The notes: generated by a model not told the origin, from the letters alone. A DNA stretch of 64,000 nucleotides from an uncultured Helicobacter sp. (GCA_949287835.1 CASEHV010000023.1:1-64000), one strand, 5' to 3'. Counted from the first letter of the stretch, positions 1-64,000 are shown. Numbers and translations are program-made.

Positions 1-1
1 A

Positions 2-1420
2 AACACAATCACAATCCCAGTTCTTCCCAACAAACCTACATATATAGAGCCAACACCCACATATAAAACATACACTAATGCAGACGAGATTCTAGCGGAT
101 ATGGGAGAATGTGATATTGATAATCAAGCAGATATATACAATGCACTGCCTAACATCGTATGGTATGATAATAGTGAGAATGTCATAACAGATCCTGACT
201 TGATTGTTGATAAGGATAATCTTGAAAATAGCCTATTTTTCCAATCATTGCTAAATGTCATTAAGAAAAAGGCATCAAGCATTAAAACAGCTTATGAAAA
301 ATCAGAAATTCAGCCGGGCTATCTTTTAAAAATGGCGGAGGATATAGATAATAAGCTAGAGACAATCCTAGCAAAAAGATTCAATGAAATCTTCTCAAAA
401 GATAATGGTGGATATAGTTTTAAGATAAAACTAGGAGAGCAGAAAATATCGCTATGTATCTTTAAAAATAATGAAGTTATGGAGATTCACTTTCAAAGTG
501 ATGGCTTTAGATGGTTTTTTAACCTCTTCTTTTTCCTACATAGAAATAGGTTAAGGAGCGGGGATATTGTCATCATGGACGAGCTAGCATATAATCTATC
601 TGTGCCTGCTAGATATGATTGCAGGAAATTCCTAAAATCCTATGGAGAAGCAAATGGCATTACCTTTTTAGTCATTACCCATGACCCATATCTTATAGAT
701 ATTGATCATTTAGATGAGCTACGCATCGTGGAGGAAAATAAATCAAAAAACTTTGTAAATCCAAAGGGCGCAAACATTACAAATAGCTTTGCTATGGGAA
801 ATACTCAGAGCAATGCACTACAAAAGATAAAAAAAGCACTAGGTGTTTCATCGCATCATGTATTCTGTCCGCCAGGTAGCAGAATCATCTATGTAGAGGG
901 AATCACAGATTATATATATCTCACTGGTTTTAAGAGTTCGTATAAAAAAGAGAAGGGCAAAGAGCTAAAACTAGCATTTATCCCCATAAATGGCATAGGC
1001 AATGGACATGAGAGCATGATAGCAATGCTAAAAGAGCTAGATGAGAATCCTATCGTGCTTGTGGATAATGATGAGACAGGAAAGAGCTTAAGAGAGAATC
1101 TAAAAAAGATGGAAAAATGCAGCGTAGATATAGTCTCTATCAGCGGCAATCATGTGTATTATGATAGATATAAAAATGAGGTTAAAGATGAGATTTTCAT
1201 CTCAGATAAAATAAAAAATAAATTTGAAGCATTCAAAACCATAGAGAGCTACTTTAAAGAAGATGAGATTAAGAAATATAATCTAATCAATGGAAATAAC
1301 AAAAAAAGCATTTACGCAATAGCCTTTAAACGTGCCTTGCTAAATAACGAAAATGCTGTTAGCGAAGAGACAAAACATAATTTCTACACACTACTAGAGG
1401 GGCTAAATGAGGGGTTGTAG
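2..1420 (+). CDS. OLD-like ATPase with C-terminal TOPRIM nuclease domain, 5' end outside window
   Basis: The reading frame is open to the left edge, so the N-terminus with the Walker A site lies outside and the ATG at 101 is internal. Counting from that ATG, a signature-like SDGFRWF lies at 133-139, a hydrophobic Walker B ending VIMDE at about 157-161, and an H-loop histidine in ITHDP near 194, the order of an SMC/OLD-type ATPase. A TOPRIM domain follows, with catalytic glutamate in YVEGITD (about 266) and the acidic pair in VDNDETG (about 322-324). Many OLD-family proteins are defence nucleases in phage, plasmid or bacterial systems. The target is not known here, and a GajA-like partner gene cannot be judged because the upstream side is missing. 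The family call is firm; a defence role is inference. Confidence 0.8.
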   Translation, partial: NTITIPVLPNKPTYIEPTPTYKTYTNADEILADMGECDIDNQADIYNALPNIVWYDNSENVITDPDLIVDKDNLENSLFFQSLLNVIKKKASSIKTAYEKSEIQPGYLLKMAEDIDNKLETILAKRFNEIFSKDNGGYSFKIKLGEQKISLCIFKNNEVMEIHFQSDGFRWFFNLFFFLHRNRLRSGDIVIMDELAYNLSVPARYDCRKFLKSYGEANGITFLVITHDPYLIDIDHLDELRIVEENKSKNFVNPKGANITNSFAMGNTQSNALQKIKKALGVSSHHVFCPPGSRIIYVEGITDYIYLTGFKSSYKKEKGKELKLAFIPINGIGNGHESMIAMLKELDENPIVLVDNDETGKSLRENLKKMEKCSVDIVSISGNHVYYDRYKNEVKDEIFISDKIKNKFEAFKTIESYFKEDEIKKYNLINGNNKKSIYAIAFKRALLNNENAVSEETKHNFYTLLEGLNEGL

Positions 1421-1598
1421 AAACATGTTAGATTCTACTCATGGTTTAGATATGTTTTGCTATGTGTTCGATGTGGTTTGATTGGGAGTATTTTCAGGTT
1501 TTAGATACTATATTAATAACTAAGATTCTAAAGCTAACTATATGCGAAATATTTTTATTAAAAACAACATTTTGATTTAAATCATAAAACCTAAAACA

Positions 1599-3083
1599 CT
1601 AAATCCCCAAATCTTTTGCCTTTATGTTATTTATAGATTCTAAATCATTTTTGCTTCCAGAGGATAAATCATTTTTATTTAATGCGTTTGGATTAAAATT
1701 GCCACCAAAGGCTTTGTATATTGAGATTGCGGCTTGATTTGTGGATAGATGTGCCTGCAGGAGTGCGTCTTTTGAGCGGAGATATGTATTTTCATTATCT
1801 AGTTTTGAGACCTCATCGATGAGTTGTTGATTATATCTCTCCTGAATAATTTCATAACTATTCTTATTAATATCATAGCTGGATTGTAGATTCTCTAGGC
1901 TTTGCGTTGCTATCTGCATATTTTTAAATGAGTTTTCTATCTCGCCTACTGCAGTATTAATTGTATTTTGCAATGTGTAGAACGCTTGTTTTGTATTTTC
2001 CTTTGAGATGATGTAATCTTGCGTTATGGTCTGCCTATTGACAAGTGGCGTGCTAATAGAGCTTGCAATCTGCCATACCAAATCTCCAACGCCTAATGTC
2101 GGCGATGATAGAATCTGCCCTAGATTCCCATTTATGTTAAGCGAGGGGAGCAGGGACATTTTTTTATTATAACGTTGATAAATAGAGGCATTGAGTGCGA
2201 AAATATCTGCCTTAACATCTGGACGATTAAATATTACATTCATAGGCATGGCGGTAATGTTTGGAATCCTAGGGGTCGTAAAATCATAGTTTGCGTTAAT
2301 ATCAAAGCCTATGTCATTTGAGTTTAGTAGTATTAAAAGTGCGTTTTTATTCTGCTCTAGTGAGTATGATAGGCTTAATGTCGTGTTTTTCTGATTTAGA
2401 TAATTTGTCTTTGCTAATGCTAATGATTCAAGTCCGATTAACCCTAAATCATACTGCTGCTGCGTTAATGCTAGGATTTGAAAGAGATTTTTTTCTATTG
2501 CCTCATTAATAGTAATAGACTCTCTAATCTGCCTAATTAAGAAATAATAGTTAGCCAAATCGCCAAGCAGGGTTACCTTTGCTTGATTTAGATTCTGTAA
2601 TGCCTCTAGCACCTGCTGTTTGCTAGCTTTCCTTAGGGCGTTTAGTTTGCCAAATATATCTACCTCCCAGCTAAAGCTAAGATTGGCGTTTGTCGTATTT
2701 TGCGTAATATTTGTCTGTATTCTTTGATAATTATTATCACTATAATTATAATTTACTCCTATGTTAGTCTTTGGGAATAGATTCCAAGTATTTACCTTAG
2801 CACTAGCCTTTGCCTGTATGAGTGTAGATTCCAATGTGAGTAGATTTGTATTGTTTCTTATAGCCTTTAGTGCGATTTTTTGCAATATTTCATCATCAAA
2901 GATAGTAAAAAATGTTTCTCTATAATCAAGATTTTTTGCAATGATATTGGATGAGTATGAATTATTAAAGTTCGTCGGAATATGCGTTTTATCTGCTATG
3001 GTATCTTGCGTAGGTATTTTCGCACAGCCACTTATGAGGATTATCAAAACCAAAAGACTTTTGTGGAATCTAGGTTTATCCAT
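1599..3083 (-). CDS. NodT/TolC-family outer-membrane efflux lipoprotein
   Basis: The N-terminus is a lipoprotein signal: basic residues, a hydrophobic stretch and lipobox LISGC with the acylated cysteine at residue 20. The body has the two-fold repeated helical architecture of outer-membrane factors, with NRPDVKADIF near the middle matching the family's RRPDI signature and WEVDIFGK in the first repeat. It would form the outer-membrane exit duct of a tripartite RND-, MFS- or ABC-type exporter. No periplasmic adaptor or inner-membrane pump is adjacent, so the partner is unknown. At 494 residues it has the usual family length, unlike the second NodT-like protein at 26068-27897, which carries a long insert. 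An AAGG before the ATG at 3083 supports the start. Confidence 0.88.
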   Translation of the reverse strand: MDKPRFHKSLLVLIILISGCAKIPTQDTIADKTHIPTNFNNSYSSNIIAKNLDYRETFFTIFDDEILQKIALKAIRNNTNLLTLESTLIQAKASAKVNTWNLFPKTNIGVNYNYSDNNYQRIQTNITQNTTNANLSFSWEVDIFGKLNALRKASKQQVLEALQNLNQAKVTLLGDLANYYFLIRQIRESITINEAIEKNLFQILALTQQQYDLGLIGLESLALAKTNYLNQKNTTLSLSYSLEQNKNALLILLNSNDIGFDINANYDFTTPRIPNITAMPMNVIFNRPDVKADIFALNASIYQRYNKKMSLLPSLNINGNLGQILSSPTLGVGDLVWQIASSISTPLVNRQTITQDYIISKENTKQAFYTLQNTINTAVGEIENSFKNMQIATQSLENLQSSYDINKNSYEIIQERYNQQLIDEVSKLDNENTYLRSKDALLQAHLSTNQAAISIYKAFGGNFNPNALNKNDLSSGSKNDLESINNIKAKDLGI

Positions 3084-3131
3084 AGGCGACCTTAAAAGAA
3101 GACCATTTTGAAAACTACTATTGATATTATA

Positions 3132-5198
3132 TTATACTTTCTGCAAAAATGATAATAAAATCACGCGCCTTGTGCCGCCAAAGTTTATCGTCCCCATTTG
3201 ATACTCCCCACTACCGCTAATAGATTCCACACGTCCATATCCAAAGATCTTGTGATTTACGCAGTCTCCTTTCTGTATTTCGCCCTCTTTTGACATATTG
3301 CTACTTTGCCCTGATAAATATTCTATATTTCCCTTAGAGTAGATTCCGCACTCACTTAGGAATCTTGATGGTCTGTAATATCCCTCTTTGCCCCTATAAA
3401 ATCTATTTTCACAAAAGCTTAGGGTTAGCATATCCTTTGCCCTAGTAAATGCTACATAGGCTAATCTCCTCTCCTCTGGTATCTGTCTCTCATCGCTATC
3501 TAATGGGAATAATCCCTCCTCTAGCCCTATGACAAATACATATTTAAACTCTAGTCCCTTTGAGTTATGAATGCTCATACAAACGACATTGTTATCAAAA
3601 CTCTCATCACTGCTAGAACTAAGTGCAATATTTCCTAAAAAATCTACAATCATCTCCTTGCTACTTAGCCCCCCTCTATCTACATGCTCCATTAGCATGT
3701 CAAAAAATACTCGAATATTCTCTCTGCGCGTTTCATTATCGACTTCATCTTCATTATCCACTATCTCGTCATCATGATATAGCTTTATACGTCTATTAAA
3801 TAAATCAAATATGCCATGCGGATTATTCTCTATACACTCCAGTAAATCCTCTATAATGCTAAAAAATGATTCTAATTTCTCATAGCATTTTAATGATTTA
3901 TAAAGTCCCTTTTTATATGCCTCATGGATAGTTAGCGGTGCTGCTATGTTTATTAGATTCTCAAATGTTTTTTCGCCTATGGAACGTTTTGGATTATTAA
4001 TAATTCGTGATAGCGAAAACTCATCGCTAGGATTCATAGCATAACGCAAATATGCCATGACATCTTTTACCTCCGCTCTCTCATAGAATCTGTAAGTGCC
4101 TATCATCTTGTAGGGAATCTTAGCATTGATAAATGCACTTTCAAGCTTTGATGAGAGTGCATTTAGTCTAAATAAAATCGCAATGTCTCCATAGCTATTT
4201 CCCTTTGCTATGTAATCATTAATTGCTCTAACAATCTTATTTAGCTCATCTCTATCGTTTGTGTTTGTAAATAATGTTACCTCCCTGCCATCTGGCTTTA
4301 TTGGCTTTAGAATCTTGTCATGACGTTCTTTATTGTGTGAGATAAGGTTATTTGCTATATCTAATATCTGCCTTGTGCTACGGTAGTTCTGCTCTAGCTT
4401 TATTATCTTTGCGTCTTTGAAATGCTCTTTGAAATCAAGAATGTTTCTGATATTTGCCCCCCTCCAGCCATAGATACTTTGGTCATCATCGCCTACAACG
4501 CAAATATTATCATGAGTGCTACAAAGCTGTTTTAACAATGCTAATTGCAAATCATTTGTATCCTGATACTCATCTACCATGATATAGTTGTATTTTCTGC
4601 TAAGAGATTCCCTTAACGTATTATCTATATTTAGAATCTCATAAGGCAGAAGTAATAAATCATCAAAATCTAAAAGGTCATTTTGGGCAAGATAAAGATT
4701 ATACTCCTCATAAATGGTCATTAAAATATTATCTGCATCTATTATTTGTGAAACATCATTTTTAAATAGGGATATATATTCTGAGATAGCAGATGGTGAG
4801 AAACTTAAATACTGCTTTGCCCTTTTCCTTATGTCTTTTATAATCTTTCTTTTATCATTCTCATCGATGATATTAAAATTATTTGAACGTCTAAGCACAT
4901 ATATATACTGCCTTAGAAATAATAATCCAAATTTATGAAACGTGCAAAGCAGAGGATTCATACCAACATTACCTAGCAAGTGAAATGTGCGTTCCTGCAT
5001 TTCTTTGACTGCCTTATTTGTGAATGTTAGCGTAAGCGTATTTTGTGCTGGAATGCCTATTTCCTTTATCATGTAGCAAAGCCTTGTTGTAAGCGTCTTT
5101 GTCTTACCGCTGCCTGCACCCGCAAGTATTAATAAGGCATGGTCTATATGCTCTGCTGCTTCTCTTTGTGCTGGATTTAGAGAATCTAATATATCCAT
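3132..5198 (-). CDS. UvrD/Rep/PcrA superfamily 1 DNA helicase
   Basis: A 3'-5' DNA helicase of the UvrD/Rep/PcrA group, acting in repair and replication restart. Motif Q (LNPAQREA) is at 7-14, Walker A AGAGSGKT at 26-33, motif II VDEYQDTN and motif III VVGDDDQSIYGWRGA follow, then motif IV EQNYRST, motif V MSIHNSKGLEF and motif VI RRLAYVAFTRAK. The C-terminal tail (GDCVNHKIFGYGRV) matches the small Tudor-like domain of PcrA/UvrD that binds partners. The open frame extends 23 codons further upstream, but the ATG at 5198 has an AGAAGGA ribosome site six bases away and begins right at motif Q, so that start was chosen. It lies 10 bases after hypE and is probably cotranscribed. PcrA versus Rep cannot be settled by eye. 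Confidence 0.93.
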   Translation of the reverse strand: MDILDSLNPAQREAAEHIDHALLILAGAGSGKTKTLTTRLCYMIKEIGIPAQNTLTLTFTNKAVKEMQERTFHLLGNVGMNPLLCTFHKFGLLFLRQYIYVLRRSNNFNIIDENDKRKIIKDIRKRAKQYLSFSPSAISEYISLFKNDVSQIIDADNILMTIYEEYNLYLAQNDLLDFDDLLLLPYEILNIDNTLRESLSRKYNYIMVDEYQDTNDLQLALLKQLCSTHDNICVVGDDDQSIYGWRGANIRNILDFKEHFKDAKIIKLEQNYRSTRQILDIANNLISHNKERHDKILKPIKPDGREVTLFTNTNDRDELNKIVRAINDYIAKGNSYGDIAILFRLNALSSKLESAFINAKIPYKMIGTYRFYERAEVKDVMAYLRYAMNPSDEFSLSRIINNPKRSIGEKTFENLINIAAPLTIHEAYKKGLYKSLKCYEKLESFFSIIEDLLECIENNPHGIFDLFNRRIKLYHDDEIVDNEDEVDNETRRENIRVFFDMLMEHVDRGGLSSKEMIVDFLGNIALSSSSDESFDNNVVCMSIHNSKGLEFKYVFVIGLEEGLFPLDSDERQIPEERRLAYVAFTRAKDMLTLSFCENRFYRGKEGYYRPSRFLSECGIYSKGNIEYLSGQSSNMSKEGEIQKGDCVNHKIFGYGRVESISGSGEYQMGTINFGGTRRVILLSFLQKV

Positions 5199-5208
5199 TA
5201 TATTCCTT

Positions 5209-6225
5209 CTAGCAAATCCTAGGTAGCAGTTCGCCCTGTGGATATTCCAAAAATCTCCTGCTACCAAATGCGGTCTGTAAAATCACTCTACCAAAGAATC
5301 TACTATCGCTAGTATCCCTTGATACCCTGCCTATAATGCTTGAATTCTTCCCTAAAGAATTTCTTTTTAATATCTCAAGTGCTTCTTTGGCATGGCTCTC
5401 TGGTAGGGCGATGACGCATACTCCTTCATTTGCCAAATCATACGGTTCTAATCCTAACATTTCACACACGCCCCTAACCTGTGTGCTAATCTCCAATCTC
5501 TCCTCATCTACATAGATACATGTATCACTAGCTATCGCCCATTCATTTAGCACAGCAGCAATGCCGCCACGCGTCGCATCTCGCATAGCATGAATAGGAA
5601 TGTCTGATGAAAGCAGGGAATCTAGCATAGGATACAGACTAGCACAATCGCTTTTTATATCACTTTGAATCTCCATGTCATGTCTATCTAGGAAGATTCT
5701 AGCACCGTGCCTACCTATGTCTGCATTAATGATAAGGCAGTCTTTATCGCTTATATTCTTTGTGCTAATGCCATCACGTCTTATCTCCCCCATGCAGGTT
5801 GTGTTAATAAAAATATTACGCTCCTTTGTAGATAATCGTGGTAGCACCTTTGTATCCGCACTTAGAATCTTTAAGCCAAGAGAGAGGCACTCAGCACGGA
5901 TAGATTCTAGAATCTTTTTAAAATCCTCTACCATAAAACCCTCCTCTATGATAAAGCCAATATTTATATAAAGTGGCTTTGCCCCCATCATGGCTACATC
6001 ATTGCTACTTCCGCAAATGCAGAGTTTCCCTATGTCGCCACCATTGAAGAATATGGGATTTATGATATAGGAATCTGTGCTTACCGCATGTTTTTCCCCA
6101 TGAAAGATTCCGCCATCCTCATTTCCATAATCCATTAAATCATGCAGATACGGCATACATATCTCCTGTATAAATCTAGCAGAAGAAATACCGCCACTAC
6201 CATGTGCAAGGGTAATGTGTTTCAT
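5209..6225 (-). CDS. hypE: Hydrogenase maturation protein HypE
   Basis: HypE dehydrates the carbamoyl group that HypF places on its C-terminal cysteine to a thiocyanate, supplying the cyanide ligands of the NiFe-hydrogenase iron. The N-terminus HGSGG is the AIR-synthase-fold ATP site, VSTDSYIINPIFFNGGDIG is the characteristic substrate and ATP segment, and SSNDVAMMGA and RDATRGG are further family motifs. The protein ends in PRIC, the essential terminal cysteine that accepts the carbamoyl, so it looks functional. It lies 41 bases downstream of the C-terminal half of hypF on the same strand. The hypF-hypE pairing agrees with their adjacency in Helicobacter pylori (from memory). Confidence 0.96.
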   Translation of the reverse strand: MKHITLAHGSGGISSARFIQEICMPYLHDLMDYGNEDGGIFHGEKHAVSTDSYIINPIFFNGGDIGKLCICGSSNDVAMMGAKPLYINIGFIIEEGFMVEDFKKILESIRAECLSLGLKILSADTKVLPRLSTKERNIFINTTCMGEIRRDGISTKNISDKDCLIINADIGRHGARIFLDRHDMEIQSDIKSDCASLYPMLDSLLSSDIPIHAMRDATRGGIAAVLNEWAIASDTCIYVDEERLEISTQVRGVCEMLGLEPYDLANEGVCVIALPESHAKEALEILKRNSLGKNSSIIGRVSRDTSDSRFFGRVILQTAFGSRRFLEYPQGELLPRIC

Positions 6226-6266
6226 TGCGTCCCCGTATAGTTTAATGCGAAATTGTAGCTAAAGAT

Positions 6267-7841
6267 TCACATCACAGAAACTCTTCCAATCTGTCCTAGG
6301 GCAATGGCATAATCATTACATGGCATTTGTGGAAAGAAATATCGTATAGAATGCTCCTTTAATAGTGCGGCTGCTCTATTGCAAAGCGTATAATTCCCAA
6401 ATACCCCGCCGCCAAAAAGAGCCTCTTCTGCCGATAGTCTCTCTACGCCATCTTTTATGCAAAACGCAAGGGTATCTATAAATCTTAGTGCAATGATATT
6501 TCTATCAACCCCCCTCATGCTGTCCCTAAATATCTCTAGTATGCAGGGCGCGATATTGATTTGGTTATTTTCTATGATGAATGGGTAGGGGTTAAATGCT
6601 GTTTTATTTGTGTTCGTGGTTTTATGTTTTGTGTGGATTTTATTGTTGGTGTTATGTTGATGTGTTGTGTCATTCTGAGCTAAAAAATCTTTATTTTGAG
6701 AATCTGGATTCTGTGGTTTTTTAGATTCTGGGTTTTGTGTGGATTCTAAAGTTTTATTTTGAAGAGATGTTTCGCTCCGCTCAACATGACGAGATGTATT
6801 TCTCTCAACATGACAATGTTTATTTTCCTCAACATTAAGGTGTAAATTTATACTTTCATCTTTTTCTAAAAGTGCTACCTCCCCCTCACCTGCAAGGCTA
6901 GGGGGAGGGGTAACTTTAGAATCTTTTTGTATTTTAACATTAGATAAAGAATCATCAAACTCCAAAGACACGTCATAAAAGCCTTGAATAAAGCTAGATT
7001 CTAAAGCTCTCTGTGAAAGCATAGAAATATATTCCCCGCTTTGCTCCGCATAGCTGCATTCCTTAAGTCCTAGTATAAATGCCACGATGTCAAATAATCT
7101 TCCCACAGAGCTAGTAAGTGGTGCGTTGATTGCCCCCTTACTCATAGCACTTAGCATGGTAAATTTATCTCTATCATAGATGCTTTCTAAATACTTCACT
7201 ATTTCTGTCAAATCATTGCTTAACGCGTAGCCTAAAAGTAGCCTCCTGCCATCTCTAATAGACTTTTCTGAACCTAATATCCTAAAAGGCTTAAAATGCA
7301 GCGCCCTCTCAAAGCTAGAGAGATTCCCAAGCAGAAATTCGCCCCCCCAAATGCTACCATCGCTCCCATATCCGCTACCATCAAAAATAATGCCAAGCGC
7401 CTCACTCATATCTGCCTCTAGTAGCAGGGCATTTAAATGTGCGTGATGATGAAAGACTTCCATAACCTCGCAGTTATGATTCTGTGCTAAATTTAGTGCG
7501 ATGTAGCGATTTGCATAATGGGGATGTGCATCGAGTGCTAATATCTCTGGACTGCCATATAGTTTTAGCATGAACTCCATTTCTTTGGTGTAATTAGCCA
7601 AATTGCTAGGGCTAAATAAATCGCCAAGATAGCTAGAGAGCGCCACGCGCCTGCCATGCCCAAAGGCTAGAGAGCATTTCTGCATAGCACCAAAGGCTAG
7701 ACTTTTATGTTTTATATTGATATTTAATCTTATATTCATAGGGGAGTAGCCACGTGAGATTCTAAGTGCGCGGGGAGCCATCATGGGAATATCATTCACT
7801 TTCACTTTTTTAAACATTCTAACACAAAAATACAGATTCAC
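6267..7841 (-). CDS. hypF: HypF C-terminal half (Kae1-like carbamoyltransferase domain), separately encoded
   Basis: HypF normally has about 750 residues: acylphosphatase, zinc fingers, YrdC-like and Kae1-like domains. This gene holds only the last domain, which transfers the carbamoyl from carbamoyl-adenylate to HypE. It begins at the junction strand (LRISRGYSP, about 27-35). Metal and nucleotide motifs are intact: FHHHAHLNA, DGSGYGSDGSIWGGE and FGGGVFGNY. The other three domains are encoded on the plus strand at 18979-20217. Roughly residues 295-395 are a low-complexity insert absent from normal HypF, made of dispersed repeat sequence (PPPSLAGEGE, CHVERNTS, RHVERSETS) plus an Asn/Thr/Lys-rich stretch. 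The start is a GTG at 7841 with a weak GGAA site; an ATG at 7817 is the alternative. Activity with a separate N-half is inference. Confidence 0.9.
   Translation of the reverse strand: MNLYFCVRMFKKVKVNDIPMMAPRALRISRGYSPMNIRLNINIKHKSLAFGAMQKCSLAFGHGRRVALSSYLGDLFSPSNLANYTKEMEFMLKLYGSPEILALDAHPHYANRYIALNLAQNHNCEVMEVFHHHAHLNALLLEADMSEALGIIFDGSGYGSDGSIWGGEFLLGNLSSFERALHFKPFRILGSEKSIRDGRRLLLGYALSNDLTEIVKYLESIYDRDKFTMLSAMSKGAINAPLTSSVGRLFDIVAFILGLKECSYAEQSGEYISMLSQRALESSFIQGFYDVSLEFDDSLSNVKIQKDSKVTPPPSLAGEGEVALLEKDESINLHLNVEENKHCHVERNTSRHVERSETSLQNKTLESTQNPESKKPQNPDSQNKDFLAQNDTTHQHNTNNKIHTKHKTTNTNKTAFNPYPFIIENNQINIAPCILEIFRDSMRGVDRNIIALRFIDTLAFCIKDGVERLSAEEALFGGGVFGNYTLCNRAAALLKEHSIRYFFPQMPCNDYAIALGQIGRVSVM
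6764..6816 (-). repeat. Two tandem copies of the HVERSETS dispersed repeat inside hypF-C
   Basis: Read on the minus strand, two successive units GTCATGTTGAG(cgg)AG(c)GAAA(c)ATCT occur, translated in frame as CHVERNTS and RHVERSETS. The same core is found twice inside the outer-membrane-factor gene at 26987-27104 and again between genes near 56763 and 61606, so it is a dispersed element read through by the hypF frame. Confidence 0.8.
6878..6908. repeat. GC-rich palindromic element inside hypF-C insert
   Basis: An inverted repeat, CCTCCCCCT at 6878-6886 and AGGGGGAGG at 6900-6908, surrounds a short ACCTGCAAGGC-like centre. It stands out in this AT-rich region. On the gene strand it encodes PPPSLAGEGE in frame. 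It is adjacent to the HVERSETS units, so the hypF insert is a composite of at least two repeat types. Confidence 0.7.
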
Positions 7842-7951
7842 ATATTTTTCCGTTGATGTTAAATATCTTTACTTGTTTTGATTGATTTTGTAATTATCAT
7901 TTCATCTATTACAGTTTTATCTTTGGTGTATTAAACCAAAGACATATCTGC

Positions 7952-9727
7952 TTAATACAGATGATGCACTTCCTGCAAACCATAAACCTCAGTCCTCAAC
8001 CCTTCATAGCGCGCCTTGAGTTGTAGCGATAGATAGAGAGAATAATGCCTGCTTTGATGAAGATTGCCTCCATGAAACCATAGATTCTCTTGTTGTGTGG
8101 GCTTCCACATGTTACGTAATTCCCCTTCCCATGGTCCAGGGTCTTTTGTGGTGTTTGAGCCAAGACCCCAAACCTTGCCTACCTTTTCTGCCATCTCTTT
8201 AGAAATAATCTTTTCTACCCAAATATTCATAGAACTAAATCCAGTGGCATACACTATCAAATCTGCTGGAATCTCCCTGCCACTATCAAGCACAACGCTA
8301 TGCTCCTTGATTCTAGCAATATTCCCACGTTCAAGGGCAATGTCTCCTCGTGCTACAAGCTCACTTGCCCCCACGTCGATATAATAACCAGACCCTCTAC
8401 GCAAATATTTCATAAAAAGTCCAGAATCATCATCACCAAAATCAAGTAAAAACCCCTTTTTCTCTAATCTGTCATAAAAGTCTTTGTCGCGCCGCCTAAT
8501 CTCATCAAACATTTCCTTATGAAAAATAGGCATGACTTTGTAGGGAATGGAAGCAAAAATCAAGTCGGCTTTCTGCGTATCAATGCCCCTCTCTAGTGCT
8601 TCCTCAGAATACAGACCACCCATTACGACTTCCATAAGAGAATCAGAGCGAACAATATGTGTAGAGCTACGTTGTATCATGGTAACCTTTGCGTCATTCT
8701 CCCATAGTGCCGCACAAATATCATGTGCGGAATTATTAGAGCCAAGCACCACGACATTCTTGCCACTATAAGCCTCTGGTCCTTTGTGGGCGCTTGAGTG
8801 TTGCTGCTCTCCTTTAAAAATCTCTGCTCCTTCAAACTTAGGAATATTTGGCACACCAGACATACCCATAGCAAAGACTAATTGTGTAGGTTTTACCTCT
8901 ATCTCTCTACCTTCTTTATTGACTTTCACGCTCCAAGTTTTCGTGCTAGAATCAAAACTCGCAGACATTACTTCCGCATTATTCCAATAATTTAGCTCCA
9001 TGATTTTCACATAGCACTCTAGCCAATCTGCTATCTTATCTTTTGGCGAAAATACAGGCCAGTCATCAGGGAAAGAGAGATAGGGCAGATGGTCATACCA
9101 AATGGGGTCATGCAGACACAAAGATTTGTAGCGATTACGCCATTGATCTCCTGCTCTGTTTTGTTTATCACAAATTAGTGTAGGCACACCCAGACGTTTT
9201 AGCCTCGCACCAAGCGCAATGCCACCCTGTCCTCCGCCGATAATCAACACATAGGGCTGCTTTGTGATTCCTAGCTCCGCTTCCTCTTTTTGCTTTCTCT
9301 CAAGCCATGTGAGGCGGTTTTTGTGGATTCCATGCTTTGCACCTAGAATACGTCTTTTATTCTTTTTCTCCTCAAAGCCGACAAGCTCGTTTGCAGCAGT
9401 AAGCATTGTCCAGCATAAACCATCTTTAAGTCGAAAGATTCCCCTGCCACGTAAAATGGAAGTTTCAAAAAGAAAAAATACCTCTGTAATGCCGTTATTT
9501 TCATTAACTTCTTGCAAAGTGAAATGCTTAATTTCCACATCTTTAAGGCAGGAGTTTAGCATGGATAGAATTTCATCTTTGCCCTCGAGTGTTTTAAGAT
9601 TCCATGTAAAACTAACCAAATCACGCCAGTAGCACTCATCAGCAAATAACGCAGTTACTGCATTAAAATTTCCGCTTTTAAGGCTAGTCTCAAAATCACT
9701 TAACCATTTTTTCGCAACTAAGCTCAT
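7952..9727 (-). CDS. Flavin-containing monooxygenase with N-terminal NTF2/SnoaL-like domain
   Basis: About 120 N-terminal residues look like an NTF2/SnoaL cone (FETSLKSGNFNAVTALFADECYWRD), followed by a two-dinucleotide-domain flavoprotein. The FAD site is IIGGGQGGIALGARLKRLG near 160, the FMO-type segment around FKGEQQHSSAHKG follows, and the NAD(P)H site is VVLGSNNSAHDICAAL near 320; ATGFSS lies near the C-terminus. Class B monooxygenases of this build insert one oxygen at nitrogen, sulfur or carbon centres; the substrate is not predictable. Similar NTF2-FMO fusions are annotated as putative flavin monooxygenases in many bacteria. It stands alone, with a strong AAGGAGG site before the ATG at 9727 and a 214-base gap upstream. 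Family is certain, substrate unknown. Confidence 0.88.
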   Translation of the reverse strand: MSLVAKKWLSDFETSLKSGNFNAVTALFADECYWRDLVSFTWNLKTLEGKDEILSMLNSCLKDVEIKHFTLQEVNENNGITEVFFLFETSILRGRGIFRLKDGLCWTMLTAANELVGFEEKKNKRRILGAKHGIHKNRLTWLERKQKEEAELGITKQPYVLIIGGGQGGIALGARLKRLGVPTLICDKQNRAGDQWRNRYKSLCLHDPIWYDHLPYLSFPDDWPVFSPKDKIADWLECYVKIMELNYWNNAEVMSASFDSSTKTWSVKVNKEGREIEVKPTQLVFAMGMSGVPNIPKFEGAEIFKGEQQHSSAHKGPEAYSGKNVVVLGSNNSAHDICAALWENDAKVTMIQRSSTHIVRSDSLMEVVMGGLYSEEALERGIDTQKADLIFASIPYKVMPIFHKEMFDEIRRRDKDFYDRLEKKGFLLDFGDDDSGLFMKYLRRGSGYYIDVGASELVARGDIALERGNIARIKEHSVVLDSGREIPADLIVYATGFSSMNIWVEKIISKEMAEKVGKVWGLGSNTTKDPGPWEGELRNMWKPTQQENLWFHGGNLHQSRHYSLYLSLQLKARYEGLRTEVYGLQEVHHLY

Positions 9728-9941
9728 GAAGTCCTCCTTACAAAAACTACATTTTTATCCTTACAAAAGTTATTTCTAACTCACAATTTTCATACATTAT
9801 AGAATCTAAAATTTGGACTTGTCAAGCTTTTTTAAACAATAAAAACAAAAATATTAAGGTCTTTGTGAAATGGGGATTTTCTAAACTCTATGCAGAGATT
9901 AGAAATCGCGGTTTATAGTGAGGGAAATAGTCAATCTATGA

Positions 9942-10736
<795 letters not shown>

Positions 10737-10743
10737 TTACAAT

Positions 10744-11472
10744 CTAGTGTGTTAGAATCTTACTTAAGAATATCTTAGTGCGCTCACTCTTTGGATTCTC
10801 AAAGAAATTTTTGGGCGTATCACTTTCGATAATCTTTCCATCTTCCATAAATATTACCCTATCTGCAACTTCTTTTGCAAACCCCATTTCATGTGTAACG
10901 ACTACCATAGTAGTCCCTTTTTCTTCAGATATTTTTTTCATAACATCAAGCACCTCCTGCACAGTTTCTGGGTCCAGTGCACTTGTTGGTTCATCGAATA
11001 ATATGATTTTCTTTTGAGTGCAAAGACTTCTTGCTATTGCGACTCTTTGCTGCTGCCCACCGCTAAGTGAGCTAGGATATACGCCAGACTTATGCTCAAG
11101 ACCTACAACTTTCAGATATTTAAATGCAATTTCCTCTGCTTCTTTTCTACTCTTTTTTTGAATCTTCATAGGGGCTAGTGTTAGATTCTGTAAAACCGTC
11201 ATGTGAGGATATAGATTAAAATGCTGGAATACCATAGCACAATATTTACGACATATAGTAAGTTTAGTTTTATGTGTAAGCTCGACATCATTTATGATGA
11301 CTTTGCCCGTGCTTATATCCTCAAGACCATTCATACAACGTATTGTCGTGCTTTTTCCGCTACCGCTTGGACCTATGATGACTAATTTTTCTCCTTCTTT
11401 TATATCAAGATTTACGTCCTTTAAGACATGATGACTGCCAAAATACTTATTTACACTCTCTAGCCTTATCAA
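10744..11472 (-). CDS. Polar amino-acid ABC transporter ATP-binding protein (PebC/GlnQ-like)
   Basis: The ATPase partner of the PEB1-type binding protein just downstream. Walker [10 protein letters not shown] is at about 34-42, a Q-loop at [10 protein letters not shown], signature LSGGQQQR, Walker [15 protein letters not shown] and the H-loop in VVTHEMGFA. Length 242 is standard for GlnQ/PebC. It would power import of aspartate/glutamate through two inner-membrane permeases, which are not encoded next to it and must be elsewhere if the system works. The gene is first in a two-gene unit; a 206-base AT-rich gap separates it from lctP. Confidence 0.93.
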
Positions 11473-11678
11473 AATTAATCCTTCTAAATTTGTATCACAC
11501 TCTTGACATAATCTAGCAAAAAATATGTGAAAAACAACAATATAGCAATATTAAAATAAAATAAGATGAGAATCTATATTACATAATGTAACAAAATAAC
11601 AATCAGATGTAACATATTGGGCATTGAACACCACTCTTTCTCAAGTATTAAAACTCAAAGATTATTTAGTAAATTTCC

Positions 11679-13349
11679 TCAAGTATGCAAAATAATCCCA
11701 GGGAATAAATGCACTATTATCATAGTCCATATACCTATGAAAATAATAAATCCTATGGAATACTTAAGTGTGAATCTAAATAGCTCCGATTCCCTTCCCA
11801 CAAGTCCCACTGCTGCACAAGCAATGGCGATGCTTTGCGGACTTATCATTTTGCCTACCACGCCGCCTACTGTGTTTGCCGCTAGGAATAATACCTCTGG
11901 CATTTCAAGTGTCCTTGCGGTTACCTGCTGAAGTGGTCCAAATAATAAATTAGCCGATGTGTCGCTACCTGTTAGGAATACCCCAATCCAGCCAATAAAA
12001 GGTGAGAAAAGCGGGAATAATGCCCCTGTATGCGACAAGGCTAACCCCATAGTCGCCGCCTGTCCGCTATTTTTTGAAATAAAGGCAAAAGCCACCACAA
12101 GACCTATGGTAATTACAGGGATAAACATTTCTTTTATGGTTTCTTTGGCCGATTCTACAACCATAGATGCCTTTGCCCTTAGCACAAAGATGCTAAGAAT
12201 AGCCGCTACCAAAATAGCAGTCCCCGCATTTAGCACAATGGGGAATTTCCACACCGCACTTAGATGATGATTCTCTTTTACGATAGGCGACACTTCCATA
12301 ACCATGTTGTGCAATCCACTCATCTCAAAAGACATACTTGTAAAAGCAAAGATTCCATCTTTTTGAAATAAACTTTGAAATTGTGGAATCTGCCATACAA
12401 TGATTGCAATAACAAGCAAAATAAAGGGCATCCATGCCAAAATAACCGTGTTTAAGCTATGCTGAGTTTGCGTAGTAGCTACATTTGCACCGCTAGATTC
12501 TCCCTCTATGACAAAAATATTCTTTGGCTGCCAAAACTTTAGGAAAATAGAGGTGCAGGCAATAGATACAATGGCACTAATAATATCTGGCAATTCGGGT
12601 CCTATGTGGTTTGAGCTCCAATACTGCACGATACAAAAAGAGAATGCCGCTACAAAAACCGCTGGAAACGTCTCCTTCACCCCTCTAAAACCACTCATCA
12701 AAAACACAATGAAAAATGGCACAAACATAGTAAGCGGCGGTAGCATTCGCCCAACCATACCTGCTATCAAATCCGCATTTACGCCCACCGCATTACCTAG
12801 CGCAGTGATAGGCACACCTACCGCACCAAAGGCAACGGGCGCTGTGTTTGCAATCATGCAAAGACCTGCCGCATACAAAGGTCGCAGTCCAAGTCCAACC
12901 AACAATGCTGCCGTAATTGCGACAGGTCCCCCAAAGCCGATAGCCCCCTCAAGGAATGCACCAAAACAAAAGGCTATTAATATTACCTGCAATCTCTGGT
13001 CAGGGGTAACAGCTATTACACTTTGCTTTAGAATCTCAAAATAACCTGTTTTAACCGAGATTTTGTAAAGGAAAATCGCACAGATAATAATCCACGCAAT
13101 AGGCCACAAGCCCTGTAAAAAGCCTTGTACAAAACTTAAAAATACCATCTGAATAGGCATACCATAAACAGCAGTGGCAATAATGGCACTAAGAAGCACG
13201 GTTAGCACAGCAGCTATCCAGCCCTTTACCTTAAACCAAACCAAACAAGAGAGAAATAATAAAATAGGAAGCAATGCCACAAAGCCACTAATCCAAAGAT
13301 TATCTGCTATGGGCGTGTAAGTCTGTTGCCACACATTAGAATCCGTCAT
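11679..13349 (-). CDS. lctP: L-lactate permease (LctP family)
   Basis: A 556-residue multi-span inner-membrane lactate permease with many hydrophobic helices. Family features include GAFLEGAIGFGGPVAITAALLVGLG, the central LctP motif, then the symmetric LTGSDTSANLLFGPLQQVTA and NTVGGVVGKMISPQSIAIA near the C-terminus. It imports lactate as carbon and electron source; Helicobacter and Campylobacter use lactate through membrane lactate dehydrogenases. No lactate dehydrogenase gene adjoins it here, whereas H. pylori has two tandem lctP genes near its lld genes (from memory). GTAAGGATT before the ATG at 13349 fits a ribosome site. Confidence 0.93.
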   Translation of the reverse strand: MTDSNVWQQTYTPIADNLWISGFVALLPILLFLSCLVWFKVKGWIAAVLTVLLSAIIATAVYGMPIQMVFLSFVQGFLQGLWPIAWIIICAIFLYKISVKTGYFEILKQSVIAVTPDQRLQVILIAFCFGAFLEGAIGFGGPVAITAALLVGLGLRPLYAAGLCMIANTAPVAFGAVGVPITALGNAVGVNADLIAGMVGRMLPPLTMFVPFFIVFLMSGFRGVKETFPAVFVAAFSFCIVQYWSSNHIGPELPDIISAIVSIACTSIFLKFWQPKNIFVIEGESSGANVATTQTQHSLNTVILAWMPFILLVIAIIVWQIPQFQSLFQKDGIFAFTSMSFEMSGLHNMVMEVSPIVKENHHLSAVWKFPIVLNAGTAILVAAILSIFVLRAKASMVVESAKETIKEMFIPVITIGLVVAFAFISKNSGQAATMGLALSHTGALFPLFSPFIGWIGVFLTGSDTSANLLFGPLQQVTARTLEMPEVLFLAANTVGGVVGKMISPQSIAIACAAVGLVGRESELFRFTLKYSIGFIIFIGIWTMIIVHLFPGIILHT

Positions 13350-13564
13350 TCACAATCCTTACTATCATAAAATCCTTTCGTCAATAAATGCCCCTGCAGA
13401 ATCTTTGCAAAATTTACCTTCGACATTCACTCGACTTTTCATGATAACATAAAAGAGTGGGGATTCCCGCATATAACAAAATAAAACTTATATTAAATAT
13501 AATTCGTGTTTCTAAAGGTATTTAATATTATTTATTGATTATAAAAATTTCTATATAAAATATT

Positions 13565-14542
13565 TTAAGTCCTTTCAATAATATTTTTTTTATCTAAACC
13601 ACAAAAACTCTCAAAAGATTTTTTAATGACTTCCTTTTGCAGATTTCTAAAAATAATTATTATTTCTGATTCTCTCTTTTCTAGCCATTCTTTGAGATGT
13701 GTGGGTGGGTGCATAATGTGTTGCACTCCATTAATTGCCACGGGATACTCCTCATTGGTATCCAAAATGCCTTTAATTCGTAAAATATCCTCACCATATT
13801 TATATAAAAGGGCTGAGAGCCATACGCAGAATGCCTCCCAATCTATCCCTCCCTTAAAAACGATAGAAAGAGAATGTGTATTATTAGTGTGAGATGCATA
13901 GTCTTTAGAGCGATAATTTACACCACGGTTAGAATCATAATACGGAGTTTTGGAATCTAAAAAACGTGAGAAATCCAAATTTTCTTCAGGAATGATTTGG
14001 GCTAGGATATTGTGGCTTGCGATGAGGTTTTCACATTCTTTTATGTCATCACATATATCTTGCTTTGTGAGTATGATTCTATCTGCTAACATCATCTGTG
14101 AGAGTGCCTCTTCATTTTTTAGATGCAAGGCTACATTTAGGCAGTCTATGCAAGTGAGAATCTCTTTTATAAAAAAATGATGTTGCAACACAGGGTCGCT
14201 TTGAATGCTAAAAAGAATGGGGGCAGGATTGGCAAGACCTGTTGTCTCGATGATAATATAATCTAGCGATTTATCAGGCACTCTATCTATTATATCTCTC
14301 AAACTTTCTATCAAATCTTCACGTTTATTACAGCACACACAGCCACCTTGTAAAAGCAGAGTTTTCTCCTCTGTGTGCATAATTTCTTGATTAATAATGC
14401 TATTATCTAATCCAACCTCTCCGAACTCATTAATAATAACAGAGATTTTTTTGTTTGCATTAAAACGCAGGATTTCGGACAATAAAGTCGTTTTGCCACT
14501 ACCTAGAAAGCCTGTAAGAATAATAATTGGAATCTTAGCCAT
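13565..14542 (-). CDS. COG0523 (CobW/YjiA/ZigA) G3E GTPase, putative metallochaperone
   Basis: Walker A GFLGSGKTT is at 11-19 and the COG0523 metal-binding motif GCVCC follows at 67-71 (Cys68, Cys70, Cys71). The GTPase switch glutamate segment IIETTGLANPAPI and the specificity loop TKQD are also present. The C-terminal part has the CobW_C signature IKGILDTNEEYPVAINGVQHIMHPP. These GTPases deliver zinc or another metal to client proteins. The usual histidine-rich metal loop is reduced here to scattered histidines (HTNNTHS). It lies 17 bases after the small gene at 14560-14793, so they form one transcription unit; a link to that small protein is likely but its function is unknown. Confidence 0.9.
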   Translation of the reverse strand: MAKIPIIILTGFLGSGKTTLLSEILRFNANKKISVIINEFGEVGLDNSIINQEIMHTEEKTLLLQGGCVCCNKREDLIESLRDIIDRVPDKSLDYIIIETTGLANPAPILFSIQSDPVLQHHFFIKEILTCIDCLNVALHLKNEEALSQMMLADRIILTKQDICDDIKECENLIASHNILAQIIPEENLDFSRFLDSKTPYYDSNRGVNYRSKDYASHTNNTHSLSIVFKGGIDWEAFCVWLSALLYKYGEDILRIKGILDTNEEYPVAINGVQHIMHPPTHLKEWLEKRESEIIIIFRNLQKEVIKKSFESFCGLDKKNIIERT

Positions 14543-14559
14543 TGTTTAGCCTAAGTTTG

Positions 14560-14793
14560 CTAATCTATTTTAGAGTGAGACAAGTATTCTATAAAATTAG
14601 AATCTAGCACATCAATATCTCTTTTTGCCATTTTTCCTGCCTCTATCCACAACGCTCCTAAATGCTGCACCACTACACTCTGCCCCTTTGCATCGCTTAA
14701 GATAAACTTAGAACCATGCCATTCCTTTAGTCCTAGCCCATAGAATCTTAGTATTCTTTGTGCGATTTTTACCTTTTGTAAGCGACTACGCAT
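14560..14793 (-). CDS. Small conserved-looking protein, C-terminal part of a gene probably split by an AG-repeat frameshift
   Basis: This 77-residue frame begins with MRSRLQKVKIAQRILRFYGL and contains DWQGSKY-like EWHGSKFILSDAKG and ends IDVLDSNFIEYL. It appears to be the C-terminal part of a small protein family found beside COG0523 GTPases (recalled pattern, not searched). The ATG at 14793 lies within the overlapping frame 14769-14909, which ends 24 bases further on. Between them is an (AG)5A run; removing one AG unit joins both frames into one protein of about 115 residues. It may be translated alone from the purine-rich AG run, be a pseudogene, or be phase variable. Confidence 0.6.
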   Translation of the reverse strand: MRSRLQKVKIAQRILRFYGLGLKEWHGSKFILSDAKGQSVVVQHLGALWIEAGKMAKRDIDVLDSNFIEYLSHSKID

Positions 14794-14909
14794 TCTCTCT
14801 CTCTTTGTTTTTCTCCTACTATAACTTCCATTGCAACCCCTTGTCCCTCATCTCTTATATCCTCGCTCCAATGCAGATTTGTTATCATCTCGCCACATAA
14901 GATGCACAT
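14769..14909 (-). CDS. 46-residue frame with MCxxCG start, N-terminal part of the split gene upstream of the COG0523 GTPase
   Basis: The ATG at 14909 has a perfect GGAGG five bases upstream (14915-14919), the best ribosome site in this cluster, yet its frame ends after 46 codons at 14769. It begins MCILCGEMITNLHWSED, a CxxC pair with a conserved-looking HW, suggesting metal binding. Beyond the AG run it reads ECVVAYKR and stops, whereas a two-base loss would continue into MRSRLQKVKIAQRILRFYG of the 14560-14793 frame. I infer this is the true 5' end of one gene of about 115 codons. Confidence 0.55.
   Translation of the reverse strand: MCILCGEMITNLHWSEDIRDEGQGVAMEVIVGEKQRERECVVAYKR
14794..14804. 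repeat. (AG)5 dinucleotide run at the frameshift between two gene parts
   Basis: On the minus strand the run AGAGAGAGAGA directly precedes the ATG at 14793. Loss of one AG unit would put the well-initiated frame from 14909 in register with the downstream frame. Short dinucleotide tracts can vary by slipped-strand mispairing, but five units is short for frequent switching. Confidence 0.6.
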
Positions 14910-15486
14910 ATCAACCTCCACTTTATGAAAAAATCATTTATTTATCATACATAAAAATATATTCAAAAATTTTGTGAAAGTCATAGTTTTTTATTTTTTA
15001 CGTATTACTGGAATGGCGGTTAGGGTTATAGTGTGTGAATGTCATTCTGAGATTACTAGAACGTGTATTGTATGATATTCCTTTAAACATATCTATTATT
15101 TTTCTCATTCGTTGCAGTTTTTAAATGTATAAAATGGCAGTATTGCTTTAGAGTAAAAAGGTATATGTGGAATTTCAAACAAAGCATTATTATTACTCAT
15201 TATGTGCGAACATTTATCATGTAATACTTAATAAACAACTTTAACAATTATAACAAAATATATTTAATATTATTGTATAAATTTATAAAAAAACTTAGTG
15301 ATATGTATTGATACGCTATGAAACTTTACGATACATCTTGCAAGAGCTATACAGGCAATCGCAACAAAAGGGTTAAAGGCGTATCAAGTTGTTTATTGCT
15401 ATGGTAATCCTTATCATAAACTATCGGAAAATTTCTAGCATTCATTCGATTTAAGCAAAAATCAATAAATTTTCCTTAAATTCCCC
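14910..15486. other. 577-base non-coding gap before the plasmid-type genes
   Basis: Very AT-rich sequence without a convincing gene. It holds a GTCATTCTGAGA repeat core near 15040, as in the palindromic elements at 58427 and 61493. Near 15318-15440 there is a short open stretch on the plus strand (reading LARAIQAIATKGLKAYQVV) that ends at a stop and has no start; it could be a gene remnant. No iterons or tRNA were seen. Confidence 0.45.
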
Positions 15487-15834
15487 TTAATCTGTATCAA
15501 TAAATTTAAATTTCTCTTTTTTATCAATTTTTACCCCTACGTCCTTATGTATCAGTTCCAATTCAAAGCCTCTTTTTCTATCATGTGGATGCGCGAACAC
15601 AATCCTCACATAATCCTTTTGAAAAGGTAATCTATGAAATGTAACCATGTGGTCTGGCACCACTTTACCTCTTACCTCGTATTCAATTAAAAACTTAATG
15701 TGAAAGCTCTTAATTAAAGGCGTTATCGGTAAGAAATCTCTTTTTATATCATATTCCATAAAAAGCTTTTCTTCTCTGCTTAGATTCTTTATATCTGCTT
15801 TTGTTAATTTAAATGTGTGTTCAAATAACGCCAT
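15487..15834 (-). CDS. Unknown 115-residue protein downstream of the plasmid-type replication gene
   Basis: I do not recognise this family. It is a soluble, charged protein beginning MALFEHTFKLTKADIKNLSREE with a central beta-rich part (KFLIEYEVRGKVVPDHMVTF) and no membrane segment or Cys motif. It starts 13 bases after the Rep gene stop, so the two are probably cotranscribed, which points to a plasmid or integrated-element function such as copy control or partner of the initiator (inference). Codon use is AT-rich like the Rep gene. Confidence 0.6.
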   Translation of the reverse strand: MALFEHTFKLTKADIKNLSREEKLFMEYDIKRDFLPITPLIKSFHIKFLIEYEVRGKVVPDHMVTFHRLPFQKDYVRIVFAHPHDRKRGFELELIHKDVGVKIDKKEKFKFIDTD

Positions 15835-15847
15835 ACATACCCCTTTT

Positions 15848-17263
15848 TCATACCCAATGTAACTTACCTAAATATTTATTGATATGATTGATAGTCGGAA
15901 AATAATTAACTCTACTATGCCTAGTCTCTATATTCTCAAAGACTATCAAGAATAAACCTTTTTCAAAATCCTTTTTTACACACTTAATCCGATTAGCATA
16001 TGATTTAGTATCGTAAAATTTAAATTCTTGATACTTTAGATATATATCATAGCACGTCCGTGTTTCTTGATTATATGCCTGTTTTAAAAGCTTTGCCTCG
16101 TCTGTTTTTGGTTCTGTATCGTCTATGCCTTTTTCATATATCTCGTTAGCTTCTTTTGTCTTTTGACTTTGGAAACTATCCATTGCCTGTGGCTTATCTT
16201 TTTTGCTCTTAGAGTTTATAACTCTTTCTTTATATGCCTCTATCTTTTTTCTTGATACCTTTTCTTTTTTAGCAAAAAAAAAGAAATTTACACCATATAA
16301 CCTCTTACCTGCTATGCGTAACTTAACTTTTAAATTAGGAAATAAGCACATATACCCCATAGGATAGTTATAATTACCTCCTAGCACATGTGCGGTTTTT
16401 GTTAAGATACTTACTATCTGCGAGGGGGACATTAATGTAACTTTGTCTTTCTTAAACATTTGCAAGAGCCTTGCTAGTCTTTTATAATTATCTGCAAAAG
16501 AAAAACACTCGCCGCTATCTCTAAATTGTCTAAAGATTAAATAAAGTCTTTGCTCGTATTTTGTTGTATATGATAGAAACTCACCAAAATTAACTAACGT
16601 ATATCTAGTTTCATCACTTGCAAACTCGAAAAATTCCTTATTGAATTTTACCTTTAACATATCCTCTGTTTCATCATATATCGCTATATCGAAAGCCTTA
16701 TAATACTTTGATACATTAATACGACTTGCACCATCTGGAAACTCAATAAACCGAGAATCTTTAAAGTTATATATGTTTTCTTGAGTTAGCAACTCACAAA
16801 ACTCATAAACCTTTTTTTTCACATGGTTTTTAGCACTATGCGATTTAAAGTAGAAAAGCCCTCTTATTGTCTGTATAGGTATGTTAAACGATAGGTTATC
16901 GCTATCGAAAGCTATATATTTATTTGGTTTAATCGCCATCCCTAGTATTGCGTAAAATAGTCTATTAAGAACCCTACACATAATCGGAAACATGCAGTTA
17001 TTCAACTCATTATTTATCTTAAATTCTAATCTTTCTAATTCTCTATAGAAAGGTTTATTTTTAGCAAAAAATGCTAAATTATCATATACAGCCTCTCTGG
17101 TAACATTAGCTTTTGTTTCACTATCGCTCTTACTAGCTTTTATGTTAAAGCTTTGTATGCCCAATCCTGCCTCTGTGAATGTTAATGGAGTTTCGATGTT
17201 AAATTGAATTTTGCGAGGTTTTTTGCGAAAAAATTGTGGTTTCTTTTTATTTTCCGCAGTCAA
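15848..17263 (-). CDS. Plasmid-type replication initiator (Rep_3-like), probably from an integrated element
   Basis: The 471-residue protein looks like plasmid initiators of the Rep_3/RepB class: a central winged-helix-like segment with YTTKYEQRLYLIFRQFRDSGE matches the conserved SKYAIRLYELL-type motif, and a second domain follows with a basic Lys-rich linker. Such proteins bind iterons to start plasmid replication. Here it sits between chromosomal genes, 56 bases from the FtsH-like gene, with no iteron array in the flanks. The only start in frame is a TTG at 17263 without a clear ribosome site, and a stop lies seven codons further up, so the native 5' end may have been lost on integration. 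It is long for a simple Rep, and the family call is by motif only. Confidence 0.6.
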   Translation of the reverse strand: MTAENKKKPQFFRKKPRKIQFNIETPLTFTEAGLGIQSFNIKASKSDSETKANVTREAVYDNLAFFAKNKPFYRELERLEFKINNELNNCMFPIMCRVLNRLFYAILGMAIKPNKYIAFDSDNLSFNIPIQTIRGLFYFKSHSAKNHVKKKVYEFCELLTQENIYNFKDSRFIEFPDGASRINVSKYYKAFDIAIYDETEDMLKVKFNKEFFEFASDETRYTLVNFGEFLSYTTKYEQRLYLIFRQFRDSGECFSFADNYKRLARLLQMFKKDKVTLMSPSQIVSILTKTAHVLGGNYNYPMGYMCLFPNLKVKLRIAGKRLYGVNFFFFAKKEKVSRKKIEAYKERVINSKSKKDKPQAMDSFQSQKTKEANEIYEKGIDDTEPKTDEAKLLKQAYNQETRTCYDIYLKYQEFKFYDTKSYANRIKCVKKDFEKGLFLIVFENIETRHSRVNYFPTINHINKYLGKLHWV

Positions 17264-17319
17264 AATATTTTGTGGCAGATATTAATTTTCATTCTTTATC
17301 AAAGAACAGTATAAAACTA

Positions 17320-18945
17320 TCAGCTAACCCCCTCCTCCAACACCCCCCTAATATCATCTTTATTTATCTCCTCTTTTTGCATTAATAAATCTGCAAGCTT
17401 GGAAATATTATCTTTATTTGATTCTAAAAACTCTCTTTGGGCAACTCGTGCGTCCTCTAGTATTGCTAGAATGTCTCTATTATCACTTATGAGACGTTCT
17501 CCCATGCCATATTCATTACACATAGTCGTTGCAATGTATTTTGCATTTAGAAAGTCTCTTTTAGCAATACTTGATTCCTCTAGTCCATGCAGACCTAGCC
17601 CGATATTGCCACTTAAAAAGATTTTTATCAAAGAAATTAGCTTTGTTTTAGAGTTAAAGCCGCTTAGTCTAAACTCGCCCTCCATGCTAACTAACGCAAT
17701 CTTCTCAAAATCCTCAAGTAGCCAATATCTCGCCAAAGCCTTACTCGCATTATAAAGTGCCATAGTATATCTCTCTTTGTGCGATAGTGTAGGCTGTCGT
17801 CTAATGCCATGTAATACATCATTGCTTGTCGTTATCAAGTCCTGCATACTAATGCTATCCCTGCCATGCCGCATCGCATTCATAGCGCCCTCATTGATTA
17901 GTGAGGCAATGTTTGCCCCGCTAAATCCCACACATAACCTAGCCGCTTCTCCTAAGTCAATATTATGTCTCCTCCCCTTTAGATATACAGATAAAATCTC
18001 TTCTCTCTCGGCTAAATCAGGTAAATCCACATGTATGCGTCTATCAAATCTCCCGCTTCTAAGCAGTGCGGCATCTAGCACCTCTTCTCTATTAGTCGCT
18101 GCGATGACGACTATGCCACTTTGTGCGCTAAAGCCGTCCATTTGCGTTAATAGCTCATTTAGTGTAGATTCCCATTCATGATTGCTACCCTCACCTCGTC
18201 TTTTGCCTATGGTATCTATCTCATCGATAAAGACTATGGCGGGTGCATTTTTACGCGCTTCGTTGAATAAATCTCTAACCCTCTTTGCCCCTATGCCCAC
18301 ATAGAGCTGCACAAAGCTAGAGCCACTTTGATAGAAAAACGGCACATTGCATTCCCCTGCTATTGCTTTGGCTATGAGTGTTTTGCCAACGCCAGGAGGT
18401 CCTATGAGTAGCACACCTTTTGGTGCGTAGATTCCCAAATCCTTATATTTATACGGATTCCTTAGACAATCTATGATTTCTATAAGGCTATCTTTGACAC
18501 TCTTAATACCAGCTACATCGCACAAACGCACATTACTTTGCATAGGTAGTATGGATAGCGACATATCATCTTTTGGACTAGAATCTACCCTAGTCTCTAT
18601 CTTTGAAATCTCTGCCTTTCTTTTATACATAAACAATATTACTATGACAAGCAGGGCTAATATGGCTAGAATCTTATAGAGCCAAGACATCTTTACAGAC
18701 ATGCTAGGAATGTTGCCAATCTCAAGTCCCCCTAGATTCCTAGTATCCATGCGATAGACTTTATCTCCAAAAAATAATGTGTAATCTGGCGCTATCTGTA
18801 TGCTATAAATCTTTTGCTTCTTTAAAATCTCCTGCATACCAGCCCTATCTACTTCTATGTCATAATCTTTTATAGAGATAAAAACTACTGCGATGATAAA
18901 TGCCAACACAGCAAGGATATAATATAAATATTTTTGATAAAACAT
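17320..18945 (-). CDS. FtsH-like membrane AAA+ ATPase lacking the metalloprotease motif
   Basis: Two membrane segments (about 7-25 and 86-106) flank a short periplasmic part, as in FtsH. The AAA module is intact: Walker A GPPGVGKT, pore loop segment [14 protein letters not shown], Walker [12 protein letters not shown], second region of homology with the arginine pair in [13 protein letters not shown]. The domain after it aligns with the FtsH peptidase but the zinc site HEAGH is replaced by YNASKA in [19 protein letters not shown], and the third zinc ligand region is altered too. It should therefore bind ATP and unfold or remodel but not cleave. H. pylori also carries an FtsH paralogue besides the true protease (recalled). 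Start is the ATG at 18945, 33 bases from the divergent hypF-N start. Confidence 0.85.
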
Positions 18946-18978
18946 TCTCTATCCATTTTGTAAAGTTTAAGGATAATC

Positions 18979-20217
18979 ATGCGCTTTGAGTATAGCACAC
19001 TAGAGCCTAGCATATTAAGGCATGCGAAATTATATATAAAAGAAAGCAAGACTATAATCATAGAGGTCTTTGGTATCGTGCAAGGCGTTGGATTCCGCCC
19101 TTATATCTATAACCTCGCTACATCATTTAATCTAAAAGGCTTTGTGCGAAATGATAGCTTAAGTGTCAAGATTATGCTAGAAGCCTCTCCTTTAATCACA
19201 AACTTTTTAGAATCTTTAATACAAAATAAAGTAGGCAGAATAGAATCTCTTAGCATTAGCTACACGACTTTAGAGAATGATTATAACGATTTTGTCATAG
19301 AGGATTCTACGATAAGCCCCGGTAGCGCGCTTGGAGTCTCCTTACCGCTTGATTATAAAATCTGTGATAGATGCATAGAGGACTTAGATAATAAACATAG
19401 CAGGTTTTATAACTATGCCTTTGTATCCTGCGTTGATTGCGGTAGTAGATATAGCATTTTAGATTCCCTGCCATATCATAGGGATAATACAAGTATGGCT
19501 CATCTTGCCCTATGTGATGAGTGCAGAGGTGAGTATCTTTTGCCCTCCAACAGACGCTTTCATGCCGAGCAGATTAGCTGCAATAACTGTGCTATTAATT
19601 ATTCTGCCATAACTCTGCCAAGCGGAAAGATAGAAGACAGGGCGCTTTTGTGCATAGCCCAAAGGCTAAGAGAAGGGCAGGTAGTGCTATGGAAGGGTCT
19701 AGGCGGCTTTGCCTATATAGCAGATGCTAAAAATAGCAAGGCGCTAAATGTGCTACGAAAAATAAAAAGGAGACCGCACAAGCCCTTTGTAGTCATGGCA
19801 GATATAGAGAGACTAAAAGATATTGCCCTGCTAGATGAGAGATTATTATCCCTGCTAGATAGTAAGGAGTCTCCGATAATACTAGCTAGAAAATCTAGCC
19901 ATTATGATTTAAGTCATGAAGTTAGCGCTATGGATACTATCGGGGTTATGATTCCATACACCGCTATGCTTGTCATGCTTTTTAGAGTGCTAGGAAGCAA
20001 TTTTGCCCTATGCTATACCTCGGCAAATAGAAAGGGGGATATGATAGCTACTAGCATAAGCGAATTAGACATGGATTTTATACTGCAGCACCAAGATAGC
20101 ATAACAATCCTTGATTACGACAGGGAGATTCTCCACAAGCTAGATGATAGCATTATCTCAGGATTATTTGTCGAAAATGACTTTAGGATTAAGGGATTAA
20201 ATTTTTTGGAGACTTGA
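18979..20217 (+). CDS. hypF: HypF N-terminal half (acylphosphatase, zinc fingers, YrdC-like domain), separately encoded
   Basis: Contains the first three HypF domains. The acylphosphatase core is VFGIVQGVGFRPYIYNLA (about 30-47). Four CxxC pairs follow (CDRC, CVDC, CDECR, CNNC) with the typical spacing of the two HypF zinc fingers. The YrdC/Sua5-like domain, which makes carbamoyl-adenylate, has VLWKGLGGFAYIADA, KRRPHKPFVVM, SPIILA and CYTSANRKGD. It ends at DYDREILHKLDDSIISG followed by 14 more residues, exactly where the Kae1-like domain should begin; that domain is encoded at 6267-7841 on the other strand. AAGGAT precedes the ATG at 18979. The gene diverges from the FtsH-like gene and is followed by mobile-element debris. 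Confidence 0.92.
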   Translation: MRFEYSTLEPSILRHAKLYIKESKTIIIEVFGIVQGVGFRPYIYNLATSFNLKGFVRNDSLSVKIMLEASPLITNFLESLIQNKVGRIESLSISYTTLENDYNDFVIEDSTISPGSALGVSLPLDYKICDRCIEDLDNKHSRFYNYAFVSCVDCGSRYSILDSLPYHRDNTSMAHLALCDECRGEYLLPSNRRFHAEQISCNNCAINYSAITLPSGKIEDRALLCIAQRLREGQVVLWKGLGGFAYIADAKNSKALNVLRKIKRRPHKPFVVMADIERLKDIALLDERLLSLLDSKESPIILARKSSHYDLSHEVSAMDTIGVMIPYTAMLVMLFRVLGSNFALCYTSANRKGDMIATSISELDMDFILQHQDSITILDYDREILHKLDDSIISGLFVENDFRIKGLNFLET

Positions 20218-20297
20218 TTTTTAAAAACTCCTTTAAAAATAGCTTAGGAATGAGATAGCATTCAAACCAACATTTATACAAACTGCACATAATTTAA

Positions 20298-20807
20298 TTT
20301 CTATTTCTGATTCAGCAAAGCGGCGATGAAAGACAGCACGATATTACAACACTTTATGATTACATAAATAAATACGGAAACACGCAAGATTTTAAAAGAC
20401 TAGATAAAGAGGAAATCAAAAATGCACAATCAAGAGAGAGGATTGCAAAAACCAAAGATTTAAGAGATTTAAGCGATGAGGATAAAGATTATTTATATGG
20501 CACAGAGACTTTAGCGGGTAGAGTTTGGGATAAGATAACCAAAAGCGAAGACAAACGTTTAGAAGAATACAAACAGAATCTACAAAGACGACAGATAGAG
20601 GCTAAATTAGTTAATGATTTGGTAAAACTAGCAGATACTAGCAATTACACTTCATTTTTAAATTTATTTTCAGATAAAAACGAAAGCAGAAATGAATTTT
20701 TAAAAGAAGGCACACAAATCGCAAAAAGATACGGCTACGATGCCCTAGCGATTGATAGAAAGACAAACAAAGCGGTTTTAATCAAAGGCAATAAAGTTTA
20801 TAGATAG
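20298..20807 (+). pseudogene. Decayed mobile-element ORF, C-terminal fragment without start
   Basis: An open frame of about 169 codons directly after a TAA at 20295-20297 has no ATG start; the first possible start is a TTG at 20619. Translation is strongly coding-like and charged: DFKRLDKEEIKNAQSRERIAK, then GTETLAGRVWDKITK, and an end AKRYGYDALAIDRKTNKAVL. The final GYDALAID segment resembles ends of large phage or plasmid polyvalent proteins and ADP-ribosyl-like folds (weak, from memory). With the Rep gene at 15.8-17.3 kb it suggests remains of an integrated plasmid on both sides of the hypF N-half. Confidence 0.5.
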
Positions 20808-21122
20808 AAGCGGCTTTTTAGTGTGTTTTTGGTGCTTGAAATTATAAATTTTTTAATTATTGTTTTATTAACTCGCCAAAATTTTTATATTCTAAGATTA
20901 TCTATTCCTTTACATCGCAATAAAGATTCTAAGCTAAATGCGTAAATAGATTCTGCAGGCATGTTTTTATTAAATATGCGTGTCAGCGAGACATTAATTG
21001 CAAAGTTAAAAATAAAAATATTTTTTAATTCATACAAATTCTACCAAACCTTCTTGATACACTGGATTTTTTATATAATCAAAATGAACTAAACATAAAA
21101 CAATTCGATAATTCTTTCTTGT
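20808..21122. other. 315-base AT-rich gap, nothing recognised
   Basis: Between the fragment and the Maf gene stop, both ends pointing into it. It holds only AT-rich sequence with AGATTCTA words. A short GC-rich start (GAAGCGGCTTTTT) just after 20807 could be a weak terminator. Confidence 0.4.
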
Positions 21123-23153
21123 CTACCCCTCACCCTCGTTTTTATTTTCTTTGGCTTTTTCTCTATCTTTTTTACTCTCATATTTTTCGCCACTTAGGTA
21201 TTCTAGTGCTTTTCTTACAACTGTTACAACGGTATCAATGCCACCTGCTAGGCTAAATAGCCAATATCTATGGCAGTATAGCCATTCTAACTCTTTGCCC
21301 TTTTTCTCATCTTCGTTATTGATAGGTTTCACTAATAGCTGGGCTATGTCTAACTCTTGATGAAAGATATATGACTGTAGGGCATCTGTGAAATAGTCAT
21401 GAAAAACTCGTGAGTTGAAAATATCCTTAATGTCATCTATATCATCGATTAGCTTTTTCATCGTGTCAAAGTTGAATTTCTCTAATTCATTATTGCGATT
21501 TAGCTCTTCTATTTCTTTTAGAAATTCTATTAACTCCAAAAAGACTTTCTCTACCCTCTCTTGCTGCTCCTCGCCATAATCTATCCATTCCTTACATATC
21601 TCTATGGCACGTTTTAGATTCTTTTCTGATGTGGCTTTGCTAGGCTCTTTTAGCTTTATTTGCTTTTTTTTAACACGAGGGATTAGCTTTACTGCCTCGC
21701 TAAATGGCATCTCCTTTGTCCCCTTAATCCTAGCCCCGCCCTCTGTGGCATTGATAATCTCGATTTTATAAGGCGTATTTGCAATATCTTTTTCATAGAA
21801 ATTCAAAAACAATCGCCACACCTCTGTGGTCTCCACGACACCCCCGCCGCCATATTTCTCTACAAAGATTTTATTCTCCTTTGGCTTTATCTCATTTTCC
21901 CCATAGACTGCACCCTTTGAGTGTGAAGTGCCATCTTCTCCAAAGGCTAAATCCTGCCCTATGATAATGCAACGTTTAAACTGAGAGTGTACCACTAGCT
22001 CATAAGCCATGTTTGCCGCACTCATGCCGATTCCAAGATAGCCGTATTCTGCGAAATTAAATAATGTGGTATAGCCAAAGGGGCGAAAGCTAAACTGCCG
22101 TATGCCATCTGTGATAGCATGTATCGTATCCTCATGCACGATGGAGGTTAAGGCAAAGATTACGTCTTTTTGCGACTCCTTTGGTGTGTCGGTATAGAAT
22201 CTAGCACTCTCCTTTACCCTCTCAAGAGAGAATACGACATCAGGCTTTATGCCATGCTTGTATAAAATAGGGAAACTTGCATCAATGCAGAATAATGTAG
22301 CATAAGGTGCAATCTCTTTTAGGGTATCTAGCTGCTTGTAAAGGCTAGGTCCGGTGGCTATGATTATAGCAGTATCCCTGCCTTTTAATTTGCTGTGTAG
22401 CTCTAGCAGCGTGGGAGAGTAAAGGGAGTATTTCATATTTTCTATATGGTGCTTAATGCCAATTATTGCATCACGTGTATCATTGCCGACACTTACGACA
22501 TTATGCTCTATGGAGGCTATGAAATCCTTATTTATCCTAATAATCTCTTCGCTATATTTCTCATAATAGCTATTTGGCATAAGCAAATCATAGACTTTTG
22601 AATAAATCTTTGAGAATTTATCCATGTCAAAAAGTGAGTTTATCATTTGTGCGTTACACATGCTTGAGTGCAGAATGATTACTCTATTATTAAAAATCTC
22701 TTCGCTAAAGTCAATTAGATTTAGCACGATGTATATAATCTCTAGCTCTGGCTCTATGATGACTATTCGCTTTAGAATCTCACTGCCTAGCATCATGGAG
22801 TATAAAATGCCATTGCCTAGCCCATAGAAGTATAAATATGGGTAGTAGCGGTAGATTTCATATTGCTTTAGTGCGGCTAGATTCTCTTGCAGTGGGTCGC
22901 TTGTGTAAAGGGGGGTATTTGTCTGCGTATCTATAATATTAAAATTAGCACTATCATTGCCCATGAAGACTTCATATTTGCTATTTGTCTCAACGCCTAG
23001 TAGATTATAGAAAAGTAGCGGGTCTCGATAACTTAGGGCGTGAAGATTGCGTTGGTAGATAGAGTTTTGGTCGATTTGTGCCTGTGCTTTTATGTTGCTA
23101 GAATCAAATAATGGAGAGGATTGCGTATCTAAATTCTGTTTGTCCTTTGACAT
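21123..23153 (-). CDS. Motility-associated factor (Maf) glycosyltransferase family protein, DUF115
   Basis: The central domain starts GRDTAIIIATGPSLYKQLDTL, continues IDASFPILYKHGIKPDVVFSLER and contains IIGQDLAFGEDGTSHSKGA, the characteristic DUF115/MptE-like core of Maf proteins. In Campylobacter and Helicobacter these add pseudaminic or legionaminic acid to flagellins. The 676 residues fit the Maf size. It ends in a Lys/Glu-rich charged tail. TATAAT lies about 50 bases upstream in a TATACTATAATTCC context, and AAAAGG six bases before the ATG at 23153 supports the start. No flagellin or sugar-biosynthesis gene adjoins it, so the substrate is inferred from family. Confidence 0.88.
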   Translation of the reverse strand: MSKDKQNLDTQSSPLFDSSNIKAQAQIDQNSIYQRNLHALSYRDPLLFYNLLGVETNSKYEVFMGNDSANFNIIDTQTNTPLYTSDPLQENLAALKQYEIYRYYPYLYFYGLGNGILYSMMLGSEILKRIVIIEPELEIIYIVLNLIDFSEEIFNNRVIILHSSMCNAQMINSLFDMDKFSKIYSKVYDLLMPNSYYEKYSEEIIRINKDFIASIEHNVVSVGNDTRDAIIGIKHHIENMKYSLYSPTLLELHSKLKGRDTAIIIATGPSLYKQLDTLKEIAPYATLFCIDASFPILYKHGIKPDVVFSLERVKESARFYTDTPKESQKDVIFALTSIVHEDTIHAITDGIRQFSFRPFGYTTLFNFAEYGYLGIGMSAANMAYELVVHSQFKRCIIIGQDLAFGEDGTSHSKGAVYGENEIKPKENKIFVEKYGGGGVVETTEVWRLFLNFYEKDIANTPYKIEIINATEGGARIKGTKEMPFSEAVKLIPRVKKKQIKLKEPSKATSEKNLKRAIEICKEWIDYGEEQQERVEKVFLELIEFLKEIEELNRNNELEKFNFDTMKKLIDDIDDIKDIFNSRVFHDYFTDALQSYIFHQELDIAQLLVKPINNEDEKKGKELEWLYCHRYWLFSLAGGIDTVVTVVRKALEYLSGEKYESKKDREKAKENKNEGEG

Positions 23154-23300
23154 GACATGCCTTTTGAAATTTGTATGGGGAATTATAGTATATTTTTATC
23201 CAAAGCTAAAGAGAGGGCAAAATTCTAAATTTCATTACTATATGGAATCTGCTTATAGATAATTAGCATTATATTGATTGATTGAGTTAATTAATTGCTA

Positions 23301-23306
23301 TATAAT
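23301..23306 (+). promoter_or_regulatory. Probable -10 box of the emrB-emrA-omf operon
   Basis: TATAAT in a GCTATATAATACAAC context about 90 bases upstream of the first ATG. A clear -35 box is not seen, which is usual for the housekeeping promoter of Campylobacterota. Confidence 0.5.
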
Positions 23307-23397
23307 ACAACCTAAAGGCACTAAGTATTATGGAATCTAGTGCTACAACTCACAAATAATAAGTTTTTTGAAATAGTTAATTACACAAGGCAATATT

Positions 23398-25026
23398 ATG
23401 AATCTAAAATTCGATGCCAATCTAAAGCCGCATGAGTTACCTACATTATGGGGGAGTCCTGCGGTGCCAGATTTGCCTATGAGGGTTAGGCTAGTTTATG
23501 CACTAGGATTTATCATAGCCCTCATTGCTGCTAGTTTGCAAAATAACCTCATCATCGCATATATACAATACCTAGAGGGCGATTATGGCATGAGTAGGAC
23601 GGAGGGCGGCGTCATTACTGCTGCCTATTATATGGGAAATGTCTGGATGACTATTATGCTTTTTAAACTAAGACAGCATTTTGGGCTAAAAATCTTTTTT
23701 GCCATTATCTTTAGCGGTCTTGTATCCTCGCAGTTGTTGGAGTTGTTTTATAAAGATTTCTATGTCGTGCTATTTGCTAGATTTATTAATGGTGTGGTAG
23801 GTAGCGGACTTGCAATTCGTGCGATATTTTGCGCCCTTGAGATGCTAGGGGCATCTAAGAGACATTTGATGTTTCCAGCAAGTATTGGTATGCTACAAAT
23901 TGGCTCGGCACTCTCGCGCTACATTGTCGCATATTTTAGTATCAATGACACGCCGCATTTAATGATTTGCTTTGAGCTTGGAATCTCGCTTTTAGCACTA
24001 TCTACATTTCTGCTAATAGAGCTTCCGCCATCGCGTTATGGAAAGTCGATTTATTGGGAGGATTCCTGCATTATCTTTTATGCCATTGCTACTGCGATTT
24101 GCTGTCTTATCTTTAGCATAGGTAATATTGTGTGGTGGAATCATGACTATATTCCATATTCGCTTTGCGTGGCACTTGTGTGTTTTGGAATCTTTTTCTG
24201 CTGTGAGTTTTTGCGTAAAAATCCCTTCTTGCTTGTTAATTTCCTAAAAAACTTGCAGTTAATAGAATTAGCCTTTGCCGCGGCATTTGTGCGAATGTGT
24301 TTAGCTGAGCAAACCACGGGTGCTACATTGTTATTTAAAGATGTGCTAGGATTTAGCGACTATCAGTTAATGTCATATTATGGTGTACTAACGCTAGGGG
24401 CATTATGTGGTGGAATCGCATGTCTTTGTGTGTTTCAATACCCCCGCTCACATGGCATGATTTTATTTGCCTCCATTCTCATTCCGCTAGGTAGCTTTTT
24501 GAATGTAAGATTATCTAGCCAAATAATGCCAGAAGATTTATATCTAGGGCAGTTTCTCATAGCCTTTGCAAGTGTGTATATCATAGGACCTTTAATGGTA
24601 AATGGAATCGTGCTAGGACTTGCAAGAGGAGTGCATTTTATTATGACTTTTGCAGCGATTTTTATCTTCTCACAGGCGGTGTTTGGATTATTAGGCTCTG
24701 CTATCATTGGATATTTTATTAGGATTCAAACCTCTCAGCATGCACAAGATTTAATCAACCATACCCCAGATGTTTATAATCCAGATAGCCATTTCTATGA
24801 TGAGGTGATGAAACAAGCGGGGGTATTAGCATATAGTGATTTATTTTTATATATAGGTGTGATTGGCTCTGCTATCTCTATTTTCTTGGCATTACGCTAT
24901 ATTTATTTTAAAATAAAACGTAAAAATCCAATAGGCAGGGAGCTAAAGATTCTAAAAACTAGAAGCATGAATGCTATGGCAAAAACTCAAAGATTAGAAA
25001 AAGGAGAAAATAATGCAACAAACTAA
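23398..25026 (+). CDS. EmrB/DHA2-type MFS multidrug exporter
   Basis: A 542-residue inner-membrane protein with about 12-14 hydrophobic helices, first near 33-53 (LVYALGFIIALIAASLQNNL). AARFINGVVGSGLAIRAIF-like segment at LFARFINGVVGSGLAIR resembles the MFS motif A/C region. Operon order with an EmrA-like adaptor (overlap 14 bases) and a NodT-type outer-membrane factor (overlap 4 bases) identifies a complete tripartite efflux pump. It probably exports lipophilic drugs or bile-type compounds by proton antiport; the substrate is not readable from sequence. AAGG precedes the ATG at 23398. Confidence 0.85.
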   Translation: MNLKFDANLKPHELPTLWGSPAVPDLPMRVRLVYALGFIIALIAASLQNNLIIAYIQYLEGDYGMSRTEGGVITAAYYMGNVWMTIMLFKLRQHFGLKIFFAIIFSGLVSSQLLELFYKDFYVVLFARFINGVVGSGLAIRAIFCALEMLGASKRHLMFPASIGMLQIGSALSRYIVAYFSINDTPHLMICFELGISLLALSTFLLIELPPSRYGKSIYWEDSCIIFYAIATAICCLIFSIGNIVWWNHDYIPYSLCVALVCFGIFFCCEFLRKNPFLLVNFLKNLQLIELAFAAAFVRMCLAEQTTGATLLFKDVLGFSDYQLMSYYGVLTLGALCGGIACLCVFQYPRSHGMILFASILIPLGSFLNVRLSSQIMPEDLYLGQFLIAFASVYIIGPLMVNGIVLGLARGVHFIMTFAAIFIFSQAVFGLLGSAIIGYFIRIQTSQHAQDLINHTPDVYNPDSHFYDEVMKQAGVLAYSDLFLYIGVIGSAISIFLALRYIYFKIKRKNPIGRELKILKTRSMNAMAKTQRLEKGENNATN

Positions 25027-26071
25027 ATATTCATGGCTACCAAAGGCGCCAAAACTCATCGTGATTATCCCTACAAGTATTATCGTCATCATCGGAATCT
25101 TGCTAATTTTATACGCCTGGCAGTTACCGCCATTTTTCCTAAATGTAGTCGCTACAAATGATGCTTTTATACAATCTAAGACGACATTACTATCCCCGCA
25201 GGTTAGCGGGTATGTCACAGATATATATGTCAAAGACTTTGAGGTAGTAAAAAAGGGGCAGCCCATATTGCAAATCGATAAGAGAATCTTTACACAAAAG
25301 GTAAATGAGGCAGAGGCAAATTTGGCTAGTGCAAAAAGCAATTTAGATGCCTATGATAAAAATTATCAGCTAAGAGAGGCAGACATAGCAGAGAAAAAGG
25401 CACAGATAGAATCTATCAAGGCAAAGCTCTATAATGCACAAAAGGAAAATGATAGGGTCTCTAGCCTTGTAGCAAAAGGCTCACTTAGCAAACGAGACTA
25501 TGATAATGCACACTCATCGCTTTTAAGTATTAGCGCTAATCTCAAACAGGCAATGGCAAATTATCAAAAATCCCTTCAAGAGCTAGAGGCATATAAAACT
25601 AGCAAGGAGATTTTAGAGGCGGGGGTAAAAAAGGCGGAGGCTAGTTTAGAGATGGCAATGATTGATTTGGATAATTCACTTATAAAATCTCCCATAGATG
25701 GTAAGCTAGGCGAGGTGGGAGCAAGGCTGGGGCAGTTTGTAGGGCAGGGGACTTCGCTTGTGTATGTGATTCCAGACATTAAATGGGTGATTGCAAATAT
25801 CAAAGAGACAAAGATGAATAGGGTGGCAATAGGACAAGATGTTAGCTTTAGTGTAGATGCTATGGGCGGCAAGGTTTTTAGGGGAAAGGTAGAGGAGATT
25901 GCCCCTGGCACGGGTAGCGAATTTAGCCAAATAAAAGTGAATAATGCTACAGGGAATTTCATCAAAGTCATACAAAGAGTGCCTGTAAAGATTGCTATTA
26001 CAGATGATGATAGCAGAGTGGCAGATTTACGTGCGGGTATGAGTGTAGTCGTAGAGGTGCATGTGAAATGA
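25013..26071 (+). CDS. EmrA/HlyD-family membrane fusion protein
   Basis: Periplasmic adaptor joining the MFS pump to the outer-membrane factor. One N-terminal membrane anchor (about 14-38), then a biotinyl-lipoyl half motif VSGYVTDIYVKDFEVVKKGQPILQID, a long alpha-helical hairpin (about 95-205), and the second half SPIDGKLGEVGARLGQFVGQG, followed by a beta-barrel. The order matches EmrA. AAGGAG lies just before the ATG at 25013; the start lies inside the emrB end, indicating translational coupling. Length 352 is typical. Confidence 0.93.
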   Translation: MQQTKYSWLPKAPKLIVIIPTSIIVIIGILLILYAWQLPPFFLNVVATNDAFIQSKTTLLSPQVSGYVTDIYVKDFEVVKKGQPILQIDKRIFTQKVNEAEANLASAKSNLDAYDKNYQLREADIAEKKAQIESIKAKLYNAQKENDRVSSLVAKGSLSKRDYDNAHSSLLSISANLKQAMANYQKSLQELEAYKTSKEILEAGVKKAEASLEMAMIDLDNSLIKSPIDGKLGEVGARLGQFVGQGTSLVYVIPDIKWVIANIKETKMNRVAIGQDVSFSVDAMGGKVFRGKVEEIAPGTGSEFSQIKVNNATGNFIKVIQRVPVKIAITDDDSRVADLRAGMSVVVEVHVK

Positions 26072-27897
26072 GGATTCTAAAAAGAGTGCGAGGCATTGCC
26101 ACAAGTGTGATAATGAGTGTTTTGCTTTTTGGCTGTGTGCCGAAGATGACAGAGCTACCAGATGATAGCAAAGTGCCTTTGAGCCAGACAAATATCTGTC
26201 TTAATGAATCTATCCTAGAGGCTAAAGATTCTAAAGATATAAAGTTTAGCAAGGAATGCAGGGGTGATGAGGCATTACTAGATACGCAGTGGTGGCAGGG
26301 CTTTGGGGATTCAAACCTGCTTGTTTTACTAAAGAGTGCTAGGGAGTTTAATACCCAAAATAAACTTACAAAAACCCACATAGACATGGCTAGAGAGGCA
26401 CTAAAACTATCCCGCTCAAGTCTCTATCCGCAGGCTAGTTTAGGCATAAATCCAGCCTATAATAAAACCGTGCTACATGACCTCTACGGACTAGGGGAAG
26501 TTAGCCTTGATTTTTCCTATCATTTGGACTTTTTTGGTAAATACAGACATGCAGCTAAGGCAAAGTATTATGAACTACAAGCACAAATAGCACAGGGTTA
26601 TGCGACTTCTCTAATGGTAGATATGCTAACTGCAAAGGCATATTTTAGCTATCTAGCATTGCAGGAGAGGCTAGAACTATTAAATACGACATTGCAAACA
26701 CGCAAAAGTGAGCTAGACATCATCATGGATAGAGAGAGCGTTGGCTACATTAGTGCTTATGATACGCAACAAGCAAAGATTCAATACGAATCTGTAAAGG
26801 CAAGTCTCTCTAGCACAAGACTTGCATTACTAAAATCAAAAGATACCATAGAGTATTTAAGTGGCGTGAATGTGGATTCTATACAGCCTGTTATGTTGAG
26901 TAATTTAAAATCCAAAGATTCTTCATATACGTTAGATTCTTCAAGTGAGTTCGCAATGACAGAATCATCAAGAACTACAGAATCTCGTCATGTTGAGCGT
27001 AGCGAAACATCTATAAATTTTAAAGATTCTCCACATTCGTTAGATTCTCCACATGCGTTTGCAATGATGGATTTAGGTCATGTTGAGCAAAGCGAAACAT
27101 CTCTAAAATCCCAAAAAAAGACAGAATCTAGGGCAACACAGAATCTAGATTCCAAAAAAGATTCTTCGCTTAACACTCACAATGACAGGGTAAAACAAAA
27201 TGACGCAGGGAATGCAAAAGGCACTAGAAATGCAAAAGATACGAAAGAAGTAAACACAAAAAAAAACACCAAAGTAGAAAAAACACCCTTTGAAAGCATA
27301 GCAATACCAGCATTGCCTAGCTATATATCTGTGAAATTATTAAATGAGCGACCCGATGTCATGTATGCTAATTTTATGTTAGCAGCAAGCAATGAAAAAC
27401 TAGCGAGTGCTAGGGCAGATTTTCTACCAGACTTTAGCATAGGCATTAATCTTGGTGCGGTAGGCATTGAGAATTTTACGCAGTTTCTAGCAATAGGCGG
27501 CATTGGTGCTAGTATATTAACGCCTATTTTCAAAGGAGGAGAGCTAAAGGCTAGATTTGGCATTGCAAATGCACTTATGCAAGAAGCCGCATACATGTAT
27601 AGAGATGTCGTGATAAAGGCATACATGGAAGCAAAAGAGACATATGCAAGTATCTATTTAATCAGTGATGAGCTAAAGATTCTAGCAAAGCAAGAGAGTG
27701 CTGCAAAGGAGGCACTATATCATGCAAAGGAACGTTATAACATGGGGTATTCATCATATCTTGAGGTTATAGACGCACAACGTTCCTTGCTAGAAATACA
27801 AATTAACATGATAAATCTAAAAAACATGTATTTAGAATCTCTAATCGATTTTTACATCGCAATGGGTGGTGGTGTAAAATGGAATGCTAAATCTTAG
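26068..27897 (+). CDS. NodT-type outer-membrane factor lipoprotein with a repeat-derived insert
   Basis: Third gene of the efflux operon, its ATG overlapping the emrA stop (ATGA). Lipobox LLFGC is at about 19-23. The first repeat carries WWQGFGDSNLLVLL and FSYHLDFFGKYRHAAKA, the second LLNERPDVMYANFMLAA and SSYLEVIDAQRSLLEIQ. Between the halves, roughly residues 285-405, lies an insert not found in relatives: TESRHVERSETS, LGHVEQSETS, then a Lys/Asn/Thr-rich run. This is dispersed intergenic repeat DNA read in frame. The insert falls where the equatorial domain connects the two repeats, so it may be tolerated. Total 609 residues against about 470-500 for the family. Confidence 0.9.
   Translation: MRILKRVRGIATSVIMSVLLFGCVPKMTELPDDSKVPLSQTNICLNESILEAKDSKDIKFSKECRGDEALLDTQWWQGFGDSNLLVLLKSAREFNTQNKLTKTHIDMAREALKLSRSSLYPQASLGINPAYNKTVLHDLYGLGEVSLDFSYHLDFFGKYRHAAKAKYYELQAQIAQGYATSLMVDMLTAKAYFSYLALQERLELLNTTLQTRKSELDIIMDRESVGYISAYDTQQAKIQYESVKASLSSTRLALLKSKDTIEYLSGVNVDSIQPVMLSNLKSKDSSYTLDSSSEFAMTESSRTTESRHVERSETSINFKDSPHSLDSPHAFAMMDLGHVEQSETSLKSQKKTESRATQNLDSKKDSSLNTHNDRVKQNDAGNAKGTRNAKDTKEVNTKKNTKVEKTPFESIAIPALPSYISVKLLNERPDVMYANFMLAASNEKLASARADFLPDFSIGINLGAVGIENFTQFLAIGGIGASILTPIFKGGELKARFGIANALMQEAAYMYRDVVIKAYMEAKETYASIYLISDELKILAKQESAAKEALYHAKERYNMGYSSYLEVIDAQRSLLEIQINMINLKNMYLESLIDFYIAMGGGVKWNAKS
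26987..27104 (+). repeat. Two HVERSETS-type repeat units inside the outer-membrane-factor gene
   Basis: GTCATGTTGAGCGTAGCGAAACATCT at 26987-27012 and GTCATGTTGAGCAAAGCGAAACATCT from 27077 encode RHVERSETS and GHVEQSETS. A related GATTCTTCGCTTAACACTCACAATGACA follows at 27160-27187, the opposite half of the palindromic elements seen at 58427 and 61493. Confidence 0.8.
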
Positions 27898-27962
27898 CAG
27901 TTTTATGATAAAAATTACAAACTTAAGCTAAAATACAAGGTTACACCATTTTAGGAGTGATT

Positions 27963-28277
27963 ATGGCAAACAACAAATACATAGAGGGCTTTGAACATTT
28001 AACAATAAACGAGGTTGATTTAGCCCAACCTAAAATGCAGGAAATTTTGATTCTAAACGATGATTACACAACTGCGGATTTTGTCGTTACTTTGCTTGTT
28101 AGAGTATTTGATAAAAGTCTTAGCGAAGCGACAAATATTACTCAGCATATCCATCATAATGGCAATGGCAGTTGCGGGATTTATCCATATGATATAGCGG
28201 AGCTAAAATATAGCCTAGCAAAGCAGATTATAAAAGATAATGGAATGCCTTTGCGTTTAGATATACGCGATGTTTAG
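27963..28277 (+). CDS. clpS: ClpS adaptor protein
   Basis: ClpS delivers N-degron substrates to ClpAP. The hallmark ILNDDYTTADFVVTLLVRVF holds the Asp/Asp and Thr that bind the N-terminal residue, followed by the ATNITQHIHHNGNGSCGIYPYDIAELK segment with the conserved histidine and ClpA-contact glycine. It directly precedes clpA. A GTG at 27957 is in frame, but TAGGAG six bases before the ATG at 27963 (GCAAACAAC) selects that start. About 104 residues, normal length. Confidence 0.94.
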   Translation: MANNKYIEGFEHLTINEVDLAQPKMQEILILNDDYTTADFVVTLLVRVFDKSLSEATNITQHIHHNGNGSCGIYPYDIAELKYSLAKQIIKDNGMPLRLDIRDV

Positions 28278-28288
28278 TGGAGTTTTTT

Positions 28289-30607
28289 ATGGGTAAAATG
28301 AGTGAAGAGCTAGGCAATGTCTTGCAGGGGGCGGTTAATCTTGCAGATAAAATGTCGCAGGATATTTTGACCTTAGAGCATGTTTTTTACTCCCTTATTA
28401 GCATACCAAATGGCGATGCGCTTGTTAGGGCAACGGGCGTAGATACTTCTATACTATCTAGTTCTATTATTTCGTATTTAGAGAAATATATACCGCCTAG
28501 CACGAAGTCGCGCGATTATGACAATCCTCAGCACACGCCTGCATTTTCGAGAGTCTTTGAAAACATGGTAGCACATGCAGAATCTTCTAGCAAACAAGTC
28601 ATTGGCATAGGAGATTTATTTGTATCATGTATGAGAGAGAGTGATAGCTATTGTGTTAGATTGCTTAAATCACTTGGCGTATCGATAGAAGATGTGATTC
28701 GCATTGTTGTGGATTTCGAGGATAGGCATAAAGTCGATAGAGCAGAAGAACAAGTAAGCTACATAGAGAAATATGCCAAAAATCTCAATAAATTAGCTAC
28801 AGATGGAAAGATAGACCCGCTTATTGGCAGAGAGACTGAGGTTAATCAGATATGTCAAGTGCTGTGTCGTAGGAAGAAAAATAATCCTATCTTGATAGGC
28901 GAGGCTGGTGTGGGTAAAAGTGCCATTGTAGAGGGATTAGCACTTAGAATCACAGAGGGAAATGTCCCTAAAAAACTACTTGATAGCGTGATATATTCAG
29001 TAGATGTTAGCTCTGTGATTGCTGGGACAAAATATCGTGGCGAGTTTGAGACAAGGATTAAAAAGATTCTTAGTGAAGTAGAAAAAGATAAAAATACCAT
29101 TATATTTTTCGATGAGATTCACATGATTGTGGGAGCGGGGCAGTCTCATAGCGGTGGCATGGATTTTTCAAATCTTCTAAAACCCATGCTTGCAAATGGC
29201 AAATTGCGTTGCATTGGTGCCACTACTACAAGCGATTATAAAACCTCCATTGACAAGGATAAGGCATTAGCTAGACGTTTTACACAAATAAAAGTAGATG
29301 AGCCAACTCAGGAGGAATGTCTAAAAATCCTGCAAAAGATTGCCCCACTTTATGAAAGATTCCATAATGTAACATATACTAGCGAGGCTCTTGAGGCATG
29401 TGTATCTCTATCTAGTAAGTATATAAGTGAAAAGCATCTGCCCGATAAGGCAATAGATCTATTAGATGAGGCAGGGGCAAAGTCTCAGTTGAATGAATAT
29501 GTAGAACGTAAAAAAATCGAAGTGAGAAATCAAGATTTAGCTCCACTGCTTTTTAAAAACCTAGAGAATCTTGATTCACTAAAGATTTATGGCACAAGAG
29601 ATTCTAAAATTAAGACAAAAGCGACAAAGACGATAAATAAGCAATATATAGAAACTCTTATGGCAGAGGTCATTAACATTCCTAAATCTAGCATTGATAG
29701 CGATGAGAGTAATCTACTTAAACATTTAGAATCTAATCTTAAAAAACGTATTTTCTCACAAGATAGTGCCATTGAGAAAATTGCAGAAAAGATTATGATT
29801 AATAAAGCTGGTCTTGGGGATTTAAATAAGCCAATTGCAAGCTTTCTTTTCACAGGTCCATCTGGCGTGGGTAAGACTGAGTTAAGCAAGGAGTTAGCAA
29901 AACTGCTAGGCATTAAATTTGAGAGAATCGACATGAGTGAGTATGCCGAGTCTCATAGCATTAGTAAGCTTATAGGTTCACCAGCGGGTTATGTGGGCTA
30001 TGAAAGTGGCGGTCTTTTGATAAATAAGATTCGCACAAATCCGCATTGCGTCCTGCTTTTAGATGAGATAGAGAAGGCACATAGCGATATTTATAATGTG
30101 TTATTGCAGATTATGGATTCCGCTACACTTACTGATAATCAAAACAACAAAGCCGATTTTAAAAACGTGATTTTAATCATGACTAGCAACGCAGGTAGCA
30201 AAGAGGGTAACTCTGTTGGATTCTTTGATACAAGCACAAATAGAGCAGACCTAGCTATTAAGCACACATTTAGCCCCGAGTTTCGAAGTAGGCTAGATGC
30301 AGTCATTAATTTCGACAAGCTAGGCGAGAAAGATTTACAGAGAATCGCACAAAAATATATAGATGATTTGAATGAAACATTGCAAGAGAAGCATATAACA
30401 TTAAAACTTAGCACAAAAGCGGCTAAATTCCTAGCCAAATCATCAATGGATACTGCACTTGGAGCAAGAGAGATTAAAAAAATTATAGACACCAGAATCA
30501 AACTTCCGCTTAGCAATGAGATTTTATTTGGAAAGCTTAAAAAGGGTGGAAATGCTCGTATTGAGCTAAAGGACGATTCTATCTCTCTTATTATCGACAA
30601 AGATTAA
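28289..30607 (+). CDS. clpA: ATP-dependent Clp protease ATP-binding subunit ClpA
   Basis: A two-ring AAA+ unfoldase that feeds ClpP. The N-domain (about 1-140) binds ClpS; the first Walker A is IGEAGVGKSAIVEG with Walker B IIFFDEIHMIVGAG, the second Walker A GPSGVGKTELSKELA with Walker B LLLDEIEKAHSDIYN, and the arginine finger region is FRSRLDAVINF. The ClpP-binding IGF/L loop should lie near TSTNRADL/IKHTF or in the second module. The GTG at 28277 overlaps the clpS stop, but GTGGAG six bases before the ATG at 28289 makes that the likely start. 772 residues, typical of ClpA. Gene order clpS-clpA is widely conserved. Confidence 0.95.
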   Translation: MGKMSEELGNVLQGAVNLADKMSQDILTLEHVFYSLISIPNGDALVRATGVDTSILSSSIISYLEKYIPPSTKSRDYDNPQHTPAFSRVFENMVAHAESSSKQVIGIGDLFVSCMRESDSYCVRLLKSLGVSIEDVIRIVVDFEDRHKVDRAEEQVSYIEKYAKNLNKLATDGKIDPLIGRETEVNQICQVLCRRKKNNPILIGEAGVGKSAIVEGLALRITEGNVPKKLLDSVIYSVDVSSVIAGTKYRGEFETRIKKILSEVEKDKNTIIFFDEIHMIVGAGQSHSGGMDFSNLLKPMLANGKLRCIGATTTSDYKTSIDKDKALARRFTQIKVDEPTQEECLKILQKIAPLYERFHNVTYTSEALEACVSLSSKYISEKHLPDKAIDLLDEAGAKSQLNEYVERKKIEVRNQDLAPLLFKNLENLDSLKIYGTRDSKIKTKATKTINKQYIETLMAEVINIPKSSIDSDESNLLKHLESNLKKRIFSQDSAIEKIAEKIMINKAGLGDLNKPIASFLFTGPSGVGKTELSKELAKLLGIKFERIDMSEYAESHSISKLIGSPAGYVGYESGGLLINKIRTNPHCVLLLDEIEKAHSDIYNVLLQIMDSATLTDNQNNKADFKNVILIMTSNAGSKEGNSVGFFDTSTNRADLAIKHTFSPEFRSRLDAVINFDKLGEKDLQRIAQKYIDDLNETLQEKHITLKLSTKAAKFLAKSSMDTALGAREIKKIIDTRIKLPLSNEILFGKLKKGGNARIELKDDSISLIIDKD

Positions 30608-30823
30608 TTTCTGCCATTCCGACAACATTTTCTCCCCTCACCTATTTCCCAATGATTACAATTTATAGAATCTATTTCTAAAAATATAATATCTTTCATT
30701 TTTTTATATTTCCCCTCACAAAAGTTACAAATTTCATATATTTTAGATTCCAAATCTCATAAATACTCTCTTAAAAATTACAAATAATATAAAAAATTAA
30801 TGTTTATTTAAGTTTAAATACTC

Positions 30824-30829
30824 TATAAT
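30824..30829 (+). promoter_or_regulatory. Probable -10 box of the sulfur-linked operon
   Basis: TATAAT in ATACTCTATAATTCC about 30 bases before the yeeE ATG, at the end of a very AT-rich 250-base leader after clpA. No other gene lies between, so this would drive the five-gene operon. No operator could be identified. Confidence 0.55.
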
Positions 30830-30858
30830 TCCGCACATCTTATGACAAGGATATACTC

Positions 30859-31917
30859 ATGATAACGGGATTATTTGTCGGATTTTTGCTAGGATTTGTC
30901 CTTCAGCGTGGGAGATTCTGCGTTGTTGGGGCATATCGCGATTTATTCCTAACCAAAAAAGCTACGATTTTCATCGCACTTTTCATCGTCATTGCCCTGC
31001 AGAGTGTTGGCGTGTGGATTTTGCATGATTTAGGAATCATTGCTTTCAAAAATAGGGAATTTTACTGGCTATCAACCATCATAGGTGGCATCATCTTTGG
31101 CTTTGGCATGGTCATCGCAGGGGGCTGTGCTACTGGGACATGGTATAGGGCTGGAGAGGGGCTTATTGGCTCTATCGTGGCATTATTTTGCTACGCACTT
31201 GGTGCGGCGATGACAAAATATGGCGCACTGCATTTTATACAAGAGAATCTAAATGTTTATACGACTAGAGATTCTATGATATTTCAGACTCTAAATGTAT
31301 CGCCTTGGGTATTAGTGATAGTGCTATGTCTAGCGACATTATTTTTTGCGCTAAAAGAGCTATCAAAACCAAAGCTAAAAATCGCACGGCTAAAACCTAA
31401 GAAAGAAGGCATTAGTCATATTTTATTTGAAAAAGCTTGGCATCCATTTGTAACAGCTATCCTAGTGGCAATCATAGCCATAGTAGCATGGGTGCTATCT
31501 ACATGGAGTGGCAGGGCAGATGGACTAGGAATCACAACTCCATCGGCAAATCTCATGATGTTCCTAACTACAGGAAATACAGGCATTGTAGATTGGGGCG
31601 TATTCTTAGTGCTAGGCATTTTCATAGGCTCATTTAGTGCCGCAAAGCTATCTAATGAATTTCGCTTTCGCCTACCTGATATGAGGACATTAGCATTATC
31701 TGCATGTGGTGGAATCTTAATGGGCTTTGGCGCATCGCTAGCGGGGGGCTGCACGATTGGAAATGGCTTGGTTCAAACCTCGCTATTCTCATATCAAGGC
31801 TGGGTTGCCATGATATTTTTCATCATAGGCGCCTATATAGCGACATATATGTTTATTATCAAGAAAAATGTAAATGCTGGATTTACTACATTAGCAGGAG
31901 GACAATATGCAAAGTAA
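30859..31917 (+). CDS. YeeE/YedE-family sulfur-compound transporter
   Basis: About ten hydrophobic helices in 352 residues with two related Cys motifs, MVIAGGCATGTWYRAGEG near 95 and ASLAGGCTIGNGLVQTSLF near 300, the conserved cysteines of the thiosulfate channel YeeE and selenium-related YedE. The thiosulfate is passed inside along cysteines. It lies first in an operon; its stop overlaps the tusA start by 11 bases, and YeeE-TusA pairing is known in many bacteria. Substrate most likely thiosulfate or a persulfide, but selenium compounds are possible. AAGGAT precedes the ATG at 30859. Confidence 0.88.
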   Translation: MITGLFVGFLLGFVLQRGRFCVVGAYRDLFLTKKATIFIALFIVIALQSVGVWILHDLGIIAFKNREFYWLSTIIGGIIFGFGMVIAGGCATGTWYRAGEGLIGSIVALFCYALGAAMTKYGALHFIQENLNVYTTRDSMIFQTLNVSPWVLVIVLCLATLFFALKELSKPKLKIARLKPKKEGISHILFEKAWHPFVTAILVAIIAIVAWVLSTWSGRADGLGITTPSANLMMFLTTGNTGIVDWGVFLVLGIFIGSFSAAKLSNEFRFRLPDMRTLALSACGGILMGFGASLAGGCTIGNGLVQTSLFSYQGWVAMIFFIIGAYIATYMFIIKKNVNAGFTTLAGGQYAK

Positions 31918-32137
31918 TTATGTTTTGGATACAAGGGGTAAGGTATGCCCATTCCCACTTGTGGAGGCAAAGGAATTTGTAAAAGAGATTCCAAGCGGTG
32001 CGGAATTTGAAATCTATTTTGACTGCACACAGGCAACAGAAAGCATTCCACTTTGGGCAGCACAGAGCGGACATGAGGTAAAGGACTTTGAGAGTATAGG
32101 TGCTGCTGAGTGGAAGATGATCTTAATCAAGGCTTAG
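31907..32137 (+). CDS. TusA/SirA-family sulfurtransferase
   Basis: A 76-residue protein with the TusA motif VCPFPLVEAK, active Cys at 14, which carries sulfur as a persulfide. The strand-helix-strand body ends in WKMILIKA, typical length for TusA/YedF-like proteins. AGGAGG lies before the ATG at 31907. Its coupling to YeeE suggests it accepts the sulfur entering through that channel. It is not clearly the tRNA-thiolation TusA, since those genes are absent nearby. Confidence 0.92.
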   Translation: MQSNYVLDTRGKVCPFPLVEAKEFVKEIPSGAEFEIYFDCTQATESIPLWAAQSGHEVKDFESIGAAEWKMILIKA

Positions 32138-32146
32138 GGAGAGAGA

Positions 32147-33586
32147 ATGAAAAAGATTAGTTTCAATGCCTTTGAGATGAACTGCATCTCGCATTTAAGC
32201 CCTGGTCTTTGGCGCTATCCTAGTGATAAGGCATTGCAATACAAGGACATAGAGTATTGGCAGGAAGTAGCACGCATTGCTGAGAGAGGGTTATTTGATG
32301 CGGTATTTATCGCTGATGTGTTAGGCGTCTATGATATTTATGGGGGGAATGACATGGGCGCTTTAAAGACTGCCTTACAAGTGCCTGTAAATGACCCAAC
32401 GCAGTTAGCCGTTATAGGAGCGAGTGTAACAAAGCATGTAGGATTTGGAATTACTGCGGGTGTGCCTTTTGAGCATCCCTTTCCCTTTGCAAGACGTCTT
32501 AGTACACTAGACCATCTAACCAAAGGTCGCATAGGGTGGAATATCGTTACAGGCTATCTGCCAAGTGCTAATAGAAATATGGGTAGCAGTGAAATGCCCC
32601 ATGATGAGAGATATGACATGGCAGATGAGTATATGGAAGTCATCTATAAGCTACTTGAGGGGAGCTGGGAAGATGACGCTGTCGTGCTAGATTCTAAAAG
32701 CGGGGTATTTGCAGATTCTAGCAAGGTGCATCACATAGGGCATCATGGCAGATATTTTGATGTGCCCGGAATCCATGTCTGTGAGCCTAGCATTCAACGC
32801 ACCCCTGTGTTATTTCAAGCGGGGAACTCTACTCGTGGACGCAGATTTGCCGCTACCCATGCAGAGGCAATTTTCATAGCCCCGCCTACAAAGGAATACG
32901 CAAGGACAGCTATAAAGCAAATAAGAGATGCGTTAGTGCAGGCTGGGCGCGACCCATATAGCGCAAAGATTTACTGCCTTGCCACCATCATTACAGATTC
33001 TACACAGAATCTAGCGGAGGCAAAATATCGTGATTTACTATCCTACTCTAGCACAGAGGGAGCCTTGGTGCTTAACTCAGGGTGGCTAGGCGTGGATTTG
33101 AGTCGTTATGAATTAGACGACCCGCTTAGTAACATAAAATCTAATGCCATAGTCGCACAGATTGAGGCACTTAGTAATTCGACTACAAATGAGGGCAAGG
33201 AATGGACGCTTAGAGACTTGCTAAAACTCACAGGGCTAGGCTGTCAGGGACCAAAATTTGTAGGTGGTGCAAAAGAAGTATGCGATATATTAGAGGATTT
33301 TATGATATATAGTGATTGCGATGGATTTAACCTAGCCTATGCTACTACGCCTGGCACATTCCTAGATGTAGTGGAATTTGTGATTCCAAAATTGCAAAGT
33401 CGCGGCTTGTATAAAGAGGCGTATGTAGAAGGTAGCCTTAGACATAAGCTTTTTGGAAATGGAGATAGGCTAGATTATAATCATATCGCAGCAAGATATA
33501 GAGTGAATGGTTCGAAGTCTAGCATAAATGACTATGCGGGGACTGGACGCATTAAGCCAAAGAGGGATATGGATTATGTTATATAA
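32147..33586 (+). CDS. LLM-class flavin-dependent monooxygenase (NtaA/SnaA/DszA type)
   Basis: A luciferase-like FMNH2-dependent oxygenase of 479 residues. Family features are LWRYPSDKALQYKDIEYW, ERGLFDAVFIADVLG, EHPFPFARRLSTLDHLTKGRIGWNIVTGYL and VLFQAGNSTRGRRFAATHAEAIF. Members act on nitrilotriacetate, EDTA, dibenzothiophene sulfone and related compounds, and many sit in organosulfur operons. It follows tusA by 9 bases (GGGAGAG site) and its stop overlaps the ATP-grasp start, so it is tightly coupled with the sulfur genes. A reductase partner providing FMNH2 is not encoded here. Substrate unknown; desulfonation or desulfurisation is inference. Confidence 0.9.
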   Translation: MKKISFNAFEMNCISHLSPGLWRYPSDKALQYKDIEYWQEVARIAERGLFDAVFIADVLGVYDIYGGNDMGALKTALQVPVNDPTQLAVIGASVTKHVGFGITAGVPFEHPFPFARRLSTLDHLTKGRIGWNIVTGYLPSANRNMGSSEMPHDERYDMADEYMEVIYKLLEGSWEDDAVVLDSKSGVFADSSKVHHIGHHGRYFDVPGIHVCEPSIQRTPVLFQAGNSTRGRRFAATHAEAIFIAPPTKEYARTAIKQIRDALVQAGRDPYSAKIYCLATIITDSTQNLAEAKYRDLLSYSSTEGALVLNSGWLGVDLSRYELDDPLSNIKSNAIVAQIEALSNSTTNEGKEWTLRDLLKLTGLGCQGPKFVGGAKEVCDILEDFMIYSDCDGFNLAYATTPGTFLDVVEFVIPKLQSRGLYKEAYVEGSLRHKLFGNGDRLDYNHIAARYRVNGSKSSINDYAGTGRIKPKRDMDYVI

Positions 33587-34529
33587 TGACTATGAAGATG
33601 GCATTTTTATTTTACATGAAAATAGCGAGTGGATTGAGCCTTTCAGAGCGGCATTTCAGAGGGCGGGAGTAGAGTTTCGCGACTGGCATTTAAGCAAGGG
33701 TAGCATAGATTTATTTAAAGAGCCACCAAAGGGGGTATTTTGGAGCAGACTCTCAGCCTCTAGCCATACGCGTGGACATAGAGATTCTAAGGAATATGGC
33801 AGGGCTGTCCTCTCATGGCTACAATCACATAATAGACGTGTGATTAATGGCAGGAGTGTCTTAGAGTTTGAGGTAAGCAAAGTCTCGCAATATCTGGCAT
33901 TAAATGAGGCAGGTTTCCGAACTCCTTACAGCATTGCAGTCTTTGGTAAAGATGAGTTGCTAGTAAGAGCGCAGGGGCTAAAGACGCCTTTTATCACAAA
34001 GCATAATCAAGGTGGAAAAGGTCTTGGCGTAAAGATATTTGAGAATCTAAATAGCTTTAGAGATTATGTAGAATCTAGCGATTTTGAGCCATCTATTGAT
34101 GGCATTACGATATTGCAGGAATATATAGAATCAAAAGAGTTTTTTATCACGCGTCTTGAGTTTATCGGGGGTAGATTCCATTATGCCGTGCGTGTGGATA
34201 CAAGCGATGGGGCATTTGAGCTATGCCCTGCAGATTCATGTGAGGTAAAGCCATCTTTAGCGGGGGGAGCATGCGATATTAGGAGTAAATTTTCACTTCG
34301 CAGTGATGTAGATTCTAATATCATAAGACATTTAGAGAAATTCCTGCAAAGTCATAACATAGACATAGCAGGCATAGAGTTCATAGAAAGCAAAAGTGGC
34401 GAAATCGTCATCTATGATATTAATACAAACACAAACTACAATAGTGCAGTGGAATCAAGTGTGCCGCATAGAGCCGCAGATAGAGTCGTGGAGTTTTTAA
34501 GAGGGGAATTAGCAAAGGTCGGGGTGTAA
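33576..34529 (+). CDS. ATP-grasp family ligase between two flavin monooxygenases
   Basis: Features of the RimK-like ATP-grasp fold: the phosphate loop region TPFITKHNQGGKGLGVKIFE near 150, the adenine clamp ILQEYIESKEFFITRLEFI, and the metal-binding VIYDINTNTNYNSAVE with paired acidic/Asn residues near the C-terminus. Such enzymes ligate a carboxylate to an amine or thiol via acyl phosphate. The ATG at 33576 with AGAGGGA nine bases upstream (overlapping the previous stop) was chosen over an in-frame start at 33528. A one-base gap separates it from the second monooxygenase. The ligated substrate is unknown; co-occurrence suggests making or processing an S-containing amide or thioester. Confidence 0.82.
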   Translation: MLYNDYEDGIFILHENSEWIEPFRAAFQRAGVEFRDWHLSKGSIDLFKEPPKGVFWSRLSASSHTRGHRDSKEYGRAVLSWLQSHNRRVINGRSVLEFEVSKVSQYLALNEAGFRTPYSIAVFGKDELLVRAQGLKTPFITKHNQGGKGLGVKIFENLNSFRDYVESSDFEPSIDGITILQEYIESKEFFITRLEFIGGRFHYAVRVDTSDGAFELCPADSCEVKPSLAGGACDIRSKFSLRSDVDSNIIRHLEKFLQSHNIDIAGIEFIESKSGEIVIYDINTNTNYNSAVESSVPHRAADRVVEFLRGELAKVGV

Positions 34530-34530
34530 T

Positions 34531-35556
34531 ATGGAGTTTGGATTCTGGAGTCCTGTATTTGGTAGTTGGCTTAGAAATGTAGATGATGATAGCACGGAGT
34601 GCAGCTGGGAGTATATTCGCGATTTGACACTTAGCGCGGAATCTCTTGGCTACTCTCTTACACTCGTGCCAGAGCTATATTTAAATGATATTAAGGGACA
34701 TAAGGCGCCTGCACTAGATGCGTGGGCAATCGCAAATGCCCTTGCTAGTGTTACTAAGAAAATTGAGATTCTAGCCGCACTTCGTCCGCAGTATCATCAT
34801 GTGGCATTGAATGCAAAGCAGATTACGACTATAAGCCAGATTTGCAACGGACGCTTTAGCATAAACATGGTCTCAGCGTGGTGGAGTGAGGAGGCGCGGC
34901 AGTATGGCATAGACTTTGATAGTCATGATGATAGATATACACTAACGCGTGAGTATAGCGAGGCGTTGCGTAGCTTTTGGAGAGATAGTCCCAGTAATTA
35001 TAAGGGCAAGTATTTTAGCTTTGAGTCTTCATATAATGAGCCAAAGCCAAAAGAGATGCCGCTTATCTATGCAGGAGGGGAGAGTGAGGTGGGACGTGAG
35101 GCTATTGTGCGGTTTGCGGATAAGTATCTCATGCACGGAGGAACGCTAGAGGAAGTGAGAGAGAAAATAAAAGATATGAAAGAACGAAGGAGCAAAGCGA
35201 AAATGCCACCTTTTCGTGGCTTTGGCATGGCGGTTTATATGATTGTGCGAGATAGTGAGAGTGAGGCACAAGAGGAGCTAGAACGCATTACGACTATTAG
35301 GAATTATGAGGATTATGAAAATTCTTATAAGGATTTCACAGGCAATTCGAATCTAAATGTGGAGATTTCAAAGCAGGATTATAGCGTGTCAAATAGAGGT
35401 CTTCGTCCCGCACTCATTGGCACACCAAAGCAAGTCGCAGAAAAGATAAAAGCCTATGAGGAAGCTGGTCTTAATCTTTTAATCGTGCAGTGTGCGAATA
35501 TGAAAGAGGAGTTAGAGAAAATCGCTAGGGGGGTTTTCCCCATGCTTAGAAAGTAA
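34531..35556 (+). CDS. LLM-class flavin monooxygenase (SsuD/SfnG alkanesulfonate or dimethylsulfone type)
   Basis: Second luciferase-like oxygenase, 341 residues. WLRNVDDDSTECSWEYIRDLTLSAESLGYS, EILAALRPQYHHVALNAKQITTIS, GRFSINMVSAWWSEEARQYG and LIYAGGESEVGREA are hallmarks of the SsuD/SfnG branch, which cleaves C-S bonds of sulfonates or sulfones. It is the last gene of the operon and overlaps or abuts the ATP-grasp gene. A stable hairpin follows. The pair of different oxygenases suggests sequential oxidation steps. Exact substrate is not readable. Confidence 0.9.
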   Translation: MEFGFWSPVFGSWLRNVDDDSTECSWEYIRDLTLSAESLGYSLTLVPELYLNDIKGHKAPALDAWAIANALASVTKKIEILAALRPQYHHVALNAKQITTISQICNGRFSINMVSAWWSEEARQYGIDFDSHDDRYTLTREYSEALRSFWRDSPSNYKGKYFSFESSYNEPKPKEMPLIYAGGESEVGREAIVRFADKYLMHGGTLEEVREKIKDMKERRSKAKMPPFRGFGMAVYMIVRDSESEAQEELERITTIRNYEDYENSYKDFTGNSNLNVEISKQDYSVSNRGLRPALIGTPKQVAEKIKAYEEAGLNLLIVQCANMKEELEKIARGVFPMLRK

Positions 35557-35618
35557 TGTTTAGAATCTAATATCAATCATTTATTTACAACTATATTAAA
35601 TTTAATCCTGAAACATAG

Positions 35619-35659
35619 AAAAGCATTCATCTCTTAATGTTTAAGAGATTTCATGCTTT
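35619..35659. terminator. Bidirectional hairpin between convergent sulfur operon and aldo-keto reductase
   Basis: Arms AAAGCAT..ATCTCTTAA (35620-35637) and TTAAGAGAT..ATGCTTT (35641-35659) with a TGT loop form a long imperfect stem between two genes that run towards each other. T-runs on both sides are weak, but position and strength suit a shared terminator. Confidence 0.7.
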
Positions 35660-35669
35660 GGGGTAATCT

Positions 35670-36704
35670 CTAATATCTAACAACAGGATATGGGTTTCTA
35701 TTATCCACAGTGCCTCTTTGATGCCAATATGGATATGGAATCTTTGTCTGACTTGCCTTATCTAGTAGCTCTATGTGTTTGCTATCTAGCTTTATGCTAC
35801 TAGCATTTAGATTCTCTTTTAGCTGGGATACATTCTTTGCTCCTATCACAAGGCTAGATATAGTAGGTCTGCTAAGAACCCATGCAAGTGAAATTTGTGC
35901 GAATGAATAGCCACTCTCCTTTGCCACAATCTCTAGTGCGTCTGTGATATTAAAGATATGATTCCTATCTACGTCCCATGCACCCGCTGTATCCAGCCTA
36001 GAGCCTTTGATATTCTCAGCCTTTCTTGTAATCTTACCAGATAGCATAGAACCACTTAGAGGACTCCATACAAGCGTGCCGACACCCTCCTCTATGCCTA
36101 GTGGCATAAGCTCATTTTCAAACTCTCTAGCCGCTAGTGAGTAATATGCCTGATGTGCCACGGGTCGCAAGAGATTATTGGAATCTGCGACAGATAGCAT
36201 TTTCATCAAATGCCACGCCGAATAATTACTAACCGCAAAGTATAGAATCTTACCCTGTTTGACTAGCTCGTTTAAAGTCTGCAATGCCTCTAGGTGTGGC
36301 GTCTTAGCATCATAGCAATGCAGATGATATATATCGATGTAGTCTGTCTGCAATCGCTTTAAACTAGCCTCTATGCTTTTTATAATCTTTGCCCTAGAAG
36401 TGCCTACCTCATTTACACCATCGCCCATTGGCATACCTGTCTTTGTGGAAATGATGATAGATTCTCTTTTGTAATCTTTTAGTGCCTCTCCTAGTATGAG
36501 TTCAGAATCGCCGATAGAGTAGCAGTCTGCAGTATCAAAGGCATTGCAACCAAAATCCATACAAGTCTTAATAAGCTGCTTTGCCTCATCTAGCTTAGTC
36601 TCGCCCCAAGTCCTAAACAGCTCCGTGCTACCGCCGAAAGTAGCTGTGCCTAACATCATATTTGGTATAAAAAAGCCGCTATTGCCTAATTGTCTATGTT
36701 CCAT
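35670..36704 (-). CDS. Aldo/keto reductase
   Basis: NADPH-dependent TIM-barrel oxidoreductase of 344 residues. The catalytic tetrad is visible: Asp and Tyr in AFDTADCYSIGDSE, Lys in IISTKTGMP, His in YIDIYHLHCYD. The C-terminal cofactor segment SSLVIGAKNVSQLKENL is also present. It belongs to the YghZ/AKR11-like general stress or aldehyde-reducing group; the substrate is unknown. AAGGAG lies before the ATG at 36704. It follows hypC by 23 bases on the same strand, probably a shared transcript of unrelated function. Confidence 0.9.
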   Translation of the reverse strand: MEHRQLGNSGFFIPNMMLGTATFGGSTELFRTWGETKLDEAKQLIKTCMDFGCNAFDTADCYSIGDSELILGEALKDYKRESIIISTKTGMPMGDGVNEVGTSRAKIIKSIEASLKRLQTDYIDIYHLHCYDAKTPHLEALQTLNELVKQGKILYFAVSNYSAWHLMKMLSVADSNNLLRPVAHQAYYSLAAREFENELMPLGIEEGVGTLVWSPLSGSMLSGKITRKAENIKGSRLDTAGAWDVDRNHIFNITDALEIVAKESGYSFAQISLAWVLSRPTISSLVIGAKNVSQLKENLNASSIKLDSKHIELLDKASQTKIPYPYWHQRGTVDNRNPYPVVRY

Positions 36705-36727
36705 TATATTCTCCTTAACTATATATC

Positions 36728-36979
36728 TTAGCTATAATCCTCTTGGCTAGATTCCATCTCATTGATTATCTGCCTGTATAGCTCAAGGCTCTGCATAGCG
36801 TCCTCTTTATCAATCTTGCCCATTACATAGCCTATATGTAGCAATACATAGTCGCCAATGCTAACTTCCTCTTGCATTAAATCAAGACTTGCCTTTCTTT
36901 GAACACCCAAAGTATCTAGGGTAGCCATATTGTCTTTCTCATCTATGCTTACAACCTTTGATGGAATAGCTAGGCACAT
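36728..36979 (-). CDS. hypC: Hydrogenase maturation chaperone HypC
   Basis: Starts MCLAIPSKV, the invariant N-terminal cysteine of HypC, which with HypD holds the Fe(CN)2CO unit and docks it on the hydrogenase large subunit. The beta-barrel GVQRKASLDLMQEEVSIGDYVLLHIGYVMGKID matches the family; 83 residues is normal. hypD and hypB, next to hypC in H. pylori, are not here. The gene stands alone before an aldo-keto reductase. AGAAAGAT precedes the start. Confidence 0.95.
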   Translation of the reverse strand: MCLAIPSKVVSIDEKDNMATLDTLGVQRKASLDLMQEEVSIGDYVLLHIGYVMGKIDKEDAMQSLELYRQIINEMESSQEDYS

Positions 36980-37252
36980 ATCTTTCTCCGAATTAGTATG
37001 GTGGATTCTAGCATATATTATTTTAATGTTTTAGGATTGCGAAAATATATTTAATACTAAATAAACATTGATTTTTCATGTAGAAGCAAATGTTTATAAT
37101 GTTGATTTTTGCAATTAATATGTTATTAAAAACAAATTGATACCAAGTATAACGTCTTGTTTATGAATCTTAAAATCCATAAAACACTTTACGCGACTTA
37201 GTTTAATATGAAACCAAGTCGTTTTAAAAAATATGTCTATAAGAGTATAACA

Positions 37253-37274
37253 CACCGTTATTTTATAAACGGTG
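37253..37274. terminator. Hairpin over the aspA stop codon
   Basis: Arms CACCGTT (37253-37259) and AACGGTG (37268-37274) with an ATTTTATA loop. The aspA stop lies in it. A T-run after it on the aspA strand is lacking, so a terminator role is uncertain. Confidence 0.35.
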
Positions 37275-38700
37275 AATGTTTTTGGAATTTCGCTTTATCC
37301 TCGGCACTCATGTGTGGATTTAGCATATTTGCAGGCTGGAATATCTCATCTAGCTGCTCCTTGCTTAGAAGTCCCCTCTCTAGTGCTATGTCATATACCC
37401 TCTTGCCTGTGGTTAGAGCCTCTTTTGCTATCGAGGCTGAGTTCTCATAGCCTATGTAAGGGTTTAGTGCGGTAACAATGCCTATGCTATTTAGCACAAA
37501 ATCTTTACAAATTTGCTCATTTGCACTGATTCCATTCACACATTTATCCGCTAAAGTAAGCATAGCATTTCGCATCATAGAGATGGAGTTAAACAATCCA
37601 TAAGCCATCACAGGCTCGAATACATTTAGCTGTAGCTGTCCGCCCTCTGCGGCAAAGCTAACAGTTACATCATTACCGATGACTGCATAGCACACTTGAT
37701 TTACCACTTCTGGAATCACGGGATTAACTTTTCCCGGCATAATGGAGCTACCGGGCTGCATTTTTGGTAGATTGATTTCATTTAGCCCCGCCCTAGGACC
37801 AGAGCTTAATAATCGCAAGTCATTACACATTTTAGAAAGCTTCACTGCTACCCGCTTTAGCACACCGCTAATTTGCACATAAGCACCTGTATCCTGCGTA
37901 GCCTCTATTAAGTCATCTGCAGTTTTGAAAGGATTGCCTGTAACCTCGCATAGCCTTTTTTGCACAATTTTAGGATAGTCTGGGTGAGAGTTGATTCCCG
38001 TGCCTATGGCAGTTCCGCCCATATTTATTTCTGTAACAAGCTCTCTAGCCTCTAGGATTCTCTGTATATCCTCACCTATCATCACAGAGAAAGTATGAAA
38101 CTCCTGTCCCAAAGTCATAGGCACGGCGTCTTGTAGCTGTGTGCGTCCCATTTTTAGGACATCTTTAAACTCAGTAGCCTTTTTCTCAAAGCTCTGTTTT
38201 AAAACTTCCATATCACCAGCAAGCAAAGATAGCTCATCATACAATGCCACATGTATGGCAGTGGGATATGCGTCATTGGTGGATTGGGATAGATTCACAT
38301 GGTCGTTTGGATGGCAGTGTGCGTAATCACCTTTTTTATGCCCCATGATTTCTAGTGCGACATTTGCTATGACCTCGTTTGTATTCATATTTGTGCTAGT
38401 GCCAGCACCGCCTTGTATCATATCTACGACAAATTGGTCTATAAACTCCCCTGCTATTAGCCTATCACATGCCTTACAAATCGCATCTTTCCTTGCATCA
38501 TCTAGTAGCTTTAACTCATGATTGGCTAGTGCAGCGGCTTTTTTTACTTGTGCAAATGCTTTTACAAATCCCGGATAACTGCTTAGTTTATCACCTGTGA
38601 TGTTGAAATTCTGCAATGCTCTAAAGGTCTGCACACCATAATATACATCGTCCTCAATCTCCAGCTCACCTATGAAATCATGCTCTACTCGTTTTCCCAT
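37258..38700 (-). CDS. aspA: Aspartate ammonia-lyase
   Basis: Converts L-aspartate to fumarate and ammonia. Fumarase/aspartase signature GSSIMPGKVNPVIPE carries the catalytic Ser, with the second site segment QSTNDAYPTAIHVAL and TQDTGAYVQISG. Long for the class by the usual N-terminal EHDFIGELEIEDDVYYGVQT. The open frame extends 12 codons further but AGGAG before the ATG at 38700 (MGKRVEHDF) decides the start. With the PEB1-type importer this would feed fumarate respiration and the TCA pathway; Campylobacter relatives live on aspartate this way. Confidence 0.96.
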   Translation of the reverse strand: MGKRVEHDFIGELEIEDDVYYGVQTFRALQNFNITGDKLSSYPGFVKAFAQVKKAAALANHELKLLDDARKDAICKACDRLIAGEFIDQFVVDMIQGGAGTSTNMNTNEVIANVALEIMGHKKGDYAHCHPNDHVNLSQSTNDAYPTAIHVALYDELSLLAGDMEVLKQSFEKKATEFKDVLKMGRTQLQDAVPMTLGQEFHTFSVMIGEDIQRILEARELVTEINMGGTAIGTGINSHPDYPKIVQKRLCEVTGNPFKTADDLIEATQDTGAYVQISGVLKRVAVKLSKMCNDLRLLSSGPRAGLNEINLPKMQPGSSIMPGKVNPVIPEVVNQVCYAVIGNDVTVSFAAEGGQLQLNVFEPVMAYGLFNSISMMRNAMLTLADKCVNGISANEQICKDFVLNSIGIVTALNPYIGYENSASIAKEALTTGKRVYDIALERGLLSKEQLDEIFQPANMLNPHMSAEDKAKFQKHSPFIK

Positions 38701-38839
38701 AGAATCTCCTAATAAAAAATTCACAAATTGTAGCATATAACAAATTTAATATCAAAATTCATAGAAGAAATTACAAAATATGACGGACATTATAAAGTCG
38801 GATTTACAAAATTTTAGAAAATTCACAATCTAATTATCA

Positions 38840-39379
38840 TTATTTTGGGCATTCTAGTAGAATATTTGCCACGCCTCTATTTGGTATAGAATCTAAATTG
38901 ATAAGTAATTGCGTATTTTCTTTCTGTGTCTCAAATGTACGTGATATGACAAGAGAGCATTTAAAAAGGTTATTTGGCATTGGTTCTACTTTGTAAAAAT
39001 TCCCAGCAAAATGTTCTACTTTATAGACATTTGGTGCCATTGTGGAGTATTGATTTGTCTTATTGCGTGAGTGGCGATAGAATGTTATTGCATTATTGTC
39101 AGAGCGGAAAATTGTGTAATTTCCATTATTGTATATGCCTTTTGAGACGATTTGTGATTCATGTTTTGGACTTAGTAACTCTTGTGATATTTCTAGCATT
39201 TTTCCATAAGGAGTATCCTGCAACATATCTGTGCTAACGGGTATTACGTAAGATGTAACAAATACTAGGATATTAGAATCTGTTTTGCTTTTTTGATATG
39301 ATTCCTTATCCTCTTCTAAAAATCCATCTGCATACATATATGATGCAAGTAAAAGTAAAATAAAAATACGAAAATACAT
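38840..39379 (-). CDS. Secreted protein of unknown function
   Basis: Not recognised. From the ATG at 39379 it has an N-terminal signal MYFRIFILLLLASYMYADG, then 160 residues of polar, probably periplasmic sequence with Tyr/Phe-rich beta segments (NGNYTIFRSDNNAITFYRHSRNK, VEHFAGNFYKVEPM) and two Cys. A TTG at 39412 would add 11 residues, but the signal peptide begins cleanly at the ATG. It is divergent from flgE, 188 bases away, with no clear partner. Could be a periplasmic lipocalin-like or adhesion protein; no support for either. Confidence 0.6.
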   Translation of the reverse strand: MYFRIFILLLLASYMYADGFLEEDKESYQKSKTDSNILVFVTSYVIPVSTDMLQDTPYGKMLEISQELLSPKHESQIVSKGIYNNGNYTIFRSDNNAITFYRHSRNKTNQYSTMAPNVYKVEHFAGNFYKVEPMPNNLFKCSLVISRTFETQKENTQLLINLDSIPNRGVANILLECPK

Positions 39380-39516
39380 ACATAATCCAAGATGAAATAT
39401 TGCTAATGACAAGCAATTTAGATTCCATATAAGTCGCTTTTACTTAGATAAAATCTTGCAAATAAATACCTCATTAAAACACTTAAAATCCGCAAGAAAT
39501 TTTGCATAATCCACTT

Positions 39517-39534
39517 TTGGAATCAATTTTGCTT
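39517..39534 (+). promoter_or_regulatory. Sigma-54 (RpoN) promoter of flgE
   Basis: TTGGAATCAATTTTGCTT has GG at 39519-39520 and GC at 39531-39532, exactly ten bases between as required for the -24/-12 elements, and it lies about 34 bases before the flgE ATG. H. pylori middle flagellar genes including flgE use RpoN with FlgR/FlgS; flgR is in this window at 52601. Confidence 0.88.
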
Positions 39535-39567
39535 AAAATGCAAATAATTTTTAGTAAAAGGATTGCC

Positions 39568-41724
39568 ATGCTAAAGTCATTATGGTCTGGTGTGAGCGGT
39601 TTGCAAGCACATCAGGTTGCCCTCGATGTAGAGAGTAACAACATAGCCAATGTTAATACCGTTGGTTTTAAATATTCAAGAGCATCTTTTGTAGATATGC
39701 TATCACAGGTTAAGCAAATAGCCACTTCGCCCTATAAGAATGGACTTGGAGGGCAGAATGACTTCTCTATCGGAATGGGCGTTGGAATCAATGCTACCAC
39801 AAAGGTTTTCTCACAGGGAAATACTCAAAATACTGATGTAAAAACAGACTTAGCCATAGAGGGTGATGGGTTTTTCATCATTAGTAGAGATAGGGGGCAG
39901 ACAAAGAATTACACAAGAGATGGCGAATTTCTCTTTGACGCAAAAGGGAATCTTGTAACAAACGGCGGCTATGTCGTGCAGGGGTGGAATCGTCCTCCAA
40001 TCGACCAAGGTGCGGGTGCGACTATGACAGATAGTGAGTTTTTCAAGGTAGATAATACAGGACCGCTTGAGAGCATACAGATTGACCCAGGTATGGTAAT
40101 GCCTGCACGTCCTACTAGCAAGGTAACGCTTAGAGCAAATCTTAGTGCGGGTAGGCATGTAGATGATGTGGTAAATATCTCAGCGCTTGATTCTACAACT
40201 TCCACTGCCGCAGATGGCGTTAGCCCTAAGTATGATTCTAAAGGGAATCAAACTCAGTTAGCCGAGGATTTTGGCGCATTATTTAATGATGATGGCGACT
40301 CTTTTGCACTTAATGAGAATCAAGGTTTTTGGATGAGCTATAAAACCTCTAAACTAGCTAATAATATCGTTACCACAACAGAGCCTAGCGTAGTTTATAT
40401 CAATGGGCAGAAAGTTAGCTTTACAAATGATTCTGGATTATCTGGCACTAGCACTCTTGCAGCGGCAGTCTCAGCTGTCAATGCAGTTAGGGATAAAACA
40501 GGTGTAGAGGCTTATGTGGATAATGGACAGCTAAGACTTGAGAATCGCAATGAGATGGACGGTGATGAGAATACAAAAAACATCGTCATTACACAAAGCG
40601 GGACAGGAGCCTTTGCTAATTTCGTGCAAGGAGATAAAGACATTACTGCTTTCCGCTATCGCTATACAAAGTCTAATGACCCAGATTCTACAACGGGGCA
40701 GTTTAAGACCACAGAGGATTTAAGGGCATTGATGCAGTATGATGCAAATATGATTAAAAATCCTGGTGCGGAGTATAAGGATAGCACTGCCACTGTGGGC
40801 GTAACGGTAAATAAATATGGTGCATTTGAGATTGTCAATAGAGACAATGATAATGGCGTGGTAGAGAATCTACAATTAATGGCTAGTGCGTATAGCTCTA
40901 CACAGGTATCTACAAATGTGCTTTTGCGAGATACGATGAGAGGGCTAAATACCGCATCGCTTGTGGAAGGTGCATCTAGCGTATCAAGTGGTAAGCTAAC
41001 TCACGCACGTCATGCGACAAGTGTGGATATGTTTGATAGTCTAGGAAGTAAGCACACGATTCGCTTTGAATTTACCAAAACAGGTGGCAAGGAATGGAGC
41101 TTTAGGGCTATCGTGCCAGAGCCTTCGCAATTTATCGGTGGCAGTCCAGACCATCCAAATATCTTTGAGGGTGGCAGGGTATCTTTTAATAATGACGGAA
41201 GTCTAGCGGGTATGAATCCTCCTATGTTGCAGTTTGACCCACGAAATGGAGCAGATGGACCACAGAGGATTGAGTTAAGCTTTGGTAAGAATCAAACTTT
41301 CGATGGGCTAACAAGCGTTGATAAACGTTCTGAGACTTATAATATAGCTCAAAATGGCTATAACGCAGGGGATTTAATGGACGTGCGCTTTGATGCCAAT
41401 GGTTCTTTGCTAGGTGCATTTAGTAATGGAAAGACACTTGCCCTAGCACAAGTCGCCCTTGCTAACTTTGCAAATAATGCAGGTTTGCAAGCAGAGGGAA
41501 ATAATATTTTCTCAGAGACAGGAAATAGCGGTGAGCCAATCGTTGGTGCGGCAAACACGGGGCGAAGAGGCGCTGTGAGTGGTTCTAAGCTTGAGATGAG
41601 TAATGTGGATTTAAGCCGTGCATTAACGCAGCTAATAGTCGTGCAGAGAGGCTTTCAGGCAAACTCTAAGGCAATTACGACTTCTGATCAGATTCTAAAC
41701 ACATTGCTTAGCTTGAAGCAGTAG
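39568..41724 (+). CDS. flgE: Flagellar hook protein FlgE
   Basis: The hook subunit outside the rod. N-terminus MLKSLWSGVSGLQAHQVALDVESNNIANVNTVGFK with the conserved flagellar rod/hook motif, then IEGDGFFII and NYTRDGEFLFDAKGNLV; C-terminus SNVDLSRALTQLIVVQRGFQANSKAITTSDQILNTLL. About 718 residues, like H. pylori FlgE and longer than the Salmonella hook because of the large central domains. The frame extends 22 codons upstream, but AAAAGGATT and the sigma-54 promoter set the ATG at 39568. Downstream by 20 bases is a small unknown gene on the same strand. Confidence 0.95.
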   Translation: MLKSLWSGVSGLQAHQVALDVESNNIANVNTVGFKYSRASFVDMLSQVKQIATSPYKNGLGGQNDFSIGMGVGINATTKVFSQGNTQNTDVKTDLAIEGDGFFIISRDRGQTKNYTRDGEFLFDAKGNLVTNGGYVVQGWNRPPIDQGAGATMTDSEFFKVDNTGPLESIQIDPGMVMPARPTSKVTLRANLSAGRHVDDVVNISALDSTTSTAADGVSPKYDSKGNQTQLAEDFGALFNDDGDSFALNENQGFWMSYKTSKLANNIVTTTEPSVVYINGQKVSFTNDSGLSGTSTLAAAVSAVNAVRDKTGVEAYVDNGQLRLENRNEMDGDENTKNIVITQSGTGAFANFVQGDKDITAFRYRYTKSNDPDSTTGQFKTTEDLRALMQYDANMIKNPGAEYKDSTATVGVTVNKYGAFEIVNRDNDNGVVENLQLMASAYSSTQVSTNVLLRDTMRGLNTASLVEGASSVSSGKLTHARHATSVDMFDSLGSKHTIRFEFTKTGGKEWSFRAIVPEPSQFIGGSPDHPNIFEGGRVSFNNDGSLAGMNPPMLQFDPRNGADGPQRIELSFGKNQTFDGLTSVDKRSETYNIAQNGYNAGDLMDVRFDANGSLLGAFSNGKTLALAQVALANFANNAGLQAEGNNIFSETGNSGEPIVGAANTGRRGAVSGSKLEMSNVDLSRALTQLIVVQRGFQANSKAITTSDQILNTLLSLKQ

Positions 41725-41744
41725 TTTATTAAAAGGAGTTTGTC

Positions 41745-42134
41745 ATGGATATTGTATTAGCAATGCTAGCTAGTGAAAGCGCTGAGAAAAGCTATCTTAA
41801 GAAATGGGATAGTTTCCCATACAATGTAGAAAGGAATGTTAGTAGTGATTCTAATGATGTTGCACTTTATCGTTATCTAGTCAATAATGCTATGCAATAT
41901 CCTAAGAGATGGTTTGATAATCAATATGAGGCTAAAGTTCTTGCGTCTGTGGATATACATGACGGACATCTTGAGGTAGTCAAAACGAGTATTTTAGAGA
42001 AATCACAGAATTTAGATGAAAGCGACCTTTTGGCCGAGGTTAGCAAAACGTTAAATAGAGCAAATCAAACATTCCCAAAACCCAGCGAAACGCCTAAAAG
42101 CATGGACTTTTTGCTAGAGTGGAGATTGAAATAA
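41745..42134 (+). CDS. Unknown 129-residue protein downstream of flgE
   Basis: Not recognised. AAAAGGAG before the ATG and only 20 bases after flgE suggest cotranscription. It lacks a signal peptide. The C-terminal half, ASVDIHDGHLEVVKTSILEK then FPKPSETPKSMDFLLEWRLK, faintly resembles the beta-alpha-beta of TonB C-terminal domains, but there is no membrane anchor. It ends three bases before the convergent DUF2147 gene. A flagellum-related role is only suggested by position. Confidence 0.6.
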   Translation: MDIVLAMLASESAEKSYLKKWDSFPYNVERNVSSDSNDVALYRYLVNNAMQYPKRWFDNQYEAKVLASVDIHDGHLEVVKTSILEKSQNLDESDLLAEVSKTLNRANQTFPKPSETPKSMDFLLEWRLK

Positions 42135-42137
42135 AAC

Positions 42138-42611
42138 CTAGTTTGGAATCTTTATCTTTGATGTATCCACTCTTTTAGAAAGGTATGGTTTTATTTCTTT
42201 ATCACTCACTCTTTTCCACTCTATCGTTCTGCCAAAGATTCCTAGAGAATCTTTACTAGCCCTAATCTTTAGAGTATCCCCTTTTACTTTTATGCTGACG
42301 TGGTATTCTGCACCATCTTCAAAATTATATATTTTCCCATCTTTGTATTCATCATCGCTTTTCTTTTTTAATCCCCATAGAAACACAGCACCTCTTAAAT
42401 CCCTATCTCTTAATTCCTTATTTGGATTCTTTGTGTCCTTGCCCCCAGATTTCCCGCTTTTATTTGCAAATCCTAGTGCATGATATTCCCCATTGCGTTC
42501 AAAGACCTCTATGTATGATATATCATCTTCGCTTTTAAAGGAGTAGATTCCAGATATATCCTTAGCATACAAAAATCCAAGCAGACAGAAAAATAGCAAT
42601 AATTTTTTCAT
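42138..42611 (-). CDS. DUF2147-type secreted protein
   Basis: Signal peptide MKKLLLFFCLLGFLYA (cleavage after YA near 16), then a small periplasmic domain starting ISGIYSFKSEDDISYIEVFERNGEYHALGFAN with the typical DUF2147 GxWxxxxxxxxIxIxxxxGxxxGxI pattern and ELRDRDLRGAVFLWGLKKK and DGKIYNFEDGAEYHVSIKVKGDTLKIRAS. 157 residues is normal. Function of the family is unknown. Single gene, convergent with its left neighbour. Confidence 0.75.
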   Translation of the reverse strand: MKKLLLFFCLLGFLYAKDISGIYSFKSEDDISYIEVFERNGEYHALGFANKSGKSGGKDTKNPNKELRDRDLRGAVFLWGLKKKSDDEYKDGKIYNFEDGAEYHVSIKVKGDTLKIRASKDSLGIFGRTIEWKRVSDKEIKPYLSKRVDTSKIKIPN

Positions 42612-42657
42612 ACAAAACCTCTAAATTGAAAATAGCTTTGGATTGTATCAAATGATA

Positions 42658-43206
42658 TTAAGGTTTTGGTTTTTCTTTGGCATAAATGAATACTCTTTTG
42701 TCATATTTAATTATTTGGCTATCAAAATCATTTAATATATGAGATTCTCTCTCGCTATCACTACCCTTAAATAGCAAATATCTACCGCCATTATTTAGCA
42801 AATGTCTGCTCTGCTCTATAAGTTTATCTGCTCTGCACACTGCACGTGATGATATGAGGTCTGCCTTTATATCATAGACGTCGTATGAATATTTGGCAAT
42901 AACTTTTGCGTTTTTCAATTTCATATTTATTAGTGCATAATTAAGAAAAGAAACTCTTTTGCTTCGTGGTTCAAGTAAATAAAAAAAGCTAGATGGATAA
43001 AAACATGCTAAGATAAGTGCAGGAAATCCAGCACCGCTACCTATATCAATGCAAGTATCGAAAGGTTGCAAAAAAGAAATGGGTAACATACTATCATTGA
43101 CGTTACGTTTTATTGAATCATAATCCGTAGAACCGACTAGATTATGAACTCTGCCCCAACGCATTAGCAAATCGCTAAAGGTTGCAATGGCATTATTGTC
43201 TATCAT
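42658..43206 (-). CDS. rsmG: 16S rRNA m7G527 methyltransferase RsmG
   Basis: SAM-dependent methyltransferase with the glycine-rich motif DIGSGAGFPALILACF and the N-terminal WGRVHNLVGSTD helix typical of RsmG/GidB. VISSRAVCRADKLIEQ-like ISSRAVC is the family's active region. 182 residues, slightly shorter than most RsmG but like other Campylobacterota. Loss of RsmG gives low streptomycin resistance in many bacteria. Start at 43206 has AGGAC nearby; the upstream neighbour is unrelated. Confidence 0.92.
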   Translation of the reverse strand: MIDNNAIATFSDLLMRWGRVHNLVGSTDYDSIKRNVNDSMLPISFLQPFDTCIDIGSGAGFPALILACFYPSSFFYLLEPRSKRVSFLNYALINMKLKNAKVIAKYSYDVYDIKADLISSRAVCRADKLIEQSRHLLNNGGRYLLFKGSDSERESHILNDFDSQIIKYDKRVFIYAKEKPKP

Positions 43207-43256
43207 TGCTATGTCCTAAACTAGATGGTAAAGGACAATATAGTCAAAATCGCTAC

Positions 43257-43475
43257 TTAGTTGTTAGCCTTTGCATCATCTGCTTTCATATCATCACTAT
43301 GATCGTGGTTCATATCAGAATCCATAGCATTGTCTGTTGCGTTATCAGTAGTTCCCGCATCCATTTTTTCAGTTTTGGTATCCGCCTTACTAGCTTCTTG
43401 TTTTTTGCTGTCGCCACAGGCAACGAACAATCCCATAATACCAACTAAACAAGCCAACATAAAAGTCTTTTTCAT
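43257..43475 (-). CDS. Small Asp/Met/His-rich lipoprotein
   Basis: From the ATG at 43475 (AGGAG eight bases upstream) a lipoprotein signal ends in LFVACGDSK, with the acylated Cys at about 20. The mature 52 residues are polar and repetitive: TDNATDNAMDSDMNHDHSDDM, rich in Asp, Met and His, and could bind metal or simply be disordered. The frame also extends 15 codons upstream without a signal. Similar short lipoproteins occur in enteric bacteria, but no homologue is claimed. Confidence 0.7.
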   Translation of the reverse strand: MKKTFMLACLVGIMGLFVACGDSKKQEASKADTKTEKMDAGTTDNATDNAMDSDMNHDHSDDMKADDAKANN

Positions 43476-43577
43476 ACTAAAATCTCCTAGAAATAAAATA
43501 CGAGTGGAATTATAACACAATTTATACTAAATCACTTATTTTTTGCAAATAATTTTTTGCGATAAAACATAAAACTT

Positions 43578-44609
43578 TCAATGATTATATTTTTGATAAA
43601 AAGTTTTTCCAAAGATTCTTATTATAGTCTGTTTTTTGCTTATGCGGATTCTAAAATTATTTCGTCTCCATTCCTTAAAACTCTGCGTATTTGCTAGTAG
43701 CTCTTCTGCATTTTTCGCTATTAAAAGCTCTTTCAAAAATTTATTATTATTGATAATTTGTTGTGGCATATCTAGCTTTTGTATAAAATTTTTTAATTGA
43801 TGAAAATAATTTGGATAATGTTTTAAATAATCTTTGTTAGGTTTTATAATATGTGTCGGGAGGATATACTCTTGCAATAAATTATGTTTCTCAAAATACT
43901 CATACATTGCCCTAAATGATTCTATTAAATCCTCTGGTTTATGCAGCACTTTTGTAAGAGACTTCTCCCTTATTCGATAAAAATATGTGGCGCCTCTTGT
44001 TAAAATCTCTTTTCCTGCCTTTATGTTTGCAAATACCAAAAACGCTACATCTTCGCCAATGCTTACTTTTGGGAATCTAATATCTTTTACGAGTGAAATA
44101 TCAAATACGCAACGCCACAAATCAGTCTTACTAGCTGGGTTATCTTTCCTTATCAACCTAACTTTGCCTTTTGTTTTTTTACCAAGTTTGCAAAATATAT
44201 TACTATCATATTTATTATCATTAAACATTACTACATCTTTTGTTTTAACAAGTACTGCATTATGAGATTCTAATGAATAAATAAGATTTTCATAATAATC
44301 CCTTGCTATAACATCATCTGGGTCCACCATTCCTACATATTTTGTATCTTGCTTATTATCATTTGAATATAGATACCGCAATCCCGTATTTCTAGCCTCC
44401 CCTGCACCTTTATTTTCTTGATTGATTAATATAAAGCGGGAATCTTGTTTTGTATATTCTCTTATAATTTCTGCACTATTGTCTGTGCTACCATCATTTA
44501 TTAGGATTGCTTGAAAGTTTGTGTAAGTTTGATGTTTTATAGAATCCAAACATTCTCTTATATATTTTTCTACATTATAAACAGGTATGATAATTGATAA
44601 TGCTTTCAT
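43578..44609 (-). CDS. Glycosyltransferase family 2 (GT-A)
   Basis: GT-A fold starting SIIIPVYNVEKYIRECLDSIKHQTY with nucleotide-binding LINDGSTDNSAEII and metal/acceptor DPDD in GMVDPDDVIARDYYE; ISIGEDVAF-like VSIGEDVAF is the base region. 343 residues with a C-terminal helical extension. It probably acts in lipooligosaccharide or capsule synthesis; donor and acceptor are unknown. Isolated from other sugar genes. Confidence 0.9.
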   Translation of the reverse strand: MKALSIIIPVYNVEKYIRECLDSIKHQTYTNFQAILINDGSTDNSAEIIREYTKQDSRFILINQENKGAGEARNTGLRYLYSNDNKQDTKYVGMVDPDDVIARDYYENLIYSLESHNAVLVKTKDVVMFNDNKYDSNIFCKLGKKTKGKVRLIRKDNPASKTDLWRCVFDISLVKDIRFPKVSIGEDVAFLVFANIKAGKEILTRGATYFYRIREKSLTKVLHKPEDLIESFRAMYEYFEKHNLLQEYILPTHIIKPNKDYLKHYPNYFHQLKNFIQKLDMPQQIINNNKFLKELLIAKNAEELLANTQSFKEWRRNNFRIRISKKQTIIRIFGKTFYQKYNH

Positions 44610-44648
44610 GAATTATTCCACAATGTTTCTTAAAAGATTCTATCATAA

Positions 44649-45452
44649 ATGGCATGTAAATTGCTTTATTCACGCATAGCAAAGGATATGTTTGGAAAGA
44701 TTATGAAAAATCAGTATTTACTTAAAACAGGCATTGGTAGTTCAAATGGAATCATATATCAAGATAATAGCGAAGTTATGCTAGAGAGATTAGATTCTGT
44801 ATTTGCCAAGCTATTTTACAGGGGGATTAATCATGCGGAGGTCAGCGGTCTTTTATCTCATGTAAAGGGATTAAATATTATTAGTAAAAAAAGTCTTTTT
44901 CAGGCTTATGGCAATGATGAAGCAATAAAAAAATATAACAAAAAAGCTAATGTAAAACAAAAAAGCGATATGAATCAAGTAGTCCTAGAAGAGCAGAAAC
45001 ATAAAACACAGATTCTATATAATCATCTAAAAAGCACAAATAATATTACACATTCAGCCAGTCAAAATAAAGATTTTTTCGATGTAGCAAACTCTAGTTT
45101 GGATTCAAATGAAGCATTAGAGCTAAATGAGAATCTAGCTGAGCTTAAAGATTCCATGCCCAGTAATCAGGATTTGAAGAAAGACTCATTTATTACCCTT
45201 GTAAATCCATATAAGCTACGAAAATATTCCTTTACCATACCCGAATATATAACACTCATTTTAAATATCACAAAGAAAAGTAAGATATTTGTATATTGCC
45301 CCCTAGATTTAGCCTCACCTTTGGAATCCTCAGAGGTTAATTATCTCTTTCCCATTGTGTTTAATACAGAAACAAAATTTGCCGCACAGATTCCACTCTC
45401 TATCATGGATTATCCAGATTTTAACTCACAAAAGCTAAAAGATATTATGTAA
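44649..45452 (+). CDS. Unknown protein upstream of a peptide ABC permease
   Basis: Not recognised. No signal peptide and no clear membrane segment. It has a Lys/Glu-rich helical middle (about 95-165) with SDMNQVVLEEQKHKTQ and a C-terminal beta part FTIPEYITLILNITKKSKIFVYCPLDL and FPIVFNTETKFAAQIPLS. It is 24 bases before the ABC permease and may share its transcript. Alternative starts are ATG at 44688 and, with a GGAAAG site, 44703, so residues 1-18 are uncertain. Confidence 0.55.
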   Translation: MACKLLYSRIAKDMFGKIMKNQYLLKTGIGSSNGIIYQDNSEVMLERLDSVFAKLFYRGINHAEVSGLLSHVKGLNIISKKSLFQAYGNDEAIKKYNKKANVKQKSDMNQVVLEEQKHKTQILYNHLKSTNNITHSASQNKDFFDVANSSLDSNEALELNENLAELKDSMPSNQDLKKDSFITLVNPYKLRKYSFTIPEYITLILNITKKSKIFVYCPLDLASPLESSEVNYLFPIVFNTETKFAAQIPLSIMDYPDFNSQKLKDIM

Positions 45453-45475
45453 AACCTAAATCACAAGGAATCATA

Positions 45476-46492
45476 GTGCTAGAGAGACATTCTTTATGGA
45501 ATCAAAGATTGCATAAATTCCTGCAAAACAGACGTGCGAAATACTGCCTAATCATTTTCGTTCTAATATCTATCATTAGTTTTTTATCGCCAGTGATTGC
45601 CAATGATAAGCCTATTTTGATTTATAAGGATTCTAAGTTTTATTTCCCCATATTTAGCGATTATAAGGAAAGTGATTTTGGCGGGGACTTTGACACCACC
45701 CCTGACTATAAAGACCCATTTGTAAGAAATCTTTTCAAAGATGATTTCATCATCTATCCGTTTATAGAGTATGCACCAGATAGTATAGACTGGGAGTTAA
45801 ATGCAATCCCTCCCACAAGTCCCAGTAAATCCCATATTCTAGGCACAGATGACCAAGGCAGAGATGTGGCATCACGACTTCTTTATGGATTAAAAACTTC
45901 TCTTTTATTTGGAATCTTACTTAGCATTTCTACTATTGTGATAGGAGTTTTTATAGGGGGGATACAGGGATATTATGGTGGATTGATAGATTTGCTAGGG
46001 CAGAGGGCTTTAGAAATATGGAGCGCTATTCCTACGTTGTTTTTAATTATTATTATCTCTAGTGTTTTGCTTCCTAATTTTTGGGTGATACTTTGCATTG
46101 TTATGTTGTTTAGCTGGACTAGCATAGTTGGCGTTGTTAGAGCGGAATTTCTTAGAGCTAGAGTTAGCGAGTATGTGAAAGCATCAAAGGCGTTAGGTTT
46201 TAGCGATTTTAGAATCATGTTTATACATATACTCCCAAATGCACTAGTGGCTACTATCACATATATGCCATTTATTATGGTAGGTAGCATTGCGACATTA
46301 GCTAGTCTTGATTTTCTAGGATTTGGTATGCCATTAGGTAGCCCTAGCCTTGGTGAATTACTAAATCAAGGCAAAAATAATATACAATCCCCGCATTTAG
46401 CAATCATAGGTTTTATATCCATGACACTACTATTATCATCTTTAATATTCATAGGCGAGGGGGCAAGAGATGCTTTTAGCGATAAAAGCTAA
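45476..46492 (+). CDS. Oligopeptide-type ABC transporter permease (OppC/YejE-like)
   Basis: Inner-membrane permease with an N-terminal TM (about 18-40), a long periplasmic loop, then LGTDDQGRDVASRLLYGLKTSLLFGI and the EAA loop EYVKASKALGFSDFRIMFIHILPNALV. GTG start at 45476 with AAGGAA six bases upstream. No OppB, ATPase or binding gene is adjacent; only one permease of the pair is here, as in H. pylori opp gene islands. It ends 4 bases inside the convergent ubiX end. Long periplasmic insert (about 60-115) resembles YejE. Confidence 0.88.
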   Translation: MLERHSLWNQRLHKFLQNRRAKYCLIIFVLISIISFLSPVIANDKPILIYKDSKFYFPIFSDYKESDFGGDFDTTPDYKDPFVRNLFKDDFIIYPFIEYAPDSIDWELNAIPPTSPSKSHILGTDDQGRDVASRLLYGLKTSLLFGILLSISTIVIGVFIGGIQGYYGGLIDLLGQRALEIWSAIPTLFLIIIISSVLLPNFWVILCIVMLFSWTSIVGVVRAEFLRARVSEYVKASKALGFSDFRIMFIHILPNALVATITYMPFIMVGSIATLASLDFLGFGMPLGSPSLGELLNQGKNNIQSPHLAIIGFISMTLLLSSLIFIGEGARDAFSDKS

Positions 46493-47049
46493 CCCCACCT
46501 CCTAAACAACTCATTCTCTATCCCAAGCATATCAAAATATCTTCCTATCAAAAAGTCATGCAATGCCTCAAGAGTATTTAGTCCCGCATAGTATCCAGCC
46601 ACAGGGGGGGCAATGCAGACGCCGCTAAGTGAGAGTTTGTGCATATTCTCTAATAAAATTGTGCTAAGCGGCATCTCTCTTAAACATAAAATTAACTTTC
46701 TACCCTCCTTTAGACACACCGCACACACACGTTTTAAAAGATTACTTTGCGATCCACTAGCGACAGCAGAGAGTGTATTGCTACTTGTAGGTAGGACAAT
46801 GCAGGATTCAAAATAAAAGCTACCACTTGCTAATTTACTACACATCTTTTTGTGAATCTCTATATTTTCACTTCTTATATTCTCGATTTCACGTATTAAA
46901 CTTGTATTTCTCTCTACCTTGCATAGAAACTCTGAATTCTTGCTTGGCACGACATATAGCATATAATCCTTTGGGAAATGCCTTATAAAATTAAAGGTAA
47001 GCTCCAGCGAACTCCCCCCACTAATGCCTAACACTATAGATTTTTTCAT
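46489..47049 (-). CDS. ubiX: Flavin prenyltransferase UbiX
   Basis: Makes the prenylated FMN cofactor for UbiD-type decarboxylases. The N-terminus has VLGISGGSSLELTFNFIR (FMN/phosphate loop), later VLPTSSNTLSAVASG and LCLREMPLSTILLENMHKLSLSGVCIAPPVAG, the typical UbiX C-terminal half. 186 residues as expected. It begins where nadE ends and overlaps the permease by 4 bases. UbiD is not in the window; in Helicobacter it serves menaquinone by the futalosine route (inference). Confidence 0.93.
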   Translation of the reverse strand: MKKSIVLGISGGSSLELTFNFIRHFPKDYMLYVVPSKNSEFLCKVERNTSLIREIENIRSENIEIHKKMCSKLASGSFYFESCIVLPTSSNTLSAVASGSQSNLLKRVCAVCLKEGRKLILCLREMPLSTILLENMHKLSLSGVCIAPPVAGYYAGLNTLEALHDFLIGRYFDMLGIENELFRRWG

Positions 47050-47796
47050 TTAAACCTCTAAAATATATGGTAGCTCTCTTTTGAAAGCATTTTTTACTAT
47101 TCTATCACTAAGCGATGAAATCATCTCTTGAGAAAAACCGCTTATTTTCCCCACATCACCATCGCATTGCAGAAAAGATTCTAAGAATCTATCTATCTCA
47201 TTGTATGAGTATCCAATCTCAGCCTCATCACTTTGCCCATCATATAAATCTGCACTAGGCTTTTTTGTGATAAAAATCTCTGGGAGACAAAGCAGTCTTG
47301 CTATCTCATAGACTTGCGTTTTATAGAATCTACCCAGCGGATTTATCGCATGTGCTAGGTCGCCATGTATCGTTCCATAGCCTAGCATTAGCTCAGATTT
47401 ATTTGTCGTGCCAAGCACTAAGGCACTTCTTAGACTTGATAGATGATAAAGGATTATCATACGCATTCTAGCACAGAAATTTCCCTTTTGTAGCAAATCG
47501 TAACATTCAAAATTCCTCTCAAATGCACCCTCAAAATCGCTAAGAGATATAATCTCATAATCTATCTCAAACTCTTTGCATAGCATTACAGAATCATCTA
47601 TGCTGCTTTGCGATGAAGCGCTAGAGGGCATAATAATAGCGTCCAAATCTAGCCTAGCCCTTTTACACAATACCGCTACGACCGCACTATCTATCCCTCC
47701 GCTAAGTCCTAAAATAGCTTTGTTAAAGCCCCTCTTGCTAAAGGCTTTTTGTAAAGATAGGATAAGAGATTCTATGTCTTCTTTGCAAATTGCCAT
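47050..47796 (-). CDS. nadE: NAD synthetase
   Basis: Ammonia-dependent NAD synthetase: P-loop GLSGGIDSAVVAVLCKRA near 31-48, NKSELMLGYGTIHGDLAHAINPLG and KKPSADLYDGQSDEAEIGYSYNEID. 248 residues, with no glutaminase domain, so it uses free ammonia as in Helicobacter. A GTG at 47799 precedes the ATG at 47796; I use the ATG. The gene stops right before ubiX. Confidence 0.95.
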   Translation of the reverse strand: MAICKEDIESLILSLQKAFSKRGFNKAILGLSGGIDSAVVAVLCKRARLDLDAIIMPSSASSQSSIDDSVMLCKEFEIDYEIISLSDFEGAFERNFECYDLLQKGNFCARMRMIILYHLSSLRSALVLGTTNKSELMLGYGTIHGDLAHAINPLGRFYKTQVYEIARLLCLPEIFITKKPSADLYDGQSDEAEIGYSYNEIDRFLESFLQCDGDVGKISGFSQEMISSLSDRIVKNAFKRELPYILEV

Positions 47797-47932
47797 CACT
47801 AAGCACCCCTGTTATAGAATCTAAAAGCCGATTCTAACAAAAAATATTTCAACCACTTAATATTATTTTAAGACTTTTTTGATTAGAATCTACATTTACT
47901 TTTTATATCACCCTGTTTTAAAGGAGATAGTG

Positions 47933-48448
47933 ATGGCTGATGTCAAAAGGCGCGACTTCTTAGGCATGGCACTAGGTGGCGTAGCTGGCGTTGGTGCTAT
48001 TGCCGCACTTGTAGCTATGAAAAAAACTTGGGACCCCCTTCCTAGCGTTGTATCTGCGGGTTTTACTACCGTCGATGTCAAGGATATGAAAGAGGGCGAA
48101 ATGATGGATACAAAATGGCGAGGTAAGCCCGTATATATAGTTAAGAAACGTGCAGATGATAGGATTGTAGAATCTAGGGATTTCAAGCTAGGCGATTCAT
48201 ATTATTGTGTCGGTATTAAGGTATGCACACATCTTGGCTGCATTCCACTTTGGAGAGAGGGCGAGGGGCATTTCCTCTGCCCATGCCATGGTGGGCAATT
48301 TACGCAAGATGGCGTAAATATCGCAGGCACACCGCCACCTAGACCTTTTGACATTCCGCCATTTGCTATAAAGGGTAGCTCCATTCTTGTGCTAGGTGAG
48401 GTAGGACAGGAGTATCAGGCAATGATGGCTAAGGCTACTAAGGCATAA
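47933..48448 (+). CDS. petA: Ubiquinol/menaquinol cytochrome c reductase Rieske subunit
   Basis: Rieske iron-sulfur protein of complex III. Tat-type start DVKRRDFLGMALGGVAGVGAIAA, TM helix, then cluster ligands CTHLGC and CPCHGG. AAGGAG six bases before the ATG at 47933 decides the start over an in-frame ATG at 47879. First gene of petABC, 9 bases before petB. It oxidises menaquinol in the periplasm. Confidence 0.96.
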   Translation: MADVKRRDFLGMALGGVAGVGAIAALVAMKKTWDPLPSVVSAGFTTVDVKDMKEGEMMDTKWRGKPVYIVKKRADDRIVESRDFKLGDSYYCVGIKVCTHLGCIPLWREGEGHFLCPCHGGQFTQDGVNIAGTPPPRPFDIPPFAIKGSSILVLGEVGQEYQAMMAKATKA

Positions 48449-48457
48449 GGAGAGAGA

Positions 48458-49690
48458 ATGGCACATATTAGAGAAGCAAAGAGCATAGGAGATTGGCTAG
48501 ACCAAAGGCTTGCTACGAACAAGCTTTTGGAAGTCATGATGACGAAGTATTGGATTCCAAAAAATATCAACTGGCTATGGGCTATGGGCGTCGTGCTTAT
48601 GGCGTTATTTGGTATGCTAGTAGTGAGTGGAATCTTTCTTTTGATGTATTACAAACCCGATAAATTACTCGCTTATGATTCTGTTAATTATACGATTATG
48701 CAGGAAGTCGCTTTTGGGTGGCTTTGGCGTCATATACATGCAGTAGCGGCTAGTATGGTATTTGTCATCATCTATATACACATGTTTGTGGGAATCTACT
48801 ATGGCTCATACAAACGTGGCAGGGAGATGATATGGATTAGCGGTATGTTGCTATTTGTCGTGTTCTCTGCGGAGGCATTTAGTGGTTATATGCTACCTTG
48901 GGGGCAGATGAGTTATTGGGCTGCTGCGGTTATTACGAATCTATTTGGTGGCATACCTATCATTGGTAGCGATTTGGTAGAGTGGATACGTGGTAACTAT
49001 GTCGTAGAGGATTCTACACTTACTAGATTCTTTATGCTACATGTATTCTTGCTACCTGTGGCTATTTTGTCAATCATTGCCATACACTTCTATTCTCTTA
49101 GAATCCCGCATGTCAATAACCAAGAGGGAGAGGAGATAGATTTTGAGGCAGAGGCACAGAGATATATGGGTGGTGATAAGAAGAATGCGAAGGTTATTAG
49201 ATTCTGGCCTGACTTCTTGTGTAAAGATATTTTTATCCTATCGCTATTTATGATTCTATTCTTTGCCCTTGTGTGCTATCACTATGACTTTGCTATGGAC
49301 CCTATCAACTTCTCTAGGGCAAATGATGTCGCCACACCGCCGCATATCTATCCTGAGTGGTATTTCCTCTGGAGCTATGAGGTTTTACGTGGAATCTTCT
49401 TTAGTGCCGATTTGGGCTTTGTATTCTTTGGCGTAGCACAGGCTATTTTCTTCTTATTGCCATGGCTTGATAGGAGTAAGGTCGTAGCCCCAGCACATAA
49501 ACGACCCGGTTTCTTGCTTTTCTATGCGTTATTAATTGTGGATTTAATCGTTCTTACAATCTATGGTAAGCTACCGCCAGATGGCAGTGCGAAATATGTC
49601 GGACTTGTAGCCTCACTTGGCTTTATGGCGTTATTCTTTATAATATTGCCTCTTGTAACGAGTGCAGAAAAAGGTAAGGGTGGTAAGTAA
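48458..49690 (+). CDS. petB: Cytochrome b subunit of the bc1 complex
   Basis: Multi-TM cytochrome b of 410 residues carrying the two haem b groups: helix ligand histidines in WLWRHIHAVAASMVFV and FMLHVFLLPVAILSIIAIH, with LPWGQMSYWAAAV, the Qo PEWYF motif in HIYPEWYFLWSYE and C-terminal helices. Cytosolic N-terminus. It overlaps the petC start by one base (TAATG). Menaquinol oxidation at Qo, electrons to PetA. Confidence 0.96.
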   Translation: MAHIREAKSIGDWLDQRLATNKLLEVMMTKYWIPKNINWLWAMGVVLMALFGMLVVSGIFLLMYYKPDKLLAYDSVNYTIMQEVAFGWLWRHIHAVAASMVFVIIYIHMFVGIYYGSYKRGREMIWISGMLLFVVFSAEAFSGYMLPWGQMSYWAAAVITNLFGGIPIIGSDLVEWIRGNYVVEDSTLTRFFMLHVFLLPVAILSIIAIHFYSLRIPHVNNQEGEEIDFEAEAQRYMGGDKKNAKVIRFWPDFLCKDIFILSLFMILFFALVCYHYDFAMDPINFSRANDVATPPHIYPEWYFLWSYEVLRGIFFSADLGFVFFGVAQAIFFLLPWLDRSKVVAPAHKRPGFLLFYALLIVDLIVLTIYGKLPPDGSAKYVGLVASLGFMALFFIILPLVTSAEKGKGGK

Positions 49691-51177
49691 TGAGAGAGAT
49701 TAAAATATTTGTCATTGTAGCTGTTATCATCGGCGTTATTTACTACGGCGTAGAGCCTTTGGCACATCATGCTATGCATCCTGATACCGCCGCTAGTGAT
49801 TATGAGTTTAAAGATTTAGAGAAATTTGGCAAATTTGACTTTGCTAATGCCAATGCAGATAATGGGAAAGAGTTGTTCGCTAATAATTGTGCTAGTTGCC
49901 ACAATGTAGCCGTAGAAAAAAGCAAAGACTTTAATATGGCAAATCCAAAGGCTGTATTCCCCGCAGAGAAAGGCGGCGTGATTCCCCCAGATTTATCTAA
50001 CATAGGCGGGATTTTACATCCGCAGTTCCTAGCGCATTTTATCAAGGACCCTGTGAGGGCTACCTTGCTTGATGCTAAATTCCAAGTATCTTGCGAAGGA
50101 TTAGATGGCGAGGCAGCACAGACATGTGAAGCAAGAAATGAAGGCAAGGCTTCCTATCCTATGACTGCCTTTAATGGCTTATTAAGCGATGCGGAAATCG
50201 TAGATATTGTCGCATATTTGCAGAAAATTGCCCCAAAAAGCATGAGTGATAAAGAGGTCTTTATGGAGGCTTGTAATAGATGTCATGGAATCTATTACGA
50301 CAAAGGGCAGTATGACTCAAAGCTTTTTGCTAATCACAATGGCGAAGTGCAGAAACTCATCGATAGGGTAGAGAAAGAAGGAGCAGATTCTGTATTTGCC
50401 TCTCTAAGTGATGATGAGAAAAACTTTGTAGATTCCCTGCTTGCTACTCAGAAGATTCATGACAAAATGAACTTTAGCGAGGAGGAGCTAGACAAGGAAG
50501 ATGGTCCAAATGCAGCTATAAGTGTTAAGATGATAACTACAAATCCAGAGGACAAGGATAATTATCAATTCGACGCATTGCTTAAATCCTCTCTTAGAAT
50601 CTCGGATTTCAAGGGTGGGGTAGCTGCACTTACAAATGGTGAGCTAATCAGAGATTACTTGGGTAATGTGCCACCAGATTTATCTATGATGATTCGAGAA
50701 AAAGGAGCGCATGAGTTAGCCGCATTTATCAATAATCCTCGCAAGGTTGCGTATATAGACATACAAAAGGCTATTTTAAATAAACTTGCAAAAGATGAGC
50801 AAGATAAAGAAATAGCTGCACTACCAGCAGACTTAGACGATGAGGCTAAAAAGGCAAAGATAGATGATATCCGCTCTCAAGGCTATGAATTTTATGGAAT
50901 CAAGTTGCCAGAAAATACCACAAAAAGCCAGTGGCAAGATTCACGAGATTATACAAATATGGCTTATGACATGGGCGTAATGCCACCTGGAAAAGCTATG
51001 CCTAGAGTGGGACTAACCAAAGAGGCAGAAGAGCAGGTAGTTAGCTATCTAAGTGCCATAGGTGATAGCAAGAAAGAGCAAAGAGAGTCACTTGGCAAAT
51101 GGATAATAGGCTTCTTTATCCTACTAGCAGCTCTTGCATATCTATGGAAAGGCAAGATTTGGAGGGAGTTGCATTAA
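49690..51177 (+). CDS. petC: Di-haem cytochrome c subunit PetC of the bc1 complex
   Basis: N-terminal anchor (about 6-25), then haem site CASCHN near 57 and second CNRCHG near 195, plus a C-terminal membrane anchor WIIGFFILLAALAYLWKG. It is 495 residues, which looks long for a di-haem PetC: between 270 and 470 lies a segment with no haem site, containing VPPDLSMMIREKG, a copy of the IPPDLSNIGG motif near 105. This looks like a third, haemless cytochrome-like repeat. It passes electrons to periplasmic cytochrome c for the cbb3 oxidase. Confidence 0.92.
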   Translation: MREIKIFVIVAVIIGVIYYGVEPLAHHAMHPDTAASDYEFKDLEKFGKFDFANANADNGKELFANNCASCHNVAVEKSKDFNMANPKAVFPAEKGGVIPPDLSNIGGILHPQFLAHFIKDPVRATLLDAKFQVSCEGLDGEAAQTCEARNEGKASYPMTAFNGLLSDAEIVDIVAYLQKIAPKSMSDKEVFMEACNRCHGIYYDKGQYDSKLFANHNGEVQKLIDRVEKEGADSVFASLSDDEKNFVDSLLATQKIHDKMNFSEEELDKEDGPNAAISVKMITTNPEDKDNYQFDALLKSSLRISDFKGGVAALTNGELIRDYLGNVPPDLSMMIREKGAHELAAFINNPRKVAYIDIQKAILNKLAKDEQDKEIAALPADLDDEAKKAKIDDIRSQGYEFYGIKLPENTTKSQWQDSRDYTNMAYDMGVMPPGKAMPRVGLTKEAEEQVVSYLSAIGDSKKEQRESLGKWIIGFFILLAALAYLWKGKIWRELH

Positions 51178-51410
51178 TATCTTTTAATAGCTTGGGTGGT
51201 ATTTGTTGCTCGAGTATGCTTGTTATTGTTGGTTTTGTGGTAGAAATGGTTTTATCATGATTCTACCTAGTTTTCATATAAATTATTGAAATGAAGTTTT
51301 CTTAGAATCAAGATATATTTCTTGCGTATATTTATAGTATTATATAAATTTTAGAAATTTATTTTATTTAAGAATTTTTTAAGTTAGTCTATGCTACAAT
51401 TTCAATTTTT

Positions 51411-51495
51411 GCGGAAGTGGCGAAATTGGCAGACGCACCAGACTTAGGATCTGGCGCCGCAAGGCGTGGAGGTTCAAGTCCTCTCTTCCGCACCA
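51411..51495 (+). tRNA. tRNA-Leu (TAG)
   Basis: 85 bases including encoded CCA. Acceptor GCGGAAG pairs with CTTCCGC; anticodon loop ACTTAGGAT gives TAG; long variable arm as in leucine tRNA. First of five. TACAAT at 51395-51400 could be its -10 box. Confidence 0.93.
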
Positions 51496-51505
51496 TTCTA
51501 TGTTT

Positions 51506-51580
51506 GCGGGAATAGCTCAGTGGTAGAGCACAACCTTGCCAAGGTTGGGGCCGCGGGTTCGATCCCCGTTTCCCGCTCCA
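51506..51580 (+). tRNA. tRNA-Gly (GCC)
   Basis: 75 bases, acceptor GCGGGAA with TTCCCGC, anticodon in CTTGCCAAG, T-loop GGTTCGATCC, CCA encoded. Ten bases after the leucine tRNA. Confidence 0.95.
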
Positions 51581-51612
51581 TATTTGTGATATTTAAAATT
51601 GTGATACTTATA

Positions 51613-51698
51613 GCCCAGGTGGTGGAAATGGTAGACACAAGGGACTTAAAATCCCTCGGACCTAGTCCGTACCGGTTCAAGTCCGGTCTTGGGCACCA
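51613..51698 (+). tRNA. tRNA-Leu (TAA)
   Basis: Acceptor GCCCAGG pairs with TCTTGGGC side; anticodon loop ACTTAAAAT gives TAA; long variable arm CTCGGACCTAGTCCGT; CCA encoded. Confidence 0.93.
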
Positions 51699-51705
51699 CC
51701 TATGT

Positions 51706-51780
51706 GGCGACATAGCCAAGTGGTAAGGCATGGGCCTGCAAAGCCTTGATTCCTCGGTTCAAATCCGAGTGTCGCCTCCA
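51706..51780 (+). tRNA. tRNA-Cys (GCA)
   Basis: 75 bases, acceptor GGCGACA with TGTCGCC, anticodon in CCTGCAAAG (GCA), GGTTCAAATCC T-arm and encoded CCA. Confidence 0.94.
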
Positions 51781-51782
51781 AT

Positions 51783-51869
51783 CGAGAGATGGCTGAGTGG
51801 TCGAAAGCGGCGGTCTTGAAAACCGTTGAGGCAAAACCTCCGGGGGTTCGAATCCCTCTCTCTCGGCCA
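51783..51869 (+). tRNA. tRNA-Ser (TGA)
   Basis: Acceptor CGAGAGA pairs with TCTCTCG; anticodon in TCTTGAAAA gives TGA; long variable arm TTGAGGCAAAACCTC; CCA encoded. Last of the five. Confidence 0.93.
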
Positions 51870-52074
51870 TGTTTTTAATATCCATAGTAAATTTTCATGT
51901 GTTATGTTACTTGTGATTTAATATTTTTTTTCAAGAACAAAATAGAATAAAAATCTTTTTCTAAAAAGATTTAATAATAAATCATTTTACTGTTTTTCAA
52001 AAGTCAGATATTAAAAACATTTTAGAATCCCGCAAACTCCTTGTAGAATTACATAAAAACTTAAAGGCATTGTA

Positions 52075-52626
52075 ATGCTAAGGATTTTAGCATTGTTTAT
52101 TATGATTATGATTCTAAACGCAGAGCCGTTAGATAGGGAGGAGTATATAGAGCAAGAGAGCGTTATAGAGCCTTTAGAGTTTATTATTAATTATAAATTC
52201 AAGCTAGAAAATGACATTCCATACGGTGAGAAATACGGCATATCCATACCCATAAACACTCTCAATCTAGCATGGCATCATAACAGGGTTAATTCCTGTC
52301 AGATAGATGTGGCAGAGAAATATGTGAATATCAAGCACTTCTCGCATTATACACAGGCAGAGAGTAGGGCATATAGCAAAAAACAATATCAATATTTGTT
52401 GTATAATCTATTACAAGAATATAAATCAGATGTGCTAGAGTGCCTTATGCTACATGAGAGCCGCATAGATGATATAAATTTAAGCATAAATTCAGAATCT
52501 AGGACTAATACTCTCGTTACGCTTAAGGCTTATGTGCTGGTAGGCTTTGATAGCGGGGTGCTAAACCTAGATTTATATGAGACTCTAACAAGGAGCAGTG
52601 GTGAAAATAGCCATAGTAGAAGATGA
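52075..52626 (+). CDS. Secreted protein of unknown function upstream of flgR
   Basis: Signal peptide MLRILALFIMIMILNA, mature part about 168 residues starting EPLDREEYIEQESVIEPLEF with polar, beta-rich character and two Cys (SCQID, LECLM). It overlaps the flgR start by 26 bases, so the two are translationally coupled. H. pylori also has a small unknown gene before flgR. No domain recognised; a flagellar or regulatory role is only positional. Confidence 0.65.
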   Translation: MLRILALFIMIMILNAEPLDREEYIEQESVIEPLEFIINYKFKLENDIPYGEKYGISIPINTLNLAWHHNRVNSCQIDVAEKYVNIKHFSHYTQAESRAYSKKQYQYLLYNLLQEYKSDVLECLMLHESRIDDINLSINSESRTNTLVTLKAYVLVGFDSGVLNLDLYETLTRSSGENSHSRR

Positions 52627-53776
52627 TATAAATATGCGGAAGAGCCTTGAGTTTTTCTTTTCTGACTACAAGGACATAGAGGTCGTTAGCTTTAAGAATC
52701 CAAAGGACGCATTGAAGGGTCTTGATTCTAGCTTTGAGCTTGTCATTACAGATATTAATATGCCAAATATGGACGGACTTGAGTTTCTAAGTAAGCTAAA
52801 TGGCAGATATGAGGCGATAGTCATAACAGGCAATGCCACCCTAAATAAAGCAATAGAATCTATCCGCCTAGGTGTAAAAGATTTTTTCCAAAAGCCCTTT
52901 GAGCCGCAGGATTTACTAGATGCCATACATCGCACAAAAAAGATTATAGAATTCAATAAAAGCAATGCTACTAGCAAGAAAACTCTAAGCCCTCAAAAGC
53001 AAGATAAATTATTCAAAAGCACATCGCCAAAGTTAGAGGAGGCAAAGTCCATAGCATTGCGTGCTGCTCCTACCGATGCTAGTATTTTACTGCTTGGAGC
53101 TAGTGGCGTGGGTAAGGAAGTCTTTGCTAGATTCATACATGCGAACTCAAAGCGAGCTGACAAGCCATTCGTAGCGCTAAATATGGCAGCCATTCCAGAG
53201 CATCTGTTAGAATCCGAGCTATTTGGCTATGAGAAAGGGGCATTTACAGATGCTATTAATCAAAAGATTGGAATCCTAGAGAGTGCACAGGGCGGGAGTA
53301 TATTTTTAGATGAGATAGGCGAGATGCCTATGGGACTTCAGGCAAAGCTTTTACGGGCATTGCAGGAGAAAGAAATCATGCGTCTAGGCAGTGCGTCTAA
53401 ACCCATAAAAATCGATGTTCGCTTCATCTCTGCCACAAATGCAAATATTCAAGAAAAGATAGCAAACAAGGATTTTAGAGAGGATTTATACTTTCGCCTC
53501 CAGACTGTGCCTATAAAGATTCCGCCACTAAGAGAGCGAAGTGAGGAGATTTTACCATTAGCACAAATCCACATTAAAGAAATCTGCCAAGAGTATGGCT
53601 TTAACCAAAAAGCTTTGAGCAAAGAGTCAGAGCAGAAACTACTCTCATACGTGTGGCCGGGCAATATACGAGAGCTACTAAGCGTAGTGGAGAGAGCCTG
53701 CATACTAAGCGAGGGGGATATAATAGAGGTGAAAGATTTATATTTAGATGAAAGAGAAAAGGGTCTTTTGGGGTAG
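52601..53776 (+). CDS. flgR: NtrC-type sigma-54 response regulator FlgR without DNA-binding domain
   Basis: Receiver domain with phospho-acceptor Asp in ITDINMPNMDG near 50, then a AAA domain: Walker A LGASGVGKEVFARFIH, sigma-54 contact GAFTDA in KGAFTDAINQK, Walker B GSIFLDEIGEMP and VWPGNIRELLSVVERACIL. The protein ends after a short linker (EVKDLYLDEREKG) with no Fis-type helix-turn-helix. H. pylori FlgR also lacks that domain and activates RpoN from solution. GTG at 52601, five bases after AGGAG, is the probable start (52598 is possible). It would drive the flgE promoter at 39517; the kinase FlgS is not here. Confidence 0.93.
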   Translation: MKIAIVEDDINMRKSLEFFFSDYKDIEVVSFKNPKDALKGLDSSFELVITDINMPNMDGLEFLSKLNGRYEAIVITGNATLNKAIESIRLGVKDFFQKPFEPQDLLDAIHRTKKIIEFNKSNATSKKTLSPQKQDKLFKSTSPKLEEAKSIALRAAPTDASILLLGASGVGKEVFARFIHANSKRADKPFVALNMAAIPEHLLESELFGYEKGAFTDAINQKIGILESAQGGSIFLDEIGEMPMGLQAKLLRALQEKEIMRLGSASKPIKIDVRFISATNANIQEKIANKDFREDLYFRLQTVPIKIPPLRERSEEILPLAQIHIKEICQEYGFNQKALSKESEQKLLSYVWPGNIRELLSVVERACILSEGDIIEVKDLYLDEREKGLLG

Positions 53777-54240
53777 GATTCTAAGATAATCATAGCAACG
53801 ACGAATTTAAGAATATATTTTCTAAAAATAACACAAAAAATCATTGCAAAGAATTACTTTAAAACACTAAAAATAACCGTAGGCATTAAAATATTGGAGA
53901 AAGTCATATTAAAATTATCGTAAAAGTATGTTGAATTTAGCGTAATGAGGGTACTATAGAATATTTTAAGTATGCAAGTGTTTAAGTGCATTGTGTGATA
54001 GATATTTATTTAAGTATTACAGTTCTAAATCTTTAAATGTTTTTATGGTGATTTAATAGCTTTTAATTCCTGTTAATTTTTACTTTGCAAGGGTTTAGAG
54101 CGGTAAAAATGGATGATATAACAATGATAATTTAAATTATTGAACAACAGTGACAAACTTAAAAAATATAAATTTTATTTTTTACAATACTATCTTTATT
54201 TTTTAAAAATTGTTTTTCATGTTGGAATCTAAAAGAGAAT
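53777..54240. other. 464-base AT-rich gap between convergent genes
   Basis: Lies between flgR and the coiled-coil gene, both pointing into it. Nothing with coding character, no tRNA and no strong hairpin; T-rich runs near 54175-54215 could end transcription of either gene. Confidence 0.4.
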
Positions 54241-55044
54241 CTACTTTTCACCATCCTTTATAATTCTATTTAGTTGTTGTAGCATTTCCTCGACTTTTTC
54301 ACGATTTTTATCAGAAGTTTTTAGTTGTTTTTCTATATTTATATCACCTAAATCATACTCATCATCGATATTTTTCACAATCTCTATTGTCTGGCTTGAT
54401 TGTGCATTCATTTCTCTAAGGCTATCTTCTTGTGTCAAATCCCTTAATTCCACAGATAACTTTTGATTATTTAACTCTAGTTCCTTAACTCTATCGCGCA
54501 GTCTAATCAATCTGCTAGTAGCCTTTTTATAATGCTCATATAAATCCTGTGAATATATGCTTTGTGCAACTCTAGCGCTTGCGGTTTGCCCATTTTTTAG
54601 ATGCACACTCACAGAGGCAAGAGGCTTAAAATCTTTAATAATCGCTCCAAAATCTAGCATCTCAGAATCACCGCTTTCGCTTTGCAATTCTAAATTATTT
54701 GGATGCTGTGCCTGTGCTATGGCATTTTTGAAAAACTGCGCCTTGCTTTTCATCTCATCTATTTGTAGCTCTAGGTTGCTTAGCTCTTTGTTGGCATTTT
54801 GTAATAAATTATTTACTTCATTAATCTCATTTGTAATGGCATTTAGCTCATCTTCTTTTTCTTTTTTAATGGCATTAAATTTTAGGATTTCATTGGCAAA
54901 TTCTTTTTTTTTATTATCAAATATTTTTGCTATCTGCCAACTCTCTTTAATCGTCTCTGCCTTTGCCACAAACTCTAGGAAAATCTCTTGCTCATCTATA
55001 TTTTGGACAATATGCGCTAGGGTTTCTCTTTCCTCCTTTTTCAA
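54241..55044 (-). CDS. Coiled-coil protein of unknown function downstream of hypA
   Basis: Not recognised. Heptad-rich from about 20 to 110 (KKEKEDELNAITNEINEVNNLLQNANKEL) and again 175-225 (LIRLRDRVKELELNNQKLSVEL) with a short central FKPLASVSVHLKNGQTAS piece, probably a beta hairpin. No signal. TTG start at 55044 with GGAT upstream. It follows hypA by 40 bases on the same strand, so it may share its transcript. Could be structural or a chaperone partner. Confidence 0.65.
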   Translation of the reverse strand: MKKEERETLAHIVQNIDEQEIFLEFVAKAETIKESWQIAKIFDNKKKEFANEILKFNAIKKEKEDELNAITNEINEVNNLLQNANKELSNLELQIDEMKSKAQFFKNAIAQAQHPNNLELQSESGDSEMLDFGAIIKDFKPLASVSVHLKNGQTASARVAQSIYSQDLYEHYKKATSRLIRLRDRVKELELNNQKLSVELRDLTQEDSLREMNAQSSQTIEIVKNIDDEYDLGDINIEKQLKTSDKNREKVEEMLQQLNRIIKDGEK

Positions 55045-55084
55045 TCTCTATCCTTTATATTGTGTTTAATCATCTAAAATCCTC

Positions 55085-55423
55085 TTACTCTAGCTCTAAA
55101 CTCTCTAGCATCACATCTCTGCCTTGCACTATATGTGTGTCTTTGCTACCACATGTGCATGTTGGATTCTCTATGCTATGAAATACATTTTTGCAAACTC
55201 TGCATTCTAGTAAAAGCTCTTTTGTGATTATATCCATTTTAGCCTTATGTAGTGCCTTGTATTCATCTTTGAGAATCTCAAATGCGGAGATAAACAACGT
55301 TCTATCCATATTTGCTCTCTGTCCTATGCTTACTACAATCCTTGTAACAGAAGTCGCACTATTCTCCTCTAGGTATGACAAACATATTTGCAATAATGAC
55401 TGAACCACAGAATACTCGTGCAT
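55085..55423 (-). CDS. hypA: Nickel metallochaperone HypA
   Basis: Starts MHEYSVVQSLL, with the nickel-binding His2/Glu3. It feeds nickel to hydrogenase and, in Helicobacter, to urease. First zinc pair CRVC near 72; the second is CTC in ENPTCTCGSK, that is CxC instead of the usual CxxC, because one residue is missing. Length 112 normal. The codons around it (ACA TGC ACA TGT GGT) are clear. It sits between a membrane-protein gene and a coiled-coil gene. Confidence 0.93.
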   Translation of the reverse strand: MHEYSVVQSLLQICLSYLEENSATSVTRIVVSIGQRANMDRTLFISAFEILKDEYKALHKAKMDIITKELLLECRVCKNVFHSIENPTCTCGSKDTHIVQGRDVMLESLELE

Positions 55424-55430
55424 GTTAGAC

Positions 55431-56036
55431 CTATTTTAGCTTTGGTTTGAGTAATGTTAGATGAATATTATCTTTTTTGATGGCTATACCCTGTGCCAAT
55501 ATTCCAAAAATACATACCACAGGGTCAAATAATGCGTCATAAATATCCATACTATCTGTAAAAAATATACCCCAAAGCAACATGGCAAGGCTTAATGAAA
55601 ACGCACATAATCTATCTACACAATAAACAATGGCAATTAAGATTCCACATAAAAGAACCTTATACCCAATGTATCCATATATAAAATCAAGCATTCCAAA
55701 GACATTTAACATAAATAATATATAAATAATAAATAATGCAATAAAGCCACGATATGAGATAAGTAAGCCAATATTCCCAATGCCATGCTGCACTAAACCA
55801 AATAATGATACAAATAATAGTAAAAAGCTAGGGTAATCAAAGATTCTATACATTATATCCGCTAGGCTAAAATGTGGCATAGGAATTATAGAGGCAATGC
55901 CAAATAAAATTCCAATAAATACCTTAAGAAAAGAACCTATATGTAATATCCCCACAAATCGTATAAAAGATAATATCGTAATTACCATAGAGCAAATACA
56001 AATGCCATACACAACAATGGAGTAAATATACATCAT
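55431..56036 (-). CDS. Unknown multi-span membrane protein between recR and hypA
   Basis: About six hydrophobic helices in 201 residues (from VVYGICICSMVITILSFIR to FDPVVCIFGILAQGIAI), ending in a short basic tail KPKLK. No family recognised. It lies 7 bases upstream of hypA and 12 bases after recR, so the order recR, this gene, hypA, coiled-coil gene is a probable operon. A nickel-related function is a guess. ATG at 56036 or 56033. Confidence 0.6.
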   Translation of the reverse strand: MMYIYSIVVYGICICSMVITILSFIRFVGILHIGSFLKVFIGILFGIASIIPMPHFSLADIMYRIFDYPSFLLLFVSLFGLVQHGIGNIGLLISYRGFIALFIIYILFMLNVFGMLDFIYGYIGYKVLLCGILIAIVYCVDRLCAFSLSLAMLLWGIFFTDSMDIYDALFDPVVCIFGILAQGIAIKKDNIHLTLLKPKLK

Positions 56037-56048
56037 GCCACCATAAAA

Positions 56049-56630
56049 CTAGATTCCAATCCTGCCACTAAATGCTCTTGCAAGGGATATATTATCCACA
56101 TTATCAAGGCTAACATTTAGCGGAACTCCTTGTGCAATCTTGCTAAAAGATAGATTTAACCCATCTAGTCTATCCTGTATGAAAGTCGCCATAACATCGC
56201 TTTGCAATGATGGAATAAATGCAAATATCACCTCATGTATGCCTTGCTCTTTTATGCGATTTTGCAAAGCATTAAAATCATAGCTAGTATAATCCTCTAT
56301 AACGCAGTAAAGACCGCAAAACTCACCAATTTCCTCTATTAGAAAAATATCTTTGGGGTGAGAGACAATGCAGAGTGTGCCACAATTGCGTCTTTTATCA
56401 AGACATATATGGCAGACTTCAGATATACTAAGCGCACCGCATAATTTGCACTTTTGCATATCAATAATGCAGTCATTAATAGCCTGAGAGATTTGCATAC
56501 CAAGCGAGGTATTCTCAACAGCTATTGTATAAGCCATCTTCATAGCACTTTTCTTACCTATGCTAGGAAGTTTTTCTAATGCTTTTATTAAAGTATTGAA
56601 TGATAATAGTTCATTTTGATAGTTCTTCAT
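56049..56630 (-). CDS. recR: Recombination protein RecR
   Basis: RecR of the RecFOR pathway: helix-hairpin-helix near LPSIGKKSAMKMAY, zinc finger CKLCGALSISEVCHIC, and TOPRIM domain with LCIVSHPKDIFLIEEIG and FSGRIGI at the end. 193 residues is normal. No recF/recO nearby. No strong ribosome site before the ATG at 56630. Upstream lies repeat-filled non-coding DNA. Confidence 0.95.
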   Translation of the reverse strand: MKNYQNELLSFNTLIKALEKLPSIGKKSAMKMAYTIAVENTSLGMQISQAINDCIIDMQKCKLCGALSISEVCHICLDKRRNCGTLCIVSHPKDIFLIEEIGEFCGLYCVIEDYTSYDFNALQNRIKEQGIHEVIFAFIPSLQSDVMATFIQDRLDGLNLSFSKIAQGVPLNVSLDNVDNISLARAFSGRIGI

Positions 56631-56762
56631 AGAGCAGATTCTAACGTAAAAATGTAATGTTGGAGAGATGAGGAATTTAGATTCTATAAACTTGTGTCAT
56701 TATAGGGCTTTGCTGAATAATCTTTATTTTGTATAGAATCTAAAGATATTTTGTTATAGATA

Positions 56763-56791
56763 GATATTTCGTGCTTTGCTCTCAATATGAC
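56763..56791 (-). repeat. Diverged HVERSETS-type dispersed repeat
   Basis: Minus-strand reading GTCATATTGAGAGCAAAGCACGAAATATC matches the GTCATGTTGAGC..AGCGAAACATCT core of the copies in hypF-C and the outer-membrane-factor gene with a few changes. Confidence 0.65.
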
Positions 56792-57029
56792 GAGGCTGTT
56801 GTCTTTTTGAAGCACAAATAAAAAATCACTCCCTCTTAGTTCCATCCCGCAATGGGACACGTTATTATGAGCCAAAGGAGAATAATTCTAGAATATAAAC
56901 TAAAAAATATCCAGCTTTACTTTGTAATAAAACTTCATAAAACCACCAAAATTCATAATTTTTAATTTTTAAAATCAAACTTTTATTATGAATAATACAA
57001 TTTACACTTGCTTTTAATAAAATTTTAAT

Positions 57030-57035
57030 TATAAT
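57030..57035 (+). promoter_or_regulatory. Probable -10 box of metY
   Basis: TATAAT in TTAATTATAATGCTAG, 29 bases before the metY ATG. AAGGAG just before the ATG is the ribosome site. Confidence 0.6.
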
Positions 57036-57064
57036 GCTAGTGTTATTTCACCAAGGAGTGCAAG

Positions 57065-58384
57065 ATGAGTAATTCAAAACAGAGCAGAAAAGAATATTTT
57101 GATTCAAATGTTAAGAATTTAGGGCAGGAGACATTGGCATTGCATTTTGGGTATAGGGCAGATATAGAGCAGACCATGAGTGTGCCGATTTATCAAAATA
57201 CCGCTTATGGATTTGATAGCAGCACACAGGCAGGCAATCGCTTTGCTTTAAAGGAACTAGGCAATATCTACACAAGGCTAACCAATCCTACAACAGCCGT
57301 GCTAGAGGAGAGATTAGCCGCGCTTGAGGGCGGGAGTGCCGGGATTGCCACCGCATCTGGGGCTAGTGCGATATTTTATGCGATTGTAAATATTGCACAA
57401 AATGGGGATAATATCCTCATGGCAAATAAAATTTATGGTGGGACATCTACGCTTTTAGTGCATTCGCTTAAACGTTTTGGCATTAACACAAAGATATTTG
57501 ACATCGATGATATTCCAGCCTTAGAATCCCTTATAGATTCTAATACAAAGGCAATCTTTGCCGAGAGTATTAGCAATCCAAACATATCCGTGGCAGATAT
57601 GGAATCTATCTCAAAAATCGCTAAAAAACATGGAATCATCTCTATCATAGATAACACAGTCGCAAGTCCCGCCCTCATAAAGCCGCTAAATCACGGCATA
57701 GATATTGTCGTGCATTCAATTAGCAAATACATTAGTGGGCAAGGTAGCGTCCTTGGAGGTGCGATAGTAGAAAGGCATGGGCTAAATGACTTTATAAAAG
57801 GCAACGCGCGTTACAGACATTTCAACGAGCCAGACCCCACATATCACGGGCTTGTGTATAGCTCCCTTTCTTTGCCAAATTTTACGCTTCGAGTCCGCAT
57901 TGCCCTTCTTCGCGACATCGGTGCCACGCTTTCACCATTTAACTCATGGCTTGCCATACAGGGCTTAGAGACACTAAATCTTAGAATAAGGCAGCACAGC
58001 ATAAATGCAAAAAAAATTGCAGAGTTTCTAAGCAAACACAAAAGGGTAAAATCTGTTAGCTACCCAGGTCTGCAGAGCGATAGATACTATCCGCTAATAC
58101 AGAAATACTCTAAAGATAGCCTAGCAAGTGGGCTAATGTCTTTCGAGCTAGATGGTGGCTTTGAGGAAGCAAGAAAGGTAGTAGATAGCACAAATATCTT
58201 TAGCATAGTGGTAAATATCGGGGATACAAAATCTCTAATCGTGCATCCCGCCAGCACTACGCACTCCCAGCTAAGTAAAGATGAGTTAGAATCTATTGGC
58301 ATAACGCAAAGCATGATTAGACTAAGCATCGGCATCGAGGATAGTAATGATTTAATAGCGGATTTAGATTCTGCACTTTCTTGA
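57065..58384 (+). CDS. metY: O-acetylhomoserine sulfhydrylase / MetY
   Basis: PLP-dependent Cys/Met metabolism enzyme making homocysteine from O-acetylhomoserine and sulfide. TLALHFGYRADIEQTMSVPIYQNTAYGFDSS, YTRLTNPTTAVLEERLAALEGGSAG, the PLP lysine in VVHSISKYISGQGSVLGG, and HPASTTHSQLSKDELESIGI at the C-terminus. 439 residues is typical of MetY. No other Met gene adjoins it. It gives the cell a way to use sulfide, which connects loosely with the YeeE-TusA operon. Confidence 0.93.
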   Translation: MSNSKQSRKEYFDSNVKNLGQETLALHFGYRADIEQTMSVPIYQNTAYGFDSSTQAGNRFALKELGNIYTRLTNPTTAVLEERLAALEGGSAGIATASGASAIFYAIVNIAQNGDNILMANKIYGGTSTLLVHSLKRFGINTKIFDIDDIPALESLIDSNTKAIFAESISNPNISVADMESISKIAKKHGIISIIDNTVASPALIKPLNHGIDIVVHSISKYISGQGSVLGGAIVERHGLNDFIKGNARYRHFNEPDPTYHGLVYSSLSLPNFTLRVRIALLRDIGATLSPFNSWLAIQGLETLNLRIRQHSINAKKIAEFLSKHKRVKSVSYPGLQSDRYYPLIQKYSKDSLASGLMSFELDGGFEEARKVVDSTNIFSIVVNIGDTKSLIVHPASTTHSQLSKDELESIGITQSMIRLSIGIEDSNDLIADLDSALS

Positions 58385-58426
58385 GTTTTTTGGAAGTAGA
58401 TTCAAATTTTAGATTCTGTAAATTTT

Positions 58427-58480
58427 TGTCATTCTGAGACGAAGTTGGGGAATTTAGATTCTTCACCTCATAAAATGACA
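58427..58480. repeat. Palindromic intergenic element TGTCATTCTGAG..AATGACA
   Basis: TGTCATTCTGAG at the left pairs imperfectly with CTCATAAAATGACA at the right around GGGGAATTTAGATTCTTC. The same arms appear at 61493-61550 and as a half in the outer-membrane-factor gene. As RNA it would fold into a long hairpin. Confidence 0.75.
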
Positions 58481-58514
58481 GAGGTCAAAAAAATACAAAT
58501 AGATAAATCCTAAG

Positions 58515-58613
58515 ATGGCATTTATCAAGGATGTTTTGTTTATAGCTTTTTTAATCTCTGGCATTCTTTGTCTCATCTTGAGGTTTTTTGTGTGGGTGCT
58601 AAGAAATAAATAG
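58515..58613 (+). CDS. Possible 32-residue single-TM peptide
   Basis: ATG at 58515, sequence MAFIKDVLFIAFLISGILC then LILRFFVWVLRNK: one membrane helix flanked by Lys and Arg, resembling type I toxin peptides or small membrane regulators. The ribosome site is poor (CCTAAG). It may be chance in AT-rich DNA. Confidence 0.25.
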   Translation: MAFIKDVLFIAFLISGILCLILRFFVWVLRNK

Positions 58614-58805
58614 TTGCTAGTAAGCAAAATGATTATGGATAATTTTTAAAAAGCGGGATTTTTTAGATTCTAAAAACAATGTTTCTGAAGTATCCATATT
58701 TGTATTATTCTGACAAAAAAAATTCAAATCGAGTGTATTTTGCTCTTGCATGAACTTTTCTTTTAATAAAGAATAGTATGCATTCTTTTTTTGTGTTTTT
58801 TGTGT

Positions 58806-58928
58806 TTATTTGTTTTGTTGTCTCGTTTCTTTAGTGATTTCTCGTGCATAGTTTTCGTATTCTGGAAAAAGACTTTGATGTATTTTATTTAAATCCAAAT
58901 CTGCCCCTTGTAGTTTTAAAATTATACT
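58806..58928 (-). pseudogene. C-terminal gene remnant of unknown origin
   Basis: Forty codons open from a TAA at 58931 to a TAA at 58806, reading ADLDLNKIHQSLFPEYENYAREITKE, coding-like composition but no start codon or ribosome site. Probably a decayed accessory gene. Confidence 0.3.
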
Positions 58929-59036
58929 TTAAACAAAGGCATTTATGAATCACCCTTGCTTAAAGTAGTGGAACATTTCAGAAACTATCATGGCGGATTC
59001 TATTTTGCAAACATCTTTATGGAATGTAGAAATTCT

Positions 59037-60086
59037 CTATTGCTCCTCCCCCTCTTCCCCTAAATCCTCTGGCAGCGGCATAATCTCCTCGCTAGTGCCT
59101 ATATGCTCTTTGATTCTTTGCTCAATCTCTAATGCAACATCTTTATTTTCTCTTAGAAATATCTTTGCATTTTCTCTGCCCTGCCCTATCTTTTTATCTC
59201 CATAAGATAGCCATGCACCGCTTTTATCGATAATATCTAGCTTTACGCCATAATCCAAAAGCTCACCTTCCTTACTAATGCCCTCGCCAAACATAATATC
59301 AAACTCCGCTTCCCTAAATGGCGGTGCGACTTTGTTTTTTACGACTTTTGCCTTTGCACGGTTGCCTATAGTATTCTCACCCTGCTTTAAAGTAGAGATT
59401 TTGCGAATGTCGATTCTCACACTTGCATAAAACTTTAGGGCATTTCCGCCTGTGGTGGTCTCTGGACTACCATATCCCATTGTGCCGATTTTCATACGAA
59501 TCTGATTGATGAAAATAAGCGTTACATTCATCTTAAATAGCACACCTGTAATTTTACGCAGTGCATGACTCATAAGCCTTGCCTGCAATCCAACATGCTG
59601 GTCTCCCATATCTCCATCAATCTCTGCACGAGGCGTAAGTGCTGCTACAGAATCTATTACGACTAAATCTACCGCACCACTGCGCGTTATAGTCTCTAGT
59701 ATTTCAAGTGCTTGTTCGCCATTATCTGGCTGACTAACTAGCAGATTCTCTGTATCCACGCCTAGCTTCTTTGCATAATACACATCTAGCGCATGCTCTG
59801 CATCGATGAAGGCACAGATTCCACCGCTTCGCTGACACTCCGCTATTACTTGCAAAGATAGGGTAGTTTTACCGCTAGATTCTGGTCCGTATATCTCTAT
59901 GATGCGTCCCTTTGGTATGCCACCTATGCCTAGTGCTAAATCAAGTCCTAGTGAGCCTGTGGATATGGAATCTATTTTTTCTATCTGCTTATCACCAAGC
60001 CTTACCAACATGCCTTTGCCAAAGGTTTTATCTACCTGCTTTATGGCACTCTCTAGGGCTTTTTGTCTATTTTCATCAATCGCCAT
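59037..60086 (-). CDS. recA: Recombinase RecA
   Basis: Homologous-recombination recombinase: Walker [11 protein letters not shown] near 68-77, [31 protein letters not shown] loops [11 protein letters not shown] and [27 protein letters not shown], typical C-terminal acidic tail ([10 protein letters not shown]). 349 residues is standard. Located 30 bases downstream of the GmhB-like gene on the same strand. Confidence 0.97.
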
Positions 60087-60116
60087 AATATTCCCTTACA
60101 AAAAGATTCTGATATT

Positions 60117-60608
60117 TTACATGAGTTTTAGATGATTTATGATAGTGTAGTCTCTCTCTTTGCGACACGCCCCCTCTCTATCTATCAAAAACAACTCTTT
60201 AATACCCGCTCTCTTACCAGCCTCAATATCACTCATTTTATCCCCTACAAGTTTGCATTCGCTAAGATTTAGGGAAAATTCGCTTTGTGCTTGGAGTATC
60301 ATTCCTGCATTTGGTTTGCGGCGGGAATCATTTAGCGATTTGCAAAAGTAGATTCTATCAAAACAGGTTTTACAATATTTAAAAACCTCATCTTGCATAT
60401 ATTTACTAATGTGTAAAAAATCTAGCACACCATAGTAGCCTCGCTCTATGCCAGATTGATTTGTGATGATAATTAGCTTATATCCACTTTTTTTAAATTT
60501 AATAATAGAATCAAATATATCCTCATAAAAGACAAACTTATCTATGCTATGCACATAGCCATAATCTACATTAATGACGCCATCTCTATCGTAAAATACC
60601 GCTTTCAA
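60117..60608 (-). CDS. GmhB-like HAD phosphatase without the zinc loop
   Basis: HAD fold starting KAVFYDRDGVINVDYGYVH (motif I DxD), ITNQSGIERGYY (motif II), RKPNAGMILQA and KLVGDKMSDIEAGKRAGI (motif IV), 163 residues. It matches D-glycero-beta-D-manno-heptose 1,7-bisphosphate 7-phosphatase, which makes ADP-heptose for LPS. The usual CPHHPxxxxxxCxC zinc loop is replaced by CKSLNDS, leaving one Cys. Start is a TTG at 60608 with AGGTAA six bases upstream. Function as GmhB is likely, not certain. Confidence 0.8.
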   Translation of the reverse strand: MKAVFYDRDGVINVDYGYVHSIDKFVFYEDIFDSIIKFKKSGYKLIIITNQSGIERGYYGVLDFLHISKYMQDEVFKYCKTCFDRIYFCKSLNDSRRKPNAGMILQAQSEFSLNLSECKLVGDKMSDIEAGKRAGIKELFLIDREGACRKERDYTIINHLKLM

Positions 60609-60650
60609 TATTACCTACTTTCATTTTTACCGTAATTGTAGTAAAAAACC

Positions 60651-60679
60651 TTGACTTTAATGTCAAAATCTTATATAAT
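60651..60679 (+). promoter_or_regulatory. Promoter of the Lys-Glu-Val-Asp tRNA cluster
   Basis: TTGACT at 60651-60656 and TATAAT at 60674-60679, 17 bases apart, a near-consensus housekeeping promoter 17 bases before the lysine tRNA. It is the strongest promoter match noticed in this window. Confidence 0.88.
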
Positions 60680-60695
60680 TCATCTTTTTATTTGA

Positions 60696-60771
<76 letters not shown>

Positions 60772-60795
60772 CTAAGTTTAATTTTTTTGTTGCGT

Positions 60796-60870
60796 GGCCC
60801 CTTCATCTAGCGGTTAGGATACCACCCTTTCACGGTGGCTACAGGGGTTCGAGTCCCCTAGGGGTCACCA
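60796..60870 (+). tRNA. tRNA-Glu (TTC)
   Basis: 75 bases, acceptor GGCCCCT with AGGGGTC, anticodon in CCTTTCACG gives TTC, GGTTCGAGTCC T-arm, encoded CCA. Confidence 0.94.
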
Positions 60871-60940
60871 GCTTGTTCTTTAAACTTTTCCATTTAAAAC
60901 TCATTCAGGCAGTCAAGCAGTGTTTTTTTGTGCTTGATAA

Positions 60941-61016
60941 GGTCGCTTAGCTCAGTTGGTAGAGCGCCACCCTTACAAGGTGGATGTCACAAGTTCGAGT
61001 CTTGTAGCGACCACCA
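60941..61016 (+). tRNA. tRNA-Val (TAC)
   Basis: 76 bases, acceptor GGTCGCT with AGCGACC, anticodon in CCTTACAAG gives TAC, T-arm AAGTTCGAGTC, encoded CCA. Confidence 0.95.
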
Positions 61017-61058
61017 TGTATCCTTTTATGTATAGATTGGCATTTTGCCATCGGCTTT

Positions 61059-61135
61059 GGAGCGGTAGTTCAGTTGGTTAGAATACCTGCCTGTCACGCA
61101 GGGGGTCGCGGGTTCGAGCCCCGTCCGTTCCGCCA
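61059..61135 (+). tRNA. tRNA-Asp (GTC)
   Basis: 77 bases, acceptor GGAGCGG with CCGTTCC, anticodon in CTGTCACGC gives GTC, GGTTCGAGCC T-arm, encoded CCA. Last of four. Confidence 0.95.
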
Positions 61136-61492
61136 CTTTGTTAAGAACCATATACTTTACTTTAAGGTTAAGAAATAATTAGTCTCCTTAACCATTTTTG
61201 TTTTTAATCATTTCTCCTTTTCGAGGTTTTATACCTCATAATAACTCCTAAAGTTCATGATTTTGTTTATATTTAAGGAAAATAATTGAGATATTTTATA
61301 TTACAAAAATTAGAATCCTCTTATTAGATTTTTAGTTTTGTGTCGTTCCGATATTTGTAAAATAATCTCTTTATCATTGCTGAATGTAAAATCTATATTT
61401 TTTGAAAATTTGGTTCCGATTTAAAATTAAGATTCCAAAAAGACTATTCACGGACGTCCAAAACGACAGAGAATCTAGAATCTACAAATTTT

Positions 61493-61550
61493 CGTCGTTC
61501 TGAGACGAAGTCGAAGAATCTAAATCTTTCGCTAAACGCTTAGAACGACA
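61493..61550. repeat. Palindromic intergenic element with CGTCGTTCTGAG/CTTAGAACGACA arms
   Basis: Left arm CGTCGTTCTGAGACGAAG and right arm CGCTAAACGCTTAGAACGACA close over AGAATCTAAATCTTTC. It belongs to the family at 58427-58480, with G/C variation in the arms kept compensatory (CGTTC with GAACG). Confidence 0.75.
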
Positions 61551-61605
61551 ACTTAATAAAAAGGGTGGCATGGCGGGGTTCAGTCATGTTAGTAATGCTA
61601 CCTCC

Positions 61606-61634
61606 GTCATGTTGAACGGTATAGAGGAACATCT
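61606..61634 (+). repeat. Intergenic copy of the HVERSETS-type repeat
   Basis: GTCATGTTGAACGGTATAGAGGAACATCT shares the GTCATGTTGA start and GAACATCT end with the copies in coding genes but is diverged between them. Confidence 0.6.
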
Positions 61635-61722
61635 GCATGGAATCTCAATTCCAAAGATGTTTTGGTTAGCCTTGCGAACGACATAGGGAATCTAGAATCT
61701 AAGTCTTTAATCAGCAATAGAT

Positions 61723-62898
61723 TCACAAAGACCATTCATCTTTGCCATCTAGGTGGTCTTGAACTTGCAGTTTTATATCATTGTATGAAAAGCTTTCTTT
61801 GAAACCATCCATTCTGCCACCACTAGCATTTTTATGTCCACCGCCATTGAAAAACATCTGTGATAATGCACTCACATCGCAGTTTCCATTTGCTCTTAGC
61901 GATACGCTTCCTCTATTGCTTACGTCCATGTAGAAATCAAACTCTTTATTATTATGCAAAAATCTATTTGCCACAACAGAGATTCCACCCATGCCATAGC
62001 TTAGGAATCCGACCTTATCCTCATAAAATATCTTGCAATTCTCTTTATTTCTCTCTAGCAGTCTTACCTGTGCTCTTGAAATAATATTATCCATAGTCTC
62101 GCTATGTCTATCTCCACCTAGCATTTCCTTTTTGATAAAAAAGACTTCATTATCAAAGCCTACCTCATCAAATGCCTTGCCCTCTATTAGCCCCCCCATT
62201 TTATCTTGAGTGCAATCTTTATAAAAATCTCGCATGGATTTAATCAGATTTAGCTTAAACTCTCTATTCTCATCATCAAACATTAATCGATTAAATTCAT
62301 TGCAAGAGGCGATGATTCCCATAGCGACTTTGCCAAACTCAAATCCAAAGCCATCCTCTAGCCAAATATCCACAGAATTAACCATCTCCACAATAGGCAT
62401 AAGCCAACTTTTCACACCAGAATCCAATCCAAAGCGATTTAGCAAATACTCATAAGTAATCTTTGTGGCACAGCGATTTATATCCAAATAATACCAACCA
62501 TATTCATTAGCACATTCTTCACCTGTGGCATGATGGTCTAGTAAAACAATCTCTACATCTAATCCACTAAGTTTCAAATCTGCTACCTGCTCACTTAGGA
62601 ATTTCGCCTCGCTAAGAGTGAGATTTAAATCCGTGATGAGAATCATAAATTTCTTATTAATCACTGGCTTCTGCTCTTGGGATTTCTCGACCTTTACAGG
62701 TTTGCCAAAAAGCATGGCGACTTCATCATTCTGCCTAGTTTTATGTGTAGAAATATCTGCTAGTATGGCATTAAGCCTTACCATGACCTCTCTGCCATAG
62801 TTTGCATTATAAAATGAGATATTCTCAAAAAACTCTCTGGATACAAGCTGACAGCTATATCCGTCCAAATCGATATGTGATAAATGATAGACTTTCAT
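61723..62898 (-). CDS. DHH-family phosphoesterase
   Basis: N-terminal DHH domain with HIDLDGYSC, LITDLNLT, and IVLLDHHATG metal-binding motifs; C-terminal DHHA1-like GGGHKNASGGRM near 360. 391 residues. Such enzymes hydrolyse cyclic di-AMP, nanoRNA or pAp; here the type cannot be told. It stands alone between repeats and pfkB-like gene, 52 bases after the latter's stop. Confidence 0.85.
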   Translation of the reverse strand: MKVYHLSHIDLDGYSCQLVSREFFENISFYNANYGREVMVRLNAILADISTHKTRQNDEVAMLFGKPVKVEKSQEQKPVINKKFMILITDLNLTLSEAKFLSEQVADLKLSGLDVEIVLLDHHATGEECANEYGWYYLDINRCATKITYEYLLNRFGLDSGVKSWLMPIVEMVNSVDIWLEDGFGFEFGKVAMGIIASCNEFNRLMFDDENREFKLNLIKSMRDFYKDCTQDKMGGLIEGKAFDEVGFDNEVFFIKKEMLGGDRHSETMDNIISRAQVRLLERNKENCKIFYEDKVGFLSYGMGGISVVANRFLHNNKEFDFYMDVSNRGSVSLRANGNCDVSALSQMFFNGGGHKNASGGRMDGFKESFSYNDIKLQVQDHLDGKDEWSL

Positions 62899-62950
62899 GT
62901 TTGTAGAATCTTTCTTAATAACAATTGTTATTAATTATATCGGATTTTTG

Positions 62951-63847
62951 CTAAAAATATTTTTTTATAACACTTTCAAAATTACAACGTGTAGTTCCGC
63001 CTTTTACCTGCACTAAAAGCCCTGCTATTTCCACACAAAAGGTTAGAATCTCTTTATCTTTGAGATTATTCACAAGACCATAGCACAATGCCGCACAAAA
63101 AGAATCCCCTGCTCCAACCGTATCTACCACCGTAATATTCTTGCTTGATTCCTGTCTGAATAATTGATTATTGCTTTGCAAATATGCACCATCTTTGCCT
63201 AGTGTTAGAAAAATGTATGGAATCTCAAAGTCATGTTGTATCAAAGAGAGTATTTCCTCCCTGTCATGCAAGTCTTTATAAAAAAGCTCTGCTATGAGTG
63301 CAAACTCCTCTTCATTAATCTTTAAAACATTGATAAAAGAGAGTGCTTCTTGTATTTGTTCCTTTGTGTAATAGGATTTTCGCAATGTCATGTCAAACAC
63401 CCTAAAATCGCATTGTATGCTATTTTTAATCGCTTTTAATGTATCCTTGCTAACATTCATTCGCTGACTTAAAAGATTAAAATAAAAGACATCATATTTA
63501 GTCTGCAAGGCACTTTTTACACTCTCATTAAAAATAATATTGTCCCATGCTACATTCTCTAAAATATCATAATCTGGCATTTTGTTATTATCCAAAAATA
63601 CCACTGCCTTGCCTGTTTGAAACTCATTTGATATTTGCAGACATGAGGTATCTATGCCCTCACTCTTAGCAAACTCCAATGCCTTATGCCCTAGAGAATC
63701 ATTGCCTAAAGCACTGATGATTCTAACTGCTTTGTCTTGTTTTATCATTCTGTTTAGCTGAATGGCAAAATTAAATGGTGCTCCCCCTATGGCATACTCC
63801 TCACCATAGACATCATATAAAATCTCTCCAAATACCAATACACGCAT
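62951..63847 (-). CDS. PfkB/ribokinase-family carbohydrate kinase
   Basis: Starts RVLVFGEILYDVYGEEYAIGGAPFNFA with the GG sugar-binding signature and ends with DTVGAGDSFCAALCYGL, the anion hole and catalytic Asp. 298 residues. Probably fructokinase-like. GGGGGAG five bases before the ATG and 9 bases after leuS suggest an operon with it. Confidence 0.9.
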   Translation of the reverse strand: MRVLVFGEILYDVYGEEYAIGGAPFNFAIQLNRMIKQDKAVRIISALGNDSLGHKALEFAKSEGIDTSCLQISNEFQTGKAVVFLDNNKMPDYDILENVAWDNIIFNESVKSALQTKYDVFYFNLLSQRMNVSKDTLKAIKNSIQCDFRVFDMTLRKSYYTKEQIQEALSFINVLKINEEEFALIAELFYKDLHDREEILSLIQHDFEIPYIFLTLGKDGAYLQSNNQLFRQESSKNITVVDTVGAGDSFCAALCYGLVNNLKDKEILTFCVEIAGLLVQVKGGTTRCNFESVIKKYF

Positions 63848-63856
63848 AAACTCCCC

Positions 63857-64000
63857 CTACACCACAAAATTAACAAGCTTATTTGGCACGAAAATCTCCT
63901 TTTTTACCCCGCTATCTAGCCATTTTTGCACCTTTTGTTTTGCTAACTCTAACACCTGCTCTTTGCTAGTAGATACATCTACGAGAATCTCATCGCGCCT
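63857..64000 (-). CDS. leuS: Leucyl-tRNA synthetase C-terminus, rest outside window
   Basis: The final 47 codons are visible before the stop at 63857. They read VLELAKQKVQKWLDSG then KEIFVPNKLVNFVV, matching the conserved LeuRS C-terminal end KEIYVPGKLVNIVV. The rest lies beyond the right edge. It is followed by the PfkB gene 9 bases later. Confidence 0.9.
   Translation of the reverse strand, partial: RRDEILVDVSTSKEQVLELAKQKVQKWLDSGVKKEIFVPNKLVNFVV

Follow-up and report, generated by a model that had tools for sequence, protein, structure and literature searches.

In Bacillus subtilis, S-alkylcysteines are salvaged by acetylation, sulfoxidation by CmoO, C-S bond cleavage by CmoJ, reduction and deacetylation, and CmoJ is a homologue of DszA and YxeK (PMC10863075). 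The capping step of this pathway has been described as crucial (PMC12757645). CmoO/CmoJ of the ytm cluster and the ScmL/ScmK/ScmP system, which breaks down S-(2-succino)cysteine, act on amino-acid thioethers in a sulfur-salvage setting, using FMNH2-dependent luciferase-like enzymes, of which CmoO is small and CmoJ belongs to the NtaA/DszA kind (PMC10863075, PMC12757645). Another described system is the thiosulfate uptake pair YeeE-YeeD (TsuA-TsuB), for which the solved transporter StYeeE has three pore cysteines, C22, C91, and C293 (PMC11073785). In a 64,000-nucleotide stretch of DNA from an uncultured Helicobacter species (GCA_949287835.1 CASEHV010000023.1:1-64000; hereafter the window), I found genes resembling both systems in a single run. 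Like the salvage systems, this run encodes a small and an NtaA/DszA-kind luciferase-like monooxygenase. However, the B. subtilis systems cap their substrates with an N-acetyltransferase and have a linked deacetylase, whereas the window run has an ATP-grasp ligase instead; neither an N-acetyltransferase nor an N-acyl deacetylase is among its five genes. The features of the run are as follows.

30824..30829, + strand: TATAAT, possible -10 element (sequence only; a chance-level hexamer in the window)
30859..31917, + strand: YeeE/TsuA-type thiosulfate transporter, 352 aa (Sulf_transp, E 1.6e-106)
31907..32137, + strand: YeeD/TsuB, TusA-family protein, 76 aa (TusA, E 3.7e-18)
32147..33586, + strand: NtaA/DmoA-family FMNH2-dependent monooxygenase, 479 aa (TIGR03860, 502 bits; 52% identity to DmoA)
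33576..34529, + strand: RimK/LysX-like ATP-grasp ligase, 317 aa (weak RimK match; predicted fold ArgX/LysX)
34531..35556, + strand: SfnG/SsuD-like FMNH2-dependent monooxygenase, 341 aa (Bac_luciferase, E 1.5e-49)
35621..35658, + strand: hairpin 3′ of the last gene, possible bidirectional terminator (folding z -2.56; no T-run)

ORF analysis of the window recovered all five ORFs on the + strand between 30859 and 35556, as already mapped by an earlier note made from the sequence alone. The ATP-grasp ORF is open from 33528, and its start was taken as 33576 from its homologues. The junctions between successive ORFs are -11, +9, -11, and +1 bases, in agreement with the tight packing noted before (overlaps or gaps of up to 9 bases), and this spacing makes a single transcript for all five genes likely. 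The family assignments also held, with Pfam matches to Sulf_transp, TusA, Bac_luciferase (twice), and, weakly, the RimK ATP-grasp family. The two ends of the proposed operon fared less well. The TATAAT hexamer claimed as its promoter is indeed present, but its frequency in the window is not above that of shuffled sequences, and a two-hexamer promoter scan did not list the site. Likewise, the hairpin claimed as a strong end folds better than shuffles, but it lacks a T-run, was not called as a terminator, and may serve the convergent gene at 35670. Neither element is convincing as a signal alone. An anti-phage defence role was also considered, and was dropped as a PADLOC scan gave no match.

Judging from its conserved residues, the YeeE-YeeD/TusA pair (30859-32137) is predicted to be a standard thiosulfate importer with all known catalytic cysteines. 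YeeE scores 412 bits with the NCBIfam TsuA/YeeE model, which is under the cut-off of that model, and its C21, C90, and C298 align with C22, C91, and C293 of StYeeE (PMC11073785). The best NCBIfam model for the small TusA-family protein is TsuB/YeeD. It shares with E. coli YeeD a pair of cysteines, here C14 (in CPxP) and C40 (PMC11073785), and therefore most likely works together with YeeE in taking up thiosulfate. The gene order is also that of known YeeE-YeeD pairs, and in the window the two genes overlap by 11 bases. In contrast to those pairs, the window pair is followed by a trio of DmoA-like, ATP-grasp, and SfnG-like genes.

Is this arrangement common? In a survey of 121 genomes of the same bacterial family, the ATP-grasp gene is present in 27, and a YeeE of 64-72% identity with the small TusA-family gene directly behind it occurs in ten genomes besides the window's own. 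The YeeE-TusA pair adjoins the trio in the window's genome only; it stands without the trio in ten other relatives that have full-length close homologues. One genome (G124) has both the pair and the ATP-grasp gene, on separate contigs, while a congener (G012) has kept the trio and has YeeE only as stop-ridden fragments. No YeeE was found within 8 kb of the ATP-grasp gene in 80 loci from other genomes. Thus, the five-gene run is a local join of two independent modules, a known importer and an uncharacterised but widespread trio, which probably places two sulfur-supply systems under one promoter. The earlier note had imagined that the oxygenases hand the freed sulfur to TusA. Because the two modules are separate in every other genome surveyed, TusA as their sulfur acceptor is not supported and was rejected.

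A neighbourhood search for the ATP-grasp gene, the two oxygenase genes, and TusA, which had been suggested in the same place, gave a divided answer. YeeE-TusA is missing from all other trio loci. On the other hand, the trio itself recurs in Helicobacter, Campylobacter, rumen Rhodocyclaceae and Neisseriaceae, and Actinomycetota, and the trio or the ligase-SfnG pair keeps its order and spacing across Campylobacterota, Pseudomonadota, and Actinomycetota; the pair is also found in Peribacillus. The order DmoA, ligase, SfnG is seen in 23 of the 24 complete loci, and the 11-base overlap is very often the same. The three proteins also co-vary, their pairwise distances being correlated (Mantel r 0.75-0.90, with none of 999 permutations as high). 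These recurrences across phyla, of the ligase-SfnG pair and usually of a DmoA-like gene with it, bear out the suspicion that the ligase is tied to the oxygenase pathway. Furthermore, two Deinococcus plasmids have an SfnG-like protein (45-46% identical) encoded behind another ATP-grasp gene, whose product has no significant similarity to the window ligase. An unrelated ATP-grasp enzyme in the same position speaks for ligation being part of the pathway. In D. deserti, a racemase gene and a gene annotated as D-cysteine desulfhydrase lie upstream of this ATP-grasp/SfnG-like pair. The ATP-grasp gene also occurs with neither oxygenase gene nearby in several actinobacterial loci, and it stands beside a symporter gene in Pediococcus. 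A literature search, which had few subscription journals within its reach, found no description of this gene set, as the earlier note had supposed.

LysX/ArgX and RimK form amide bonds on amino groups. The window ligase scores 48.4 bits with the RimK alpha-L-glutamate ligase model (TIGR00768), below the cut-off of 143.4, and a profile of 47 homologues matches RimK and LysX weakly (E 4e-9). Its AlphaFold model (pLDDT 89.9) was compared with PDB structures by Foldseek, and the best matches were ArgX, LysX, and RimK, with E values from 9e-18 (ArgX) to 1e-14, TM scores of about 0.6-0.8, and sequence identities of 11-19%. K102, K142, E268, D281, and N283 are invariant in the 47 homologues and, by what is generally known of RimK, presumably correspond to the ATP- and metal-binding residues of this superfamily; since these residues are invariant, the enzyme should be active. 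With this predicted fold, the conserved lysines, and the Mg ligands, the window ligase is, as far as the model tells, structurally of the amide-forming LysX/RimK kind. Unlike LysX, ArgX, and RimK, its family has invariant cysteines of its own, C217 and C222, which lie within a disordered loop or next to it. The earlier note had proposed an amide- or thioester-tagged substrate; the predicted fold speaks for the amide, while the thioester found no support.

The two oxygenases are the only PF00296 proteins in the window's genome. The DmoA-like enzyme (32147-33586) belongs to the NtaA/DmoA family (TIGR03860 cut-off, 279.7 bits) and is nearer to DmoA, for which the solved entry is 6ak1, than to CmoJ/YtnJ. 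Nevertheless, it lies outside the clade of DmoA of Hyphomicrobium sulfonivorans: window-type sequences form a ligase-linked sister clade, and the branches separating the two are well supported. The SfnG-like enzyme (34531-35556) belongs to the same family as SfnG, SsuD, and MsuD, but scores 210.8 bits with the SfnG equivalog model (TIGR04021; cut-off, 382.95) and 142.8 bits with the SsuD/MsuD model (TIGR03565; cut-off, 518.2). It is about 31% identical to annotated SfnG proteins, and the solved chains closest to it are 8vw6 and 3rao. In the alignment, the RLH motif of SsuD, which I take to consist of sulfonate-site residues, reads AVY in the window enzyme. Orthology of the two oxygenases with CmoJ and CmoO was not supported, their nearest relatives being instead of the DmoA and SfnG/8vw6 types. 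Both enzymes are expected to depend on FMNH2. Four other loci have FMN reductase genes linked to the module; in the window's genome, no FMN_red match above the cut-off was found, and a PF01613 flavin reductase gene is present, unlinked to the run.

These affinities raise the question of whether the oxygenases simply use methylated sulfur compounds without any tagging, the ATP-grasp enzyme being unrelated. The DmoA-like enzyme would convert dimethyl sulfide to methanethiol and formaldehyde, and the SfnG-like enzyme would convert dimethyl sulfone to methanesulfinate. The 52% identity to DmoA fits such a route, as does the fact that no equivalog model scores better than SfnG with the last gene, and Gulosibacter and Zimmermannella have a true DmoA-clade gene where the DmoA-like gene would stand. 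However, a single Pseudoclavibacter island keeps both a DmoA-clade paralogue and a window-type enzyme, and the score with the SfnG model is well under its cut-off. Moreover, dimethyl sulfide and dimethyl sulfone have no group that could be ligated. The SfnG-like enzyme is usually accompanied by the ATP-grasp enzyme, which an unrelated one replaces in Deinococcus. I therefore regard plain methyl-sulfur use as unlikely.

Sulfur genes neighbour the module in other genomes. It lies next to CBS and CGL-type genes in Pseudoclavibacter, Gulosibacter, an Actinomycetaceae MAG, a Leucobacter MAG, and Campylobacter HAN009, where the adjoining genes are MccA/MccB. In Pseudoclavibacter, CBS, CGL, ATP-grasp, and SfnG genes are packed together, and the same island includes genes of the DmoA and SfnB/DszC types as well as genes for flavin reductase and rhodanese. 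The Actinomycetaceae MAG has the row DmoA-ATPgrasp-SfnG-FMN reductase-CGL-MccA. In Curtobacterium and Zimmermannella, MetY lies directly 3′ of SfnG, and cystine-type ABC genes follow SfnG in two loci (L011 and L012). The enrichment was roughly estimated with PF01053 genes scoring above 250 bits, of which 55 were counted in the 49.5 Mb of 13 genomes (about 1.1 per Mb). A PF01053 gene lies within 8 kb of the module in four of the 13 loci (17 kb each, chosen mostly for having no nearby DmoA gene and not for such neighbours) against 0.25 expected, with a probability of about 1 in 10,000 by a rough binomial estimate. In addition, an S-box SAM riboswitch lies just before the SfnG-ligase pair of Peribacillus kribbensis (L082, 6746-6847); when the other 24 loci were scanned, none had a sulfur switch preceding the module. 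This Peribacillus locus has no close DmoA-like enzyme, so the pair must be functional in its absence too. Since CBS/CGL, MetY, FMN reductase, SfnB, and cystine transporter genes are its neighbours in other phyla, the sulfur role of the module is well supported. Thus, of the pathway proposed earlier, a desulfurisation or sulfur-salvage role is supported, with the recurrent sulfur-amino-acid genes and the SAM riboswitch behind it, and the hand-over to TusA is not.

Could methionine be the substrate, capped by the ligase and stripped of its S-methyl group by the oxygenases to give homocysteine, which CBS and CGL would convert to cysteine? The five loci with adjoining CBS and CGL-type genes agree with such a demethylation, DmoA-type enzymes do demethylate a methyl thioether, and in Bifidobacterium the module is adjoined by a divergent metK with its own SAM-VI riboswitch. 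Yet the Peribacillus S-box would turn the pair on at methionine shortage, which is odd for methionine consumption, and the MetY neighbours fit sulfide or methanethiol as the product. Methionine demethylation thus seems rather improbable. A small biosynthetic cluster has a precedent in butirosin biosynthesis, where an ATP-grasp enzyme (BtrJ) is paired with a luciferase-like monooxygenase (BtrO, side-chain hydroxylation) as in the window run, and where the cap is reportedly gamma-glutamyl. The ligase and the oxygenases would then make a modified dipeptide or a thiol cofactor. What adjoins the module speaks against this, namely genes of sulfur assimilation, uptake systems, and a SAM riboswitch rather than exporters or resistance genes, and I consider such a cluster very unlikely.

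On balance, I lean slightly towards reading the trio as an O2-dependent route that would free sulfur from a tagged small organosulfur compound, beside a separate thiosulfate importer. The most likely substrate would be an S-alkyl (S-methyl) amino acid, S-methylcysteine-like or methionine-like. YeeE-YeeD would import and split thiosulfate on its own. In the trio, the ATP-grasp enzyme would tag the substrate through an amide bond, most likely by capping its amino group with an amino acid, after the model of amino capping by LysX/ArgX and of N-acetylation in B. subtilis. The SfnG-like FMNH2 monooxygenase would oxidise the capped compound, and the DmoA-like enzyme would cleave the C-S bond so that the S-alkyl group leaves as an aldehyde; this order of the two oxidations is presumed. 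The unlinked PF01613 flavin reductase might supply FMNH2. A housekeeping peptidase may then take off the cap; no peptidase or amidohydrolase gene was consistently linked to the module; M20 genes turned up sporadically, and a cyclase-family gene once. The supposed product, a thiol or sulfide, would be released and would enter the cysteine/homocysteine pool through MetY or CBS/CGL.

This sequence of capping, oxidation, cleavage, and uncapping is proposed because the ligase stands in the place of the acetyltransferase beside a small and an NtaA/DmoA-family oxygenase. By this analogy, the tagging mechanism is plausible. Against the analogy, the window oxygenases are in other subfamilies (DmoA-like and SfnG-like) than CmoO and CmoJ, and the membership of the SfnG-like enzyme in the CmoO type is only putative. 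More tentatively, with somewhat less than even confidence, I suggest an undescribed widespread route in which an ATP-grasp enzyme caps a sulfur amino acid as a disposable dipeptide amide and two flavin monooxygenases cleave the C-S bond. Such a route would have been assembled at least twice, because Deinococcus pairs an unrelated ATP-grasp enzyme with the same oxygenase. If true, it would add peptide tagging to bacterial organosulfur metabolism, and would predict that a conserved ATP-grasp family and the 8vw6/3rao-type monooxygenases of soil, rumen, and gut bacteria function in sulfur salvage. It would also hint at where Helicobacter and Campylobacter species living in animals may obtain sulfur. 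The earlier note had found such a pathway unexpected in an organism of reduced metabolism, but for sulfur the organism is not metabolically reduced, as the window's genome proved to encode CysD and two full-length Cys/Met PLP family proteins, one of which is MetY at 57065-58384.

A gene for MetY, an O-acetylhomoserine sulfhydrylase, was found in the window, and its product scored above the TIGR01326 cut-off. MetY is a possible sink for the sulfur released by the oxygenase-ligase module.

57065-58384: MetY

In the congener genome G012, the DmoA-ligase-SfnG trio is retained at a place other than that of the YeeE fragments. These fragments, at positions 62844-63283 of contig C3, are full of stop codons.

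Several relatives (L019-L021, L024, L025, and L088-L097) have a variable insert at about residues 220-235 of the ATP-grasp ligase, in the loop adjoining the invariant LCPAD-C motif. In the structure model, too, this loop comes out disordered. On Pediococcus acidilactici plasmids, the ATP-grasp gene (42%; L003, positions 8980-9918) lies directly downstream of a dicarboxylate/amino acid symporter gene and a thioredoxin-domain gene, with no annotated oxygenases near it.

HypF appears to be encoded by two separate genes on opposite strands of the window, with about 11 kb between them.

18979-20217, + strand: HypF N-terminal half (model positions 1-362 of 741)
6267-7841, - strand: HypF C-terminal half (model positions 368-625 of 741)

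A repeat element of 28-31 nt, whose copies (6765-6795, 26987-27017, and 27077-27107) are 90-97% identical, sits in frame within two unrelated genes, one encoding the C-terminal half of HypF and the other an efflux protein of the outer membrane; the inserts encode HVERSETS-like peptides.
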